From Archangium violaceum (GTDB taxonomy: Bacteria > Myxococcota > Myxococcia > Myxococcales > Myxococcaceae), in contig NZ_CP069338.1 of NCBI RefSeq assembly GCF_016859125.1, positions 7,193,501-7,257,500 on the forward strand: a stretch of 64,000 nt of DNA. The letters are read 5' to 3'. This document shows, piece after piece, positions 1 to 64,000 of the stretch. A program made the translations under genes and the position numbers. Below the pieces are notes generated by a model. It worked only from the letters and a program-made list of their open reading frames with translations. It was not told the DNA's origin and did no database searches. Numbering within the stretch: the first letter of the stretch is position 1; each line of letters starts with the position of its first letter.

Positions 1-24
1 CGCTGAAGGGCCGTGCCCCCGCGC

Positions 25-702
25 CTACTTGTTCTCGACGCCGACGCGCTGGCCGCCCTGCTTCGCGGTTCCCCAGGAGCCGCGGCGGAAGATCTTCACC
101 TTGCCGCTGCTCGCACTGCCGCTGAGCATGCCGGGGAGGGTGGCCTGGATCGCCTTGCTGCCGGGCGGGTGGTAGACGATGCGCACCTTGCGGCCCGAGG
201 GCAGGTCGCTGCTCGCGTCGATGAGCAGGTAGACGGTGTTGCCCTCGATGTGGATGCGCTCGGGATCTCGCCGGTTGTCGAGCTCGGTGAGCAACTCGCC
301 ATCATCCACGGTGCGGGCCTCGGTCGTGAGCCGCCGGACCTTCACTCGCAGGAAGCTGTCCGACTTCGTGCCGGAGAGATCCCTCGTCCCCTGGACGATG
401 ATGGCCAGGTCCGCGCCGTTCTCGGGGGCCTTGCCGGAGAGCTTCAGGCCCGATTGGGTGCTCGCATCCGTGTCGAGCAACAGGGTGGTGTTGGCGCAGC
501 GGATGCCGCACTCCTGTCCGAAGGGGAGCTTGTCGAAGCGCAGCCGCAGCGCGAAGTCGCTGCCCTGGGGACCCACCGTCCCTTCCACGACCACGGGGCG
601 CTCCTCGTCCGCGGGGGGGGTGTAGCGGAAGGTGGCCCGGTCCTTGGCCACGGCACTCGTGGCGAGCAGGGTCAGGGCCAGGGGGAGCAGGGGGGTCCTC
701 AA
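25..702 (-). CDS. Secreted protein of unknown function
   Basis: About 225 residues. I chose a TTG start at 702 because an AAGGAG Shine-Dalgarno sits about 7 bases upstream and the protein then begins directly with a signal peptide (LRTPLLPLALTLLATSAVA, then KDRATF). The mature part looks like a beta-rich extracytoplasmic domain with two close cysteines (near GQECGIRC) and a long tail rich in charged and beta-branched residues. I do not recognise a family. It converges on nothing in the window and its downstream context is cut by the window start. Inference: a periplasmic or exported protein; the export call is well supported, the function is unknown. Confidence 0.7.
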   Translation of the reverse strand: MRTPLLPLALTLLATSAVAKDRATFRYTPPADEERPVVVEGTVGPQGSDFALRLRFDKLPFGQECGIRCANTTLLLDTDASTQSGLKLSGKAPENGADLAIIVQGTRDLSGTKSDSFLRVKVRRLTTEARTVDDGELLTELDNRRDPERIHIEGNTVYLLIDASSDLPSGRKVRIVYHPPGSKAIQATLPGMLSGSASSGKVKIFRRGSWGTAKQGGQRVGVENK

Positions 703-846
703 GGTGGGGGCTCCTTGGGTAGGGGGAAAAAGGGTCCACATTCAAATGCGAAGCGGTGTTCCACCTCAAGAGCGGTTCCGTGCCCGAGTGCAACGCGTAG
801 AGTGGGGCCGGACGCAGTGGGGCGGAGGCCCGCCCGGAGGATGCCA

Positions 847-1506
847 ATGGAATCGCTGTACGTGCGCCAGTTGAAGCTCGGGCCCATGGACAACTTCGTG
901 TACCTGGTGGGCCCGAAGGACTCGGACGAGGTGCTGGTGGTGGACGCGGCGTGGGACGTGCCCGCCATCGAGCAGGCCCTCGCGCAGGATGGCAAGCGCC
1001 TGGTGGGTGCCTTCGTCTCGCACTGCCACGGCGATCACACCAACGGGCTGCCGGAGCTGCTCTCGCGCCATGACGTGCCGGTGTACGCCCAGCGTGCCGA
1101 GGTGGACTTCTCCGCGGACCTGCGCAACCTCGCCGGAGGCGCGCTGCGTCCGCTGGGACCGGGTGACTCGCTCACGGTGGGCCGCCGGGGCTTCCAGGCG
1201 CTGCACACCCCGGGACATACGCCGGGCTCTCACTGCCTGCTGGCGCAGGATGCGCTGGTGTCGGGCGACACCGTCTTCATCAACGGCTGTGGGCGGTGCG
1301 ACCTGCGAGGGGGAGACCCGGAGGCGATGTACCGCTCGCTGTCACAGGTGCTGCTGAAGGTTCCGGACAGCACCCGGCTCTTCCCCGGGCACGACTACGC
1401 GGACGTGCCGGTGGCGGCCATGGCGGACGTGCGCCAGCACAATCCGTACTTCGCCTTCCCGGACGTGGCCTCCTTCGTGGCCTACCGGATGCGCCCGAGG
1501 CGCTGA
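847..1506 (+). CDS. Metallo-beta-lactamase-fold hydrolase (glyoxalase II-like)
   Basis: A 219-residue cytoplasmic enzyme. It carries the di-metal signature HCHGDH (the HxHxDH motif), then HTPGHTPGS, SGDTVF and LFPGHDY, which supply the remaining His/Asp ligands of the metallo-beta-lactamase fold. The stretch FINGCGRCDL followed by a GDP/AMYRSL segment resembles the glyoxalase II and persulfide dioxygenase (ETHE1) branch, so a thioester or persulfide substrate is plausible, but the sequence does not decide it. ATG at 847 is preferred over ATG at 841 because GGAGG at 836-840 abuts 841 and is correctly spaced for 847. The gene lies alone between minus-strand neighbours. Confidence 0.85.
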   Translation: MESLYVRQLKLGPMDNFVYLVGPKDSDEVLVVDAAWDVPAIEQALAQDGKRLVGAFVSHCHGDHTNGLPELLSRHDVPVYAQRAEVDFSADLRNLAGGALRPLGPGDSLTVGRRGFQALHTPGHTPGSHCLLAQDALVSGDTVFINGCGRCDLRGGDPEAMYRSLSQVLLKVPDSTRLFPGHDYADVPVAAMADVRQHNPYFAFPDVASFVAYRMRPRR

Positions 1507-1509
1507 GCC

Positions 1510-2241
1510 CTACCGGCGGCCGGAGGTCAGCGAGTAGCCCAGGCCCTCGGGGCGCGCGGCGCGCAGGGACCAACGGGCGAAGAGCCCGAGCAGCGCGAGC
1601 GAGACGAACGACCAGAGCCCGGCCCAGGCCCACGAGGGCACGGGGGTGAGGTTGGCGAGCAGGGAGGCGTCGCTGACGGAGCTCGCGGCGCCGTGCCCCA
1701 GGTCCGAGCGCAGATCGAAGGCCACGTAGAGGGCGGTGAAGGCGGCCAGGAGGAGGTTGAGCATGTCCACGCCGCCATCCGGGAGGTACTTCGCCGCGAG
1801 CCCCAGCGCGAGCGCGGTACCCAGGCAGAAGCCCAGGGTGATGCTGTCACCGGCGTACAGCACGCCCATTACCGCGAGGCCCACGCACGCCACGAGGAGC
1901 ACGAGGCGGCGCAATCGGAAGCGGAAGGTGGCGAGCAGCAGGAAGGCACCCGCGAGCGCGCTGCCCACGTACCCCGCGGAGAAGACGGCGACCTGCGCCA
2001 TCATGCTGGCGGGCAGCCGGGACAGACAGGCTCCGGAGTCATTGGCGGAGAGGGTGATGCGGTCCACGGCGCCACCGGCGAGCAGGGTGGCGAGCGCGTG
2101 ACCACTCTCGTGCACCATCACCACCAGCAATTTCAAGGGCCACAGGACGGGCGAGTCCCAGAAGTACCAGCCCGCGCCCAGGAACAGGAGGAGAAGGGCC
2201 ACCCGGCCGAAGTCCAGCTTTGCGCCGCTCGAGGTCTGCAT
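1510..2241 (-). CDS. M50-like membrane metallopeptidase
   Basis: A 243-residue polytopic membrane protein. A hydrophobic N-terminal segment is followed by HESGH (residues about 44-48) inside a membrane helix, the HExxH zinc motif of M50 site-2-type peptidases, with Ala/Leu/Gly-rich helices behind it. M50 enzymes cut membrane-buried substrates. The second M50 motif (NxxPxPxxDG) is not clearly present; a loop with PDGGVDMLN may be its degenerate equivalent, so this belongs to the M50B-like group of unclear activity. The frame extends to 2373, but the extra 44 residues are Pro/Arg-rich and run through a palindromic repeat, so ATG 2241 is the better start. Confidence 0.75.
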   Translation of the reverse strand: MQTSSGAKLDFGRVALLLLFLGAGWYFWDSPVLWPLKLLVVMVHESGHALATLLAGGAVDRITLSANDSGACLSRLPASMMAQVAVFSAGYVGSALAGAFLLLATFRFRLRRLVLLVACVGLAVMGVLYAGDSITLGFCLGTALALGLAAKYLPDGGVDMLNLLLAAFTALYVAFDLRSDLGHGAASSVSDASLLANLTPVPSWAWAGLWSFVSLALLGLFARWSLRAARPEGLGYSLTSGRR

Positions 2242-2334
2242 GCGGGGCCGAAACACGTCCGGGCATGGGTTGTTCCGCGCGCTTCCCTCCGCGCCAGGGA
2301 GGGCCGGGGAGGGAGCGGGCGGACCACGTGTACG

Positions 2335-2372
2335 CCCCCTCTCCCTCTGGGAGGGGGCTGGAGTGCGGGTCA
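2335..2372. repeat. Dispersed palindromic repeat, copy 1
   Basis: CCCTCTCCCTCTGGGAGGGGG followed by CTGGAGTGCGGGT. It is the least conserved of four copies (one A-to-G change in the right arm). It lies in the divergent gap between the M50-like and S46 genes, 65 bases upstream of the S46 start. Confidence 0.7.
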
Positions 2373-2436
2373 TGCCCTTCCGCTTTCGTCAGAGACCATC
2401 GCCAGCGGGCGGAAGAAGCGATAGGGAAGGGGCAAC

Positions 2437-4608
2437 ATGAAGAAGACGCTCCTGTTCCTGTCGCTCATGGCTGCCCCGGCGCTGGCTGGGGAGGGGAAGT
2501 GGACCCCCCAGCAGGTCCTCGAACTCGATCCGGCGTGGCTGAAGGCCCAGGGTCTCCAGGTGTCTCCCAGGAAGCTGTGGGATCCCAAGCGGGGCACGGG
2601 CCTGTTGGCGGGCGCGGTGAACGTGGGTGGTTGCTCGGGGGCCTTCATCTCCGAGTCGGGCCTGGTCATCACCAACCACCACTGTGCCTTCTCCATCATC
2701 CAGGAGCACAGCTCGCCGCAGCGCGATCTCATCACCCAGGGCTTCCTCGCCAAGGGCCGTGAGGAGGAGCTGCCGGGCAAGGGCGCGCGCGTCCAGGTTC
2801 CGCGCAGCTTCACGGACGTGACGAAGGAGATGTTCGCGGCGGTGCCGGCGGGCGCGGATGATCTCGCGCGGCAGAAGGCGATGGAGCGCAAGGAGAAGGA
2901 GCTGGTCGCCGAGTGCGAGCAGCGCCCGGCCACGCGTTGCAAGGTGGCGAGCTTCGACGGCGGGCTGCAGTTCGTGCTGATCGACTCGGTGGAGCTGGCG
3001 GACGTGCGGCTGGTGTACGCGCCGCCGCGCGCGGTGGGTGAGTACGGCGGCGAGGAGGACAACTGGATGTGGCCGCGCCACACCGGTGACTTCGCCATCC
3101 TCCGGGCCTACACGGCTCCGGACGGCTCGGCGGCGCAGTTCAGCGCGCGGAACGTGCCCTACAAGGCCGAGTTCTTCTTCCCGCTGGCCACCCAGGGCGT
3201 GAAGCCGGACGACTTCGTGATGGTGCTGGGCTACCCCGGCATCACCTTCCGCGCGCTGCTCGCGGACGACATGGCCGAGCGCCAGACGCGCTACTACCCG
3301 CGCGTCGTCGACGTCTACGGCGAGCTCATCCGCATCCTCGAGGAGGAGGGGGAGAAGGATCCGGCGGGGAAGATCGCCGTGGCCTCGAGCCTCAAGGGCC
3401 TGCACAACCGCTACAAGAACGCGGGCGGGCAGCTCGCGGGGCTCAAGCGCGGACACATCGTGGAGAAGCAGCGCGAGGCCGAGGCGGCGGTGGTGGCCTG
3501 GGCGGAGAAGCGCAAGGAGTACGCGGGCGCGCTGAAGGCCCGCGCGGAGCTGCTCTCCCTGCAGGCGGAGAAGGGGAAGGGCTTCGAGCGCGAGTTCCTG
3601 CTCGACGTGCTGAAGGGGGGGTCGAAGGGGCCGGCCCTGGCGGTGACGCTGGCGCGGCTGGCGCGGGAGCGGGCGAAGCCGGACCTCGAGCGCGAGCCCG
3701 AGTACATGGACCGTGAGCTGCCCCGGTTGAAGGACCGGCTCGAGCGCGAGCAGAAGAACTTCTTCGCTCCGGCGGACAAGCGGGCCCTCCTCGCGCTGGT
3801 GCGGCGGGCGCAGGCGCTCGGCGCGGGCGAGCGCATCGCGGCGATCGACAAGCACTTCGGCCGCACGTACGCGGAGAAGGAGGTGTCCGCGAAGATCGAC
3901 GCCCTGTACGCCGGCTCGAAGGTGCTGGATCTGGCGGAGCGGCAGAAGATGTCCGGCGAGACGGAGGCGCAGCTCCGGGCGCGGAAGGATCCGCTGCTGG
4001 AGCTGGGCTTCGATCTGGCGACCGAGATGGTGGCGCTGGACGAGCTGAGGGACCGCCGCCTGGGCGCGAACGTGCGGCTGATGCCCGAGTGGCGCAAGGC
4101 GGTGCTGGCGCACGCGGGCAAGCCGGTGGCGCCGGACGCCAACGGCACGCTGCGGGTGACGTTCGCGAAGGTGAAGGGCTACTCGCCTCGGGACGGGGCC
4201 TTCTACACGCCGCAGACGACGCTGGCGGGCGTGATGGAGAAGCACACGGGCCAGGAGCCCTTCAACGTCCCGGAGAAGGTGGCCGCCGCGGCCAACGCGA
4301 AGCGGTACGGGCCCTGGATGGACAAGCGGCTGAAGGACGTGCCGGTGAACTTCCTGGCGGACGCGGACACCACGGGTGGCAACTCGGGCAGCCCCACGGT
4401 GAACGGCAAGGGGCAGCTGGTGGGCGTCAATTTCGACCGCGTGTGGGAGAACGTGGCCAATGACTTCGGCTACAACCCGGATGTGGCGCGCAACGTGAAC
4501 GTGGATGTGCGCTACGTGCTGTGGTTGTTGGATCAGGTCGAGGACGCCGACGGGCTGCTGCGTGAGCTGGGCGTCCGCAAGGGGCCCAAGGCCCAGGAGC
4601 GCCGCTGA
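2437..4608 (+). CDS. S46 family dipeptidyl peptidase (DPP7/DPP11 type)
   Basis: A 723-residue exported serine exopeptidase; the family releases dipeptides from polypeptide N-termini in the periplasm. The signal peptide is MKKTLLFLSLMAAPALA. The chymotrypsin-like triad is visible: His in TNHHC (81/82), Asp218 in HTGDF, and Ser650 in GGNSGSP. The helical domain unique to S46 fills the middle. Arg668, in VNFDR, lies 18 residues after the catalytic Ser, the spacing of Ser655/Arg673 in Porphyromonas DPP11, where that Arg selects Asp or Glu at P1; DPP7 has Gly there. Length (about 700-720) is typical. Start is ATG with AAGGGG upstream. It overlaps the next gene by one base. Confidence 0.92.
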   Translation: MKKTLLFLSLMAAPALAGEGKWTPQQVLELDPAWLKAQGLQVSPRKLWDPKRGTGLLAGAVNVGGCSGAFISESGLVITNHHCAFSIIQEHSSPQRDLITQGFLAKGREEELPGKGARVQVPRSFTDVTKEMFAAVPAGADDLARQKAMERKEKELVAECEQRPATRCKVASFDGGLQFVLIDSVELADVRLVYAPPRAVGEYGGEEDNWMWPRHTGDFAILRAYTAPDGSAAQFSARNVPYKAEFFFPLATQGVKPDDFVMVLGYPGITFRALLADDMAERQTRYYPRVVDVYGELIRILEEEGEKDPAGKIAVASSLKGLHNRYKNAGGQLAGLKRGHIVEKQREAEAAVVAWAEKRKEYAGALKARAELLSLQAEKGKGFEREFLLDVLKGGSKGPALAVTLARLARERAKPDLEREPEYMDRELPRLKDRLEREQKNFFAPADKRALLALVRRAQALGAGERIAAIDKHFGRTYAEKEVSAKIDALYAGSKVLDLAERQKMSGETEAQLRARKDPLLELGFDLATEMVALDELRDRRLGANVRLMPEWRKAVLAHAGKPVAPDANGTLRVTFAKVKGYSPRDGAFYTPQTTLAGVMEKHTGQEPFNVPEKVAAAANAKRYGPWMDKRLKDVPVNFLADADTTGGNSGSPTVNGKGQLVGVNFDRVWENVANDFGYNPDVARNVNVDVRYVLWLLDQVEDADGLLRELGVRKGPKAQERR

Positions 4609-5273
4609 TGTCGGAGAGTGCCGGGAGCGGGCAACCTCCCCTGCCGGTCTTCGGACCGGAGGAGAAGGTGTGCGGCAACTGCAAGCTGTGGGCGGCTCAC
4701 TCGGTGGATCACCGCGGCTGGGTGGGCGTGTGCCGGTTGCAGCCGGAGCGGGGGCTGTTTCCGCCCTCGGCACCTCTCTGCAACAAGTTCCTGCGGCGCG
4801 GGGTGGCCGCGAAGGTGGCCGAGGAGACGGCGCGGCGCGAGCGGTCGGTGCGCGGCGTGGGGCCGGTGGTGCGGCGGCGGGAGCGGGATCCGAACGAAGT
4901 GGTGGACCTGGAAGGGCTGGAGCTGAACATGACGCGCGCGGAGTTGATGGAGCTGATCCGGGAGGCGGTGGGCGAGGGCGGTGAGGCCCCGCTGGCCAAC
5001 AAGTGGGAGGGCGGCACCCTCAAGCTGGTGCCCGGCAAACCGGACGTGCAGGGGAAGGACATCCCCATCGACACCTTCTTCCACAAGATCGTCATGGTCC
5101 GGGACAAGCTTCGGGTGATGGAGCAGAAGCTCAACGCTCACCCGAAGCTGTCGGACGCCGAGAAGGTGGAGATGCAGAGCTACATCACCCGCATCTACGG
5201 CTCACTGACGAGCTTCAACCTCCTGTTCCGCGACAAGGAGGACTTCTTCGTGGGCTCCAAGTCGGAGGACTGA
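4608..5273 (+). CDS. Four-cysteine protein of unknown function
   Basis: A 221-residue protein, probably cytoplasmic, with no signal peptide or membrane segment. The N-terminal part has a Cys-x2-Cys-x19-Cys-x16-Cys arrangement (CGNC at about 22-25, later CRLQ and CNKF), which could hold a zinc or an iron-sulfur centre. The C-terminal half is charged and helical (around FFHKIVMVRDKLRVMEQKL), as in small myxobacterial proteins of no known role. Its start codon overlaps the stop of the S46 peptidase gene (TGATG), so the two are translationally coupled. No function is claimed. Confidence 0.75.
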   Translation: MSESAGSGQPPLPVFGPEEKVCGNCKLWAAHSVDHRGWVGVCRLQPERGLFPPSAPLCNKFLRRGVAAKVAEETARRERSVRGVGPVVRRRERDPNEVVDLEGLELNMTRAELMELIREAVGEGGEAPLANKWEGGTLKLVPGKPDVQGKDIPIDTFFHKIVMVRDKLRVMEQKLNAHPKLSDAEKVEMQSYITRIYGSLTSFNLLFRDKEDFFVGSKSED

Positions 5274-5293
5274 GGCCGGAGGACCGGGCTCAG
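5270..5293. terminator. Candidate bidirectional hairpin between convergent genes
   Basis: CTGAGGCCGG, loop AGGA, CCGGGCTCAG: a 10-base stem with a single mismatch. It spans both stop codons of the converging four-Cys and sigma-factor genes. There is no T-run, so it is a candidate only. Confidence 0.4.
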
Positions 5294-5799
5294 GACTCCA
5301 GGTCGTGCTCCTCCAGCTCGGCCAGGGCCCGCTGGCGGCCCCGGTGCAGGGCGCTCTTCACGGTGCCCTCGGGGATGCGCAGCATGGCGGCGATTTCCGG
5401 GTAGCTGTAGCCGCGCATCTCCCGCAGCCACAGCACCTGGCGCTGCTGCTCACTCACCTTCTCCAGGGCCTCCTCGAAGTGGCGCTGCATCTCGGTGCCC
5501 ACCGCCTGGGCCTCGGGAGAAGCCGGGGCCTCGGGCTCGTGCTGCAACCGCTCGCGGCGCTTGCGGGCGCGCAGCCAGTTGATGCTGCTGTTCACCATCA
5601 CACGATGCAACCACGTGGAACATGCGGAGCGGCCGTCGAATCCGCTGGGGCGTTGAGCCAGGCGGGTGAAGACGTCCTGCACCACGTCCTCCGCGTCATC
5701 CGCGTCGCCCACGATGCGGCGTGCGATGGCCAGCGCCCGTGTGCGGTACTGGCGGTACAGCTCGGCGAATGGGGGAAGGGCAAGAGCCGTGGCATCCAT
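5290..5799 (-). CDS. ECF-type RNA polymerase sigma factor
   Basis: A 169-residue group 4 sigma-70 factor that redirects RNA polymerase to a stress or envelope regulon. Region 2 (residues about 12-80) holds the DAEDVVQDVF segment that binds core polymerase and the -10 element. Region 4 (about 105-160) has the helix-turn-helix around YSYPEIAAMLRIPEGTVKSA, typical of -35 recognition. No anti-sigma gene is adjacent: upstream is a sigma54 activator, and the convergent neighbour shows no zinc anti-sigma motif or membrane helix. Start ATG 5799 follows GAGGAGG. Its 5' leader carries a hairpin that touches the Shine-Dalgarno. Confidence 0.92.
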   Translation of the reverse strand: MDATALALPPFAELYRQYRTRALAIARRIVGDADDAEDVVQDVFTRLAQRPSGFDGRSACSTWLHRVMVNSSINWLRARKRRERLQHEPEAPASPEAQAVGTEMQRHFEEALEKVSEQQRQVLWLREMRGYSYPEIAAMLRIPEGTVKSALHRGRQRALAELEEHDLES

Positions 5800-5806
5800 G
5801 GTTGAG

Positions 5807-5832
5807 CCTCCTCGACACCCTCATCGGGTGTC
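5807..5832 (-). promoter_or_regulatory. Leader hairpin abutting the ECF sigma Shine-Dalgarno
   Basis: On the minus strand, GACACCC, loop GATGA, GGGTGTC (5814-5832) is a perfect 7-base stem directly followed by GAGGAGG (5813-5807) and the start codon. It could modulate translation or be a protein-binding dyad; only the structure is seen. Confidence 0.45.
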
Positions 5833-5897
5833 TGGAAGCTGGAACGAATGGACCACCAAAAGGATCTAATCAGGACGCGCTTCACTCCGCGTCACAC

Positions 5898-7535
<1,638 letters not shown>

Positions 7536-7673
7536 CGAGCACTCCCTGTGAAGTCGCGGGACACTCCTAACCCGTGGAGTATCCGACACGCAACTCCCGG
7601 AACTGATTTTCAGGGTAGAGTCCCTCTGCCCGACCCGGAGAGTAGCGTTCCCAGGGGGAGGGGGGCTGATGCT

Positions 7674-7694
7674 CCCTCTCCCGAAGGGAGAGGG
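7674..7694. repeat. Dispersed palindromic repeat, copy 2
   Basis: CCCTCTCCC, loop GAA, GGGAGAGGG: a perfect 9-base stem with the same arms as the copies near 35.2 and 46.2 kb. It lies 56 bases beyond the gspN stop, before the FHA activator gene, so it may end or trim the gsp transcript. Confidence 0.75.
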
Positions 7695-7749
7695 GAAGGT
7701 GCCGCGAGTCAGTCTCGGAGGCCCCTTTCGTGGTCCTGGCTGGAGGGGA

Positions 7750-8751
7750 TCAACGCAACTGCGGTTGCTGCTGCTGCTGGCGGGCGGGGCCGAAGTTGGG
7801 GCGGTTGAAGAAGCCGCCCAGGTGCGCCACGCGGAACTTCGGGTCGGTCTTGTCCGCGGGCAGGATGGACAGGCCCGCGCCCAGCAGGCCCAGCCGCTTC
7901 ACGAACTCCGGCTCGGCGCGCAGCTTGAAGTCCATGTCCGGCTGGCTCACGTCCAGCCGCTGACCCAACTTCACGGTGCCCGAGCCCTGGACCTCCAGGT
8001 CCTCGCTCTTGGCCTGCAACGCCTCCACGGTGCCCAGCCCCTTCTCGATCTTGATGCGCGCGTCGATGTCACCCAGCGCGATCCTCGGCAGGTCCATTGG
8101 CGTGGGCTGGCCGTACATGGGCACGGTGATGTTGCCGCCCTGGATGAGCAGCCCCTTCGTGTCCAGCGAGAGCTGGCCGTTGGCCTGGCTCAGGTCGGGC
8201 TGGCCGCGGGTCTTCGGGAGGGTGAGGTCGAGCGAGCCGTTCAGCTTGCCCGCCAGGTCCATTCCGCTGAAGCCCTTGAGGTTGCCCGCGGAGGGATCCA
8301 GGTCCGACAGCTTCACCGCCACCTTCACATCGCCCAGCCCGCCGACGTTGCCGCTGAGCGAACCGTTCATCAGGTTCGCGTGGAAGGCCAGGCCCGGGGG
8401 CAGCAGCGAGGGACGCACCGCCACCGAGTCGATGTTGAGCGGCTCTCCCATTTCCTCGGGGCCGGGGAGCATGCCCGTGTTGCTGGCCAGCATGCCGTGC
8501 AGCTCGGGCGTCATCCCGTTGGGCACCTTGCTGAGGCGCACGTTGGTGGCCGTCAGCCCGCGCAGCCCCGGCCGCAGCGAGCCGATGCGCAGCGCGTACC
8601 CCGCGTCCGCCGCCGCGTCCACGGCGCGCCGCCGCAGCGTGTCGTACGGGAAGGTGAGGAACAGGCACAACACGAAGGCCACGAGCGAGAACGCACCGTA
8701 GCCAACGACGAGCTTCCAGCGGGCGATCTTGGTTTCCGCGGCCATGGTCAT
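7750..8751 (-). CDS. gspN: Type II secretion protein GspN
   Basis: A 333-residue inner-membrane-anchored periplasmic protein. One N-terminal membrane helix ([21 protein letters not shown]) is followed by a long beta-rich region typical of GspN/AsmA-like proteins (repeated L-x-G-x-L-x-G patterns such as [15 protein letters not shown] and [11 protein letters not shown]). GspN occurs in only some type II systems and its exact job is not settled. ATG 8751 is chosen because it overlaps the gspM stop as ATGA. It is the last gene of the gsp operon. The C-terminus is Gln-rich (RQQQQQPQ). Confidence 0.85.
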
Positions 8752-9305
8752 TGCTTCATCTTGTAGGTGGAGACGGTCGTCCACGCCGTCAGGGTTTCCG
8801 TGGCGTCGCGCGGCTCGAGGCGCAGGCTCTTCACCTTCACCACGCCCGGTCCGCTCTCCACCATGGTCAGGAAGTCATGCAGCTTGCGCAGGTCCACGTC
8901 GGTGAACGTCAGCTCCACCGAGCTCTCGACGATCTGCCCGTCGCCGATGCCCACGTCGTTCTTGGGCGTCATGTTGGGCACGGTCAGCCCCGCCTGGGTG
9001 GCCTTCTCCTCGACGTAGCTCATCAGCCTCACGTCGCTGCCGGTGAGCTGCTGCTCCACCATCTGCCGCTGCTGGGCGGCCTCGCGGTAGCTGGCCGCCA
9101 GCGCCTGCACCTCGCGCAGCTTCGCCAGCTTCTGGTCCGTGCGCTTGCGGTAGTTGCTCGCGCTGTTGGAGAAGGAGAAGAGGATGACGAAGAGCACGAA
9201 GGCCAGCACCGCGCCTCCGGTCCCCAGCACCATCTGGCGCTCGCGGGTGGTCAGCCGGTCGAACCAGGCTCGCGCGTCGTTGAGGAGTCCTCGAAGCTTT
9301 TCCAT
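8748..9305 (-). CDS. gspM: Type II secretion protein GspM
   Basis: A 185-residue bitopic inner-membrane protein of the assembly platform, which partners GspL. The cytoplasmic N-terminus (RAWFDRLTTRERQMVL) is the usual GspM lead-in, followed by one membrane helix (GGAVLAFVLFVILFSF), a coiled-coil stretch (KLAKLREVQALAASYREAAQQ) and a ferredoxin-like periplasmic domain. It begins three bases after the gspL stop and its own stop overlaps gspN, so it is tightly coupled in the operon. Confidence 0.88.
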   Translation of the reverse strand: MEKLRGLLNDARAWFDRLTTRERQMVLGTGGAVLAFVLFVILFSFSNSASNYRKRTDQKLAKLREVQALAASYREAAQQRQMVEQQLTGSDVRLMSYVEEKATQAGLTVPNMTPKNDVGIGDGQIVESSVELTFTDVDLRKLHDFLTMVESGPGVVKVKSLRLEPRDATETLTAWTTVSTYKMKQ

Positions 9306-9308
9306 GTC

Positions 9309-10907
9309 CTAGCCCTCCCCGCCTTGCGGCTGCTCGGGGCACTGCACCTGTATGTCCAGGCGGAACGAGACCTTGTTGCCATCCCGCGTCTTCTCCACCT
9401 TGCCCTCCTTCACTTCCTTGAAGCAGCGGTGGCCCTTGATCGCCGAGGCGATGGTGTCGATCTGCTTGGAGCTGTCCGTGAGGCCTCGCACGCTGATGCG
9501 CTCAAGGTCGATGTCGATACGGTCGAACGTCACCGGAACGTCCGCCGGCACCCGCTGCGTCATCTCCGCCAGCAGGTTGACGGCCGACAGCTTCGGCAGC
9601 GCCGCGGCCGGGCTCTCCACGCCCTTGAGGCGGTTGAGCGCGATGTCGTAGTTCTTCTCGCACGAGCCGAGGATGCGCTGGGTGACGTCGCACAGCACGG
9701 CGTCCACCTGGGCTTCGCGGCGCGCCAGCACGGAGTTGCGCACCACGCCGCTGGCGATCAGCAGCAGGAGGAGGGTGGCGGCGAACGAGGCCAGCAACCC
9801 CACCTTGTCCTTCACGTAGTCGTAGTCACCCTTGAAGGCGAACTCGCCCCGGCGCAGGTTGAAGCGCGGCGCCTTGGCGCCCGAGGCCTGGCCGCGCAGC
9901 GCGAGCGAATACGCCTGCATCGCCAGCGGCTGCTCCGAGGCGGACACCGCGCCGGAGGACTCCGGCGGCAGCGCCAGCACGCGCGCGGGAACCCCGAGGT
10001 CCTTGCTCAGCTGCTCGGCGATGCCCGGCATGCGCGCGGTGCCACCGCACAGCAGCACGGCGCCCACCTGCCGGCGGGTCCGCGCGGTGAAGGCCTTGAA
10101 GGACGGACGCAGCTCGCGCAGCACCGGCTGCAGGCCGCGCACGAAGGCCGCCGCGGCGCGCTCCCCATCCGGCCCCTGGGCCTGGGCCTCGCTCGCCAGC
10201 GCTCCGTGCGCCTCCTTCCAGTGGTGCGCTTCCGGCAGTGGCGTCTGGAACTCGGTGGCCAGCGCGCGGCTGAGGCCCAGTCCACCACCGGAGAAGGTAC
10301 GCGCGAACTCCACGCCCATCCCCGGGCGGCCAATGGCCACCGTCGTGCGCTCGTGGCCGATGTCCACGATGGCCACCGCCTCCGCGTCCAGGCCCGCGAA
10401 GAGGCCAGGCTGCTGCATCAGCAGGTTCTGGTAGGTGATGCCCGGGTGCGTCACCACGCGCGGGTCCACTCCCGCCTCGTTCAGCATCTCGAGCAGCGTG
10501 GTCAGCTCCTCGCGGCGCACCACGCCCACCAGCAGCTCGCTGCCCTTGTCCTTCACCTGCGTGGCCACCTGGTAGTCGAAGACGGCGTCGCCCAGGTCGA
10601 AGGGAATCTGGCTCTCCACCTCGAAGGGGATGGTGGCCTCGATGCGCTTGGGATCGGTGAAGGGCAGGGCGAGCTGGTGCGTGGCCAGCGACGGGCCGGG
10701 CAGCGCCACCACCACCTGATCGGCGTGCTGCAGCTCCGGGCGCGCCAGCAGCTCGCGCAGCGCCGCGCGCAGCGTCTCCTGACGGTCACCCTCGGGGGCG
10801 CGGCGCACCTCGGCCCAACCCTTCACGGCCGAGTTTCGCGTGGTTGCATCGAGCAGCAACCCCTTCACGGAGTGGCTGCCCAGGTCCAGACCAAGAATCC
10901 GGGCCAT
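9309..10907 (-). CDS. gspL: Type II secretion protein GspL (PilM-like actin fold)
   Basis: A 532-residue inner-membrane protein linking the GspE ATPase to the periplasmic platform. The cytoplasmic half is an actin-like PilM/GspL domain opening with ILGLDLGSHSVKGL; later glycine-rich loops (VDIGHERTTVAIG, LLCGGTARMPG) form the nucleotide-fold phosphate motifs. A membrane helix (VGLLASFAATLLLLLIASGVV, about residue 370) leads to a ferredoxin-like periplasmic domain. It is longer than the classic enterobacterial GspL (about 400), mainly in the actin-like half. It starts 3 bases after gspK stops. Confidence 0.9.
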   Translation of the reverse strand: MARILGLDLGSHSVKGLLLDATTRNSAVKGWAEVRRAPEGDRQETLRAALRELLARPELQHADQVVVALPGPSLATHQLALPFTDPKRIEATIPFEVESQIPFDLGDAVFDYQVATQVKDKGSELLVGVVRREELTTLLEMLNEAGVDPRVVTHPGITYQNLLMQQPGLFAGLDAEAVAIVDIGHERTTVAIGRPGMGVEFARTFSGGGLGLSRALATEFQTPLPEAHHWKEAHGALASEAQAQGPDGERAAAAFVRGLQPVLRELRPSFKAFTARTRRQVGAVLLCGGTARMPGIAEQLSKDLGVPARVLALPPESSGAVSASEQPLAMQAYSLALRGQASGAKAPRFNLRRGEFAFKGDYDYVKDKVGLLASFAATLLLLLIASGVVRNSVLARREAQVDAVLCDVTQRILGSCEKNYDIALNRLKGVESPAAALPKLSAVNLLAEMTQRVPADVPVTFDRIDIDLERISVRGLTDSSKQIDTIASAIKGHRCFKEVKEGKVEKTRDGNKVSFRLDIQVQCPEQPQGGEG

Positions 10908-10910
10908 TCG

Positions 10911-12257
10911 TTATTCCTCTCTCCAATACAGGAGCTTGCCCAGCGCGTCGTCGAGCCGGACCACGGCGGTGATCGTCTTCTGGACCGATCCCGCCTCTCC
11001 CACGGACTTGATGGTGAAGGTGGTGCTCTTGTCGCCCAGCAGCCGGTTGCCGGCCACGTTCGCCTTGAGCTGGGGGTTGACGGCGATGCCCGCGCTCTCG
11101 ATGGTGCTCACGAAGTCCGCCACGCTCGTGCCGAAGAAGCTGAAGGCCCGCGCCGCGCGGATGCGGGTGATGAGCTCCTGCACGAAGACAGGGTCATTCA
11201 ACCGCGGGTCCGGGCGCGCCGGGTCCGCCGCCGACCGGATGGCCATGTACATCATCATCGGATCATCCGTGTTGACGTTGGGCTTGGAGTTGATGTCCGG
11301 GTACACGGTGAGCCGGTCCCGGAAGGCGGCCATGAAGCGGTCGTTCACCCCGTGCACCCGGTACAGCTCGTCCAGGCTGTCGAAGCGGGCGTTCTTCGGC
11401 TCGTAGCGCGGCTCGTAGCGGCTGTAGGGCGAGCCCTCGTCGGCGAAGCCGCCCGCGAACGGGCCCACCGCGCTGGTGAGGTTGAGCTGGGACTGCATCT
11501 TGTCCTCGTCCACCCAATCCTTGATGGCGATGATGACGTCCCGCGGGTTGACGCGCACGCGGTTGGCGTCCTCGCGCGAGAACAGGAACTCGAAGCGCTT
11601 GTCCTCGAGCAGGTCTATCAGCCGCAGCACGGTGGGCAGCGCATCACCGCTGCCGGCATTGAGGCGGTGCAGGTTGAGCTTCTCCTCCTCGTCGGAGATG
11701 GTGGCGAGGAAGCAGCCGGAGAAGCTGCCAAAGGAGCGCTTCGCGGGGGCCAGGGACAGCTCGGTCGACACCTCGTCGTCGTCCTCATGGAGCACGGGAG
11801 CGGCCGAGGCATCATCCTCCTCGCCATCCGCCCCGCCGGACGGCACCAGGCCCTTGAGCATATGGCAGTCCACACGCGCCAGCTTCCACAGCTGGATGTT
11901 GAGCGAGGAGGCCGGCTGCTGGCCGCCAGGCGCCGCACCGCCTCCGGTGAGCCCCTTGAGGAGATCCCCGATATTGGGGATGGGCGTCTGGTCCACCTGC
12001 TTCTGGAAGCGCAGCAGCAGCCGCGAGAGCGCCACGCCGGAGCGGGCCATGTACATGGCCTGCACCTCGTCGCGCTGGTTGGCCGCCAGCTGCAGGTCCA
12101 CGCGGGTGTTGTAGGCGAACTCCGTCGCCACCACGGTGAGGATCGTGATCGCCACCACCGCGATGATGAGCGCCACGCCACGCTGGCGGCGGTTTCCCCG
12201 GGCATCGCGGCGGGCGCCTGCCCGCCGGGCCTCTCTGTGCTTGGGGCTCGTCATCAT
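10911..12257 (-). CDS. gspK: Minor pseudopilin GspK
   Basis: A 448-residue minor pseudopilin that caps the pseudopilus tip. The prepilin-like N-terminus has a Gly before VALIIAVVAITILTVV and lacks Glu at position 5, as is normal for GspK. The large globular domain contains the helical insertion expected of the family and an acidic stretch (EEDDASAAPVLHEDDDE) that could bind calcium. ATG 12257 overlaps the gspJ stop as TGATG, which fixes the start; the longer frame upstream is out of context. It forms the GspH-I-J-K tip complex with its neighbours. Confidence 0.9.
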   Translation of the reverse strand: MMTSPKHREARRAGARRDARGNRRQRGVALIIAVVAITILTVVATEFAYNTRVDLQLAANQRDEVQAMYMARSGVALSRLLLRFQKQVDQTPIPNIGDLLKGLTGGGAAPGGQQPASSLNIQLWKLARVDCHMLKGLVPSGGADGEEDDASAAPVLHEDDDEVSTELSLAPAKRSFGSFSGCFLATISDEEEKLNLHRLNAGSGDALPTVLRLIDLLEDKRFEFLFSREDANRVRVNPRDVIIAIKDWVDEDKMQSQLNLTSAVGPFAGGFADEGSPYSRYEPRYEPKNARFDSLDELYRVHGVNDRFMAAFRDRLTVYPDINSKPNVNTDDPMMMYMAIRSAADPARPDPRLNDPVFVQELITRIRAARAFSFFGTSVADFVSTIESAGIAVNPQLKANVAGNRLLGDKSTTFTIKSVGEAGSVQKTITAVVRLDDALGKLLYWREE

Positions 12258-12931
12258 CAGTACCTGGGAAGCTCCGTGTTCAGCATCACACGGGTCTGGG
12301 TGGTGTAGCTCACTTCCTTGCCGTTCTCGTCGAGCGTCACCAGGGTGATCCGAACACGCGTGGGGAGCTTGGACTTCAGCTCGGTCCGGCGGGTGTCCCA
12401 CTCGTCCTCCCACTCCTTGCGCTCGGAGTCCCAGTAGGCGAACTCCAGCCGCTTCACTCCCTCGAAGAGGACATCCGTGGTTCCACCACGGTCCATCCGG
12501 CCTTCAACATTCGGATTCACGCGGCGCATCAGATCCATGCGACCGTTGGCCCCTCGTTCCGAGGACGACTGGACGGAATACTCCACGATCGCCTGGTCGG
12601 ACTCCTTGGCGTCCGTGTACAGCCGCTGATGGGCGAAGGTGGTGAAGGTGAGCTGGTCCTGCTCACCGATGAAGTTGGTGGGCCGGTCGTTCTGATCGCG
12701 GTAGCGCTGGCCGTCGTAGCGGTCGCTCACGTACGCCGAGCCGATCTCCCGGGCCATGCGGTTCATGGCCGCGCGCAGCATGCGGTAGTGATCGGCCTCT
12801 TCCTCCACCACTTCCTTGGCGTGGAAGCCCGTCTGGAAGGCCATGCCCACCATCGCGCCCATGAGGGCGGTGATGGCCACGGCGATCATGATCTCCATCA
12901 GCGTGAAGCCACGACGCACCTGACGCTTCAT
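12257..12931 (-). CDS. gspJ: Minor pseudopilin GspJ
   Basis: A 224-residue minor pseudopilin. MKRQVRRG precedes the cleavage site, then FTLMEIMIAVAIT with Glu at +5, the standard type IV prepilin signature processed by prepilin peptidase (gspO/pilD, not in this window). The body has the GspJ pattern of a strand-rich domain ending in LVTLDENGKEVSYTTQT. ATG 12931 overlaps the gspI stop as ATGA. The frame continues 61 codons further upstream but would bury the prepilin signal. Confidence 0.9.
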   Translation of the reverse strand: MKRQVRRGFTLMEIMIAVAITALMGAMVGMAFQTGFHAKEVVEEEADHYRMLRAAMNRMAREIGSAYVSDRYDGQRYRDQNDRPTNFIGEQDQLTFTTFAHQRLYTDAKESDQAIVEYSVQSSSERGANGRMDLMRRVNPNVEGRMDRGGTTDVLFEGVKRLEFAYWDSERKEWEDEWDTRRTELKSKLPTRVRITLVTLDENGKEVSYTTQTRVMLNTELPRY

Positions 12932-13770
12932 CGGCTCAACCTCCCCCCACCCGGCAATCCTCCGCCCGGTACCATGCCGCCCGCGCCACCCCCGCGCTGC
13001 TGGAGCCAGTCCGAGCGCCGCATCAGCGGCTGGCCCGTCTGCGGGTGCATCATCTGGCCGTTGGGGCCGGGTACGGCGCCCTGCACGATGAAACCGGTGG
13101 CGGGGTCCACCCACTGGTTGGAGACGTCACTGCTGTCACCGGGAGTGGACGAGAAGCCGCCGTTGCGATCCGAGCCGGGGCCCAGCGATACCACGTGGGT
13201 GACCAGGTCCAGGCTCTCCACCTGCGTGCCCTCCCGCCAATAGACGGTCAGGTGCACCTCGCGGACGGTCTGGGTGATCTGCTGCACCATCTGCGTGAAC
13301 ATGGGCTGGGCCATGCCCATCATGGCGCCCGCCATGGGGCTGGCGGTGGTCTGGGAAGGGCCGCTCTTGTCGTCGTTGCCCCCGCCCGCGCCGAACATGG
13401 AGGCGATGCCACTGAGGTCTCCGCCCTCGCCGATGGGCAGGTTGAAGATGGCGCCGACGAGCTGCTCGGGCGACACTCCATCCGTCTGCGGGGCGATGAT
13501 CTTCGCCCGCCACTTGAAGTTGTCCCAACCCTCCTGGGAGAAGTCGCCGGACTCCTCGTCATCGTCGTTGGAGAAGCCCTCGTCGTAGAGCTTCTGCTCC
13601 AGGTCCGTCATCTTCGAGCGGGCCAGGAGCGTGGCCACGGTGAGCTTCTTGGCGTAGGCGTGGTTGGCCACCGCGCCGGAGTTGATGTCGAAGATGGCCA
13701 TGAGCGCCAGCGCCAGGATGGCGAGCGCCACCACCGTCTCCAACAGGGTGAAGCCACGGGTGCGTCTCAT
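12928..13770 (-). CDS. gspI: Minor pseudopilin GspI, enlarged
   Basis: A 280-residue minor pseudopilin. MRRTRG then FTLLETVVALAILALALMAI gives a clean prepilin signature with Glu at +5. Typical GspI proteins are about 120-130 residues; this one is more than twice that. The extra sequence includes an acidic linker (NDDDEESGDFSQ), a Gly/Met-rich stretch (MFGAGGG, MMGMAQP) and a C-terminal tail of Gly/Pro repeats (GGGAGGMVPGGGLPGGG). The core of the fold can still be followed, with ATG overlapping the gspH stop (ATGA). Confidence 0.85.
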   Translation of the reverse strand: MRRTRGFTLLETVVALAILALALMAIFDINSGAVANHAYAKKLTVATLLARSKMTDLEQKLYDEGFSNDDDEESGDFSQEGWDNFKWRAKIIAPQTDGVSPEQLVGAIFNLPIGEGGDLSGIASMFGAGGGNDDKSGPSQTTASPMAGAMMGMAQPMFTQMVQQITQTVREVHLTVYWREGTQVESLDLVTHVVSLGPGSDRNGGFSSTPGDSSDVSNQWVDPATGFIVQGAVPGPNGQMMHPQTGQPLMRRSDWLQQRGGGAGGMVPGGGLPGGGRLSR

Positions 13771-14486
13771 GATTTGGGCACCTCCAGGGCCTCGCCCACG
13801 ATGGAGACCTTACCGGTCAGCGGTGACACCACGAGCGTCCAGACGTTCTCTCCCTGGCGCACGTAGACCTGGGCCTTCTCCGTGAAGCCCTGGGGGAAGA
13901 AGTAGAGGAAGGCCACGCCCTGTTCGGCGGGCTCGCGCTGGTGGCGCGTCCACACGGAGACGGAGACGTCCTGGGGCAGCTCGCGCGGCCGGAGCTCCTC
14001 GGCGGTGAATTCGGAGAAGCGCGCGGCCTCCTCCACGCGGTTCTCCTCCTGGGCGAGGAGCTCGTCCAGACCGGGCATGTCGTCGTCGCCGCGGGTGAAG
14101 TTGCGGCGCGAGTCGCTCCGCCCCGCGTTGCGCTTGTCGTCCTCGCGCGCGCGGCTCTCCTCGCGCAGCATGTCGTCGCGGTTGCGCGCGGTGGTGATGT
14201 TCGCCGCGGCGCACTCGGCGCGGTAGCGCGTGGTGCCTTCCTCGGCCTTGGGATCGGGCAGCTCGAAGACGAGCCGGCACGTCTTCCCGCTGAGCGCGGC
14301 GGTGTCGTACAGCGAGCGGATGACGCCGGCCAGCTCGCTGGCGGAGGCCTTGGCCTTGGCGCCGGTGATGGCGCCAATGGAGACGGTGACGGCGGCGAAC
14401 AGCACCGCGGCGATGCCGAGCGCGATGGACACCTCGATGAGGGTCAGTCCGCGCTCCCGGGCCCTGCGCTGGGCGAGGGTGCTCAT
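13767..14486 (-). CDS. gspH: Minor pseudopilin GspH
   Basis: A 239-residue minor pseudopilin. RARERG then LTLIEVSIALGIAAVLF is a prepilin signature with Glu at +5 and Leu instead of Phe at +1. The body holds a GspH-like beta domain interrupted by a long highly charged insertion (around RNRDDMLREESRAREDDKRN), so it is longer than the usual 170 or so. Its ATG overlaps the stop of the upstream GspG-like gene (ATGA). Confidence 0.85.
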   Translation of the reverse strand: MSTLAQRRARERGLTLIEVSIALGIAAVLFAAVTVSIGAITGAKAKASASELAGVIRSLYDTAALSGKTCRLVFELPDPKAEEGTTRYRAECAAANITTARNRDDMLREESRAREDDKRNAGRSDSRRNFTRGDDDMPGLDELLAQEENRVEEAARFSEFTAEELRPRELPQDVSVSVWTRHQREPAEQGVAFLYFFPQGFTEKAQVYVRQGENVWTLVVSPLTGKVSIVGEALEVPKS

Positions 14487-14965
14487 GGTTGCTCTCCCCT
14501 GGCCGCCTCCTGCTGCTCGGGCGTCCCCACGATGGCGTTGTTCAGCACGCCGCCGCTGATGAGGTCCGCGTCCTCTCCGCTCCCGCCGGGCAGGCCATCC
14601 GCGCCGTAGGACATGATGTAGCCCTTCCCGTTGTCGGACATCCGGTACTGGTAGGCGCGTCCCCAGGGATCGTTCGGGACCTCCTTCAGCAGCCCCACCT
14701 GGAGCAGCGGATAGAAGTTCTCCGCCTGGGAGGGGAAGCGCCCCGTGATGCGGTGGTAGGACTTGAAGTAGCCCTCCAGTCCGCGGATCTCCGCGCGCGC
14801 CTGGCGCTGAAGGGGACTGAGCGTCCTGTCGAACGTGAGGCTGGCGATGCCGAAAGCCCCCGCGGTGGCCAGGACGATGACGATGCCGACGAGGAGCCGC
14901 CCCACGCGGGACGGGCGCGCCGTCTCTTCGGTCTGCTGCTGCGTGGGTGCGTGCTCGAGGGTCAT
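14483..14965 (-). CDS. GspG-like protein without a prepilin signal
   Basis: 160 residues. The C-terminal half matches the major pseudopilin GspG (YHRITGRFPSQ, NDPWGRAYQY, and the calcium loop SYGADGLPGGSGEDADL). The N-terminus does not: a 25-residue polar start leads into an ordinary membrane helix (VGRLLVGIVIVLATAGAFGI) with no Gly-Phe-Thr-Leu-x-Glu cleavage site. So it should stay in the inner membrane, facing the periplasm, and could not be processed as a pseudopilin. ATG 14965 is the first start inside the coherent region; longer versions are Arg/Pro-rich. It lies between gspG and gspH in the operon. Confidence 0.82.
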   Translation of the reverse strand: MTLEHAPTQQQTEETARPSRVGRLLVGIVIVLATAGAFGIASLTFDRTLSPLQRQARAEIRGLEGYFKSYHRITGRFPSQAENFYPLLQVGLLKEVPNDPWGRAYQYRMSDNGKGYIMSYGADGLPGGSGEDADLISGGVLNNAIVGTPEQQEAARGEQP

Positions 14966-15005
14966 GGTCGTTCCTGCCCGACGCGGGGTCCGGTTCGCTT
15001 CCTTG

Positions 15006-15419
15006 CTACTTCTGGGCCGCGGTGTCGCGCGAGGAGATGTCCGCGTCCGGACCCTCGCCGCCCTGCGTGCCGTCGGCGCCGTAGGAGATGAGGACGGGCT
15101 TGCCACCCTCGTTCATGTACACGTACTCGTGGCCCCACGGGTCCACGGGGAGCTTCTCCAGGTTCTGCGTCTCCACGAGGGCGCGCAGGCCGGTGCCCGT
15201 GTCGGGGTACTTGCCCTTCTTCGTGTAGTAGAGCTTCAGCGCGTTGTGGATGTTGGCGATGTCCAGCCGGGCCGTGTCCTGCTTGGCCTCGTCGAGCTTC
15301 GGAATCACCGCCACGCCCACGGCGGCCATGATGAGACCGAGGATCGTGATGACGACCATGATCTCGATGAGGGTCATGCCGCGGCGGCGGCGCTGCTGCT
15401 TCGTCTTCTTGTCGCTCAT
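15006..15419 (-). CDS. gspG: Major pseudopilin GspG
   Basis: A 137-residue major pseudopilin, the main subunit of the periplasmic piston. RRRRG then MTLIEIMVVITILGLIMAAV is the prepilin signature (Met at +1 and Glu at +5). The C-terminal domain has PVDPWGHEYVY and the calcium-binding loop SYGADGTQGGEGPDADI. Length is normal. ATG 15419 has AGAGGAACGAC in front of it; the in-frame codon at 15446 has no such site. Confidence 0.93.
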   Translation of the reverse strand: MSDKKTKQQRRRRGMTLIEIMVVITILGLIMAAVGVAVIPKLDEAKQDTARLDIANIHNALKLYYTKKGKYPDTGTGLRALVETQNLEKLPVDPWGHEYVYMNEGGKPVLISYGADGTQGGEGPDADISSRDTAAQK

Positions 15420-15458
15420 GTCGTTCCTCTCGTGACTTTTCGGCAAGCCACCGGGTGT

Positions 15459-15647
15459 CTAACGGGTCGTTCCTGTCAAAATGTCCTGGCCCTGGAAGTC
15501 CTGGCTCTGGGACGTACCGCCGGCCGCCGTGCCGGCCTTGGAGTCGGAGGCGTACAGGGTCACCCCCACGGTGAGCAGCGTCGCCACGAGGGCGAGCAGC
15601 GCCGCGAGGGTGACGCGCTGGATCCACCGGTCGAGCGTGTCGTTCAT
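15459..15647 (-). CDS. Small single-span membrane protein in the gsp operon
   Basis: 62 residues: a short cytoplasmic start (MNDTLDRWIQRVT), one membrane helix (LAALLALVATLLTVGVTLYA) and a polar Gln/Gly/Ser-rich periplasmic tail. GGAGG sits 7-8 bases before the ATG, the gene starts 13 bases after the gspF stop and all codons show the high-GC bias, so it looks genuinely expressed. I know of no counterpart in the standard C-to-O set. It may stabilise GspF or the GspG pool; this is inference. Confidence 0.7.
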   Translation of the reverse strand: MNDTLDRWIQRVTLAALLALVATLLTVGVTLYASDSKAGTAAGGTSQSQDFQGQDILTGTTR

Positions 15648-15660
15648 CGGGAAGCCTCCG

Positions 15661-16917
15661 TCACCGGATGGCCGAGTTCACCTGCAGAATCGGCATCAGG
15701 ACCGAGAACGCCACGAATGCAATGATCACGCCCATGAACACGGTGAGGATGGGCTCGAGCATGGAGGTGAGGGCGCCGATGCGCACGTTCACCTGGTTCT
15801 CGTAGCTGTCCGCCACGGAGAGGAGCATGTCCTCGAGCTGGCCGGAGCGCTCACCGATGGAGACCATGTGGTAGACGAGCGGGGGGAACTCCCCCGAGCG
15901 CTTGAGGGGCGCGGCGATGCTCTCGCCCTCCCGGACGGCGTCGCGGGCCTTCTCCACCACGTCGGAGAGCACCGAGTTGGTCACCACCGCCTTGGTGATG
16001 TCCATGGCGGTGAGCAGCGGCACGCCGCTCTTGAGGAGCGTGGCGAGCGTGCGGGCGAAGCGGGAGATGGCCAGCAGGCGCAGGAGGCCGCCGAAGATGG
16101 GAGCCTTGAGGGCCCAGCGGTCCCACACGGGCTTGCCCTTGGGGCTGCGGAAGTAGGACGTCAGGGCGAAGACCGTCCCCACCACCACCGGGAAGATGAT
16201 GAACCACCAGTCCTGCAGGAAGGTGCTCACCCAGATGAGGATGCGGGTGGTGATGGGCAGGGTGGCCTTCATCGTGGTGAAGATCTTCGTGACCTTCGGG
16301 ATGACGACCACCATCAGCATCGTGAGGATGCCCACGCCCACCACCACCATGATGGCGGGGTAGGTCATCGTGCCGATGACCTTCTGCTGCAGCTTGGACT
16401 GGCTCTCGGTGAAGTCCGCCAGCCGCATCAGCACGGTATCGAGCGCGCCCGAGTGCTCGCCGGCGCGAATCATGTTCACGTAGAGCGAGCCGAAGACCTT
16501 CTGGTGCACCGCGAGCGCGTCACCCAGGGACGAGCCCTCGTTCACCCGGCCCTTCACGTCCGAGAGGATGATCTTCAGCCGCTCCTTCTCGACCTGGTCC
16601 ACCAGCGCGGTGAGCGACTCCACCAGCGTCACGCCCGCGCCCAGCAGCGTGGCGAGCTGGCGCGTGGTGATGGCGATGTCGTCCGTGGTGATGCGGCCGC
16701 GGGTCAGCTTGGAGAAGTTCACCTCGCGGTCGGCCTGGGCCGCGTTGGCGCCCTTGCGCACACCGGCCCGGCCGCCCTCGGCCTGGCCGATGACTTCCGT
16801 CAGGAACTTGCCGTCCTTGCGCAGCTGCGAGCGCAAGGTCTTCGGCGAGTCGGCTTCCAGCATCCCGCGGATGGGTTTTCCGGCCTGATCAAGGGCCTTG
16901 TACTCGAAGACTGGCAT
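15661..16917 (-). CDS. gspF: Type II secretion inner-membrane platform protein GspF
   Basis: A 418-residue polytopic platform protein that contacts the GspE ATPase and the pseudopilus base. Two repeats of the T2SSF domain are visible, each with a helical bundle and membrane helices (for example IMVVVGVGILTMLMVVVIPKV and the C-terminal MLEPILTVFMGVIIAFV). The N-terminus MPVFEYKALDQAGKPIRGML is the family hallmark. Length is close to the usual 400. A strong hairpin separates it from gspE, so gspF onward may be made in a different amount from gspCDE. Confidence 0.93.
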   Translation of the reverse strand: MPVFEYKALDQAGKPIRGMLEADSPKTLRSQLRKDGKFLTEVIGQAEGGRAGVRKGANAAQADREVNFSKLTRGRITTDDIAITTRQLATLLGAGVTLVESLTALVDQVEKERLKIILSDVKGRVNEGSSLGDALAVHQKVFGSLYVNMIRAGEHSGALDTVLMRLADFTESQSKLQQKVIGTMTYPAIMVVVGVGILTMLMVVVIPKVTKIFTTMKATLPITTRILIWVSTFLQDWWFIIFPVVVGTVFALTSYFRSPKGKPVWDRWALKAPIFGGLLRLLAISRFARTLATLLKSGVPLLTAMDITKAVVTNSVLSDVVEKARDAVREGESIAAPLKRSGEFPPLVYHMVSIGERSGQLEDMLLSVADSYENQVNVRIGALTSMLEPILTVFMGVIIAFVAFSVLMPILQVNSAIR

Positions 16918-16936
16918 GGTGGGTCGCGCAGTAGAA

Positions 16937-16978
16937 CCGCGCCCCGGGCCACTCCCTTCCGGGAGCGGTGGGGCGCGG
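16937..16978 (-). terminator. Strong hairpin between gspE and gspF
   Basis: CCGCGCCCC pairs with GGGGCGCGG (9 bases), with an inner stem of CCGCTCCC/GGGAGTGG closed by GGAA. No T-run follows on the minus strand, so partial attenuation or a messenger-processing or stability element is more likely than full termination. Confidence 0.5.
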
Positions 16979-16983
16979 CTTCT

Positions 16984-18780
16984 TTAGAGGTCTTCCTGGG
17001 TGATGCTGAGGACTTCGGCGATGGTGGTTTCGCCCAGGGCGATCTTGCGCGCGCCGTCGTCCAGCAGCGTGCGCATGCCATTGTTCATGGCGGCCTTCTT
17101 GATGGTGGACGAGTCGACGTTCTTCAGGGCGAGCTGGCGCACGGTGTCATCCACCAGCAGCAGCTCGTAGATACCGGTACGGCCGCGGTAGCCGTTCTGG
17201 TTGCACGAGGGGCAGCCGGTGGCCTTGTAGATCTTCTCCAGCCCGTAGCGCTCCTTGAGCAGCGCGCGGGTGAGGCCGATCTCCTTGAGCTCCTCGTCGG
17301 TGGGCGTGTACTGCACCCGGCAGTCGGGGCACACGCGGCGCACCAGACGCTGGGCGAGGATGGCCGTGAGCGAGGAGGCCACGAGGAAGGGCTCCACGCC
17401 CATGTCCACCAGACGGGTGACGGCGCTGGCCGCGTCGTTGGTGTGGACCGTGGAGAACACCAGGTGGCCCGTCAGCGACGCCTGGATGGCGATTTCCGCC
17501 GTCTCCTTGTCGCGGATTTCGCCGACCATGATGACGTCCGGGTCCTGACGGAGGAAGGAGCGCAGGCCCTGGGCGAAGGTGAGACCGATCTTCGGGTTGA
17601 TGGCCATCTGGCCAATGCCCTTGAGCTGGTACTCGACCGGGTCCTCGACGGTGAGGATGTTGAGGTCCGGGGTGTTGATCTTCGAGAGCGCGCCGTAGAG
17701 CGTGGTCGTCTTGCCGCTACCGGTGGGGCCCGTCACCAGCACGATGCCGTGCGGGCGGCGGATGACGTGCTCCATGCCCTCCAGCGTGTGGGCGGCCATG
17801 CCCAGCTCGGTCAGATCCAACAGCGTGGTGTTCTTGTCGAGCAAGCGCATGACGATGCGCTCGCCATACGTGGTGGGGATGGTGGACAGACGGATGTCGA
17901 TGTCGCGGCCGGCCAGCTTGATGCGGATGCGGCCGTCCTGCGGCAGGCGCTTCTCCGCGATGTTCAGCTGCCCCATGACCTTGATGCGGCTGACGATGGC
18001 GCTCTGGTAGCGCTTGGGCGGCTTGATGATCTCCTGCAGCACGCCGTCCACGCGGAAGCGCACCATGAGCTCGCGCTCCATGGGCTCGATGTGGATATCG
18101 CTGGCGCGCTCCTTGGCGGCGCGGAAGAGCACGGAGTTGACGAGCCGGATGATGGGGGCCTCGTCACCCTCCGCGTCGATGAGGTCCTTGACCTCGTCGA
18201 TCTCCTGGGCGATCGAGTCCAGGTCCTGCGCCTCCAGCTCGTCCACGAGCTGCTCGGCCTCGTTGGTGGCCCGGTCATAGACGCTGTTGATGGCGTCCAC
18301 GATGGTGGAGGCGAGCGCGATGCGCGGGTTGACGTCCCGGCCCAGCAGCATCCGGGCGTGGTCCATCACGGTGGTGTCCAGCGGATCCGCCACGGCCAGG
18401 GCCACGGCATCCCCCTCCACGGAGAGGGGAAGGATGCGGGCCTGCTTGGCGAAGTTGATGGGCACCCGCTTGATGAGCTCGGCGTCGATCTCCTCGAGGA
18501 AGATGCGCGCCAGGTAGGGCAGATCGAGCTGGAGGCCGAGCGCCTTGGCCACGTCCTCCTCGCCGATGACCTTCAGGCCCACCAGGATTTCGCCCAGCCG
18601 GCCGCCCTTCTCCGACTGGAGCTGGAGCGCCTCCTGGAGCTTCTCCTCGGTGAGACCGCTCGTGTGTCGGAGGATCTCCCCCAGCGGCCGGCCGCACAGG
18701 AAGGCGGGGCCGTGGGAGACGACCTGGGTGGCGGCGTCGACCGCGGGCTTGGCGAGTGGGGCATCAGCGAGCAGGCTCAT
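16984..18780 (-). CDS. gspE: Type II secretion ATPase GspE
   Basis: A 598-residue cytoplasmic secretion ATPase. N1 and N2 domains at about 1-180 bind GspL. The motor domain has Walker A GPTGSGKTTTLYG, the Asp-box region, Walker B near DPDVIMVGEIRDKETAEIA and the His-box HLVFSTVHTNDA. Two Cys pairs (CPDC and CPSC) form the tetracysteine zinc motif seen in GspE/PilB. The N-terminus is longer than the Vibrio protein, as is common in delta-proteobacteria. It begins three bases after the gspD stop. Confidence 0.94.
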   Translation of the reverse strand: MSLLADAPLAKPAVDAATQVVSHGPAFLCGRPLGEILRHTSGLTEEKLQEALQLQSEKGGRLGEILVGLKVIGEEDVAKALGLQLDLPYLARIFLEEIDAELIKRVPINFAKQARILPLSVEGDAVALAVADPLDTTVMDHARMLLGRDVNPRIALASTIVDAINSVYDRATNEAEQLVDELEAQDLDSIAQEIDEVKDLIDAEGDEAPIIRLVNSVLFRAAKERASDIHIEPMERELMVRFRVDGVLQEIIKPPKRYQSAIVSRIKVMGQLNIAEKRLPQDGRIRIKLAGRDIDIRLSTIPTTYGERIVMRLLDKNTTLLDLTELGMAAHTLEGMEHVIRRPHGIVLVTGPTGSGKTTTLYGALSKINTPDLNILTVEDPVEYQLKGIGQMAINPKIGLTFAQGLRSFLRQDPDVIMVGEIRDKETAEIAIQASLTGHLVFSTVHTNDAASAVTRLVDMGVEPFLVASSLTAILAQRLVRRVCPDCRVQYTPTDEELKEIGLTRALLKERYGLEKIYKATGCPSCNQNGYRGRTGIYELLLVDDTVRQLALKNVDSSTIKKAAMNNGMRTLLDDGARKIALGETTIAEVLSITQEDL

Positions 18781-18783
18781 GGT

Positions 18784-21336
18784 CTATCTCTCGTCCCCGG
18801 TGTCTGGCTGGATACGCAACTGCTCCTGGTCCTCGGGAGGAGGCTCAGGCGGAGGCTGCACGGGGACCGGCTCCTCCGACGGCACTGGAGCCAATGAACC
18901 CTCCTGCGCCGGCGGGACTTCCCCGCCCCGTGGGGCGGACTGCGAGGGAGCGGGGGAGGGGCTGGCCGGCCGCATGATGCGCTCGCCCGGAACGCCGGGG
19001 CCGCCGTTCTCCAACTTCAGCTCCTCGGTCTGTACCACCCGGCGCATGCGGCTCAGCGGCCCGCTCTTGCGGGTGAAGTCCACCGGCACGTCGTAGCCGG
19101 GCACCTGGCCGTAGAACTGCTCCACGAACTGCTGCCGCTCGGCCATCTTGCGCTCGAAGATGCGCCGGAAGTCCGACTGCTCGCGGATGATGTAGGGCGT
19201 CAGGAAGAGCAGCAGGTTCGTCTTCGTCTTGCGGCGGGTGGTGTCCCGGAAGAGGTGACCGAGCAGGGGCACGTCACCCAGGATGGGCACCTTGGAGACG
19301 GACTCGATGGTGCGATCCTGCATGATGCCGCCGATGACCACCGTCTCCTGATCCTTCGCCACCACCGTCGTCTTGGCGCTGCGCTTGGAGGTGGTGGGGC
19401 CGAGCACGGGGTCCGACGAGGCGATCTCCTCGGTCTGCTCGGTGATGGTGAGGCGGATGAAGTCGCTCTCGTTGATCTGCGGCTTGACGGTGAGCTTGAG
19501 CTCCACGTTCTGGCGGGTGATGGGCGCGTAGAGGCTGCCCAGGCCACCCAGGGCGCCGAGCAGTGAGCCGGTGCCGGTGCCTGTGCCGCCCGTGACGCCG
19601 CCCAGGCTGGAGCCCAGCGAGGAGGGCGTGAAACCCGACTGGAAGGGCACGTTCTGGCCCACGGTGATCTCCGCCTCCTCGTTGTCGCTGGTGAGGATGT
19701 GCGGGGTGGAGAGCACGTTGGCGTCCGAGCTCTGCTGGAGCGCCTGCAGCACCACGCCGAAGGCGGGAACGTCGATGCCCAGGCTCTTCAGCTCGGGGAT
19801 GACGGGGCCCTGGAGGCCGGCGAGGAAGCCACCCATGCCCGCCAGGCTGGTCAGCGAGATGGAGGGCGGCACGCCGCTGCCACCGTGGTTGGTTCCGATG
19901 ATGCCCGAGCCCTGACCCGCCGGCGTGCTCAGCGCGTAGCCGCTGTGGAGGTTCAAACCGAACTCGCTGTTTCGGTCCAGGTTGACCTCCATGATGACGG
20001 CCTCGACGAACACCTGGCGCCGCGGCTTGTCCAGCTCGCGGATGACGCGGACGAGGCTGCGGTAGTCGCTCTGGCTGGCGATGATGACGAGCGAGTTGGT
20101 GCCCTTGTCCGCGGAGATCTTCACCTCGCCGGCGAAGAGCTCGGCGGAACCGGTGGTCCCGCCGGGGCGGGCCGCGCCGGGAGGCGGAATGGGCGTGCGC
20201 GGCCGGCCGCCCGTGGAGGTCCCCTGCGACAGCGTCTGCAGCGTGCTGGCGATCTCCTCCGCGTTGGCGTTCTCCAGCGGGTAGACGTTGATGCGCTCGG
20301 TGCCGGCGGTGGGGATGTCGAGCTCGCGCACCAGGCTCTGGATGCGCTCGAAGGCGGCGGGGCTGGCCACGACGATGAGCTTGTTGGTGCGCTCGTCGGG
20401 GATCATCTGCGAGAAGGTGACCGGTCCGCCGGGACCGCCGTCGGCGCCGCCCCCGACCATGGGCATGGTCTCGCCCATGCTGCCACCGGGCGGCGTCACC
20501 ACGGCGGGGGCGGGGGCGCCGCGAGGCGTCCGGCCACCCGGAGCGGTGGGGCCACCCTTCTGCTCGAAGAGCTTCTGCACCGTGGCGGCCACGTCCGCGG
20601 CGGTGGCGTACTGCACCTGGATGATGCGCACCTCGTCACTGGCCGAGCGCGAGTCGAGCTGATTGATCAGACGCTCCAGGCGGTGCACGTTGGAGCCCAC
20701 GTCGTTGATGATGATGATGTCCGGCGGGTACGGGATGGTGTCGCCGTCCTTGGACACCAGCTGCTGCAGCACGCCGCGGAGGGGCTCCACCTCCACGTTC
20801 TTGATGCGGAACAGCTTGGTGATCATCTGCTCGTTGGCGGTGTAGGGCGTGTCCTCGCCATCCACGTACGTGGGGATGGTGTTCTGCTTGGCGGCGCGCT
20901 TGTCGACGATCTTCAGGAAGCGCCCGTGCTGGTAGACGGCCAGGCCGTTGGCGTCGAGCGCCGCGAGGAAGGCGGCGTAGAACTGATCCGCGTTCACCTC
21001 CACGCGCCCGTTCTCCGGGCCGATGATGGAGATCTTCCCGCGCACGTTCTCCGGGAGGATGAACGTCTTGCAGGTCGCGTCCGACACGGTCTGCACCAGC
21101 TTCTCGATGTCCACCTTGTCGAAGTAGATGCCGTAACGGGCGCGGCGGCGGACTTCCTCACACGTGGGCGTGGGCCGCACGCTGGCGCCACCCGCCTCGG
21201 GGCCATTGGTGGACGGGGAGATCTGCCGCTCGGCGGGAGTGCCCGCGGGTGCGGGTGGGCCGGGGCGGCGCTGCGCCAGGGCGGGCGCGGCGATCGCCAG
21301 GCAGAGCAGGAGCAACCAGGACTGAAGCGTCTTCAT
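18784..21336 (-). CDS. gspD: Type II secretion outer-membrane secretin GspD
   Basis: An 850-residue secretin forming the outer-membrane channel. Signal peptide MKTLQSWLLLLCLAIAAPALA; N0 to N3 periplasmic domains follow (N0 near YGIYFDKVDIEKLVQTVSDA; N1-N3 with repeated VEPLRGVLQQLV-like KH folds), with long Gly/Pro/Thr-rich inserts. The secretin core ends in the conserved VPILGDVPLLGHLFRD. A Pro/Glu-rich tail of about 80 residues follows and could be the docking site for a pilotin (no gspS seen here). It is longer than E. coli GspD (about 650) because of the linkers and the tail. Confidence 0.95.
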   Translation of the reverse strand: MKTLQSWLLLLCLAIAAPALAQRRPGPPAPAGTPAERQISPSTNGPEAGGASVRPTPTCEEVRRRARYGIYFDKVDIEKLVQTVSDATCKTFILPENVRGKISIIGPENGRVEVNADQFYAAFLAALDANGLAVYQHGRFLKIVDKRAAKQNTIPTYVDGEDTPYTANEQMITKLFRIKNVEVEPLRGVLQQLVSKDGDTIPYPPDIIIINDVGSNVHRLERLINQLDSRSASDEVRIIQVQYATAADVAATVQKLFEQKGGPTAPGGRTPRGAPAPAVVTPPGGSMGETMPMVGGGADGGPGGPVTFSQMIPDERTNKLIVVASPAAFERIQSLVRELDIPTAGTERINVYPLENANAEEIASTLQTLSQGTSTGGRPRTPIPPPGAARPGGTTGSAELFAGEVKISADKGTNSLVIIASQSDYRSLVRVIRELDKPRRQVFVEAVIMEVNLDRNSEFGLNLHSGYALSTPAGQGSGIIGTNHGGSGVPPSISLTSLAGMGGFLAGLQGPVIPELKSLGIDVPAFGVVLQALQQSSDANVLSTPHILTSDNEEAEITVGQNVPFQSGFTPSSLGSSLGGVTGGTGTGTGSLLGALGGLGSLYAPITRQNVELKLTVKPQINESDFIRLTITEQTEEIASSDPVLGPTTSKRSAKTTVVAKDQETVVIGGIMQDRTIESVSKVPILGDVPLLGHLFRDTTRRKTKTNLLLFLTPYIIREQSDFRRIFERKMAERQQFVEQFYGQVPGYDVPVDFTRKSGPLSRMRRVVQTEELKLENGGPGVPGERIMRPASPSPAPSQSAPRGGEVPPAQEGSLAPVPSEEPVPVQPPPEPPPEDQEQLRIQPDTGDER

Positions 21337-21361
21337 GGAGGGACGGGGTACAGCGGGTGGG

Positions 21362-22273
21362 TTAGCGGATGGTGTAGTTCTTGCGGATGCTCGAGCCGTT
21401 GCGCTCCAACTCGATTTCGATCCGCGAGGCTTCCTTCAGCTTGGTGTAGACCTCGAGGGCCTTCTCCGGGCTGTTGAGTTCGAAGCCGTTGATGCGCTTG
21501 ATGACGTCGCCGTTCTGGACGCCGATCTTCGAGTAGATGGAGTCCGGGCGGATGGAGAAGAGCTTGAAGCCCTGGGCCTGGCCGTCCTTGAAGGCCGGCA
21601 CGATGCGCGCCTGCATGGCCACGTCGTTGAGGTTGGCCAGCGTGCGGTCGATCTCCGAGCGCGGAACCTCGTAGTCGTTCTCGCTGACGGCGCGGATGCC
21701 GTTGCCCAGGGTGTTGGGCGCGCGGACGGGCGGGCCGTTGGGCACCGGCGGCGGGGGGGTATAGGAGGCCACGGCGCCGTCACCGGGGTGCCCGTCGATG
21801 AACTCCTTGCGGGAGTTGTTGAGGACGATGACGCGCTCGCGCTCGATGTCGATGACCTCGGCGTCCTGGATGCGGTCGCCCACCATGTATGTGGTGGAGC
21901 GCTGGTTGTTCATGTCCTGCACCGAGGCCACGGACCACATCTTGTCGCTGGCCACCAGGGTGCCGAGCAGTTTCACCCGCAGGCTGCTCTTCACGGGCGC
22001 GGCATTGGGATCCACGACGGGGGCGGTGGGCTCGGCCACGACGGGATCGGGCTCGGGGAGGGTGATGCCCGTCAGATCCGACAGGCGCTTGAGATCCAAC
22101 GAGGCCAGCGCCTCCACGGGCTTTGCCTTCTGCCGTGCCGACACCTCCCCCGAGGGCATGGGAGTGAGGGCGGACTCGACGAACAGGTTCACCGTGCGCG
22201 CCGCCAGCAGGGCCACGAGCAGGATGAACACCAGGTTCACGGTCCAGAAGTACTTGCGGAAGAAGAGTTCCAT
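21362..22273 (-). CDS. gspC: Type II secretion inner-membrane protein GspC
   Basis: 303 residues. It links the platform to the GspD secretin. One N-terminal membrane helix (YFWTVNLVFILLVALLAARTV), the HR domain (VKLLGTLVASDKMWSVA to VIVLNNSRKEF), and a PDZ-like C-terminal domain (FSIRPDSIYSKIGVQNGDVI). ATG 22273 is chosen since the family starts with a short cytoplasmic arm (MELFFRKYFW); an in-frame GTG at 22321 would add 16 residues without a Shine-Dalgarno. It is the first gsp gene, 192 bases after the regulator. Confidence 0.9.
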   Translation of the reverse strand: MELFFRKYFWTVNLVFILLVALLAARTVNLFVESALTPMPSGEVSARQKAKPVEALASLDLKRLSDLTGITLPEPDPVVAEPTAPVVDPNAAPVKSSLRVKLLGTLVASDKMWSVASVQDMNNQRSTTYMVGDRIQDAEVIDIERERVIVLNNSRKEFIDGHPGDGAVASYTPPPPVPNGPPVRAPNTLGNGIRAVSENDYEVPRSEIDRTLANLNDVAMQARIVPAFKDGQAQGFKLFSIRPDSIYSKIGVQNGDVIKRINGFELNSPEKALEVYTKLKEASRIEIELERNGSSIRKNYTIR

Positions 22274-22363
22274 CACGCGTCCAGAGAGGGCCTGCTCGGG
22301 ATTGAGCAAGCGGGGTGCCACCCGTTGGGGGGGGCTGGCAGCCCGAGCCTTACAGCCAAGTAC

Positions 22364-22378
22364 CCGGAATCATTCCGG
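22364..22378. promoter_or_regulatory. Palindrome upstream of gspC
   Basis: CCGGAAT-C-ATTCCGG, a perfect 15-base dyad 91 bases ahead of the gspC start, in the only gap before the operon. It could be an operator for the gsp operon or a small terminator hairpin for the upstream regulator; there is no T-run. Confidence 0.45.
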
Positions 22379-22465
22379 AATAAGCCAGACCGCTGGGGGC
22401 AGCAGCGGTCGGCGTGACGGCGTGGGACAAAATGTCAGCGGCCCGGCGGATGGACTGACGCGCTG

Positions 22466-23875
<1,410 letters not shown>

Positions 23876-23897
23876 GGCGCTGGCTGCCTTGCAATCC

Positions 23898-24884
23898 CTA
23901 TTCCGAGTCCTCGGCCAGGAGGGGGCCACTCATCCGGCCCAGGTCCTCGCGGTTGACCTTGTCCAGGTTGAACCGCCGGGCGCTGGAGATCATCCGGGAC
24001 ACGGTGGGATCGAACTCGACGGGGCCCTCCTTCTTGAAGCGCAGGAAGTTGATGCGGGCCACGACGAAGTTCTTGAGGTAGGGGCTCTGCAGCCCACGGC
24101 CCTTGAGGGCATCCACCACGGTGGCCACGGCGTCGTCCAGCTCCAGCAGCTTGTCGGCGCGGGCCTCGCGGACCTGGAGGGCGTCGGCCAGGGGCAGCTG
24201 GAGGAAGGACTCCGCCCGCTTGATGAAGGGGTGGTAGGCGCCCCCGGAGAAGCGCGGCCGTTTCTCGTAGGCGGCCCCGAGCGTGAGGAAGGCGGGCTCC
24301 TCGAAGAGGTGGGCGAAGTCGGACTCGCGTCCGGCGCGTGCGCCGGTGAGGCCCCGGTGCATGCGGATGACCTCGAGCGAGCGCTCCTTCAGGTTGTGGG
24401 CCTTCTCCGTGTTGAGCGCGAGGATTTGATAGGCCACGTCCTCCTCGGGCAGCACCAGGGCCATGATGGACTTGCCGCCCAGGAGCTTCGAGGCCTGGAG
24501 CCGGTGGTTGCCGTTGGGCGTCCAGTACCGGCCCTCCTTGCGGATGGCGATGATGGGATCCAGGAAGCGGTCCAGCCGCTCCATGGCCGAGGCCAGCCGC
24601 TTCACGTGGGGCTCGGACACGTCGCGCTGGTAGGGGGTGGGCTCGACCTTGTCGATGGGCAGCACGGCGAACACCACCGGGTGTGCGCCGAGCGGATCCC
24701 GGTACACGCTCAGCACCTGGCCGCCGTCCTCCTGGATGCCCTGCACCAATTCGGTGGGAGGAGCAGCGGCCTCGCTCGCCACCTCGGCGGCACTGAGTCC
24801 CTTGGAGGCGGGCTCGGCCTTCTTGCGGCGGGGCCGGCGCGTCGTGGTGGTGGCTGCCTTCTTGCGCGGTGACTTCGCTGCCAT
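23898..24884 (-). CDS. ParB/sulfiredoxin-fold protein
   Basis: 328 residues. Lys/Arg/Ala-rich N-terminal tail (about 40 residues), then a ParB N-terminal (ParB/Srx) fold: the segment LPIDKVEPTPYQRDVSEPHVKRLASAM and the box GNHRLQA correspond to the ParB B1 and GxxR-type B2 motifs. The middle C-terminal region is helical and lacks the usual ParB helix-turn-helix, so this is not chromosomal ParB. The fold is used by CTP-dependent ParB, nucleases and kinases, so the activity is open. Its Shine-Dalgarno lies inside a hairpin. It precedes the regulator gene by 22 bases. Confidence 0.8.
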   Translation of the reverse strand: MAAKSPRKKAATTTTRRPRRKKAEPASKGLSAAEVASEAAAPPTELVQGIQEDGGQVLSVYRDPLGAHPVVFAVLPIDKVEPTPYQRDVSEPHVKRLASAMERLDRFLDPIIAIRKEGRYWTPNGNHRLQASKLLGGKSIMALVLPEEDVAYQILALNTEKAHNLKERSLEVIRMHRGLTGARAGRESDFAHLFEEPAFLTLGAAYEKRPRFSGGAYHPFIKRAESFLQLPLADALQVREARADKLLELDDAVATVVDALKGRGLQSPYLKNFVVARINFLRFKKEGPVEFDPTVSRMISSARRFNLDKVNREDLGRMSGPLLAEDSE

Positions 24885-24888
24885 GGGC

Positions 24889-24911
24889 TCCCCCTTGTCG
24901 CGGAAGGGGGA
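24889..24911 (-). promoter_or_regulatory. Hairpin that sequesters the ParB-like gene Shine-Dalgarno
   Basis: On the minus strand TCCCCCTT, loop CCGCGAC, AAGGGGGA: an 8-base perfect stem. The right arm contains the AAGGGGGAG ribosome-binding sequence just before ATG 24884. Such geometry is typical of translational control. It may also end the mbnH-to-ParB direction poorly; no T-run. Confidence 0.5.
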
Positions 24912-24942
24912 CCCTATGCGATCAGCCCGGTCCGTTGCAGGA

Positions 24943-26079
<1,137 letters not shown>

Positions 26080-26098
26080 GTGGAGACTCCTTTCGCTC

Positions 26099-26944
26099 TC
26101 AGCGGACGCGGATGAACGACGCGGGCACGGCCTGCGGCGTCCCATCCGCCGCCAGCCCCACCTTCTCGAAGAGCGCCGGGCACTCGGGATCCGTGCGGCC
26201 CGACATGCAGCCCGCGACGAAGTCCGTCTTGTTGTCGATGACGTGGTCCAGAGCCGAGTCGGCGAGGAGGGCCGCCACGTCGAGGACCACCTGGTTGTTC
26301 GTGGGGTTGAAGCCGCTCAGGGACACCGTGGCCTGGTTGGTGGCGGCGCAGCTGTAGCCCTCCGCCGGGCTTCCGGTGCAGCCGGACGCGCCCAGGTGGA
26401 AGACCCATTGTTCGTACCTGGGCGTACGCAGGTCCAGGCCCAGGAACTTGTAGCCCCCCTGCCAGCTCCAGAACATCTTGGGCACGTTGAGGGGAGGGGG
26501 CCGGGTGGGGCCGTTCAGGTGGTTCTGCTCCTCGGGCACCCCCAACTTGAACTCCAGGCCGGTGTAGTCATCGAAGTCCGGTGCCCGGCCCACCACCTCC
26601 ATGCGTGTCTCGGGGCCGCCGGCCTCGCAGGTGCCGGTTCCATCCGCGAAGTCGAGCATCGCGATGGAGTCCACCTGCCACGTTCCGTCCTGCTCCAGGA
26701 TGAGGGGGTGCCTCTCTCCATTGGCCCGCACGAGCGTGACGTCCCGGACGTAGAGCTTGAAGTCGATCAGCTCGATGGGGGTGCCCGACTTGCCGATGTT
26801 GGGGTAGCTGGTGGCGCAGCGCAGCGGCTGCTCGCCCACCTGCGCGCTGAACCTCACCACGGTGAAGGGCCTCTCACACGCCTGGAGGAGGGGAAGCACG
26901 GAGAGCAGGAGCAGGGCCGGGCGCGACTTCTTCAGGACCTTCAT
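26099..26944 (-). CDS. mbnP: Copper-binding lipoprotein MbnP (four-Cys)
   Basis: A 281-residue lipoprotein. ATG 26944 follows GAGGTG; the lipobox is LLQAC (Cys23). The MbnP family signature is clear: an opening strand (FTVVRFSAQVG), a Trp-rich segment (MFWSWQGGYKF), the pattern LYVRDVTLVRANGE, and paired cysteines (SGCTG with YSCA; AGCM with PECP). In characterised members a conserved Trp becomes kynurenine and, with His, binds one copper atom. The WSW segment is the candidate; which Trp is modified cannot be told here. It forms an operon with mbnH and is probably used for copper handling at the cell surface or in the periplasm. Confidence 0.85.
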   Translation of the reverse strand: MKVLKKSRPALLLLSVLPLLQACERPFTVVRFSAQVGEQPLRCATSYPNIGKSGTPIELIDFKLYVRDVTLVRANGERHPLILEQDGTWQVDSIAMLDFADGTGTCEAGGPETRMEVVGRAPDFDDYTGLEFKLGVPEEQNHLNGPTRPPPLNVPKMFWSWQGGYKFLGLDLRTPRYEQWVFHLGASGCTGSPAEGYSCAATNQATVSLSGFNPTNNQVVLDVAALLADSALDHVIDNKTDFVAGCMSGRTDPECPALFEKVGLAADGTPQAVPASFIRVR

Positions 26945-27147
26945 CATCACCTCGGGAAGCACTGGACGTGGCCAGCGGAGCAGGTGCCACCAGCCATAGC
27001 AGGAGCGGATATTTTGCCTCGTGCGGCATGGTGTCGCATCGGGACGGCCGCCTGTTGGCCATCATGCGAACGTCTCATGCCCGCGGGCATATCGCTCCCG
27101 CTTGACGTCCCGGGCGATGTTCCTCCTTCGAGAGGGGAGGGGACCGG

Positions 27148-28959
27148 TCAGTGCGGACCGGCCGTGACCTGTCCGCCCGTGAGCCTCGTCTTGGGCGCGG
27201 GCCCGGCGCTCTTCACGGGCAGCCCGGGGTAGACGGTGACGTTCCCCGTGCGCGGTCCGGTCAGGGGCTCGGTGACGCCCGTGATCAGCTCCACGCTCGA
27301 GTCGGACAGGTCGCGGTGCACGTTCACCGCGGGCTCCACGGTGGCATCCCTCCCGCGGATGAAGCTCTGCTCGCGGACGATGAGCCGGTAGGCCTTGTCC
27401 AGCTGGAGCGCGCGCTCGGGGCTCGGCAGCAGCAGCGTGGAGATGTCCGCGTGGAGTGCCTCGAGCGCCTCGGGCCGCGGCTTCCCGTCCGCGGTGAAGA
27501 AGCGCGACAGCACCTCCGTGTTGGCGCGCAGCTCGTCCCCCGCGCCGTTCTGCTCCAGGTAGTAGGTGTACTCGTAGTGCCCGTCCGCCCGGCGTGGCTC
27601 GCGCAGACCCTTCAGGTCGCGCTGCGACCAGTGGAACCAGCCGGCCTGGAACTCGGAGCCGGGCAGCTTGCGGCCGAAGGAGAAGACGCTGTCGTCGGTG
27701 GCACCCACGCCCGAGTGGCACCCCATGCAGAAGGTGTTCTCCTCGTGCGTCTGCGGGCGCAGCTCGCCGTGCGCGTCCTCGATGAAGCCCTGCAGGCTCC
27801 ACCCGGCGCGGTTGCCCACCCCCAGCTCGATGTTGCCCTTCGCGGCGCGCGTCTCGTCCGGCTTCTTCACCGCGTCCAGGGCCTCGATCGCCGCGGCGCG
27901 CTCATGGTCGCCGTAGGTCATCCAGCCGCGCTTGATCATGTAGCGCAGCTCCTTCATACGCCGGGCCAGCGTGGGCCTGCCGTCCACCACGTCCAGGTAG
28001 TACACGCCGTGGGCGAACTCCGTCCCCTCGGGGAAGAGCCCGGCGGCGAGGTGCACCTGTCCGGCGTCCTGGAGCGCCCGCGCCGCGCCCACCCAGCGCA
28101 GCGTCGTGCCCTTGCCGGGAATCCACACGTACTTCACCCGGCGGGCCGTTCCCTGCTTCCCGTCTCCGTCCAGGTCGACGCCCACCTTCTTCTCGTCCGT
28201 GGGGGCGATCTCCACGTCGCGCCGCGCGAGGAGCGCCTCGGTGATGGCGAGGTTCAGCTCATAGGTGGCCAGGTCGAACTGGCCCCTGGCGTCCTGGCGG
28301 AAGGCCTCGGGCAGGCGGATGAGCACGTCCCCGAAGGAGCCGTTGGTGGGCCAGAAGGTGCCGGGGAAGGGGTAGTACCCGAAGGCGCGCCAGCCCGTGT
28401 AGCCCCCGTCCGCGAGACGATCGAAGCCGCGCTCGTCGAACCGGAACTGGACGTCCGGCGTCCACCCGTCCCACCGGCCGTTGCCATTGGCGTCCCACTG
28501 CGCCGGCACCTTCTCGAGCGCCCTGGCCAGCCTCAGCGAGCCGTCCTCGGCGAAGTAGTTGCTCTGGCGCACGTAGGCGAGGATCTCCTCGTCCGGCATC
28601 GCCGCCACCGCCCGCCGGCGATCCACGAAGAGATTCGTCCAGGGGTTGCGCAGCGCGGGACCGGGGAACGCATACGTCAGCTGCACGTCCGCGTCCTCGA
28701 GGTAGTTGGGCGCGATGGACGTGTGGTGGCAGGCGAAGCAGGGGTTGTGCACCCGGCCATCCTCCGCCGTCGTCTTCGTGTAGCACTGCGGCGGGATGTA
28801 GGGAGTCGGGTGGGACAGCACGTCCCGTGGTGCCGTGGCCTGGAGCCCGGCGGGGAGCTGGGGCTTCTCCTCGCTCCTGGTTCCGGGCTCCGACTTCTGG
28901 CACGAGCACGCGGCGAGGAAGACGCTCGAGAGCAGCAGGGCACAGGTGCGTAACGACAT
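27148..28959 (-). CDS. Di-heme c-type lipoprotein of unknown role
   Basis: 603 residues. The lipobox FLAAC lies near residue 18, followed by a Cys/Lys-rich start. There are two CxxCH sites: CFACH (in VHNPCFACHH, about 75-80) and CMGCH (about 410), so it binds two c-type hemes. The body has many aromatic residues and Asp/Gly loops (WDANGNGRWDGW, DLDGDGKQG, the latter like a calcium site). I do not recognise a named family. ATG 28959 is the coherent start; upstream codons are Arg-rich. It is 203 bases from mbnP on the same strand. Inference: an electron-transfer partner or exported redox enzyme. Confidence 0.75.
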   Translation of the reverse strand: MSLRTCALLLSSVFLAACSCQKSEPGTRSEEKPQLPAGLQATAPRDVLSHPTPYIPPQCYTKTTAEDGRVHNPCFACHHTSIAPNYLEDADVQLTYAFPGPALRNPWTNLFVDRRRAVAAMPDEEILAYVRQSNYFAEDGSLRLARALEKVPAQWDANGNGRWDGWTPDVQFRFDERGFDRLADGGYTGWRAFGYYPFPGTFWPTNGSFGDVLIRLPEAFRQDARGQFDLATYELNLAITEALLARRDVEIAPTDEKKVGVDLDGDGKQGTARRVKYVWIPGKGTTLRWVGAARALQDAGQVHLAAGLFPEGTEFAHGVYYLDVVDGRPTLARRMKELRYMIKRGWMTYGDHERAAAIEALDAVKKPDETRAAKGNIELGVGNRAGWSLQGFIEDAHGELRPQTHEENTFCMGCHSGVGATDDSVFSFGRKLPGSEFQAGWFHWSQRDLKGLREPRRADGHYEYTYYLEQNGAGDELRANTEVLSRFFTADGKPRPEALEALHADISTLLLPSPERALQLDKAYRLIVREQSFIRGRDATVEPAVNVHRDLSDSSVELITGVTEPLTGPRTGNVTVYPGLPVKSAGPAPKTRLTGGQVTAGPH

Positions 28960-28981
28960 GTCCGCGGACTCCAAATAGCGA

Positions 28982-29019
28982 CGCCGTGAAGGGGTGGACT
29001 GCATACCCCCCTCACGGCG
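28982..29019 (-). terminator. Hairpin between the PhoX-like and di-heme lipoprotein genes
   Basis: CGCCGTGAGGGGGGT against ACCCCTTCACGGCG with a loop of 9 bases; 12 or more pairs. It lies about 50 bases after the PhoX-like stop on the minus strand and 23 bases before the di-heme gene. There is no T-run, so it may be a weak terminator or a processing element. Confidence 0.45.
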
Positions 29020-29067
29020 CCAGCTGCGTTACGCCCAGGTGACTTCTTCGAGACGCCGGCTGCCCGG

Positions 29068-31044
29068 CTACTTCAGGGCCGGGAACGGACCGAAGACGCC
29101 GATCCAGCTCGCGGTGCCGGTGGCACCGGTCTCGCTGATCTTGTCCTCGTCGGACTCACCGTAGGGGTGCTGCACGGCGGCCATCAGGTAGCCGAAGCCG
29201 TTGATGTCCGGCACCCAGTACGGCGAGGTGGTCTCCGCGCCGTACGGGGTGGTCATGATGCGGGTGAGCTTGCCGGTGATGGTGTTGAACGCCCAGATGG
29301 CGTCGTTCTGATGCGAGGAGGTGTCCTCGCCGATGATCAGCGTGTTGTACTTCGGCAGGTAGGTGACGTTGTCCGGGCTGGCGATGCCGTTGACGCTGCA
29401 CGTGTTGCCCACGAACGGGCTGCCGGCCGGGTAGTTGGTCGTCACGCCGTGCACCAGCGGGTAGATGTTCAGCGGCGCGTACTGGGTGACGGTGGTGCCG
29501 CTCGAGGCGGTCCACGGACCCACGTCCATGGCGAACACCGCGCCACAGCGGTTCACCGCGCTCTGCAGGTGCGTGCCATCGTCGGCGCCCGTGGTGTTGG
29601 CCATCGGGCCCGTCACGTCGCTGATGGCCAGGTAGACGCGGTTCGTGTCCGGATCGAAGGTGACGCCCTCTTCCTTGTTCATCTCCACCGACGCGCCCAT
29701 GTAGGCGGCATAGCGGCGGGTCTCGAGGCGGGAGGCGGCCTTCTCCATGCCCGGCTTGAGCAGGAGGCACTCACCCAGGGTGGGGACGAAGCCGGCCGGG
29801 CAGGCGCCGGAGCTGTTCTTCGCGCCGACCTCGAAGATGTCGGAGAAGGTGATGCGGGGCGTGCCGGGCGCCGGGTGCAGCAGGGCGCGGATCTCCGCGT
29901 CGGTGGCGTGGCCGAGGTTGACCCACTCGATGTCACCCGAGACGAGCTGCGTGCCGCGGGGGCTCGTCTGGTAGATGCGCATCGCGTACAGGGTGCCCGC
30001 GCTCAGGTCGCCCGCGGTGTCCGCGACGAACATGGAGAGCGGCTCGCCGCTGCCGTCGCTGGTGAGCAGCACGGTCTTGCGGTCGGGCAGCACGTAGGAC
30101 AGCTCCATCGAGTGCCGGCCCATGGCGTAGTGCTTGGCCAGGGTGGGGTTGCCGCTCGCGTCGAGGGTGATCTCCGTGGCGAAGCCGTGGAAGTACGGAG
30201 AGAACTTCTCGTTGAACGTGGGCCACTCGGCGGACTGCAGGCCGTCCGCGGCGTTGATGCCCCAGTACTTCGCGAAGGCCTTGAGGTTGCGGTAGCTGGA
30301 GGCGCTCGAGGCCGGCCAGTCCGTCATGTCGAAGTAGGCCCGGGCATCGAGCGGGTACTCCTCCGAGGACAGGTAGGTGTTCCACGGCGTGGTGGAGCCG
30401 GCGCACGTGGTCCACAGGCCGTCCACGGGCGAGAGATCGACGGCGCGGGTGGACGTGGCGGACACCACGCCATTGCCCGCCTCCTGGGCGATGCGGGTGA
30501 CGAAGATCGAGGAGACCGGCGACTCGAACTGGCTCACCATGAAGGTGTTGTCCCCCACCTTCATCAGGGACGCGAAGTCCTGCGAGCTGGCGACCTCGAT
30601 GACGCCGCTGTCGTCCTTCATCGGCGTCCCGTTGGCCGTCGGGATGGTCCCGAAGCACGAGGCGGCGTTCGCATCGCTGCTCAGATCACAAGCGTGGCCC
30701 GAGCGATCCTGGCCGCTGCGCAGCAGCGTGATGAAGCCCAGGTTCCGCTCCTGGCCGTTGAAGTTCACCTTGCCCGCGGTGCGGACCTGGTGCTTGTCGG
30801 CGTTGGTGAGCGGGAAGCCAACGTCCGCGAAGGACAGCCAGCGGAAGCTCTCGCCCTGCTCACCCGGGGCGCCCGGGGCGCCCGTGTCGCCCTTGGGACC
30901 CTCCGGGCCCTGCGGACCCGGCTGACCGGTGGCTCCGGCGGGACCCTGCGGACCCTGCGGACCCTGCTGACCCTCGCAGCCGACCAGGGCGCTGCTGCCC
31001 ACGAGCAGCGCACTGGTGGCGATGCCCAGAATTCGACGTGCCAT
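29068..31044 (-). CDS. PhoX-like lipoprotein with a collagen-like stalk
   Basis: 658 residues. ATG 31044 follows GAGG; the lipobox LVGC gives Cys23. Residues 25-66 are 14 uninterrupted Gly-X-Y triplets (GPQ, GPA, GAT, GDT and so on), a collagen-like stalk, at 30847-30972. The rest resembles the PhoX/DUF839 beta-propeller: EEGVTFDPDTNRVYLAI and SPDNVTYLPKYNTLIIGED are the family's repeated blade motifs. PhoX enzymes are calcium/iron phosphatases, but I cannot confirm all metal ligands, so activity is inferred. The stalk would hold the propeller away from the lipid anchor. Confidence 0.78.
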   Translation of the reverse strand: MARRILGIATSALLVGSSALVGCEGQQGPQGPQGPAGATGQPGPQGPEGPKGDTGAPGAPGEQGESFRWLSFADVGFPLTNADKHQVRTAGKVNFNGQERNLGFITLLRSGQDRSGHACDLSSDANAASCFGTIPTANGTPMKDDSGVIEVASSQDFASLMKVGDNTFMVSQFESPVSSIFVTRIAQEAGNGVVSATSTRAVDLSPVDGLWTTCAGSTTPWNTYLSSEEYPLDARAYFDMTDWPASSASSYRNLKAFAKYWGINAADGLQSAEWPTFNEKFSPYFHGFATEITLDASGNPTLAKHYAMGRHSMELSYVLPDRKTVLLTSDGSGEPLSMFVADTAGDLSAGTLYAMRIYQTSPRGTQLVSGDIEWVNLGHATDAEIRALLHPAPGTPRITFSDIFEVGAKNSSGACPAGFVPTLGECLLLKPGMEKAASRLETRRYAAYMGASVEMNKEEGVTFDPDTNRVYLAISDVTGPMANTTGADDGTHLQSAVNRCGAVFAMDVGPWTASSGTTVTQYAPLNIYPLVHGVTTNYPAGSPFVGNTCSVNGIASPDNVTYLPKYNTLIIGEDTSSHQNDAIWAFNTITGKLTRIMTTPYGAETTSPYWVPDINGFGYLMAAVQHPYGESDEDKISETGATGTASWIGVFGPFPALK

Positions 31045-31282
31045 TTCGAAACGTCCTCTTGAGAGGTGGAGTTGCCCGCGACGTTGGGCGGCGCGCATCG
31101 TGGGGGCTGAATGTGGCGTTGCCTTGATGACATGGTCACGATTGCGTCGCGTCGGGACCGTCCCCATCGGCGCTCATTCGGGGTCGATGTCGTGTAAGGG
31201 TTGTTTATCCCACATGGCTGGTTCCACTCCGGAAAAGGCCTTTCGTTCGGCGGGGTTGGCCGCGTTTCCAGGGGTCTCTAAG

Positions 31283-33319
31283 ATGCGGGGCCGCATGCCT
31301 CCCCCCAACCGCCGTCCCTCCCGCAAGCCCGTCGATCCAGCCGAAGACTCGATGCCGGTTCCGCAGGACGACAGTACCCGCATCAAGTCCGTCAGCGCGG
31401 TTCGCCGTCCCGCTCGTCAGGAGCCAGAGGAGCCCGAGGCCTCCGAGGAGGAGTCGTATCCGGACGGGGAGGACTACGGTGACGAGGGGGCCTACGGCGA
31501 CGAGGACCTGCCGGCTGATCAGGACGATGACGACAATCCGGACGCCACGCGCGCCGGTCCGCCCCTGAAGCTGGAGATTCTCGAGGGGCCGGACAAGGGC
31601 CGGCGCAAGCGCTTCAAGGGCGTGCGCATGGTCATCGGACGGGGTCAGGACTGCGATCTGGTGCTGCTGGATCAGTCCGTGTCGCGCCGCCACGTGGAGC
31701 TGGTGTTCGGCGGCGAGAACGGAGTGCTGCTGCGCGACCTGGTCAGCGGCAACGGCACGCGGGTGAACGACGAGCGCGTGGACGACTGCAAGCTCAAGCA
31801 CGACGACGTCATCGCCATCGGCCGCACGAAGATTCGTTTCATCGACGAGCAGGAGCGCATCAAGCAGATGCGCCTCGCGGCCGAGGAGGCGGAGCGCAAG
31901 GAGAAGGAGGAGGCCGAGCGCAAGGCCCGTGAAGCGGAGGAGGCCGCGAAGAAGGCCGCCGAGGCCGCGGCCGCCGGGAGCGAGGCGGGTGCCAGCTCCG
32001 AGGGCGGCGAGCCCTCGCCCGACGCCGAGAAGGACAAGCGGACGCAGATCCGCTCCATCCACGACATTCCGCGCCGCAACGCCCCCAAGCGCAACACGAT
32101 GGGGCTCTTGATGGCGGGCGGGCTGGTGCTGCTGCTCGCCCTCATTGGTGGTGGCGTGCTCTTCCTCAACAGGGGTCCGCCGCCGCCGCCGCCGCCCAAC
32201 CCGAAGCAGGAGAAGGCCCTGGCGCTGCTCCAGCAGGCGCGCGCCGCCTTCCGGCAGGCCGAGTACGCCCAGGCGGTGGCGCTGGCGGAGGAGGCGGACA
32301 CCACCTTCCCGGGCGTGGACACGGAGGGCTTGCTGGCGGCGGCACGCAAGGAGCTGTCCCTCGTGGAGGCGTTCGCGCGGGTGCGCCAGCTGGCGGGCGA
32401 GGACAAGTTCGACGAGGCGCGCGAGCTGTTGGAGCAGACGCCGCATAGCACCGTGGAGCGCACGGAGGAGATGCGGGAGAAGCTCGACGCCGAGCTGGCG
32501 GCGGACGAGATCGCCTACCTGGTGAAGCAGGTGGACGCGGCGCTGGAGGCCCAGGACGTGGAATCGGCCCGGGCGCTCGTCCAGCGGTTGCCCCTGGAGC
32601 TCCAGCCCCCGTACCAGGCCAGGGTGGCGGAGCTGCAGGCGGCGCTCGAAGCGATGGCCCAGGATGCCGCGGCCCAGGAGCGGGCCCGCAGGGCGGCCGC
32701 CGCCCGCAGGGCGAAGGAGCAGCGCGAGGCGTTCATCGCCGAGGCCTTCAGCGCGGTGGAGGCCCGCTTCAACGCGGGTGACTACTCGCGCGCGGCGCTC
32801 GAGTGCGACCGGGTCATCGATGCCCACTCGGACGACAAGGAGATCCGCGACCGGGCGAAGTCGCTCAAGAAGCTCATCCCCCAGTTCGCGCGCGTCTACC
32901 TGGACGCGCAGCGCAAGATGCGGGCGAACGCGCTGGAGTCCGCGGCACGCCCGCTGCGCTCGGCGGCGGAGATGTACCGGCAGATGGGCTTCCAGGGGTC
33001 CATCGGGGAGACCCTCGATGCGCAGCTCGCCTCGTCCGCCGTCGTCGCGGGCAGGAGCGCCCTGGCGCGCAACGACGTGGCCTCGGCGGCGACCTTCTTC
33101 AAGGAGGCCCAGCGCCTGAACCCGGACGACTCCAAGGTCCAGGACGGCCTGGAGGCCATCCAGGGCAAGCTGGAGGAGCTGTTCCGGCAGGCCTATGTCC
33201 AGCGGGACAGGGATCCCGAGGGCTCGGCGGAGAGGTTCCGGCTGATTGCACAGCTGGCGGCCGAGGGTTCCGAATTGAAGACCCGGGCGGAGACACAACT
33301 CCAGGCACTGGATCAATAG
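31283..33319 (+). CDS. FHA-domain membrane protein with a coiled-coil/TPR region
   Basis: About 678 residues. An acidic, Pro-rich N-terminus leads to an FHA domain (about residues 95-190; IGRGQDC, SRRHVEL, NGTRVND), which binds phosphothreonine. A Lys/Glu/Ala coiled-coil follows (KEKEEAERKAREAEEAA), then one membrane helix (about 275-295, LLMAGGLVLLLALIGGGVLF), a Pro run, and an extended helical region of TPR-like repeats. Topology: FHA domain in the cytoplasm, repeats in the periplasm. ATG 31283 has AGGGG 9 bases upstream; ATG 31295 is an alternative. It precedes the cyclic-nucleotide-domain gene by 43 bases, suggesting an operon. Confidence 0.8.
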   Translation: MRGRMPPPNRRPSRKPVDPAEDSMPVPQDDSTRIKSVSAVRRPARQEPEEPEASEEESYPDGEDYGDEGAYGDEDLPADQDDDDNPDATRAGPPLKLEILEGPDKGRRKRFKGVRMVIGRGQDCDLVLLDQSVSRRHVELVFGGENGVLLRDLVSGNGTRVNDERVDDCKLKHDDVIAIGRTKIRFIDEQERIKQMRLAAEEAERKEKEEAERKAREAEEAAKKAAEAAAAGSEAGASSEGGEPSPDAEKDKRTQIRSIHDIPRRNAPKRNTMGLLMAGGLVLLLALIGGGVLFLNRGPPPPPPPNPKQEKALALLQQARAAFRQAEYAQAVALAEEADTTFPGVDTEGLLAAARKELSLVEAFARVRQLAGEDKFDEARELLEQTPHSTVERTEEMREKLDAELAADEIAYLVKQVDAALEAQDVESARALVQRLPLELQPPYQARVAELQAALEAMAQDAAAQERARRAAAARRAKEQREAFIAEAFSAVEARFNAGDYSRAALECDRVIDAHSDDKEIRDRAKSLKKLIPQFARVYLDAQRKMRANALESAARPLRSAAEMYRQMGFQGSIGETLDAQLASSAVVAGRSALARNDVASAATFFKEAQRLNPDDSKVQDGLEAIQGKLEELFRQAYVQRDRDPEGSAERFRLIAQLAAEGSELKTRAETQLQALDQ

Positions 33320-33362
33320 AGGTGGAGTAGGGTCACCCCCCCATGGTTCGCGGAGGAGAGGG

Positions 33363-34703
33363 ATGAACGAGTCATCATTGCGGGAACTCGGGCTGGATCT
33401 GCTGGAGGATCGCCAGTTCGAGCGGGCGCTCGCGGTGTTCGCCGAGGCGGTGCGCCGGATACCCGCGGATCACCGCTCGCGGATGCTGGCCGCGCGCTGT
33501 CTGTCGGAGCTGGGAGAGCGTGAGCGGGCGGTCACCGTGTATCACGCCTGTGCGGAGGGGCTGCTGCGGCGCGACTACCTGCTGTCCGCCATGGCGGCCT
33601 GCAAGCTGGGGTTGGAGCTGGCGCCCCAGGAGAAGCGGCTCAGGGAGACGCTGGTGCGCCTGCACGCACGCGCGGCGCGCAACGTGGCCGGGCGTGCCTC
33701 GGTGCCTCCGCCGCTGCCGCCGGAGACGCTCTTCGACGGCAAGGTGGAGACGGACATCATGTCGCTGTCCGGCGAGGAGCTGAGCGACCGCGCCATCGAG
33801 GTGCTCGCCGCGCCGGATCCGGGCGGTACCGCCAACCCGAACGACCGGCCGCCCCTACCGCTCTTCGCGGACCTGGAGCTCGATGCCTTCATCGATCTGG
33901 TGGGCCGCATGGGCCTGCGCGCCATCAAGCCCGAGGAGGTGGTGAGCGTCGAGGGTGAGGCCTCGGACCGGCTGCACGTCATCGTCGCCGGCAAGGCCGA
34001 GGTGACGCGGCGGGTGGAGGGAGAGGATCGGACGCTGGGCTTCCTCGGAGGCGGGTCCATCTTCGGCGAGCTGTCGCTGCTCACGGGCGCGCCGCCCTCG
34101 GCCACCATCACGGCCGTCTCGGACATGGAGGTGTTCGAGATCCGTCGCGAGCACCTCAACGCGGTGGCCAAGAACCACCCCTCGATGCCGCAGGTGTTGG
34201 CCAACTTCGCGCACAAGCGCATGGAGCGGAACCTGACGGCCACCTCGCCGCTGTTCCAGCCCATGCCCGAGTCCGAGCGCGCCGCGCTGCTGCAGCGCTT
34301 CGCCTTCCGTGCGCTGCAACCGGGGGAGAAGGTGCTGGTGGAGGGCGAGCACTCGCCGGGCCTCTTCCTGGTGCTCGCGGGCGAGCTGGTGGTGCAGAAG
34401 GACGACCCGGCCGGTGGCGCCGTGCGTCTGGGCGTGCTGCGCGAGGGCGAGGTGGCGGGGGAGATCTCCCTGCTCACCGGCCTGCGAGCCACGGCCACGG
34501 TGGTGTCCACGCGCAAGACGGCGGCGGCCTTCCTGGAGCGCGCGGCCTTCCACGAGCTGGTGAAGACGTATCCGCACATCAAGAAGTACCTGGAGCAGCT
34601 GTCGGATCGCCGGTTGAAGCAGATCGGCGAGGCGCTGCGGCCCGCGGAGATCCTCGACGCGGACGAGCTGCTCATGGAGAGCGACGGAACGGGGACGGCC
34701 TGA
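33363..34703 (+). CDS. Double cyclic-nucleotide-binding-domain protein with TPR start
   Basis: 446 residues, cytoplasmic. A TPR-like helical region (about 1-110) is followed by two cyclic-nucleotide-binding beta-barrels (about 180-300 and 310-430). The phosphate-binding cassettes are FGELSLLTGAPPSATI and AGEISLLTGLRATATV. In both, the position of the cassette Arg (P-R-x-A-T) is replaced (Pro and Ala), so true cAMP/cGMP binding is doubtful and a structural or altered-ligand role is possible. No DNA-binding domain is present. GGAGGAG precedes the ATG. Likely co-transcribed with the FHA gene. Confidence 0.82.
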   Translation: MNESSLRELGLDLLEDRQFERALAVFAEAVRRIPADHRSRMLAARCLSELGERERAVTVYHACAEGLLRRDYLLSAMAACKLGLELAPQEKRLRETLVRLHARAARNVAGRASVPPPLPPETLFDGKVETDIMSLSGEELSDRAIEVLAAPDPGGTANPNDRPPLPLFADLELDAFIDLVGRMGLRAIKPEEVVSVEGEASDRLHVIVAGKAEVTRRVEGEDRTLGFLGGGSIFGELSLLTGAPPSATITAVSDMEVFEIRREHLNAVAKNHPSMPQVLANFAHKRMERNLTATSPLFQPMPESERAALLQRFAFRALQPGEKVLVEGEHSPGLFLVLAGELVVQKDDPAGGAVRLGVLREGEVAGEISLLTGLRATATVVSTRKTAAAFLERAAFHELVKTYPHIKKYLEQLSDRRLKQIGEALRPAEILDADELLMESDGTGTA

Positions 34704-34719
34704 GGCCGGGGAGCACGCG

Positions 34720-35211
34720 ATGACGTTGTCGAGAGGGCACGTGCTGGGGTTGGTGCTGGGGCTGCTGGCCGCGGGCGCGGTGCTGGCCTTCTGGCCCCAG
34801 GAGGAGCCCGGGGTGAAGGAGGCCATCACGCGCAAGGTGGTGCGGATGACGGACGCCGCCGAGCGCAAGGACATGGCCGAGCTGATGGACGGCGTCTCCG
34901 ACAACTTCCAGACGGACAACGGGTGGAACAAGCAGCAGGTGAGGGGCGTGCTGCTGGGTCAGGTGCTGAGGGGCAACTGGGTGCGGATCTTCGTGAGGGA
35001 TCTGCAGGTGACCGAGGTGAACCCCAGCCGGGGCGACGTGCAGGTGAAGATCATCTTCGGCCGCTCGCAGTCGGAGGAGCTGGAGACCCTGGCGCAGGAG
35101 AGCGTGCTGAGCGCCTATCTCATCGAAGGCACGTTCGAGAAGCAGAGCGACGGCGAGTGGCGCGTGGTGCAGGCGAGCCACCGTCCCCTGAGCCCGACCG
35201 AGCTCTTCTGA
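34720..35211 (+). CDS. Membrane-anchored NTF2-like small protein
   Basis: 163 residues. An N-terminal membrane helix or uncleaved signal (VLGLVLGLLAAGAVLAFW) leads to an alpha/beta domain of about 110 residues with the feel of the NTF2/SnoaL fold (helix, ERKDMAELMDGVSDNF, then four to five strands, ending GEWRVVQASHRPLS). It starts 16 bases after the cNMP gene, with GGGGAG upstream. No catalytic residues are recognisable; the family often binds small ligands or serves as a scaffold. It ends the 31.3-35.2 kb operon, facing the TPR gene. Confidence 0.7.
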   Translation: MTLSRGHVLGLVLGLLAAGAVLAFWPQEEPGVKEAITRKVVRMTDAAERKDMAELMDGVSDNFQTDNGWNKQQVRGVLLGQVLRGNWVRIFVRDLQVTEVNPSRGDVQVKIIFGRSQSEELETLAQESVLSAYLIEGTFEKQSDGEWRVVQASHRPLSPTELF

Positions 35212-35238
35212 TTCCGGTCCCACCCCTCCCTCCACCCT

Positions 35239-35272
35239 CCCTCTCCCCCTGGGAGAGGGTCGGGGTGAGGGT
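35239..35272. repeat. Dispersed palindromic repeat, copy 3
   Basis: CCCTCTCCC, loop CCT, GGGAGAGGG (35239-35259), followed by TCGGGGTGAGGGT. The stem is perfect over 9 bases. It lies exactly in the 72-base gap between the stops of convergent genes, so it can act as a bidirectional end signal. Confidence 0.78.
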
Positions 35273-35283
35273 ATCGAGGACCC

Positions 35284-36879
35284 CTAGCGCAGCAGCGCAT
35301 CCACCTCGTTCTTCCACGCCCTGGCCATGGCGGACTGTCCCGCGGCCGCCAGGCGCTTCTCCACGTCCGAGGCCTTCCCCTTGAGCGTCTCGAGGGACTC
35401 GCCCTGCTGGCGCGCGCGGGTGAGCCCGAAGAAGTAGTGCTGGCAGCCGGTGGAGAACTCGCCCTTGGCGAAGAGCAGCTCTCCCAGGGCCTCGTAGGCC
35501 TCGGGGAGGGTGCCCATGCCGTTCTCGGGAGCCACCTCCACCAGCAGTGGCCGGGCGGCGTCGTAGTCCTGGCGGGCCATCAGCAGCGCGGCCTTGGCGT
35601 ATTGAGCGCGGGCCCTTTCCACACCCTTCACCGCCAGGGCCCGGTCGTACGCCGCCATCGCGTCCTCCGCGCGAGCCAGCGCCTGCAGCACCTGGCCTCG
35701 CGTCAGCCAGTAGCGATCATCGCGCTCCATCGCGCCCACCGTCCTTCCCTCGGGAGCCGGGACCTGCACATCGCGGAAGACGGTCTCGTAGGCATCCAGC
35801 AGCGCCAGCGCGCCCTCGCCATCCCCCGCCTGCTGCAGTGCCCGTGCGCCGTCCAGGTAGAGCAGGGTCGCCGTCCGCCGCTTCGCCACCGCCTCCTGGA
35901 AGGCCGCGCGAGCCCCCGGCTCCTTCTTCAGGGCCAGCGCGCGCGCGCGGATGAAGAGGGCATGGTGCTCATCCGGCGACGCGGCGAGCGCCTCCCCGGC
36001 GTGCTTCAGGGCCTCGTCCGGGTTGCCTTCCGTCAGCGCCAGCGCGGCCTGGACCACGCGGGTACGGGCCTTCAGCGCCGGGGTGATCTCGGCCTCGCGC
36101 CCCATCACGTCCGAGACGAGCCGGGCGGCGTCGCCGCGTCCCGTTCCCTGGTACAGCCGTGCGAGCGCCAGCGAGAGCCGCGCGCGCAGATGGTCCGGGT
36201 TGGCCGCCATGCCCTTCTTCAATGCCTCGGCGGCCTGGGCGTACAGGCCCTCGTCGAGCAGGGCCTCGCCGTGGGCCACGGGGTAGCGCGGCTCCCGCCA
36301 CGCCGCCTCACTGGCCCGAGCGAAGGCCTGCCGCGCATCCAGCAGCCTGCCTCGTGCCAGCAGCGCCTGGGCCTCGGCCAGCGCCAGCTTGGGACTCTTG
36401 GCGCCCTGCGTCTTCAAGTCCTCCAGGTACTTCTCCGCCTCGGCGGGCTTGCCCTCCGCCAGCAGGAGCATCGCCCGGGTGCCGTAGCGCTCGCCCGAGC
36501 GCGAGTCCAACGCCTCGGCGCGCGCCAGGTGCTCGCGGGTGCCGGCCTCCGCGTCCGCCTGGCGGTGCTCCAGCCACAGCCGCAGGTTCACCTCCGCCGC
36601 CAGTGCCTGGGCGTCGCGCGCGTCCGAGTCCACCTGGAAGAGGGCCTCCAGCTCCGCGAGCGCCTTGCGTAGGTCCGCCGGGTTGTCGCGCTGGGCCAGG
36701 GTCCGCGCGGCCTTCATGCGCGCCTGCACCTGCTGGCGCACCGAGCCGCGGTGCACGACGTACGTCACCGCGCCGGCCAGCAGCACCGCCACCAGGCCCA
36801 CCTGCACGAGCGCGCTCGGCAGCCTCTCCCGCCTCCGCCAATCCCGCGCTCCGCCCGGACTTCCATTCGTCGCGGCCAT
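35284..36879 (-). CDS. Membrane-anchored TPR protein
   Basis: About 531 residues. An N-terminal cytoplasmic segment (residues 1-25), one membrane helix (LVQVGLVAVLLAGAVTYVV) and then a periplasmic alpha-helical superhelix of many tetratricopeptide repeats (recurrent patterns such as ALLARGRLLDARQAFARAS, AALALTEGNPDEALKHAGEA). TPR scaffolds assemble protein complexes. ATG 36879 has GGAGG eight bases upstream; the longer TTG frame does not. It converges on the NTF2-like gene and diverges from the kinase gene at 37016. Confidence 0.75.
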   Translation of the reverse strand: MAATNGSPGGARDWRRRERLPSALVQVGLVAVLLAGAVTYVVHRGSVRQQVQARMKAARTLAQRDNPADLRKALAELEALFQVDSDARDAQALAAEVNLRLWLEHRQADAEAGTREHLARAEALDSRSGERYGTRAMLLLAEGKPAEAEKYLEDLKTQGAKSPKLALAEAQALLARGRLLDARQAFARASEAAWREPRYPVAHGEALLDEGLYAQAAEALKKGMAANPDHLRARLSLALARLYQGTGRGDAARLVSDVMGREAEITPALKARTRVVQAALALTEGNPDEALKHAGEALAASPDEHHALFIRARALALKKEPGARAAFQEAVAKRRTATLLYLDGARALQQAGDGEGALALLDAYETVFRDVQVPAPEGRTVGAMERDDRYWLTRGQVLQALARAEDAMAAYDRALAVKGVERARAQYAKAALLMARQDYDAARPLLVEVAPENGMGTLPEAYEALGELLFAKGEFSTGCQHYFFGLTRARQQGESLETLKGKASDVEKRLAAAGQSAMARAWKNEVDALLR

Positions 36880-36962
36880 GGAGGGTGCCTCCAAACGAGA
36901 ATTTGAATGGTTTCAGACGTTTATGAATGAGACGATGGGGTCGGTCGTAGATAGGCACGGTC

Positions 36963-36985
36963 CCCCGATGCGTCAACGCACGGGG
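36963..36985 (+). promoter_or_regulatory. Hairpin in the leader of the homoserine kinase-like gene
   Basis: CCCCG, bulged A, TGCG, loop TCAA, CGCA, CGGGG: 9 pairs, ending 30 bases before ATG 37016. It may be a leader structure; no regulator is implied by sequence alone. Confidence 0.3.
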
Positions 36986-37015
36986 CGGAAGGTGTGCCGC
37001 GGAGAGGACATCATC

Positions 37016-37987
37016 ATGGCGCTCTACACCACGCTGGACGCCGCGGCCTTCACGCGGCTCTCGGAGTCCTACGGATTGGGGACGGTGCGCGAGTTCACGG
37101 GCATTCCCCAGGGGTCCATCAACACCAACTACCGGCTGGTGACGGCCTCGGGGCGCTACTTCGTCCGGCACACCACGGTACGCTCGGCGGAGGATCTACG
37201 CTTCGAGGCGGAGCTGCTGGCCCTGCTCAACGAGTCCCACTTCCCCTCGCCGCGGCTCGTCTCCACGCGCGAGGGGGCGCCCTTCCTGGAATGGGAGGGG
37301 GGCCGGGTGTCCATCTTCGCGTGGCTGGTGGGCGAGGAGCTCTCCCGCGCGCAGCTCACCCCCGAGCACCTGGAGGCCCTGGGGCTGGAGCTGGGCAAGC
37401 TGCACCGCATCACCCTGTCCTTCAGTGGCGCGCGCTCCAACCCCTATGGCCCGGAGGTGGTGCGTGGCTGGCTGGAGGAGCTGAAGCTCAACCCGGACGC
37501 GGAGCTGTCCGCCATCGCCGGGGAGCTGGAGGGCTACCTGGAGCGGGCCGAGGCGGCACGCGGAGGCCTGGAGCCGCGGGGCGTCATCCACGCGGACCTC
37601 TTCCTGGACAACGTGAAGTGGCTGGGGGACCGGGTGAGCGCCCTCTTCGATTTCGAGATGGCGTGCCGGGACTTCTACGCGTTGGACGTGGCCATCACCC
37701 TCAACGCGTGGTGCTTCGACGCGGGCGCCTACCGGCCGGAGCTGTGCCGGGCGCTGCTGCGCGGCTACCAGGTGGAGCGCACGCTGGTGCCGGTGGAGCG
37801 CGAGAGCCTCTTCGGGCACGCGCTCTTCGGGGCGGTGCGTTACACCGCCAGCCGCATCCGCGACTTCCACCTGTCCGGGTTGCCGCCTGACAAATTGGCA
37901 CCGAAGGACTTCCGCACCTACCTGGCCCGGGCGAGGGCCCTGGCCCAGATGGGGCCGGAGGGCCTGCGCGCGCTCGCGGGTGTGTGA
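37016..37987 (+). CDS. Homoserine kinase type II-like phosphotransferase
   Basis: 323 residues of the APH/choline-kinase fold. The N-lobe starts with GSINTNYRLVTASGRYFVRH. The catalytic loop is HADLFLDNVKW (Asp catalytic, Asn metal ligand), and the next Asp is in LFDFEMACRDFYALDVA. HADLF-DNV with the short N-terminal lobe is the mark of the ThrB type II homoserine kinase group, so ATP-dependent phosphorylation of homoserine in threonine synthesis is likely, though related sugar or choline kinases share the fold. No thr gene is adjacent. GGAGAGGACATC precedes the ATG. Confidence 0.8.
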   Translation: MALYTTLDAAAFTRLSESYGLGTVREFTGIPQGSINTNYRLVTASGRYFVRHTTVRSAEDLRFEAELLALLNESHFPSPRLVSTREGAPFLEWEGGRVSIFAWLVGEELSRAQLTPEHLEALGLELGKLHRITLSFSGARSNPYGPEVVRGWLEELKLNPDAELSAIAGELEGYLERAEAARGGLEPRGVIHADLFLDNVKWLGDRVSALFDFEMACRDFYALDVAITLNAWCFDAGAYRPELCRALLRGYQVERTLVPVERESLFGHALFGAVRYTASRIRDFHLSGLPPDKLAPKDFRTYLARARALAQMGPEGLRALAGV

Positions 37988-38011
37988 GCGCGCGCCGCGG
38001 GGCTCAGCGGC

Positions 38012-38479
38012 TCAGATGCCGGTGACGATGCGCCACTGCCCGTCCTCCTTCTGGAGGACCATCTGCTCCAGCTCGGACTCGCGCTGCGCCCTGTCGAGCA
38101 GCCCCGGCGCCTGGAAGCTCGCGTTCCAGTAGTAGATGACGGTGGCGGTCCCATTGCGCTTCACGTCCACCTGGCGAATCTCCAGGTCCACCCGGGGCGA
38201 TTTCAGTCGGGCGAAGAGGGGCGGAAGCGCCTCGGGCAGGGTGTCATGGGTGAGGTCGTCCGCAGGATCCTCGGTGCCGGCGTTGTCGCGGAACGACTTC
38301 GAGACGAGCTGCTGGATGGCCTGCGCATCGCGCGCCTCGATGGCGGAGCGGTAGTTCTCCATCAGCTGGAGGATGGCGCGGGTGTCTTCGGTGTCGGTGA
38401 TCTGCGTGCCCGGGATGAAGCGGGGGCCGCAGGCCGCGAGCACGAGAAGGGCGCAGACAAGCAACGGACGGACGTTCAT
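38012..38479 (-). CDS. Small lipoprotein, NTF2/SnoaL-like
   Basis: 155 residues. The lipobox LLVLAACGP places a lipid-bearing Cys at about 17. The mature part (AILQLMENYRSAIEARDAQAIQQLV, then strands ending in GQWRIVTGI) matches the NTF2/SnoaL nuclear-transport-factor-like fold seen in many outer-membrane lipoproteins. ATG 38479 is at the beginning of the signal; the frame continues upstream only as shadow. Its promoter region overlaps the end of the membrane peptidase gene, 92 bases upstream on the same strand. Function is unknown. Confidence 0.75.
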   Translation of the reverse strand: MNVRPLLVCALLVLAACGPRFIPGTQITDTEDTRAILQLMENYRSAIEARDAQAIQQLVSKSFRDNAGTEDPADDLTHDTLPEALPPLFARLKSPRVDLEIRQVDVKRNGTATVIYYWNASFQAPGLLDRAQRESELEQMVLQKEDGQWRIVTGI

Positions 38480-38571
38480 GGTCGTGGGGTCTCCGTGATG
38501 GGGCAACCGCGCACGGGGACTTGCATTCCCCATGCCGGGAGATGAGGACTTCGGCCTGGCGTGTGGCGCGT

Positions 38572-40941
38572 CTAGCGGAAAGCGTCGCGGGGCACCAGGG
38601 GGCCTCCGAAGTGCTGGTCCTCGAAGTCGCACCGTTCGGCCCACTCGGAGGTGACGGCGCGGAAGGCGGGCCCCTGGTCCGGCAGCGTTCCCACCTCGTG
38701 TCGCACCGCACCGCAGTCCCCTGCCAGATAGGCGGCCTGCACCCGGAGGCGGAGGGCCTCGCGGCGGATGGCGTCGGGCAGCTCGCCTTCCAGGGCGTGG
38801 GAGAGGTGCAGCAGGGCCTCGGCGGGGGCGTCCACCAGCAGCAGGCGCCGGCCGAGCAGGTAATGGAGGTAGGGATCCTTGGGGGCCGTTTCCAGGGCGC
38901 TGGCGAGCCGCAGCAGGCGCAGCTCCTCGTGGCGCTCCCGGAAGTAGGCGTGGATGGGGGCGGCGCGGACCTCGGAGTCCAGCGCGGCGAGCTTCACCTG
39001 GGCGGTGCGCGTCACCTCCGGGCTGGGAGAGAGCGCGAGGACCCGGTCGAGGAGCGCCCGAGCCTGCTCCTTGTTCCCCCGTCGTGACACCACGTCCGAC
39101 TGGGCGAGCGCCACCTCCGCTTCCAGGGAGGGCTGGCCCTTCACCTGCTCGGCGAGCTTGCCGAGCACCTGGGAGGCCTCGTTCGGCCGCTCCAACCTGT
39201 CGAGGGCGCTGGCCTGACCCAGCACGAAGGACGGCTCCTGGGGTTGGAGGTTGGCGGCGCGCTGGTACAGCTCGAGCGCCTGTTGCGGGTCGCTCGCGAG
39301 GAAGTCGCGGGCCTCGTCCTGGAGGCGGGCCACCTCGCGGGCGCAGGCGCGGGAGAAGAGGCTGCCGGTGCGGAAGCGCTGGAAGGCGCGGCTCACGGTG
39401 GCCTCGTCCAGCGGCAGGGAGTCCAGGTACTTCTCCCACTCGGTGGCGAGCGCATCCAGCGGGCGGCCGTAGGCGGCCTCGAAGTCGCCGTGGGCGTAGA
39501 GGACGCGCAGCTTCTCCGGGCCATAGGTGTCGGCCAGGTGGCGCAGGAAGGAGCCCACCAGGGTGTACGCGCGAGCGGGGGCGGACTGGTAGAAGCCCTC
39601 GGGGCCCACCAGCTTGCGGATGTCCGGGGCCAGCTTCTGCCGGCGCATGCCCGCGGCCCACTCGTCGAGCGTGAGGTCCCCCTGGACGGGGTTGTCCGCG
39701 GCCACCGCCAGGCCCTCGATGACGCCCATGAGCGGGTAGACGCCCAGCCGGGTGGTGACGCGGAAGGGCCAGCTGCCCGCGGGGGCGGCCATCACGTGCG
39801 CCAGCTCGTGCTTGAGGGTGGAGTGGGGGAAGTCGCGCCCTCCGTTGATGTGGAGTTCCTGGCGCCAGGGCTTGGCGAACTGGGTGCGGCCGGCGCCGAC
39901 CAGCGCCTGCTTCTCCTCGTCCGAGCGGTACAGCCACACGCGGATGCGGCCCTCGGGGGCGCCGCCCAGGAAGCGCGAGAGCTGGGCGTAACGGAACTCG
40001 AGGTCCCTCACCATCCGGTCCACGTCCTCGCGGGGCAGGCCGCGCGGGTAGATGAACTGGAAGTGTTCGGTGCCGCGCACGCCGCCGAGCCGCGCCAGGA
40101 GGGCGTCGTCCGTCATCCTCAGGCCCAGGTCCGTGCCATGCGCCTCGATGAGGACGATGGGGGCGAGCAGAAGGCCGAGCACGAGGAGCGCGCCGACGCG
40201 CGGCCGGGGACGGCGCAGGCGGGCCTCGGAGACGTCCAGGCAGAGGGCGGTGAGCGCGAGGAAGGCGAGGGAGATGAGCAGCGTCTCCAGGCGGAACCAG
40301 AGGAGGCCACCGGAGACGGCGAGTGACTCGTCATAGAGGGGCCCCGGCAGGTGACCCAGGAAGTGGTTGAAGGCGTAGACCTGGGGCCCGAAGACGATGG
40401 GCCAGGCGGTGAACACGCCCGACAGGAGGATGAGCCCCACGTAGAGGAGGACGGCCCGGCCCCAGCGTCGCGTGGCGAATCCACAGAAGACCCCCCCGGC
40501 GGCGGACAGCACCGCGGAGGGGAGGGTGAGCAGGGGGTAGAAGCCCACCAGGGCGAAGGGGTCGCACCGGGTGCCGACCAGGGCGTACAGGGTGGCGGCG
40601 AGGAAGGGGGGCACCACGACGGCCAGGTTGATGAGGAGGGCCGGGGCGAGGGCGTGCCAGGCCATGCGCGCCGGGCTGTCCGGGCGGGGGGCTTGCGAGG
40701 ATTGCCCCTCCCTGGCGGCCTGCCCGGCGAGCATGCGGCGCTCCTGGTGCACCGCGGCGATGCCGATCCCGCCTCCGAGCAGTCCCACGGCGATGGAGAG
40801 GGTAAGTCCCAGCTCGAAGCCGGGCACCCCGAAGAGGGGGAGGAAGACGAGGGCCGAGCCGCCGACCGCCAGAGCCCCGGCGAGCACCCGGACCGGGGGG
40901 CGCCGGAGGAGGTCGGTGGCACGGAAGAGGACTTGGCGCAT
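38572..40941 (-). CDS. Membrane metallopeptidase with a TPR tail
   Basis: 789 residues. About seven membrane helices in the first 260 residues, then a gluzincin-like zinc domain: HELAH at 378-382 with Glu409 (in GVIEGLAVAAD) 31 residues after the first His, the spacing of an M1/M61/DUF-type gluzincin. A helical region from about 470 to the end has TPR-like repeats (DPQQALELYQRAANLQPQEPSF). It is probably a peptidase facing the periplasm. The start codon lies 25 bases from the divergent PilZ gene. GGAGAAGG precedes its ATG. Confidence 0.78.
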   Translation of the reverse strand: MRQVLFRATDLLRRPPVRVLAGALAVGGSALVFLPLFGVPGFELGLTLSIAVGLLGGGIGIAAVHQERRMLAGQAAREGQSSQAPRPDSPARMAWHALAPALLINLAVVVPPFLAATLYALVGTRCDPFALVGFYPLLTLPSAVLSAAGGVFCGFATRRWGRAVLLYVGLILLSGVFTAWPIVFGPQVYAFNHFLGHLPGPLYDESLAVSGGLLWFRLETLLISLAFLALTALCLDVSEARLRRPRPRVGALLVLGLLLAPIVLIEAHGTDLGLRMTDDALLARLGGVRGTEHFQFIYPRGLPREDVDRMVRDLEFRYAQLSRFLGGAPEGRIRVWLYRSDEEKQALVGAGRTQFAKPWRQELHINGGRDFPHSTLKHELAHVMAAPAGSWPFRVTTRLGVYPLMGVIEGLAVAADNPVQGDLTLDEWAAGMRRQKLAPDIRKLVGPEGFYQSAPARAYTLVGSFLRHLADTYGPEKLRVLYAHGDFEAAYGRPLDALATEWEKYLDSLPLDEATVSRAFQRFRTGSLFSRACAREVARLQDEARDFLASDPQQALELYQRAANLQPQEPSFVLGQASALDRLERPNEASQVLGKLAEQVKGQPSLEAEVALAQSDVVSRRGNKEQARALLDRVLALSPSPEVTRTAQVKLAALDSEVRAAPIHAYFRERHEELRLLRLASALETAPKDPYLHYLLGRRLLLVDAPAEALLHLSHALEGELPDAIRREALRLRVQAAYLAGDCGAVRHEVGTLPDQGPAFRAVTSEWAERCDFEDQHFGGPLVPRDAFR

Positions 40942-40966
40942 GGCCTTCTCCTATACTCCCCTCAGC

Positions 40967-41362
40967 ATGGCCGAACAGAAGACAGGCGCTGAATTCCGCC
41001 AGCACGCTCGCGCGCCCATCGAGCTGAAGGTGGACTACAAGAAGCTCAACTCGTTCTTCGCGGACTACACGAAGAACATCTCGAAGGGTGGCACCTTCAT
41101 CAAGACGAAGAAGCCGCTGCCCATCGGGACGCGCTTCCTCTTCAAGTTGACGGTGCCCCAGCGGGAGGTGCCCTTCGAGTTGCTCGGCGAGGTGGTCTGG
41201 TCCAAGGCCGACGCCGAGGAGCCCGGCATGGGCATCCGCTTCATCTACAACGACGAGCGCCAGCGCGCCGACTTCGAGGGCGTGGTGGAGCGGTTGATGG
41301 CGGACAGTCTTGGAGCGCAGCTCACGGAGAAGCTGCTCAACAAGCAGCTCCACCTGGGGTGA
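40967..41362 (+). CDS. PilZ-domain protein
   Basis: 131 residues, a single PilZ domain (TIGR02266-like myxobacterial group). QHARAPIELKVDYKK holds an R-x3-R-like arm, and TKNISKGGTFIKTKKPLPIGTRF contains the (D/N)xSxGG motif that binds cyclic-di-GMP in canonical members. It may thus be a c-di-GMP receptor for motility or development. There is no Shine-Dalgarno; a TATACT box lies 10 bases upstream of the ATG. It is convergent with nothing and runs on to a DUF192 gene. Confidence 0.85.
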   Translation: MAEQKTGAEFRQHARAPIELKVDYKKLNSFFADYTKNISKGGTFIKTKKPLPIGTRFLFKLTVPQREVPFELLGEVVWSKADAEEPGMGIRFIYNDERQRADFEGVVERLMADSLGAQLTEKLLNKQLHLG

Positions 41363-41459
41363 GTCCGCGCTGGTTGCGCGGGCTGGGTGCGTGCGGGTGT
41401 TGAGGTCCTGTCAGGCCGCCGAGGCCCGGGACAGGCAGTCCCCGCCGGCGGGTAGGAAG

Positions 41460-41897
41460 GTGAAGGACGTGAGCGCGGAGGATGACGTGGGGCCCACGCT
41501 GCCGAGGGCCTGGGTGCTGCTCGAGGACTCCCAGGGGGGTCTGCACCGGGTGGACGTGGAGGTCGCGGCTACGCCGGAGGCGCGTGAGCGTGGACTGATG
41601 TGGCGCACGGAGCTGCCCGCCGGCCAGGGCATGCTCTTCATCTTCCCATTGGAAGAAGTGCAGCGCTTCTGGATGCGCAACACGCTCATTCCGTTGGACA
41701 TGATCTTCATCAACTCGGCGGGGCGGATCGTGGGCATCGTCGAGCGTGCCGTGCCGCGCTCCCGTGTCTCGCGCTCGGTGGGAGTGCCCGGGCGCTACGT
41801 GCTGGAGGTGCCCGGCGGCTGGTCCCAGTCGGTGGGCCTCGCGCGTGGTGGCGCCGTGCGGTTCGAGGGCCTGGAGTCCATCCAGGTCATCCCCTGA
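41460..41897 (+). CDS. DUF192 protein
   Basis: About 145 residues. DUF192 hallmarks are present: ATPEARERGLMWRTELP, GMLFIFP, FWMRNTLIPLDMIFI and ERAVP near the end of the sheet. The domain is a small beta fold of unknown biochemical function. The start is uncertain: GTG 41460 with GGTAGGAAG in front is preferred, GTG 41469 is possible, and the open frame upstream overlaps the PilZ gene with no signal peptide-like run. It follows the PilZ gene. Confidence 0.75.
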   Translation: MKDVSAEDDVGPTLPRAWVLLEDSQGGLHRVDVEVAATPEARERGLMWRTELPAGQGMLFIFPLEEVQRFWMRNTLIPLDMIFINSAGRIVGIVERAVPRSRVSRSVGVPGRYVLEVPGGWSQSVGLARGGAVRFEGLESIQVIP

Positions 41898-41940
41898 CGG
41901 TGACGGACCGGCGCTCGTGAGGACGGGGTTGCGGCAGCAG

Positions 41941-41954
41941 GATATTCGAATATC
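41941..41954. promoter_or_regulatory. Palindromic arsR operator candidate
   Basis: GATATTCGAATATC, a perfect 14-base palindrome 11 bases ahead of the arsR ATG, AT-rich in an otherwise GC-rich region. ArsR family repressors bind such inverted repeats over their own promoter and release them on As(III)/Sb(III). Confidence 0.7.
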
Positions 41955-41965
41955 GTTATGTCGTC

Positions 41966-42331
41966 ATGTCCGCCGCCATTGCCTCATTGGACGTCCGTCA
42001 GGCCTCCCGCCTCTTCAAGGCGCTCGGGGACGAGACGCGCCTGCGAATCGTCGCGCTGCTCTCCCATGGGGAGCTGTGCGTGTGTCACGTGGAGTCGGCG
42101 CTGGGGCTCTCTCAGCCCAATGCCTCGCGCCAGCTCGGGGTGTTGCGCTCCGCCGGCATCGTCGAGCCGCGCCGGGAGGGGAGCTGGGTCTACTACAGGC
42201 TGGCTCCGCAGCTGGACGAGCTCTGCAAGCAGCAACTCAAGACGCTGGTGGGCGCGTTCTCCCGCCGCGAGGTGCTGAAACAGGACGTGGAGCGCCTCCT
42301 CGAGACGCGAGGCCCCTCCTCGTGCCGGTGA
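41966..42331 (+). CDS. arsR: ArsR-family metalloregulator
   Basis: 121 residues, a small winged-helix repressor. ELCVCH (Cys38, Cys40) in the third helix matches the arsenic-sensing ELCVC of ArsR, but the third Cys of classic ArsR (ELCVCDLC) is Glu here, so the sensing site uses two Cys or a partner residue. The recognition helix is LSQPNASRQLGVLRSAGIV. The ATG has no clear ribosome-binding site and may be leaderless. Its stop overlaps a possible GTG start of acr3. It heads the arsenic operon. Confidence 0.9.
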   Translation: MSAAIASLDVRQASRLFKALGDETRLRIVALLSHGELCVCHVESALGLSQPNASRQLGVLRSAGIVEPRREGSWVYYRLAPQLDELCKQQLKTLVGAFSRREVLKQDVERLLETRGPSSCR

Positions 42332-42363
42332 CGAAAACCCCTACCTGGAACCCCTTTCACGCC

Positions 42364-43491
42364 ATGACCTCCGCGGCAGCCTCCTCCGACAGCGTCGTCA
42401 AGAAGCTCTCGTTCATCGACCGGTTCCTCCCGGTGTGGATCTTCGCCGCCATGGGACTCGGTATCGGCCTGGGGAGGGCCTTTCCCGACCTGGGCGCGCG
42501 ACTGGACACGGTGAAGCTGGACACGGTGTCGCTGCCCATCGCGCTCGGGCTGTTGTGGATGATGTACCCGGTGCTGGCGAAGGTGCGCTACGGCGAGCTG
42601 GGCCGGCTGCGCTCGCGAGGCAGGCTCTTCGGCGTCTCGCTCTTCCTCAACTGGGTGGTGGGTCCGGTGTTGATGTTCGCGCTGGCGTGGCTGCTGCTGC
42701 CGGACCTGCCGCACTACCGCACGGGCCTCATCCTCATCGGCCTGGCGCGCTGCATCGCCATGGTGCTGGTGTGGAACATGCTCGCCTGCGGCAGCAACGA
42801 GCTGGCGGCGGTGCTGGTGGCGCTCAACTCGCTCTTCCAGATCCTCTTCTACTCGGTGCTGGGCTGGCTCTTCATCACGGTCATTCCGGGCTGGTTCGGG
42901 GCGGAGGGGGCGGCGTTCGACGTGTCCATGTGGAGCATCGCGAAGAGCGTGCTCATCTTCCTCGGCGTGCCGCTGGTGGCGGGGGCGCTGACCCGCTGGG
43001 GGCTCACCCGGCTCAAGGGAGAGGCGTGGTACGAGACGAAGTTCCTCCCCCGCCTGGGGCCCACGGCGCTGCTCGGGTTGCTCTACACCATCGTCCTGAT
43101 GTTCGCGATGCAGGGGGAGAAGATCACCCGGCTGCCGCTGGACGTGGTGCGCATCTCCATCCCGCTGCTCCTCTATTTCGCCATCATGTTCACCTCCGCG
43201 TTCTTCCTCTCGCGGAAGATGGGCTTCAGCTACGAGGAGACGGCCTCGTTGTCCTTCACCGCGGCGGGCAACAACTTCGAGCTGGCCATCGCCGTGGCGG
43301 TGGGCGTGTTCGGGATGGCCTCGGGAGAAGCCCTGGCGGGGGTGGTGGGTCCACTCATCGAGGTGCCCGCGCTCATCGCGCTCGTCTACCTCTCGCTGTG
43401 GCTGCGGCGCCGCTTCTTCCCGGAGTCGGAGTCCGCCGTTCTGCCCCGCCGCTTCGGCGGTGGTTCATCCCCTCGACAGGAGAGCGCATGA
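42364..43491 (+). CDS. acr3: Arsenite efflux permease Acr3
   Basis: 375 residues, ten membrane helices of the ACR3/BASS fold. LSFIDRFLPVWIFAAM opens the family; the conserved functional Cys lies in NMLACGSNELA, and the Glu in TAAGNNFELAIAVAVG is a known essential residue region. It exports As(III)/Sb(III) using the proton gradient. An upstream GTG at 42328 overlapping the arsR stop would add 12 residues; ATG 42364 matches the family start better. The stop overlaps arsC (ATGA). Note it is ACR3, not ArsB. Confidence 0.93.
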   Translation: MTSAAASSDSVVKKLSFIDRFLPVWIFAAMGLGIGLGRAFPDLGARLDTVKLDTVSLPIALGLLWMMYPVLAKVRYGELGRLRSRGRLFGVSLFLNWVVGPVLMFALAWLLLPDLPHYRTGLILIGLARCIAMVLVWNMLACGSNELAAVLVALNSLFQILFYSVLGWLFITVIPGWFGAEGAAFDVSMWSIAKSVLIFLGVPLVAGALTRWGLTRLKGEAWYETKFLPRLGPTALLGLLYTIVLMFAMQGEKITRLPLDVVRISIPLLLYFAIMFTSAFFLSRKMGFSYEETASLSFTAAGNNFELAIAVAVGVFGMASGEALAGVVGPLIEVPALIALVYLSLWLRRRFFPESESAVLPRRFGGGSSPRQESA

Positions 43492-43889
43492 AGACGGTCA
43501 TCTTCGCCTGTGTCCACAACGCCGGCCGCTCGCAGATGGCGGCGGCCTTCTTCAACGCGCTGGCGGACGGAACGAAGGCTCGAGCCGTGTCCGCTGGAAC
43601 GCAGCCCGGTGAGCGCGTGCACCCGGAGGTACGGGACGCCATGGCCGAGGTGGGCATCGATCTGTCGGGTGCCAGGCCCCAGCGTCTCACGGACGAGCTG
43701 GCCCAGGACGCGCAGTGGCTCGTCACCATGGGTTGTGGCGAGGCCTGTCCCCACGTGCCGGGCTTGAAGCGCGACGACTGGCCCCTGGAGGATCCCAAGG
43801 GAAAGCCCGTGGAGCGCGTGCGACAGATTCGTGACGAGGTGCGCTCGCGCGTGTCGGCCTTCCTGGCCCGAGAGGGCTGGGCGAAGTAG
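43488..43889 (+). CDS. arsC: Arsenate reductase ArsC, low-molecular-weight phosphatase type
   Basis: 133 residues of the low-molecular-weight tyrosine-phosphatase fold. The P-loop is CVHNAGRS (Cys8), and the second pair is MGCGEACP (Cys83, Cys87), close to the thioredoxin-coupled arsenate reductase layout, which reduces As(V) to As(III) for Acr3 to export. The start overlaps the acr3 stop as ATGA, so the two are made together. Confidence 0.92.
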   Translation: MKTVIFACVHNAGRSQMAAAFFNALADGTKARAVSAGTQPGERVHPEVRDAMAEVGIDLSGARPQRLTDELAQDAQWLVTMGCGEACPHVPGLKRDDWPLEDPKGKPVERVRQIRDEVRSRVSAFLAREGWAK

Positions 43890-43893
43890 CCGC

Positions 43894-44370
43894 CTACGCC
43901 TTGTCGCGCGAGATGGGCCCCACCTTGCCCTTGGTGACCTTCAAGTAGTCCGCGGGCGCGAGGAGGAGCTGCGTTCCGCGGACCCCGGCGGACACGGAGA
44001 CGACATCGAAGAGCTCGAGCGTCTCGTCCACGTACACGGGGTACTCCTTCTTGCCCCCGATGGCCGTGACGCCGCCGCGGATGTAGCCCGTGAGCGGCTG
44101 GAGCTCCTTGAGCGGCACGGTGTCCACCTTCCGGTCGCCGCTCAGTCGTGCGAGGGCCTTGAGATCCAACTCGCCATTGCCGGGCACCACGGCCATGAGC
44201 ACGCCGGTCCGGTCCCCGCGCGCCACGAGCGTCTTGAAGACCTGCTCCGCGGGCAGCCCCACCTTGGCGGCCACCGTTTCCGCGGAGAGATCCTCCGGAT
44301 CCACGTCGTACTCGCGCAGCTCGTAGCGGACGCCGAGCGAGTCCAACAGCCGTGCCGCGTTCGTCTTCAT
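43894..44370 (-). CDS. ybaK: YbaK/EbsC-type Cys-tRNA(Pro) deacylase
   Basis: 158 residues. The YbaK/aminoacyl-tRNA deacylase fold is shown by VFKTLVARGD, AVVPGNGELDLKALARLSG, GYIRGGVTAIGGKK and VSAGVRGTQLLLAPADYL. The enzyme clears Cys (or similar amino acids) mischarged on tRNA-Pro. It ends just before the arsC stop in convergent orientation and lies in front of purK on the same strand. Length is normal. Confidence 0.9.
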   Translation of the reverse strand: MKTNAARLLDSLGVRYELREYDVDPEDLSAETVAAKVGLPAEQVFKTLVARGDRTGVLMAVVPGNGELDLKALARLSGDRKVDTVPLKELQPLTGYIRGGVTAIGGKKEYPVYVDETLELFDVVSVSAGVRGTQLLLAPADYLKVTKGKVGPISRDKA

Positions 44371-44374
44371 GGTG

Positions 44375-45517
44375 TCACGCTCCTAGAGCTTGACGGGCGG
44401 CCGAGATGCGGGCCAGGGCTTCCTCGGGCGTGGCGCCCACGGCGGACAGGTGCCCCATCTTCCGGCCCTTGCGCGCCTCCCGCTTGCCGTACAGGTGCAG
44501 CCGCACGCCCGGCATGGCCAGCACGGACTCGAACTTCGGTCCGCCCTCGCGCAGCCACAGGTCGCCCAGCAGGTTGACGATGGCCGCCGGCCGGACCACC
44601 TCCACCGAGCCCAGCGGCAGGTTGCACACCGCGCGCACCGCCTGCTCGAACTGGCTGGTGAGGCAGGCCACCTCCGTGGCGTGGAAGCTGTTGTGCGGGC
44701 GCGGCGCCAGCTCGTTCACCAGCAGCCGGCCGTCCTTCAACAGGAACATCTCCACCACCAGCAGGCCCTCGACCTCGAGCGCCGTGGCCATGGCGCGGGC
44801 GATCTCCGTCGCCTCCTGGCTCACCTTCGGAGGCACCTGGCCGGGCAGCAGCGACCAGTCGAGAATCCGCTCCTCGTGGTGGTTGTAGGCCGGCGGGTAC
44901 ACCGCCACCTCGCCGTTGGGCGAGCGCGCCACCAGCACGGAGAGCTCGGACTCCAGCTCCAGCGCGGCCTCCACCACCACCGGGCGCTGGCCCAGCTCGC
45001 GCCACGCCTCGGGCGACTCGGTGGCGGACTTCACCTGGTACTGGCCCCGGCCGTCGTAGCCGCCCTCGCAGACCTTCACGAAGCAGCGGCCACCCAGCTC
45101 CGTCGCCGCCGCGGCCAGCTCCGCCTCGGTGTCCGACTGCTTCCAGGGCCCCTGCGGAAAGCCGTGCTTCGCCAGCCACGCCCGCTGCCGTCCGCGGTTC
45201 TGCACCACCTCCAGCACCGAGGGACCCGGCCGCAGCGGCGCATGCCGGGCGACGGCGCGCAGGGTGGTCAGGGGGATCTTCTCGATCTCCAGCGTCACCA
45301 CGTCGCACGCGCGCGCCAGCCGGGCGGCCTCTTCCGCGCTGCCGAAGTCGGCCGTGTAGCACTGGTCCACCACGAAGCGGGCCGAGCACGCGGGGTCCGG
45401 ATCCATGGCCTGCACCTGATAGCCGAGCGTGCGCGCGGACAGCGCCATCATCCGGCCCAGCTGCCCACCGCCGAGGATGCCGAGCGTTCCACCCGGCAGG
45501 ACGGTCCTCTTGTTCAT
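44375..45517 (-). CDS. purK: N5-carboxyaminoimidazole ribonucleotide synthase PurK
   Basis: 380 residues, an ATP-grasp enzyme that makes N5-CAIR from AIR and bicarbonate in purine synthesis. The Rossmann start is [21 protein letters not shown]; the ATP-grasp part has [17 protein letters not shown] and later [12 protein letters not shown]. Its ATG overlaps the purE stop as ATGA, so it is translated from the purE message. Confidence 0.94.
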
Positions 45518-46005
45518 TCGATCTCCCGATCTCTGAGCACCTCGTCGGTGCGGGTCTGTCGCCAGGCGGCGAGCCGCGGGCGGATCTCCGGGTACTTGAG
45601 CGACAGGATGGCGGCGGCGTGCAGCGCGGCGTTGATGGCGCCCGGCTTGCCAATGGCCATGGTCCCCACCGGGACGCCCTTGGGCATCTGGACGATGGAC
45701 ATCAACGCGTCGAAGCCGTTGAGCACCGTGGCGGGGATGGGGATGCCGAGCACCGGCAGCAGCGTCTTGCTGGCCACCATGCCCGGCAGGTGGGCCGCGC
45801 CCCCCGCCGCCGCGATGATGACCGACAGCCCTCTCGCCTCCGCCGTCTCCGCGTACTGCATCATCCAGTCCGGCGTGCGATGGGCGGACACCACCCGCAC
45901 CTCATGCGGAATGCCCAGCTCCTTCAGCACGTCGATGCCGGGGCGCAGATGCTCCAGATCGCTCTTGCCCCCCATGATGACGCCCACCCACGGTGTCGCG
46001 CTCAA
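45514..46005 (-). CDS. purE: N5-CAIR mutase PurE
   Basis: 163 residues. It converts N5-CAIR to CAIR in the step after PurK. Family motifs: [38 protein letters not shown]. The start is TTG 46005 with AGGAGG seven bases upstream, a strong case for the non-ATG codon. purE is first in the purEK operon. Confidence 0.94.
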
Positions 46006-46137
46006 GCTCTCGCCTCCTATGCGCCCTCCTGGTGGTTCCAGGAGGTGCGAGGAACGCGGAGATAGGGTGGGGGGATTCCGTAGGTCAACCGGAAGCGTAC
46101 GGCGGGTCCTGAAATCCCAGGAGAGGGGTCAGGGGGA

Positions 46138-46175
46138 CGACCCTCACCCCAGCCCTCTCCCAGAGGGAGAGGGGG
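46138..46175. repeat. Dispersed palindromic repeat, copy 4
   Basis: On the minus strand CCCTCTCCC-TCT-GGGAGAGGG followed by CTGGGGTGAGGGT: the same core and the same flank as copy 3, in the opposite orientation. It lies 13 bases after the vWA gene stop. Confidence 0.78.
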
Positions 46176-46188
46176 TTTTCACGGGGGC

Positions 46189-47589
46189 TTAGTAGGTGGA
46201 GGTGATCTTCCCGAAGCTCTTCGCCGCCCGGCTCTTCGTGCGCTTGATCGCCGCCCCCACCGCCTCATCGTCGTCCGCCTGCTCGTAGTCCTGGAGGACG
46301 GCCTGCTGCTCGGCGAGGTCCGCCTGCACCGCTGCGGGGCTCGCCACCGCGCTCGCCTCGTGGAAGAGCGCCTGGTTGCGCATCACGTAGCCCTTCGCCT
46401 CCTCCCTGCGTCCCTCTCGCAGGGCCTGGGCCGCCAGCTTCAGGTTCTTCGCGCTCAGCGCCCGCGTCGCGTACACCGTGGCGTCCTTGTCCTGCCGCGC
46501 CAGCACCTCCTCCCGCCGCTCCGTCACCATCGCCGACAGGCTCGCCGCGCTCTCCACCCCCGCGTTCCTCAGCAGGTCCGTGTACGTCAGCTTCAGCCCC
46601 GTGACGTCCACCGCGCTCCCTGGCCTCGTGCCCACCACCGTGAGCCGCGCCACCACGCGCTCCACCTGGCCCGAGGAGAAGTCCGGCAGCGGGATCCGCA
46701 CCGTGCGCCCCTCCTGGTGCGCGCGGTAGCCCAGCACCTCACCCAGCGTCACGCCCTCGGGCAGCTCGAAGGACAGCTCCACGCCCCGCGCCACGCTGGT
46801 GGTGGCCTGCCGCAGGTCCTTCTGGAAGAGCGTGGCCAGCTGCCCCGCGTCCTCCAGGAAGCCGTACGCGCCCGCGCCGTACTCGGCGAAGCCCTGCATC
46901 AGGTCCTCGTTGAAGTCCGTGCCCACGCCGATGGCGCTCACGGTAATGCCCTCGGCGCGGATGCCCTTCACCACCTCCGTGAGGCCCGCGTCGTCGGTGA
47001 TGCCCTCGGTGGCCTGACCATCGCTCATCAGGATGATGCGGTTGACGGAGTAGTCGCCCCGTGACGCCGTCACGTGCGAGCGGCCCGCGTGCAGCCCGGC
47101 GCCGATGTTGGTGCCGCCGTCGTCCCAGATGCCTTCGATGTACTGGATCATCCGCTCCCGGTTGGAGGGAGTGGCTGGCAGGGCCGGCAGGCTCTTCACA
47201 TCCGAGCCGTAGTGCACGATGGCGAGCCGGTCCTCCGGGCCCAGCAGTCCCACGAGGTGCCGCGCGGCCTGCCTGGCCTGTTGCAGCTTGTAGCCGCTCA
47301 TGGAGCCCGAGCGGTCGATGACCACCGCCAGGTTCACCGGGGTGCGCCTGGAGCCAGGGACTTCCACGCCGGTCAAATCCACCGTGACGAAGAGATCCGC
47401 GCTGCCCGGGGTGATGTAGGGGTGCGACAACCGGCTCGTCATCGTCAACGAGCCGTTGGACGCGGTGGCCGGCCGCGGCGTTGGCACCGGGCTGGCGGGG
47501 TGGGGCGGCGCCAGCCGGGGCAGGCCCAGCACCAAAGCGGTGAGGGCGAGTCCAGCGGCCAGCGAGACGAAGGCAACCGTCTTGTTCAT
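46189..47589 (-). CDS. Secreted von Willebrand A domain protein
   Basis: 466 residues. An N-terminal signal or anchor (VAFVSLAAGLALTALVLGL) is followed by a vWA domain (about 80-250) with the intact metal-ion site: DRSGSMSG (MIDAS DxSxS), Thr in DDGGTNIGAG, and Asp in LMSDGQAT. A beta-rich domain (about 270-360) and a helical tail with TPR-like Ala/Arg repeats follow. This build occurs in bacterial YfbK-like proteins that bind partners through Mg. It is in the minus direction beside cglC (whose stop is 85 bases away), so relation to gliding is possible but not shown. Confidence 0.82.
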   Translation of the reverse strand: MNKTVAFVSLAAGLALTALVLGLPRLAPPHPASPVPTPRPATASNGSLTMTSRLSHPYITPGSADLFVTVDLTGVEVPGSRRTPVNLAVVIDRSGSMSGYKLQQARQAARHLVGLLGPEDRLAIVHYGSDVKSLPALPATPSNRERMIQYIEGIWDDGGTNIGAGLHAGRSHVTASRGDYSVNRIILMSDGQATEGITDDAGLTEVVKGIRAEGITVSAIGVGTDFNEDLMQGFAEYGAGAYGFLEDAGQLATLFQKDLRQATTSVARGVELSFELPEGVTLGEVLGYRAHQEGRTVRIPLPDFSSGQVERVVARLTVVGTRPGSAVDVTGLKLTYTDLLRNAGVESAASLSAMVTERREEVLARQDKDATVYATRALSAKNLKLAAQALREGRREEAKGYVMRNQALFHEASAVASPAAVQADLAEQQAVLQDYEQADDDEAVGAAIKRTKSRAAKSFGKITSTY

Positions 47590-47673
47590 GACAGAGGGCT
47601 CCTTGTGGTGAGGGCCCCGCTGTCCACGTCCGGCGCGCGGAAAAGTTCTACGCCGCCGGGCGCCCGGTGTGCG

Positions 47674-48183
47674 TCAGTTCTCCGTCGGGGTGGAGGCGGC
47701 GCAGAAGTAGGGAGAGGAGTTCTCCCCGAACGTCGCGCGGTACTCCTCCGGGCTGTTCGCGCGCATGTAGTCCAGGGCCTGCTGATCCAGCAGGAGGGGG
47801 CGGCAGCTCATGCTCGCCTTGACCTCCGCGGACGCTTCCGGGTGGTTGACGGCGCAGGGGCTCTGGATCTGGGGCGCGCCATCGTCGGACGGCACGCACG
47901 CCTTGCTGCAGTAGCCCAGGACGCGCAGGCCATCGCCCTCGCCGCTGGTCTGGATGGGCGAGTTCGCATCCCGCACGCAGACGAGCTCCTCGCAATCCAA
48001 CGCGCCGAAGGAGATGAAGTCCTTATCCCCCTCCCCGATGTCCTCCAGGGTGACGGGATCGGACTTCTCGCCCTCCTTGGTCGACTTCTTCACCAGCACG
48101 CAGGGCTTGCCAATATCGGAAGGAACCTCGCACCCGCCGCACAGCAGGGCGGCACCCACCAGTAGAGCCAGACGCGCAGACAT
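47674..48183 (-). CDS. cglC: Gliding motility lipoprotein CglC (GltK)
   Basis: 169 residues. Lipobox LLCGGC at about 14-18. The mature region has many Cys residues (GALDCEELVC, GYCSKAC, SPCAVN, SMSCRPL, YFCAA), giving several disulfides typical of small outer-membrane lipoproteins. The position, divergent from two paired beta-barrel genes and the TPR gene below, is the same as the Myxococcus G1 gliding cluster (gltK/cglC, gltB, gltA, gltC). ATG 48183 follows GAGGTG. In the gliding machine the lipoprotein joins the outer-membrane part. Confidence 0.75.
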   Translation of the reverse strand: MSARLALLVGAALLCGGCEVPSDIGKPCVLVKKSTKEGEKSDPVTLEDIGEGDKDFISFGALDCEELVCVRDANSPIQTSGEGDGLRVLGYCSKACVPSDDGAPQIQSPCAVNHPEASAEVKASMSCRPLLLDQQALDYMRANSPEEYRATFGENSSPYFCAASTPTEN

Positions 48184-48485
48184 CGACGTGCACCTCATGA
48201 GTCGCATGTGAGAGGCCACGGTAACACAGTGGCTTCGCATGCCAACCGGTACCGTGGTCGCACGGATGCTCACTCCACGAGAACCGTGACCGCTCACTCT
48301 GCAAGAATACCGAGTGGATACACGAAGGAGGGTTTCAGGCACACCTCGGCGGATACACAGAGAGCAGGCGAGCTTTGATCGGTTGATGGTTTGCGAGCGT
48401 GGCGGATAGGATGCTCGAAGTGCATCAGCCTCCGGTTCTTTCGGAATCGGCTGGCGGACGCCCCCATGACACGGAGCTCCCGGAA
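48184..48485. other. Divergent intergenic region of the gliding cluster (302 bases)
   Basis: No gene is visible. It should hold the promoters of cglC (left) and gltBAC (right). A direct repeat GGATACAC occurs at 48316-48323 and 48351-48358 (35 bases apart), and AT-rich stretches occur near 48301-48312. No clear -35/-10 or sigma54 element can be assigned with confidence. Confidence 0.5.
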
Positions 48486-49310
48486 GTGAATCGCCTCCAG
48501 GCCATCGTGCTCGCGTTGTGCATCGCGCCAGCATCGGCACTTGCCCAGAACCAGGAAGACGCGGGGCTCGGACTCGATCTGAGCGGTAATGAAAAGCCCC
48601 AGGAAGAGACCGAGAACCTCGCGGAGCCGCCCGCGGAGGAGCCACCACCGCTGACGTCCACGGCGGAGGCTCCCCCAGCCGAGCCGCTGACGCCGGCCGA
48701 GCGTGACGTGACGCTCGACGACCGCGTCAAGAGCGTGCAGCGCAAGGTGTACCTGAAGAAGGGACGCTTCGAGCTGACGCCGCTCATCACCCTCTCGGTG
48801 AACGACCCCTACTACACGAAGGTGGGCGCCGCGGTGCGTGGGGCGTACTACCTGGCGGACACGCTTTCGATTGCCGCGCGTGTGTCCGCGATGCAGGTGC
48901 TGCCCGAGGATGACGTGCGCATCGCCAAGCGCACCTTCCAGAGCCGCATCTTCTACTCGGTGCCGCAGTGGTCGGCCATGGGTGACGTGGAGTGGAGCCC
49001 GATCTACGGCAAGGTGGCCTTCCTCAACGACATCCTCCACTTCGATGCCTACCTGCTGGCCGGCATGGGCGTGGTCAACACGGAAATGTCCCGGGTGGAG
49101 GACCGTGGCCCCAGCCTCGCCGCCGACCTGGGCATCGGCATGCGCTTCGTGGCCCGCGACTACCTCGCGGTCAACGTGGCGCTCATCAACACGTCCTACG
49201 TGGACCAGCCCCTCAATACCAGCAAGGGCGCTACCCAGAACCTCATGACCCTCAATGCCGGAATCTCCTTCTTCTTCCCGATGAAGTCGACCGGTCGGGA
49301 GGCCGAATGA
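48486..49310 (+). CDS. gltB: Outer-membrane beta-barrel gliding protein, GltB-like
   Basis: 274 residues. GTG 48486 is preferred since it starts a clean signal peptide (VNRLQAIVLALCIAPASALA); ATG frames further upstream (from 48399) bury it. A Pro/Glu-rich linker (residues 30-75) is followed by an aromatic-rich beta-strand region (KGRFELTPLITLSVNDPYYTK, IYGKVAFLNDILHFDAYLLAG) ending in LNAGISFFFP, a typical barrel end. It shares sequence with the next gene, so the two are paralogues. GltB forms outer-membrane barrel parts of the gliding machine. The name rests on gene order. Confidence 0.75.
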   Translation: MNRLQAIVLALCIAPASALAQNQEDAGLGLDLSGNEKPQEETENLAEPPAEEPPPLTSTAEAPPAEPLTPAERDVTLDDRVKSVQRKVYLKKGRFELTPLITLSVNDPYYTKVGAAVRGAYYLADTLSIAARVSAMQVLPEDDVRIAKRTFQSRIFYSVPQWSAMGDVEWSPIYGKVAFLNDILHFDAYLLAGMGVVNTEMSRVEDRGPSLAADLGIGMRFVARDYLAVNVALINTSYVDQPLNTSKGATQNLMTLNAGISFFFPMKSTGREAE

Positions 49311-50116
49311 AGACCGCCACCCGTTTGCTTCTCGCGCTCTGTCTGGCGCCCATGTCCGCCCTGGCTCAGGACGCGGCACCCGCCACGCCCGCGCCCGCCG
49401 CTCCCGCGAAGCCGTCCGCCCCCGCCGCCTCCTCCGGCTCCTCCGAGCAGGAGGCCGGTGACGTGTCGGAGGTGGACAAGGACCGGCTCGGGCCTCTGCG
49501 CGAGCGCGTCCGTCCCGTCTCCGGCCACCTCTTCCTCAAGAAGGGCCGCTTCGAGCTCAGCCCCTCGGCCACGCTCTCCGTCAAGGATGCCTTCTTCACC
49601 AAGTACATCCTGGGCGGCGCGCTCACCTACCACGCCACGGAGACGTTGGGCGTGAGCCTGCGCGCGGGCTACTCCATCCCCACCGTCGCTGGTGCCGCGC
49701 AGATCTGCTCCTTCGGCGGTGATGGCACCCGCGGTTGCCGCGTGCCCACCTTCGATGAGCTGGATGGGGATGCGCCCGGGCAGATCACCCTGCTCGGCGG
49801 GCTCGACCTGCAGTGGGCTCCCATCTACGGCAAGCTGTCGCTGCTGTCCGAGCAGTTCGTGCACTTCGACCTGTACGGCATCGGTGGCGCCACCGCGGTG
49901 CAGTACCGCGGTCCCGGTGCGACGGAGCTCACCGTCGGTGGCAACGTCGGTGTCGGCATGCGCTTCTTCCTCAACCGCTGGATGACGCTGCGCACCGAGT
50001 TCCGCGACCTCATCTACGTCGAGAAGGCCGTCAATCCCTCCACCACGTTGCGCAACCAGCTGCTGTTCGAGCTGGGTGTGTCGTTCTTCTTCCCCTCCGC
50101 CAACCCCGAGTCATGA
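49307..50116 (+). CDS. gltA: Outer-membrane beta-barrel gliding protein, GltA-like
   Basis: 269 residues. Signal peptide MKTATRLLLALCLAPMSALA, then an Ala/Pro-rich linker. The barrel shares KKGRFELSPSATLSVKDAFFTK, WAPIYGKLSLLSEQFVHFDLYG and LGVSFFFP with gltB. One disulfide is likely (ICSFGGDGTRGC). Its ATG overlaps the gltB stop (ATGA), and its stop overlaps gltC (ATGA), so these three are translated as a unit. Confidence 0.75.
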   Translation: MKTATRLLLALCLAPMSALAQDAAPATPAPAAPAKPSAPAASSGSSEQEAGDVSEVDKDRLGPLRERVRPVSGHLFLKKGRFELSPSATLSVKDAFFTKYILGGALTYHATETLGVSLRAGYSIPTVAGAAQICSFGGDGTRGCRVPTFDELDGDAPGQITLLGGLDLQWAPIYGKLSLLSEQFVHFDLYGIGGATAVQYRGPGATELTVGGNVGVGMRFFLNRWMTLRTEFRDLIYVEKAVNPSTTLRNQLLFELGVSFFFPSANPES

Positions 50117-52125
50117 AACGTCTGCTCCGGCCCCTCTGTCTCGCCACCCTCGGGCTCTCGTTGGCGTGGGCGACGCCCTCGCCCGCTCAGAGCTTCGAGG
50201 GTCTGGATATCTCCCAGCCCAAGAAGAAGAAGAAGAAGCCCACGCGCAAGTCGTCGCGCGGCAAGAAGCCCACGGCCGCCCAGTCCTCCGAGGACGAGTC
50301 CGACTCGGACTCCTCGGAATCCAGCGCCGCGGGTGACGCGTCCTCCGTCGCCGCTCCCGCCGACTCGGGCGCGGCGGCTGGCACTGCGTCCACGCCTGTG
50401 CCCGCTGCCGCGGAGGCTCCGGCCTCGTCCCCTCCGTCCATGGGGTTGGATCTGACGGCGGACGTTCCGCCCCCGGCCGCGCCCACCATGTCCTTCGACG
50501 CGGTGGACGTGTCCGGCAAGAGCGGTGATCGCCAGCGCCTGGACGTCGCCATCTCCCTCTTCAAGAACGAGGAGTACGAGAAGGCGGCGATGAGCTCCTT
50601 CGAGATGCTCCAGGACTCCAAGCTCGCCGGCCTCCACCTGGAGGCGCGCTACGTGCTGGCCAAGGCCCTCTACCGCATGGGGCTCTACCACTCGTCGCTG
50701 GGTGAGTTCTCGAAGATCCTCGCCGTGGGTCCGGAGACGAAGTTCTTCCGCACCAGCCTGGAGTGGCTCTTCTTCATCAGCCGCAAGACGAAGAACGAGA
50801 CCGTCATCCTGGATGAGATCGCCCGCTACGCGAACCAGGAGTTCCCCGAGCGCTTCCGCAGCGAGTTCCATTACCTGCTGGCCCGCTACCACTTCGTGCG
50901 TGGCAAGGCGTTGGATCAGGTGGGCCGCTCGGAGGACGCGGACAAGAGCTTCAACGAGGTGAAGCGGCTGGCGCTGCTCATCCCGAAGACGGACGTGTTC
51001 TACCCCCGGGCCAAGTACCTCGAGGGTCTGTCCTTCTTCCGCTTCGGCAACCGGGCGAAGAGCGCCGCCGAGAAGCGCACGGACATCAACACCGTGGGCG
51101 CCATCGAGGCCATGAAGGAGATCATCCGCGTCACCCGCTCCAACGCGGGCCTGGACACCGAGCAGATCTCCGCGAACCAGAAGCTGCGCGAGCTGGCCTT
51201 CATGCAGCTGGCGCGCACCCACTACGGCATGCAGCAGAACCGCTACGCGCTCTTCTATTTCAACAAGGTGGAGCGCGGCACGTCTCAGTGGCTGGAGTCC
51301 ATGTTCGAGGCCAGCTGGGCCAACTACCGCGTGGGCCAGTACGAGCAGGCGCTCGGCAACCTCATCACCCTGTCCTCGCCCTTCTTCCGGGAGGAGTACT
51401 TCCCCGAGGCGATGATCCTCAAGGCCGTCATCTATTACGAGAACTGCCGCTACCGCGAGTCCAGCCTCATCCTCCAGGACTTCGAGCGCACCTACCTGCC
51501 CGTTCATGATCAGCTCGAGCTGATTACGAGGAAGCAGATGGAGGCCAGCGAGTACTACGGCGTGCTCTCCGACGTGCAGAAGAAGAACAAGGAGGGCCTG
51601 GAGAAGAGCGAGACGGACGTCATCCTCGAGCGCATCCTCCGGCTGGCCCTCACGGACCAGGATCTGAAGAAGACGAACGAGTCCATCCTCGAGCTGGAGG
51701 GCGAGATGGACGCCTTCGGCGAGAAGGGTGACACCTTCCGTTACTCCGAGCTGTCCAAGCAGCTGCTCGAGGGCCTCAAGGTGCAGCGCACCAGCCTCAT
51801 CGAGAAGGCCGGCATCATGGCCAAGGGCAAGCTGGAGACGGAACTGGTGGGCCTCAAGCAGCTCCTGGCGAACGGCCTGCGCATCAAGTTCGAGACCGTC
51901 TCCAAGGAGAAGGAGTTCCTCGAGGAGCAGCTCAAGGCCGGCGGCCAGGTCTCCATCGTGAAGAAGTACCGGTACTCGGTCGCCGTGGCGGACGACCAGC
52001 TCTACTGGCCGTACGAGGGCGAGTACTGGCGCGATGAGCTGGGCACCTACCAGTACACGCTCACCAAGGGCTGCATTCAGCGCGACACGGCCAACCGGAC
52101 CATCCAGGCCAGCGAGTCCAACTGA
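50113..52125 (+). CDS. gltC: Gliding motility TPR protein GltC (AglT)
   Basis: 670 residues. Signal peptide MKRLLRPLCLATLGLSLAWA; a Lys/Ser-rich linker (SQPKKKKKKPTRKSSRGKK) and an Ala/Ser/Pro-rich low-complexity part follow up to about 120. The rest is a helical TPR superhelix (SLFKNEEYEKAAMSSFEML, VRGKALDQVGRSEDADKSF, FYFNKVERGTSQWLESMFEA) and a C-terminal helical domain. GltC is a periplasmic component of the gliding complex that bridges inner and outer parts. Gene order, length and TPR content all agree with AglT. A strong terminator follows. Confidence 0.82.
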   Translation: MKRLLRPLCLATLGLSLAWATPSPAQSFEGLDISQPKKKKKKPTRKSSRGKKPTAAQSSEDESDSDSSESSAAGDASSVAAPADSGAAAGTASTPVPAAAEAPASSPPSMGLDLTADVPPPAAPTMSFDAVDVSGKSGDRQRLDVAISLFKNEEYEKAAMSSFEMLQDSKLAGLHLEARYVLAKALYRMGLYHSSLGEFSKILAVGPETKFFRTSLEWLFFISRKTKNETVILDEIARYANQEFPERFRSEFHYLLARYHFVRGKALDQVGRSEDADKSFNEVKRLALLIPKTDVFYPRAKYLEGLSFFRFGNRAKSAAEKRTDINTVGAIEAMKEIIRVTRSNAGLDTEQISANQKLRELAFMQLARTHYGMQQNRYALFYFNKVERGTSQWLESMFEASWANYRVGQYEQALGNLITLSSPFFREEYFPEAMILKAVIYYENCRYRESSLILQDFERTYLPVHDQLELITRKQMEASEYYGVLSDVQKKNKEGLEKSETDVILERILRLALTDQDLKKTNESILELEGEMDAFGEKGDTFRYSELSKQLLEGLKVQRTSLIEKAGIMAKGKLETELVGLKQLLANGLRIKFETVSKEKEFLEEQLKAGGQVSIVKKYRYSVAVADDQLYWPYEGEYWRDELGTYQYTLTKGCIQRDTANRTIQASESN

Positions 52126-52182
52126 GCCCGGGCCCCAGGTGGCTCCCTCCTCGTGGGGGGAGCCTCCCGGCACGCCCTTGTC

Positions 52183-52222
52183 GGGGGCTGGATCCCAGAG
52201 GATCCGGCCCCCTCTCGTTTTT
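52183..52222 (+). terminator. Intrinsic terminator after gltC
   Basis: A 13-base stem GGGGGCTGGATCC / GGATCCGGCCCCC (one G-T pair), loop CAGA, then CTCTCG and TTTTT. It is the best textbook terminator in the window. A second hairpin (GGCTCCC/GGGAGCC, 52141-52164) lies just before it. Confidence 0.85.
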
Positions 52223-52247
52223 CCCAACCGTGTAGGATGCTGCCTTC

Positions 52248-53276
52248 ATGGCCACCAAGCTCGTCACCATTGCGTTCGACGTGATGGGGAGCGATCACGG
52301 CCCCGCGGAAGTCGTCAGGGGGGCCGCGCAGCTCTCGTTGGAGTCTCCTCACATCCACGTGTTGCTGGTGGGGGATAGAGCCCTCATCGACGACGCGCTC
52401 GCCGAGACGCGGCACAACGGCGAGCGCATCTCGGTGCAGCATGCCTCCGAGTTCGTCGCCATGGACGAGAAGCCGGCCGAGGCGTTGGCGCGCAAGCACG
52501 ACGCGTCCGTGTCGGTGGCGGCGCGGCTCGTGGCCGAGGGCGAGGCGGATGCGCTCGTGTCCGCCGGTAACACGGGCGCGGGCGTGCTGTCCTGCGCCCG
52601 GCACTTCCAGCTGCTGCCGGGCGTGCGGCGCGCGGCGCTCGCGGCGGTGTACCCCACGCGGGCCCGTCACGGCGACAAGGCGGACCCGTTCTCGCTCATC
52701 CTCGACGTGGGCGCCACGGTGGAGGCCACCGCGGAGGACCTGGTGACGTTCGCGGTGATGGGGGCGGCCTACGCGCGCATCATCTCGCGCAACGAGAACC
52801 CCAAGGTGGCGCTGCTGTCCAACGGCACCGAGTCCACCAAGGGCCCGCGTCACGTGGTGGAGGCGCACTCGAGGCTCGCGGCGCTCTCCGGGCTGCAGTT
52901 CATCGGGAACGTGGAGGGCGTGGACATCCCCAAGGGCACGGCGGACGTGGTGGTGACGGACGGCTTCGTCGGTAACGTCTGTCTGAAGATGCTGGAAGGC
53001 GTGCACGAGACGGTGGTGGAGCTGGCCCAGTACGCGTACAAGGAGAGCCTGCGCTGGCGGGCCGGACTGGCCATGCTGTCCGGTGGCATCCAGCGCATCA
53101 AGGACATCACCGATTGGGAGCAGTACGGGGGTGCACCGGTGCTCGGGTTCGATCGGATCTTCATCAAGGCCCATGGCCGTTCGAAGGCACAAGCCATCGC
53201 CAACGCCGGCAAGGTGGCCGCCAAGGCGGTGGCCCATGAGCTCGGCACGGCCATCCAGCAGGGTCTGGCGCGGTGA
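52248..53276 (+). CDS. plsX: Phosphate acyltransferase PlsX
   Basis: 342 residues. PlsX turns acyl-ACP and phosphate into acyl-phosphate at the start of phospholipid synthesis. FDVMGSDHGPAEVVRG is the family opening; SAGNTGAGVLSCA, DVGAT and ADVVVTDGFVGNV are further conserved segments. The gene starts 26 bases after the T-run of the terminator. fabH, a common neighbour, is absent; a DUF2183 gene overlaps its stop as GTGA. Confidence 0.95.
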   Translation: MATKLVTIAFDVMGSDHGPAEVVRGAAQLSLESPHIHVLLVGDRALIDDALAETRHNGERISVQHASEFVAMDEKPAEALARKHDASVSVAARLVAEGEADALVSAGNTGAGVLSCARHFQLLPGVRRAALAAVYPTRARHGDKADPFSLILDVGATVEATAEDLVTFAVMGAAYARIISRNENPKVALLSNGTESTKGPRHVVEAHSRLAALSGLQFIGNVEGVDIPKGTADVVVTDGFVGNVCLKMLEGVHETVVELAQYAYKESLRWRAGLAMLSGGIQRIKDITDWEQYGGAPVLGFDRIFIKAHGRSKAQAIANAGKVAAKAVAHELGTAIQQGLAR

Positions 53277-54310
53277 GCCTTCCGGATCGCATCGACCCCA
53301 GGCCCCCGCGCCGCATCTACCGCTGGGACCTGGACAAGACGTACCTGCAGACGGAGTTCGACTCGCTGCGGGATCTGCTGCGCACGGCCTTCCAGAAGGC
53401 CCACGAGAAGCAGGCCGTGCCGGGGGCATCCGCGCTCATCCGCGAGTTGGCGGAGAACGGGGACTCGCGCCTGTGCATCGTCTCCGGAAGCCCCAAGCAG
53501 ATGCGCTCGGTGCTGGAGGAGAAGCTCAAGCTGGACGGCGTGGTGTGGGACGAGTTCGTCCTCAAGGACAACGTGGGCAACCTGATGCGCGGGCGCTTCC
53601 GCGCCCTGCGCGGGCAGGTCGGCTACAAGCTGCCCGCCATCCTGGAGAGCCGCGCCAACGCGCCCGTGGAGGCCGAGGAGGTTCTCTTCGGGGATGACGC
53701 CGAGGCGGACGCCTTCATCTACTCGCTCTTCGCGGACATGGTCGCCGGGCGCGTGGACGAGCGGGTGCTCACGCAGATCCTCGAGGCGGCGGCGGTGTAC
53801 CCGGACGAGGCCGAGCGGGTGCTCGCCGCGTGGAAGAAGATTCCCGTGTCGGATCCGGTGCGGCGCATCTTCATCCACCTGGATCGGCTGACGCCGCCGG
53901 CGCACTTCGCCAACTACGGCCCGCGCGTGGTGCCCATCTTCAACTACTTCCAGGCCGCGCTGGTGCTGCTCGCAGATGGCCACCTGACGGCCCCGCAGGT
54001 CATCAAGATCGCGGTGGAGATGGTGCAGACGGCGGGACACAACATCATCACGCTGTCCAACTCGTTCCAGGACCTGCTGCGCCGGGGCCTGCCGCTGCAG
54101 CAGGCGGCGGCGGCGCTGGTGCAGGCGCTGGAGGGGCCCAACGCGCTCATGCAGGCGCTGCGGCCGATGCCGGACATCATCTCGGCGTTCACCAAGCGGC
54201 TCGCCGCGCTGGGGACTCCGCCGCCTCCGCCGCCGGTGCAGGCGGTGGACTACCTGGAGCTCATCCACCACGCGCTTCCGCGGACGCACAAGGCGCGGAA
54301 GACGCAGTAG
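53273..54310 (+). CDS. DUF2183 (App1-like) phosphatase
   Basis: 345 residues. The HAD-like DxDxT motif is DLDKTYL near the N-terminus; SGSPKQM and FGDDAEADAF follow as motifs II-IV. Yeast App1 with this domain removes phosphate from phosphatidic acid, so a lipid phosphatase role is plausible and fits its coupling to plsX (GTG start overlapping the plsX stop). The C-terminal 130 residues are helical, with a Pro run (TPPPPPPVQ). Substrate is inferred. Confidence 0.8.
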   Translation: MSLPDRIDPRPPRRIYRWDLDKTYLQTEFDSLRDLLRTAFQKAHEKQAVPGASALIRELAENGDSRLCIVSGSPKQMRSVLEEKLKLDGVVWDEFVLKDNVGNLMRGRFRALRGQVGYKLPAILESRANAPVEAEEVLFGDDAEADAFIYSLFADMVAGRVDERVLTQILEAAAVYPDEAERVLAAWKKIPVSDPVRRIFIHLDRLTPPAHFANYGPRVVPIFNYFQAALVLLADGHLTAPQVIKIAVEMVQTAGHNIITLSNSFQDLLRRGLPLQQAAAALVQALEGPNALMQALRPMPDIISAFTKRLAALGTPPPPPPVQAVDYLELIHHALPRTHKARKTQ

Positions 54311-54342
54311 GCCCTGGCGCCTCGTGCGCGGGAGACACGGGA

Positions 54343-55125
54343 ATGAAGGCCATCGTCACGGGTGCGAACGGGACTGTCGGCTCCCGGTTGTGCGAGCACC
54401 TGCGGAGCCTCGGTGTCGAGGTGGTCCGCTGGGAGCGCGACCGGGTCCCGGTGGATGACTATTGGGCGATGGAGGGCTTCGTGCGCTCGGTGGCGCCGGA
54501 CGTGCTCTTCCACCTGGCGACGGCCTCCCGGCCCACGGGCCGGCCCAACGAGTCGTGGCTCGTCAACTACGAGTGGACGAGCGAGCTCGCGTGGATCACC
54601 CGGCAGTTGGGCGTACGCTTCGTGTTCTCCAGCACGGCGATGGTGTTCTCGGACCAGGCGCGCGGGCCCTTCACGGTGGACTCGGTGCCGGAGGCGCCCG
54701 AGGGCTACGGGTACGAGAAGCGGCGCGCCGAGGAGCGGGTCTTCCAGCAGAACCCCGAGGCGCGCGTGGCGCGACTGGGATGGCAGATCGACGACCAGCC
54801 CTCGGGCAACAACATGCTGGCCGCGCTCGAGACGCAGATGCGCGAGCGGGGCCGGGTGGAGGCGAGCACGCGGTGGTTTCCCGCCTGCTCCTTCCTGGAT
54901 GACACCGTGCGGGCGCTGCTGGCTCTCGCGTGGGCGGAGCCGGGGCTCTACCTGCTCGACGCGAACGAGCGGTGGACGTACTACGAGATCGTCCGCGCGC
55001 TGAACGAGCGGCACGGTGGCCGGTGGCAGGTGGAGCCCACCGAGCACTTCGTGTTCGACCAGCGCATGATGGACGACCGGGTGGTGCTGCCCTCGCTCAA
55101 GGCCCGGCTTCCGGGCCTGGGTTGA
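54343..55125 (+). CDS. NAD(P)-dependent sugar-nucleotide reductase (RmlD-like)
   Basis: 260 residues of the extended short-chain dehydrogenase fold. TGANGTVG is the glycine-rich dinucleotide loop; the catalytic Tyr/Lys pair is YGYEK (YxxxK), and the catalytic Ser/Thr lies in VFSSTAMVFSD. The layout and the LYLLDANERWTYYEIV end match dTDP-4-dehydrorhamnose reductase (RmlD) and its relatives, but no other rml gene is present. So the exact substrate is open. Confidence 0.78.
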   Translation: MKAIVTGANGTVGSRLCEHLRSLGVEVVRWERDRVPVDDYWAMEGFVRSVAPDVLFHLATASRPTGRPNESWLVNYEWTSELAWITRQLGVRFVFSSTAMVFSDQARGPFTVDSVPEAPEGYGYEKRRAEERVFQQNPEARVARLGWQIDDQPSGNNMLAALETQMRERGRVEASTRWFPACSFLDDTVRALLALAWAEPGLYLLDANERWTYYEIVRALNERHGGRWQVEPTEHFVFDQRMMDDRVVLPSLKARLPGLG

Positions 55126-55333
55126 TGGACGGCCCTTCGCTCGGGGCCTCTCATCCAGCGAGGAACCGTTGGCCCATGTTCCTCTTGTATGGGTAATAAA
55201 TTCCATCATGACCGTTATTTCGGCTCAGTCCAGGAATCCTTGGCTTGATGAGTGATACCGGTCATGACATCTACTCGTCACGGTGGATGTGTGTCTTGAG
55301 CAGGGAACTGGAGCCCCCCCATCAAGTATGTCT

Positions 55334-55361
55334 TTTCTCGTCGTGACGTGACGACGAGAAA
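55334..55361. promoter_or_regulatory. Perfect inverted repeat ahead of the HAD/isoprenoid operon
   Basis: TTTCTCGTCGT, loop GACGTG, ACGACGAGAAA (11-base arms), 10 bases ahead of ATG 55372. It overlaps the ribosome-binding region (AAAGGGTGGGGAC). It could be a repressor operator or a leader hairpin. Confidence 0.65.
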
Positions 55362-55371
55362 GGGTGGGGAC

Positions 55372-56046
55372 ATGTCAATCCATGCCGTAATTTTCGACCG
55401 CGACGGTGTGCTGACGTATTTTGATTTCGCGCCGGCGTTGGAACTCTTTCGTGACTTGCCTCGGATTCCATTCGAGGCGGTGCGCCAGCACTGGTTCTCG
55501 TGGTGCCGCGTTACCGGAACCCCGCGCACCGTGGAGGCCGAGCGCCAGTTCCTCGCGGGCTTCTGGGATGAGCTCTGTGACGAGTGGTCCCTGGATGCGG
55601 GGGTGCGCGAGCGGTTCCACCGGTTCGATTACACGCGGACGATCCGTGCCTTCTCGGACGCCCGACCCACGCTGCTCGCCGTGCGCGAGCGGGGCCTCCG
55701 GGTCGGGGTCCTCTCCAATTTCCCCATGGCCAGCATCGAGGCATCACTGACGGCCGCGGGGCTGGGCGACCTGGTCGACGTGACGTGTGCGGCGCCCGTC
55801 ATCGGGGCGTCCAAGCCGGAACCCGCGGCCTACCTCCATGCCCTGGCGGCCCTGGGCGTCTCCGCGGACGAGTGCCTGCTGGTCGATGACGAGGAGGCCT
55901 GTGTCGAGGGCGCGCGGGCCGTGGGCATCCGCGCGTTCCTCCTGGATCGCGCGGCATCTGGTCGCGGAGGAGGAGCGGCCACGCTTGGCGGCCTGGAAGC
56001 GCTCTCCCCGATGCTGGACATGCGCCTTCATGAGGGGACGCCATGA
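55372..56046 (+). CDS. HAD-family phosphatase
   Basis: 224 residues. The HAD motif I is FDRDGVLT (nucleophile Asp and acid Asp), with motif II in LSNFP, motif III Lys in GASKPEP and motif IV LLVDDEEACVEGA. The cap is a small helical insert (subfamily IA). HAD enzymes hydrolyse small phosphate esters. ATG 55372 is taken with GGTGGGGAC in front; GTG 55348 is an in-frame alternative inside the inverted repeat. The gene overlaps the isoprenoid gene by ATGA, so the two products likely work together. Confidence 0.88.
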   Translation: MSIHAVIFDRDGVLTYFDFAPALELFRDLPRIPFEAVRQHWFSWCRVTGTPRTVEAERQFLAGFWDELCDEWSLDAGVRERFHRFDYTRTIRAFSDARPTLLAVRERGLRVGVLSNFPMASIEASLTAAGLGDLVDVTCAAPVIGASKPEPAAYLHALAALGVSADECLLVDDEEACVEGARAVGIRAFLLDRAASGRGGGAATLGGLEALSPMLDMRLHEGTP

Positions 56047-57152
56047 TTCACGAGGCCGTTGTCCCCCCTTCCTCCGGGCAGCCCGTCCTCTTCCCGGGGA
56101 AGTTCCAGGGCATCTTCTCGCGGGTGCGCTCGCGTTATGCCCCGCTGTTGGAGGAGGCCCGGGCGACCCTGCGCGCCCTGCCGGTCCCGTCCGCGGTCCG
56201 CGAGTTCTACACCTACGGAGTCCTGGAGCATGCGCAGCCATCGTTCATGCTGCTGCCGTTGATGTACCTCATCATGGCGGAGCACGCGGGTGGCATCACT
56301 CCCCGGCATCGCCGCTACCTGCCGTGGTACATGCTCGCGATGGAGCTGGTGGCCGTCCTCGATGACACCGTGGATCACACACCCTTCCGCTCGGGCCGGA
56401 TGACGTACCCCCGGCGGTTCGGCGAGTCCTCCGCGGCCTCCTTCTCCGGCTTCCTGATGAGCACCCTCTTCCGGAAGACCGCCGAGACGGAGCCGGTGCT
56501 GCTGCCACTCGTGGCGGACCTGTTCGAGCAGCTCTGCGCGCTGCAGACCTGGGAAAACCACTCCCGCTATCCCGAGACCTCGCCGGAGGTGCTTGCCCGC
56601 TGGCTCCAGTACCACTACGACGCGGTGGCTCCCGCGATCGCGCAGGCGTTCAACGGGGCGCTGGCGCTCCATGGCCGCGAGCCCATTCCTCGCGAGGTGT
56701 GCACCCGTTTCGGGGACCTCATGCAGGACGTGGACGACATCGTGAACTTCCTGGAGAAGCGTGAGGCGGACGGGGAGAACGACGATTTGAAGATGGGGAT
56801 CGTCACCCAGATGCTGCTGGCCACGGTCCGCGCGGACGGTTCGGCACGGGAGGCCCTGGAGGCGCTGTGGAGCCCCTATCGGGCGCTGCCCCTGGTCTCC
56901 CAGGAGGAGTTCTCGGTGGGCCTGGAGCACTGCCACCAGCGGACCCGGGCCGAGTACCAACGGATGGCGGAGTTGCTTCGGCGCCAGGGTCTGCCGGTCG
57001 CTCTGCGGAAGGTGCTCGCGGACGCGGAGGCTTGCGTCGAGGCCACTCCCGCTCCGCTGCGGCCGTGCATGCGTGACATGGTCCAGGCGTTCGTCAACCG
57101 ACTGCACTTCTTCGGACTGCCGGGCCACATGCCCACGCCTCGCTTGGAATGA
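56043..57152 (+). CDS. Divergent isoprenoid synthase-fold protein
   Basis: 369 residues, all helical. The first Asp-rich motif is DDTVD in VAVLDDTVDHTPF, and the second is DLMQDVDDIVNF with GENDDLKMGIVT behind, which align with the two Asp motifs and the DLxxGKxT end of polyprenyl synthases. The isopentenyl-diphosphate motif GKRxRP is absent (AGGITPRHRR occupies the place), so chain elongation is doubtful and terpene cyclisation or head-to-head chemistry is possible. It is coupled to a HAD phosphatase. No signal peptide or membrane helix. Confidence 0.8.
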   Translation: MIHEAVVPPSSGQPVLFPGKFQGIFSRVRSRYAPLLEEARATLRALPVPSAVREFYTYGVLEHAQPSFMLLPLMYLIMAEHAGGITPRHRRYLPWYMLAMELVAVLDDTVDHTPFRSGRMTYPRRFGESSAASFSGFLMSTLFRKTAETEPVLLPLVADLFEQLCALQTWENHSRYPETSPEVLARWLQYHYDAVAPAIAQAFNGALALHGREPIPREVCTRFGDLMQDVDDIVNFLEKREADGENDDLKMGIVTQMLLATVRADGSAREALEALWSPYRALPLVSQEEFSVGLEHCHQRTRAEYQRMAELLRRQGLPVALRKVLADAEACVEATPAPLRPCMRDMVQAFVNRLHFFGLPGHMPTPRLE

Positions 57153-57175
57153 GGGCCCTTGAAGGGGGAGCGGAC

Positions 57176-57483
57176 ATGAAGCGTATCGAGGGACCTCTGA
57201 CGGCCACGGTGCTCCTGGGTCTGGTCTCGGCGTGTGAATCGCCGTTCGAGTCCCTGGAGCTCTGCTCTGCTCGAGGCGATTCCACGGGGCGTGTCCACGT
57301 CTCGTGCTTTGCCCACCAGGACGATACCGGTCGCATCGACGAGTTCGTCTCCTTCTCACAAACTTCCGCTCGGGCGAGACCTCCCTGACGGAGAGCGCCA
57401 CGTTGCGCCAGCTCCTCTCCGACAAGGACATGCAGTGGACGGCGGACTGGAGCTACGGCGAGGCGTTGCACTTCACCCGGTAG
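57176..57483 (+). pseudogene. Frameshifted lipoprotein gene
   Basis: ATG 57176 begins a lipoprotein signal (MKRIEGPLTATVLLGLVSAC) and runs in frame for about 60 codons, with GC-ending codons up to about 57355. After that the frame has A/T-ending codons and stops at 57388. In the -1 frame from 57358 the sequence TNFRSGETSLTESATLRQ continues to TAG 57483 with almost all codons ending in G or C. One missing base near 57353-57358 explains this. The intact product would be about 102 residues. It could be a real mutation or a sequencing error; programmed frameshifting is unlikely since no slippery run is visible. Confidence 0.7.
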
Positions 57484-57489
57484 GCCGGG

Positions 57490-58755
57490 CTAGGGCGCCT
57501 CCTCCAACCCGACATTGCTGGAGGCCCGGTCGTACACGGCCATGTCGAGCAACCCTTCCTCCCTGGCCACCAGGACCGGTACCAGCATCTGGCCGGTGAC
57601 ATTGGTCAGGGTGCGCATCATGTCCAGGATGCGATCGATGGCGAGCAGGTAGCCCAGCCCCTCCAGGGGCAGCCCGGCGGAGCTGAGCACCACCGTGGCC
57701 ATCACCACCGCCGTCCCCGGCACGCCCGCGGTGCCGAAGCTGCCGAGCACCGAGGCCAGCAGGATGATGAAGTACTGCGACGCCGACAGCTCCAGGCCGA
57801 AGTACTGCGCGACGAAGAGGGAGGCGAGGGCCGGGTAGATGGCGCCGCAGCCGTCCATCTTGATGCTGGCGCCCAGCGGCACCGCGAAGGCCGCGTAGTC
57901 GCGGTTCACCCCGAGGTTGTGCGTGACGCTGCGCAGGGCCACGGGCATGGACGCGAAGCTGGACGAGCTGACGAAGGCCACCTGCATCCCGGGCGCCGCG
58001 CCCCGGAAGAAGCGCAGCGGATTGAGCCCGTGCGCCAGCAGCAGGCCCCCGTAGACGAACACGAGGTGCAGCGCGCAGGCCACGTACAACGCGAGCACGA
58101 ACCGGCCCAGCGGTAGCAGGCGCTCGAAGCCGTAGGTGCCCACCAGGGCGGCGATGAGCCCGAAGGTCCCGAGCGGGGTCAGCTCCAGCACGAAGCGGGT
58201 GACCTGGATCATCGCCTCGCTGGCCTCGCCCACCAGCGCGCGCAGCCTCGCCGTCTTCTCGCCCAGCTTGACCAGCGCGAAGCCCAGCAGGCCGGCGAAG
58301 AAGATGACCTGGAGGATCTTCCCCTCCGCCAAGGCGGCGAAGGGATTGGTCGGTACCACGCCCAGCAGCACCTGCACCGGCCCCGGTACCTCGCGCGGCT
58401 TGTAGCCCTCGGCCATGAAGAGCGTGCCCACGCCGAGCCCCGGGCGGAGCAGGGCGGCGGTGCCCAGTCCCACGCCCACCGCCAGCGCCGCGGTGACGGC
58501 GAACCACAGGAACGTCTTGCCGCCCAGCGCCGCCACGCTCTTCTGCCCGTGCAGCGCCGACACCGCATGGATGACCGCGAAGAACACCAGCGGCGTGGCG
58601 ATCATCCGGATGAGGTTGACGTACAGCGTGCCCAGCGGCTGCAGCCAGGGCCCCGCCGCTTCGCCCATTCCCCAGCCTGCCAGCGCGCCGAGCACGAAAC
58701 CGCCCAGCACGCGCTGCCAGAACGGAATGCGGAACCACCAGGACACCAGCTTCAT
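57490..58755 (-). CDS. Dicarboxylate/amino acid:cation symporter (DAACS family)
   Basis: 421 residues with eight membrane helices and two re-entrant loops of the GltPh/DctA fold. SFGTAGVPGTAVVMATVVL and IDRILDMMRTLTNVTGQ are the hairpin and substrate-binding segments. The third conserved motif is KMDGC (in IKMDGCGAIYPA) where most members have NMDGT, a notable change next to the cation site. It imports dicarboxylates, glutamate/aspartate or neutral amino acids with Na or H; the exact substrate is not shown. Convergent with the frameshifted lipoprotein gene. Confidence 0.88.
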   Translation of the reverse strand: MKLVSWWFRIPFWQRVLGGFVLGALAGWGMGEAAGPWLQPLGTLYVNLIRMIATPLVFFAVIHAVSALHGQKSVAALGGKTFLWFAVTAALAVGVGLGTAALLRPGLGVGTLFMAEGYKPREVPGPVQVLLGVVPTNPFAALAEGKILQVIFFAGLLGFALVKLGEKTARLRALVGEASEAMIQVTRFVLELTPLGTFGLIAALVGTYGFERLLPLGRFVLALYVACALHLVFVYGGLLLAHGLNPLRFFRGAAPGMQVAFVSSSSFASMPVALRSVTHNLGVNRDYAAFAVPLGASIKMDGCGAIYPALASLFVAQYFGLELSASQYFIILLASVLGSFGTAGVPGTAVVMATVVLSSAGLPLEGLGYLLAIDRILDMMRTLTNVTGQMLVPVLVAREEGLLDMAVYDRASSNVGLEEAP

Positions 58756-58813
58756 GGGCGCTGTCTAAGGTCGCCCCCACCCGTTGTCAATGCGGGCTAC
58801 TCGTGCGCGGGTG

Positions 58814-61800
58814 TCAATTGCTCACCGTGATGGAGACGGTGGGGCTGTAGGCGGAGTTGCCGGAGGAGTCGAAGGCGCGGGACTTGAGGGTGTAGGAGCC
58901 GTTGGCGCGGGTGGTGGTGTCCCAGGAGAGGGAGAAGGGGGAGGAGGAGTCGGAGCCCAGCAGGGTGGAGCCCAGGTAGAAATCGACCTTGGAGACGGTG
59001 CCCCGGTCGTCGGAGGCGGAGGCCTCGAGGAGGACGGTGCCGCCGAGGATGGAGCCGGCGGAGGGAGAAGTGATGGAGGTGGAGGGGGCCGTCAGGTCGT
59101 TGTCGAAGGTGACGTTGATGGGCTCGGAAAGGGCGGTGTTGCTGGAGGAGTCCACGGCCCTGGCGGTGAGGGTCCGAGAACCGTTGGGCTGGCCGCGGGT
59201 GTTGTAGCTGCAGGAATAGGGAGAGGTGGAGTCGGAGCAGATGACGGCGGTGCCGGCTAGGAACTCCACTCGGGACATGGCCCTGTCATCGGAGGCGGTG
59301 GCGGAGAAGGTGACGGTGCCGGTGAGGGTATCGCCCTCGAAGGGAGCGGTGAGGGAGACGGAGGGCGGGGTGAAGTCGTTGTCGGTGGTGACGGTGACGG
59401 CGGCCGAGGTGGTGCTGTTGCCCGCGGCGTCCAGGGCCCTGGCGGTGAGGGCGTGGGGACCGTTGGAGCTGGTGCGGCTGTTCCAGGAGTAGGAATAGGG
59501 AGAGGAGGAGTCGGAGCCCAGCAGGGAGGAGCCGTCGTAGAACTCCACCTTGGTGACGCCCAAGTCGTCGGAAGCGGTGGCGGAGAGGGTGATGGTGCCC
59601 TTGAGGGTGGCGCCGGCGGCTGGAGCGGTGAGGGCCACCGTGGGGGCGGTCCAGTCATTGTCGACGGTGACGTCCACGGGGGGGCTGGCGGAAGAGGAGA
59701 GCCCCACGGCGTCGAAGGCGATGACGGACAGGGAGTGGGTGCCGTTGGGAACGGTGCGGGTGTTCCAGGCGAAGGTGAAGGGCGGGGTGGCATCGGAGCC
59801 CAGCAGGGAGGTGCCGTTGTAGAAGTCGACGCGGGCCACGCCGAAGTTGTCGGAGGCGGAGGCCGAGAGGGTGACGGTGCCCTTGAGGGTGGCGCCGGCA
59901 GCCGGAGCGGTGAGGGAGGCGGTGGGCGGGGTGCCGTCCACGTCCGTCCCCACGGGGAACACCAGATCGTCGTGGTCATCCAGCGTGCCCGTGGAGCACG
60001 TGGTGGTGCTCCCTCCACTTCGGTAGACGGCGCGCAGGGCCTGCAGGGAGCCCGAGGGTAGCAGGTACGTGGTCGAGAGGACCCGTGCGCTCGTGCCGGT
60101 TGGGGTCACGGTGGTGATGTATGTCCACGACGGCGCGGTCGCGTCCGTGGCGTAGAACAGGTCCAGCCGGTCATTGCTGGTCGAGCCGACCCAGACGGTG
60201 ACGTCGACCTTCACCTCCTTGCCAGGAGCGAAGGGGGTCCCATCCACCCGAGACACCAGGATCCGATCGATCGAAGGACTGCCGGAGTGGAAGCTGCCAC
60301 TCGTCCCGTCCGAGCAGGAACCACCCAGGGTGTTGGGCTGGTGGGGCTCGGGGCCGAGATGGGCTCGGCCCCGAACCAGGGTCGTGGTGTCGCAGCGATA
60401 CGTCACCTCCGAGCACCGGGGCGCTCCGAGCGTGGCGTCGTACTCGGCGGTGCCTGGTTGGTGGACGGTGACGGAGACGGTGGGGCTGTAGGCGGAGTTG
60501 CCGGAGGAGTCGAAGGCGCGGGACTTGAGGGTGTAGGAGCCGTTGGCGCGGGTGGTGGTGTCCCAGGAGAGGGAGAAGGGGGAGGAGGAGTCGGAGCCCA
60601 GCAGGGTGGAGCCCAGGTAGAAATCGACCTTGGAGACGGTGCCCCGGTCGTCGGAGGCGGAGGCCTCGAGGAGGACGGTGCCGCCGAGGATGGAGCCGGC
60701 GGAGGGAGAGGTGATGGAGGTGGAGGGGGCCGTCAGGTCGTTGTCGAAGGTGACGTTGATGGGCTCGGAAAGGGCGGTGTTGCTGGAGGAGTCCACGGCC
60801 CTGGCGGTGAGGGTCCGAGGGCCGTTGGGGATGCTGCGGGTGTTGTAGCTGCAGGAGTAGGGGGAAGAGGAGTCGGAGCAGACGACGGCGGTGCCGGCGA
60901 GGAACTCCACTCGGGACATGGCCCTGTCATCGGAGGCGGTGGCGGAGAAGGTGACGGTGCCGGTGAGGGTATCGCCCTCGAAGGGAGCGGTGAGGGAGAC
61001 GGAGGGCGGGGTGAAGTCGTTGTCGGTGGTGACGGTGACGGCGGCCGAGGTGGTGCTGTTGCCCGCGGCGTCCAGGGCCCTGGCGGTGAGGGCGTGGGGA
61101 CCGTTGGAGCTGGTGCGGCTGTTCCAGGAGTAGGAATAGGGAGAGGAGGAGTCGGAGCCCAGCAGGGAGGAGCCGTCGTAGAACTCCACCTTGGTGACGC
61201 CCACGTTGTCGGAAGCGGAGGCCGAGAGGGTGACGGTGCCCTTGAGGATGGCGCCGGCGGCTGGAGCGGTGAGGGTCACCGTGGGGGCGGTCCAGTCATT
61301 GTCGACGGTGACGTCCACGGGGGGGCTGGCGGAAGAGGAGAGCCCCACGGCGTCGAAGGCGATGACGGACAGGGAGTGGGTGCCGTTGGGAACGGTGCGG
61401 GTGTCCCAGGCGAAGGTGAAGGGCGGGGTGGCATCGGAGCCCAGCAGGGAGGTGCCGTTGTAGAAGTCGACGCGGGCCACGCCGAAGTTGTCGGAGGCGG
61501 AGGCGGAGAGGGTGACGGTGCCCTTGAGGGTGGCGCCGGCAGCCGGAGCGGTGAGGGAGGCGGAGGGCGGGGTGCCGTCCACGTCCGTCCCCACGGGGAA
61601 CACCAGATCGTCGTGGTCATCCAGCCCACCGGGCGAACAGGCCATGGGCATGCCGTAGGTCCGGTAGACGCCGCGCACGGCCTGCAGGGATCCCGAGGGC
61701 AGCAGGTACGTGACCGACAGCGTCTGGTAGCCGCTGGAGAACGGGCTCAGGGTGGTGAGGTACGTCCACGACGGCGCGTTCGCGTCCGCGGCGTAGAACA

Positions 61801-63613
61801 GGTCCAGTTGCTCGTTGGAGGGATCGAGGCTCGCCCAGAAGCTGGCCTCGAGCGTCACCGCCTTGCCGGGGGCCAACAGGGTCCCATCCGCCCGCGAGAC
61901 CTTGAGCCGCTCCAGCGAGGGATCGAACTGATACAGCCCGTAGATTCCCTCCTCTCCGTCCGCGCAGGAGCCACCCAGGGTGTTGGGCGTGTGCTGCTCG
62001 GGACCGAAGGTGATGCCTCGACCCGCGAGCAGGTCCATCGAGTCGCACTGGCTGCCCAGGGTGCGGCAGCGCGGGACACCCAGCACCGGGTCGTGGCTCG
62101 CGATGCCCGGGTTGTCGAGCGTCACCTCGACCGAGCTGGCCGTGCTGTTGCACCCATTGTCGAAGGCCCGCGCGGTGAGGGTGACCGCGCCGTTGTTGTG
62201 GTTCCTGCTGTCCCAGACGAACTCGTAAGGGGCCGTCGTGTCGGAGCCGATGGCCTGGCCATCGACATAGAAGTCCACCCGGGTGACGCCCACGTCATCG
62301 GATGCCGTGGCGGTGAGGGTGATGTTTCCCGCGAGCGTGGCACCGCTCGTGGGCGCGGTGAGCGAGACGCTGGGGCGCACCGCGTCGTTCTTCCCCATGC
62401 AGGCCGAGTGCAACAGCCGGTTCGGCGAGCCGAGCCCGGGCTCGGTGATGCGATTCGGGATCGAGCGGGCGATGAGCTCCTCGACGACCTCGGGGGGCAT
62501 CGCCGTGGGGTGTCCCTCCAGGAAGAGGGCGACGGCACCGGAGACGTGGGGCGTCGCCATGGAGGTACCGTCGGCGATCTCGGTATCCGTATCGCCCGTG
62601 GACCAGGCCGAGAGGATGCCCTGGCCCGGCGCGAAGAGGTCCACGCAGGAGCCGAAGTTGGAGAACCAGGCCCGCATGTCGGTCTCATCCGTGGCGCCGA
62701 CGGTGAGGGCTTGCGGCGTGCGGGCCGGAGAGGTGGAGCACGCCTCCCAGCCGTCATTGCCCGCGGCGACCACGAAGGTGACACCCGCGGCGATGGTGGC
62801 CGCCACCGCGTCATCGAGCGACTGGGTCGCCTCGCCACCGAGGCTCAGGTTGGCCACCGCCGGCTTCTCGTGATGGGCGGCGATCCAGTCGATGCCGGCG
62901 AGCACCTGCTCCAGCGTCCCCTCGCCCTCGCAGTTGAGGACGCGCACCGGATGGAGCAGCACGTCCTTGGCGACGCCCACGGTGCTGCCGCCCACCGTGC
63001 CGGCCACGTGGGTTCCATGTCCCCGGCAGTCCTCCGTGCCGAGCCCGTCCCCGATGGAGTCGAAGCCGGGCCGCATCCGGCCGCTGAACTCGACGTGGGT
63101 GGAGAGCACGCCGGTGTCGACGATGTACGCGTGCACCCCGGCGCCCGTGTACTCATAGGTATAGGTGCCATTGAGCGGCAGGTCCTTCTGGTCGATGCGA
63201 TCCAGGCCCCAGATGGCGCCGCTCTGCGTGCCCGACTGGCGGAAGAGGCGATCCTGCTCGATGTACCGCACGCGCGGGTCCGCGCTCATGCGCCGCGCGG
63301 CCTCCTCCGACATGGCGGCCGTGAAGCCCTTGAGTGCGTGGGTGTACGTGCGCCGCACCTGGGCACCATGTGCCCCCGCCAGGGCCGTGATGCTCCTTCG
63401 GGTGTCCGCCGGGGTGCTCGCCAGTCCCTTCTCGTCCTCGAGGACGATGACGTAGCGGTCCTGCACGGCCCGGGCCGGTTGCGCGAGCAGGAGCCGTCCT
63501 CCCCCGGTGCGTCGTGTCTCCGGTGCCTGGGTCTGGGTCTCCTGCCGCTGCTCGCATCCGGAGGCGAGCCAGGATGCGCCAAGAAGAACCACGGTCCATA
63601 GCAGCGTGCGCAT
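58814..63613 (-). CDS. Giant secreted S8 subtilase lipoprotein with Ig-like repeats
   Basis: 1,599 residues. Lipobox LASGC (Cys20), an I9-type propeptide (about 52-122), and a proteinase K-like S8 domain (about 135-390) with Asp166 (YIVDTG), His199 (GHGTH), Asn286 and Ser351 (GTSMATP). C-terminal to it: a single Ig-like domain, then two copies of a 547-residue block made of a Cys-containing module (LGVPRCRTLGSQC and so on; contains a DHDDLVFPVGTD end) and four Ig-like domains. The Ig domains share the pattern of APAAGATLKGTVTLSASASD. These are likely substrate-binding or spacer modules. It may be a type II-secreted or surface enzyme for prey or polymer digestion. Confidence 0.92.
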   Translation of the reverse strand: MRTLLWTVVLLGASWLASGCEQRQETQTQAPETRRTGGGRLLLAQPARAVQDRYVIVLEDEKGLASTPADTRRSITALAGAHGAQVRRTYTHALKGFTAAMSEEAARRMSADPRVRYIEQDRLFRQSGTQSGAIWGLDRIDQKDLPLNGTYTYEYTGAGVHAYIVDTGVLSTHVEFSGRMRPGFDSIGDGLGTEDCRGHGTHVAGTVGGSTVGVAKDVLLHPVRVLNCEGEGTLEQVLAGIDWIAAHHEKPAVANLSLGGEATQSLDDAVAATIAAGVTFVVAAGNDGWEACSTSPARTPQALTVGATDETDMRAWFSNFGSCVDLFAPGQGILSAWSTGDTDTEIADGTSMATPHVSGAVALFLEGHPTAMPPEVVEELIARSIPNRITEPGLGSPNRLLHSACMGKNDAVRPSVSLTAPTSGATLAGNITLTATASDDVGVTRVDFYVDGQAIGSDTTAPYEFVWDSRNHNNGAVTLTARAFDNGCNSTASSVEVTLDNPGIASHDPVLGVPRCRTLGSQCDSMDLLAGRGITFGPEQHTPNTLGGSCADGEEGIYGLYQFDPSLERLKVSRADGTLLAPGKAVTLEASFWASLDPSNEQLDLFYAADANAPSWTYLTTLSPFSSGYQTLSVTYLLPSGSLQAVRGVYRTYGMPMACSPGGLDDHDDLVFPVGTDVDGTPPSASLTAPAAGATLKGTVTLSASASDNFGVARVDFYNGTSLLGSDATPPFTFAWDTRTVPNGTHSLSVIAFDAVGLSSSASPPVDVTVDNDWTAPTVTLTAPAAGAILKGTVTLSASASDNVGVTKVEFYDGSSLLGSDSSSPYSYSWNSRTSSNGPHALTARALDAAGNSTTSAAVTVTTDNDFTPPSVSLTAPFEGDTLTGTVTFSATASDDRAMSRVEFLAGTAVVCSDSSSPYSCSYNTRSIPNGPRTLTARAVDSSSNTALSEPINVTFDNDLTAPSTSITSPSAGSILGGTVLLEASASDDRGTVSKVDFYLGSTLLGSDSSSPFSLSWDTTTRANGSYTLKSRAFDSSGNSAYSPTVSVTVHQPGTAEYDATLGAPRCSEVTYRCDTTTLVRGRAHLGPEPHQPNTLGGSCSDGTSGSFHSGSPSIDRILVSRVDGTPFAPGKEVKVDVTVWVGSTSNDRLDLFYATDATAPSWTYITTVTPTGTSARVLSTTYLLPSGSLQALRAVYRSGGSTTTCSTGTLDDHDDLVFPVGTDVDGTPPTASLTAPAAGATLKGTVTLSASASDNFGVARVDFYNGTSLLGSDATPPFTFAWNTRTVPNGTHSLSVIAFDAVGLSSSASPPVDVTVDNDWTAPTVALTAPAAGATLKGTITLSATASDDLGVTKVEFYDGSSLLGSDSSSPYSYSWNSRTSSNGPHALTARALDAAGNSTTSAAVTVTTDNDFTPPSVSLTAPFEGDTLTGTVTFSATASDDRAMSRVEFLAGTAVICSDSTSPYSCSYNTRGQPNGSRTLTARAVDSSSNTALSEPINVTFDNDLTAPSTSITSPSAGSILGGTVLLEASASDDRGTVSKVDFYLGSTLLGSDSSSPFSLSWDTTTRANGSYTLKSRAFDSSGNSAYSPTVSITVSN
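58827..59984 (-). repeat. Large internal direct repeat, copy B (C-terminal)
   Basis: 1,158 bases nearly identical to 60468-61625, at a fixed offset of 1,641 bases (547 codons) with no gaps. It covers four Ig-like domains. Only scattered single-base changes were seen. The offset is in frame. Confidence 0.9.
60468..61625 (-). repeat. Large internal direct repeat, copy A
   Basis: The first-read copy of the 1,158-base Ig-block repeat in the subtilase gene. The module on its N-terminal side (61626 to about 62120) is only partly similar to its counterpart at 59985-60467. Confidence 0.9.
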
Positions 63614-63771
63614 GGGAACCCCCAGGGGCGTTGGGTGGTGTATCGGCGAATCATCCCAGGTTCGATGCCCGCCGGACCAGCCCCCCTGGCCAGGACTTCA
63701 CGCCTATCTGGGTTTCCTGTTTTCTGGTCCACCCCTCTCTCGTCCGTGAGGACGTGGTCTCCGCCCCCGAA

Positions 63772-64000
63772 CTATGCGGCGGCTTCACCTGGAGTCCGTG
63801 GCGACTCCGACGCCTCCGGGAGCTCCGGGTCCTGGCTGCGCACGAGGGCCGCGTAGTGTCCGCCCTTCGCCAGCAACTCCGCGTGCGAGCCGCGCTCGAC
63901 GATCGTCCCCTGGTCCACCACGAGGATCTGATCCGCATGCCGCACGGTGCTCAGCCGGTGGGCGATCAAGATTCGCGTACAGGCGAGCGATCGGACGTTC
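63772..64000 (-). CDS. ABC transporter ATPase, C-terminal end (truncated by the window)
   Basis: Only the last 75 residues are visible. The frame is open to the window edge. The H-loop and following strand are clear: [19 protein letters not shown], then [13 protein letters not shown], the usual end of the ATPase domain of an exporter-type ABC protein (MsbA/LipA-like). The tail ([21 protein letters not shown]) is short. Walker A, signature and membrane domains lie outside the window. It is on the same strand as the subtilase, 158 bases upstream, so a secretion link is possible but not shown. Confidence 0.88.

Follow-up and report, generated by a model that had tools for sequence, protein, structure and literature searches.

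The window analysed here, a 64,000-nucleotide stretch of the Archangium violaceum genome, carries two adjoining genes, one for a HAD-IA phosphatase and one for a protein with a trans-prenyl-synthase fold, named PPS below (Table 1). The two genes have four bases, ATGA, in common, so that their start and stop positions bear out the overlap reported in the preliminary description. The HAD protein matches PF00702 in Pfam (E 8.7e-21) and the NCBIfam HAD-IA v3 model (53.7 bits, cut-off 29.4). PPS matches PF00348, polyprenyl_synt, with an E value of 2.4e-11 (43.8 bits, Pfam cut-off 27), the weakest of the five PF00348 matches in the single-contig, 12.68-Mb host genome, and its sequence matches to solved prenyl synthases are weak (best 6.9e-06, 4lob). 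The structure prediction proposed in the preliminary description was run with AlphaFold2 on 10 family members and gave a model with a mean pLDDT of 88. The model aligns to the solanesyl diphosphate synthase 9jqs with a Z score of 28.1 over 304 residues, an rmsd of 2.9 and 17% identity, and this match to trans-prenyl diphosphate synthases indicates that the fold is not due to chance. A random overlap of two open reading frames is ruled out by the Pfam matches and the structure.

Table 1. Features of the HAD-PPS gene pair, with window positions and conservation among the 22 PPS family members
Feature	Residues	Position	Strand	Details
HAD-IA phosphatase gene		55372..56046	+	224 aa; ATG at 55372, stop TGA 56044-56046
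Trans-prenyl-synthase-fold (PPS) gene		56043..57152	+	369 aa; ATG at 56043, stop 57150-57152; without IPP-site motif
ATGA start/stop overlap of HAD and PPS genes		56043..56046	+	read from the sequence
FMLLP in place of KRxRP (IPP-binding motif)	68-72	56244..56258	+	K/R 0/22, P 22/22
First Asp-rich motif (FARM), DDTVD	107-111	56361..56375	+	D/D/D 22/22
R116-S117, 'RRG' of the FARM	116-117	56388..56393	+	first Arg kept (R 22/22), second = Ser (S 22/22)
QDVDDIVN, altered second Asp-rich motif (SARM), DDxxN	228-235	56724..56747	+	D231, D232 22/22
GENDD, family signature ahead of DLxxG loop	244-248	56772..56786	+	GE[NH]DD in 15/22

Two further features are seen near the pair. An APP1-type phosphatidate phosphatase gene (window 53273-54310), a second HAD-fold phosphatase, lies directly 3' of plsX, about 1 kb upstream of the pair, and a putative short reading frame with a lipoprotein-like start (57177-57389) follows 24 bases 3' of the PPS gene; a stretch translated there contained two stops. 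A search for plasmid spread of the family gave no match at E 1e-10.

The motifs of PPS were read from an alignment that holds 22 family members, with the window copy among them, and the four further PF00348 proteins encoded in the host genome; the 22 members include near-copies, three from one genus and six of Herpetosiphon type. At the exact position of GKRxRP the window protein reads SFMLLP. In the KRxRP columns the family conforms to [FY]-[MILV]-L-[LIV]-P, whereas the four other PF00348 proteins conform to [KR]-R-x-R-P, the basic motif being kept in all of them (GKRLRP, SKRIRP, GKRARP, and TRRLRP). The loss of GKRxRP noted in the preliminary description is therefore real: no member carries Lys or Arg at this site, and the motif does not turn up elsewhere in the protein. 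An ordinary prenyl synthase with a displaced GKRxRP is ruled out, as the motif occurs nowhere in any of the 22. The counter-case named in the preliminary description, an end-to-end alignment with a normal synthase that keeps GKRxRP, is found in its first half only: the alignment runs end to end and GKRxRP is not kept.

Both Asp-rich motifs had also been assigned to PPS. The FARM is indeed a full DDxxD in all 22 members; the SARM is DDxxN (D231, D232, and N235), its third position being Asn in ten members, Gly in ten, Ser in two and never Asp, a weak criterion given that the third Asp is also missing in two of the four other PF00348 proteins. The second Arg after the FARM, replaced in PPS, is presumably an IPP ligand. 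The lysines of KTG and GKxT are absent from 22/22 members; these losses are weak signs, the KTG lysine being missing as well in two and the GKxT lysine in three of the four other proteins. Compared with the trans-prenyl diphosphate synthases of PF00348, such as 9jqs, the family thus has the whole fold, the FARM and part of the SARM, but in 22/22 members lacks GKRxRP, the second FARM-side Arg and the third SARM Asp. D107, D108, D111, R116, Q228, D231, and D232 are invariant. Class I terpene synthases carry the NSE/DTE triad NDxxSxxxE, which was not seen on inspection of the alignment by eye; the helix reads VDDIVNFLEK (residues 230–239). The GE[NH]DD signature is carried by the 14 Myxococcota loci and by one Chloroflexota locus, L026. 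Because the Asp, Arg, and Gln residues are kept throughout and the basic residues lost, the allylic-diphosphate side of the site looks live and the extending-unit side looks to have turned neutral. The same genome also encodes a PF00348 protein (L004, C1:5163140-5163883) with RRLRP, a FARM reading DDVTE and a second motif devoid of Asp (RRELG), possibly another non-canonical or inactive relative of the prenyl synthases.

Whole-genome searches covered 195 genomes of the window's phylum and 400 Chloroflexota genomes. PPS was found in 9/195 at E 1e-8 or better, all of them in the window's own family, and also in eight of the Chloroflexota genomes drawn, a Herpetosiphonaceae record included. Two strict peptide patterns run against the GTDB contig collection returned this one Herpetosiphonaceae record and further MAGs labelled Myxococcales, Polyangiaceae, Byssovorax or Deltaproteobacteria. 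The 22 loci comprise 14 counted as Myxococcota, two of which are recorded only as Deltaproteobacteria, and eight Chloroflexota loci. Their neighbors, mapped by tblastn and open reading frame maps, fall into four arrangements. Four loci have HAD and PPS only: in the window, L023 and L024 the HAD gene comes first, and in L028 it lies about 540 bases downstream of PPS with an opposite-strand reading frame between. Six loci have the order LOG-PPS-HAD (L018, L020, L021, L022, L029, and L031), with LOG directly upstream of PPS and genes that mostly overlap or stand a few tens of bases apart. In four loci (L015, L016, L017, and L019), three of them from the window's genus, PPS and LOG form a single reading frame of 570 to 584 aa followed by a Ham1 gene. 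None of LOG, HAD, or Ham1 was found in the stretches read around PPS in 8/8 Chloroflexota loci, which is why the PPS family may have had an older role; seven of these eight genomes have a LOG, always away from PPS. The pairing on which the preliminary description relied is hence kept in 10/14 Myxococcota loci and was not found in the stretches read at the four fused and eight Chloroflexota ones. For the PPS-LOG fusion, AlphaFold2 modelling from three sequences gave a pLDDT of 54, and this poor model was set aside.

The window PPS is 47 and 45% identical to the MAG copies L023 and L024, versus 40 to 41% for the fused copies in its genus, and is therefore probably not their ortholog by descent. 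In a PPS tree drawn without three near-copies and one of the other PF00348 proteins, the fused (99/99), HAD-only (84/64), LOG-PPS-HAD (64/96), and Chloroflexota (41/68) members form groups, while the deep nodes are weak. In the Chloroflexota, a STAS-domain gene stands just upstream of PPS in L026 (6652-7680) and L076 (5270-6340), and a Pfam scan of one of the six Herpetosiphon-type loci, L078, places a STAS domain (4343-5158) two genes upstream; in L076, PPS is followed by two reading frames with a similar start (7667-8686 and 8796-9815).

LOG is a phosphoribohydrolase that frees cytokinin bases from nucleotides. A LOG with the PGGxGTxxE motif is joined to PPS in 10/14 Myxococcota loci, four times by fusion and six times as the upstream gene, and is not present in the window. 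The fusion L015 matches TIGR00730 with an E value of 7.1e-50, the Pfam LOG domain is recognized in fusions L015 and L019, and L015 and L018, the linked LOGs that were scanned, score 169 and 185 bits against TIGR00730 for a cut-off of 96. Because the same two fall below the cut-off of the NCBI cytokinin-LOG equivalog (130.4 and 136.8 versus 300 bits), adenine is not established as their base, and the linked LOGs may serve another one. In the window's family 68/76 genomes have a LOG. The window genome has a single one, unlinked and about 1.02 Mb from PPS; in the other eight PPS genomes of the family, the PPS-joined LOG is an extra copy beside another LOG. In a midpoint-rooted tree of 54 LOGs, the ten linked LOGs form one group (99/96) with none of the 44 others inside, these others being a sample made up mostly of the best LOG per genome and of ten chosen extra LOGs, several with long branches. 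An earlier tree of 44 rows concurs (99/94). The branch to the fused LOGs is long (1.92), which makes their exact place less sure. As the ten group together, the sequences indicate that the tie between LOG and PPS outlived the switch between operon and fusion.

A gene for a divergent Ham1-type pyrophosphatase lies within about 40 bases downstream of all four fused loci, the match overlapping the end of the fusion in three. The Ham1 alignment comprises the 6/15 loci that passed a motif filter, including two of the four PPS-linked copies. These two, encoded in the L017 and L019 genomes, have retained EDSGL and the SxNxxK start, but carry AWSxxWNVF and ARWQ in place of the GFGYDP and SHR of two housekeeping copies. 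We take the replaced stretches to be those with which ITP pyrophosphatases recognize the base, in which case the linked Ham1 would have a changed base pocket. The remaining two linked copies, outside the alignment, are 73 to 75% identical to that of L019. A third, divergent Ham1 copy is present in the three fused-type genomes of the window's genus (L126, L128, and L129); in the two of these copies that were aligned (L128 and L129), 'EHGA' stands in place of 'EDSG' or 'DDSG'.

The HAD partner adjoins PPS in 10/14 Myxococcota loci (four with HAD only and six LOG-PPS-HAD) and no copy was seen in the stretches flanking the four fused or the eight Chloroflexota loci. As read with an alignment of the ten PPS-linked HADs, the window HAD has its catalytic motifs (DRDG, SNF, SKPEP, and DDEEACVEGA). 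The nearest relatives of the window HAD among the 195 genomes are four operon copies (46–49% identity), then one unlinked copy in genome G063 (40%). Six genomes in this search score below E 1e-30, five with PPS adjacent and G063 as the exception, and the rest have E 1e-15 or weaker. In a tree of 18 rows, the ten linked HADs do not form one clean clade, as the unlinked L089 (from G063) and the long-branched L136 fall among them; 18 of 24 unlinked loci had been offered for this tree, ten of which, L135 among them, were dropped by the motif filter for want of a reading frame. All eight Chloroflexota PPS genomes have some HAD match, none within 10 kb of PPS. The solved relatives of the window HAD include YihX, which is not the best match.

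A second setting of this HAD family was found in L143 (872-5096), a Herpetosiphonaceae MAG contig where a STAS gene, a class II cyclase-like gene, a HAD relative, and a weakly Rv3378c-like gene follow one another. The cyclase-like protein has 520 aa, the motif DGDD and a match to 7xkx at E 1.8e-26; the HAD relative, frameshifted in the contig, is 42% identical to the window HAD; the Rv3378c-like gene has only a weak match, E 9e-4 over 71 residues, and gives no Pfam match. Rv3378c itself does not have a trans-prenyl-synthase fold. With its HAD relative lying between the class II cyclase-like and Rv3378c-like genes, the window HAD's family keeps terpene company here too, and the gene content makes L143 a possible terpenyl-nucleoside or terpene-alcohol locus.

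The predicted fold, the motif losses, the gene linkage, the fused reading frame, and the LOG grouping described above are the starting point for a tentative reading of PPS, which we place a little below an even chance: it would be a prenyltransferase that uses an allylic diphosphate as donor and loads a nucleotide or nucleobase, in place of IPP, as acceptor. In the scheme that we infer, including its acceptor, donor length, order of steps, and HAD substrate, PPS would ionise the allylic diphosphate at the two Asp motifs, with a nucleotide or base, probably an adenine nucleotide, occupying the former IPP seat. A Ham1-type pyrophosphatase or the HAD would then trim phosphate and LOG, in keeping with its known chemistry, would split the prenylated nucleoside monophosphate into base and ribose 5-phosphate. 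In the window, where HAD is the only partner, the predicted product would be a prenylated nucleoside, or a base should the one unlinked LOG of the genome contribute. We count for this reading the PPS-LOG fusion or linkage in 10/14 loci, the dedicated LOG group, the status of the linked LOG as an extra copy, Ham1 at 4/4 fused loci, the known IPT-LOG fusions (PMC8234997, PMC4092121), the terpene-adenosines produced by related myxobacteria (PMC7321100), the place of the L143 HAD relative between a class II cyclase-like and a weakly Rv3378c-like gene, and the fact that terpene cyclases can be made to prenylate aromatic acceptors (PMC7414894). Counted against it are the window PPS without an adjacent LOG, the Chloroflexota PPS without partners, the occurrence of the HAD family apart from PPS, the scores of the linked LOGs below the cytokinin-LOG equivalog cut-off, and the ability of HADs of the window's kind to serve terpenyl phosphates (PMC5024094).

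Several known systems resemble parts of this scheme. Adenylate IPT has a different, P-loop fold, and no Pfam match to an adenylate isopentenyltransferase domain was obtained in the window PPS, the window HAD, or the fusions L015 and L019. In Rhodococcus fascians A21d2 and Claviceps purpurea, a prenyltransferase domain is likewise fused to LOG, and these IPT-LOG fusions, by demonstration or prediction, turn a nucleotide and a prenyl diphosphate into free prenylated adenine (PMC8234997, PMC4092121); theirs is an adenylate IPT, whereas here the domain is of the trans-prenyl-synthase fold and acceptor and donor are predictions. The pathways of 1-tuberculosinyladenosine, in which Rv3378c transfers a terpenyl group to adenosine, and of sorangiadenosine also place a terpenyl group on adenosine (PMC7321100). 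According to the same source, Vitiosangium makes 2-hydroxysorangiadenosine, a Cystobacter strain is an alternative producer, and sora-like clusters occur in two Archangium strains, of which Archangium violaceum Cb vi76 is named. The products of sora8, sora9, and sora12, with 518, 333, and 509 aa (PMC7321100), differ in length from the PPS-LOG fusions. Strain Cb vi76 also carries a PPS-LOG fusion (L027). A HAD phosphatase stands alongside a terpene-type enzyme in the AstI/AstK system (PMC5024094) and in bacterial drimenol synthases (PMC9128629). The statement in the preliminary description that HAD phosphatases act on terpenyl diphosphates is sound, since AstI and AstK do so on drimanyl diphosphate; AstC, unlike PPS, has a class II motif instead of a prenyl-synthase fold, and the passages of PMC5024094 cited here mention no LOG. 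The target of the window HAD could be either a terpenyl phosphate, as for AstI/AstK, or a nucleotide 5'-phosphate.

The main rival, and still so for the HAD-only loci, is the one put forward in the preliminary description, in which PPS and HAD together make a small terpene alcohol from GPP, FPP or GGPP, with the HAD taking phosphate off a terpenyl (di)phosphate. A class I-type DDxxD enzyme normally expels diphosphate, leaving no terpenyl phosphate for a HAD; because PPS keeps this motif, and because the LOG (10/14 loci) and Ham1 (4/14) ties, which this account leaves unexplained, point to enzymes acting on nucleotides, we consider it rather unlikely. The linkage to HAD in 10/14 Myxococcota loci speaks for it, as does the HAD relative abutting a class II cyclase-like gene in L143, whose product would keep its diphosphate. 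So does the AstI/AstK precedent, AstK's closest homolog being named YihX-like (PMC5024094), a kinship shared by the window HAD; that precedent, however, relies on an enzyme with the class II motif.

PPS could instead be a prenyl-synthase-like terpene cyclase that yields a hydrocarbon or alcohol unaided, the Myxococcota partners acting on something else. The lost IPP site and the eight partnerless Chloroflexota members, where PPS perhaps acts by itself, fit this account, but the fused reading frame and the separate grouping of the linked LOGs favor a single pathway and the NSE motif was not seen, so that we hold it for unlikely. A non-catalytic or regulatory role, for instance as a subunit pairing with an ordinary prenyl synthase, is very improbable in our view: the third SARM Asp is indeed missing in 22/22 and the genome has four other PF00348 genes with which to pair, but the FARM, R116, Q228, and D231/D232 show no exception among the 22 members, and the HAD partner has retained its catalytic motifs.

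The prenyltransferase reading of PPS would, in its widest form, define a new prenyltransferase class, with a trans-prenyl-synthase fold in which IPP has given way to a nucleotide or base acceptor and which independently reached the logic of the IPT-LOG fusions. Terpenyl purines or nucleosides would be its products in predatory bacteria, and LOG, HAD, and a re-tuned Ham1 would be able to replace one another in the release step. We advance this generalization as a conjecture, somewhat short of probable. None of the fold, LOG, HAD, and Ham1 is new by itself; the novelty lies in their combination and in the lost IPP site, and among the matches listed in the open PMC literature no paper linking LOG or cytokinin with a polyprenyl synthase was found. 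Myxobacteria are known to make N-prenyl products for which some of the transferases are not known; in the case of sandacrabin, the N-farnesyl transferase was not pinpointed in the account given in PMC9306752. If the proposal is true, a further protein fold would be added to prenylated-nucleotide synthesis, a chain-elongating enzyme would have changed its acceptor through one basic motif gone hydrophobic, and the PPS loci would offer a genetic handle on the terpene-nucleoside chemistry of myxobacteria.
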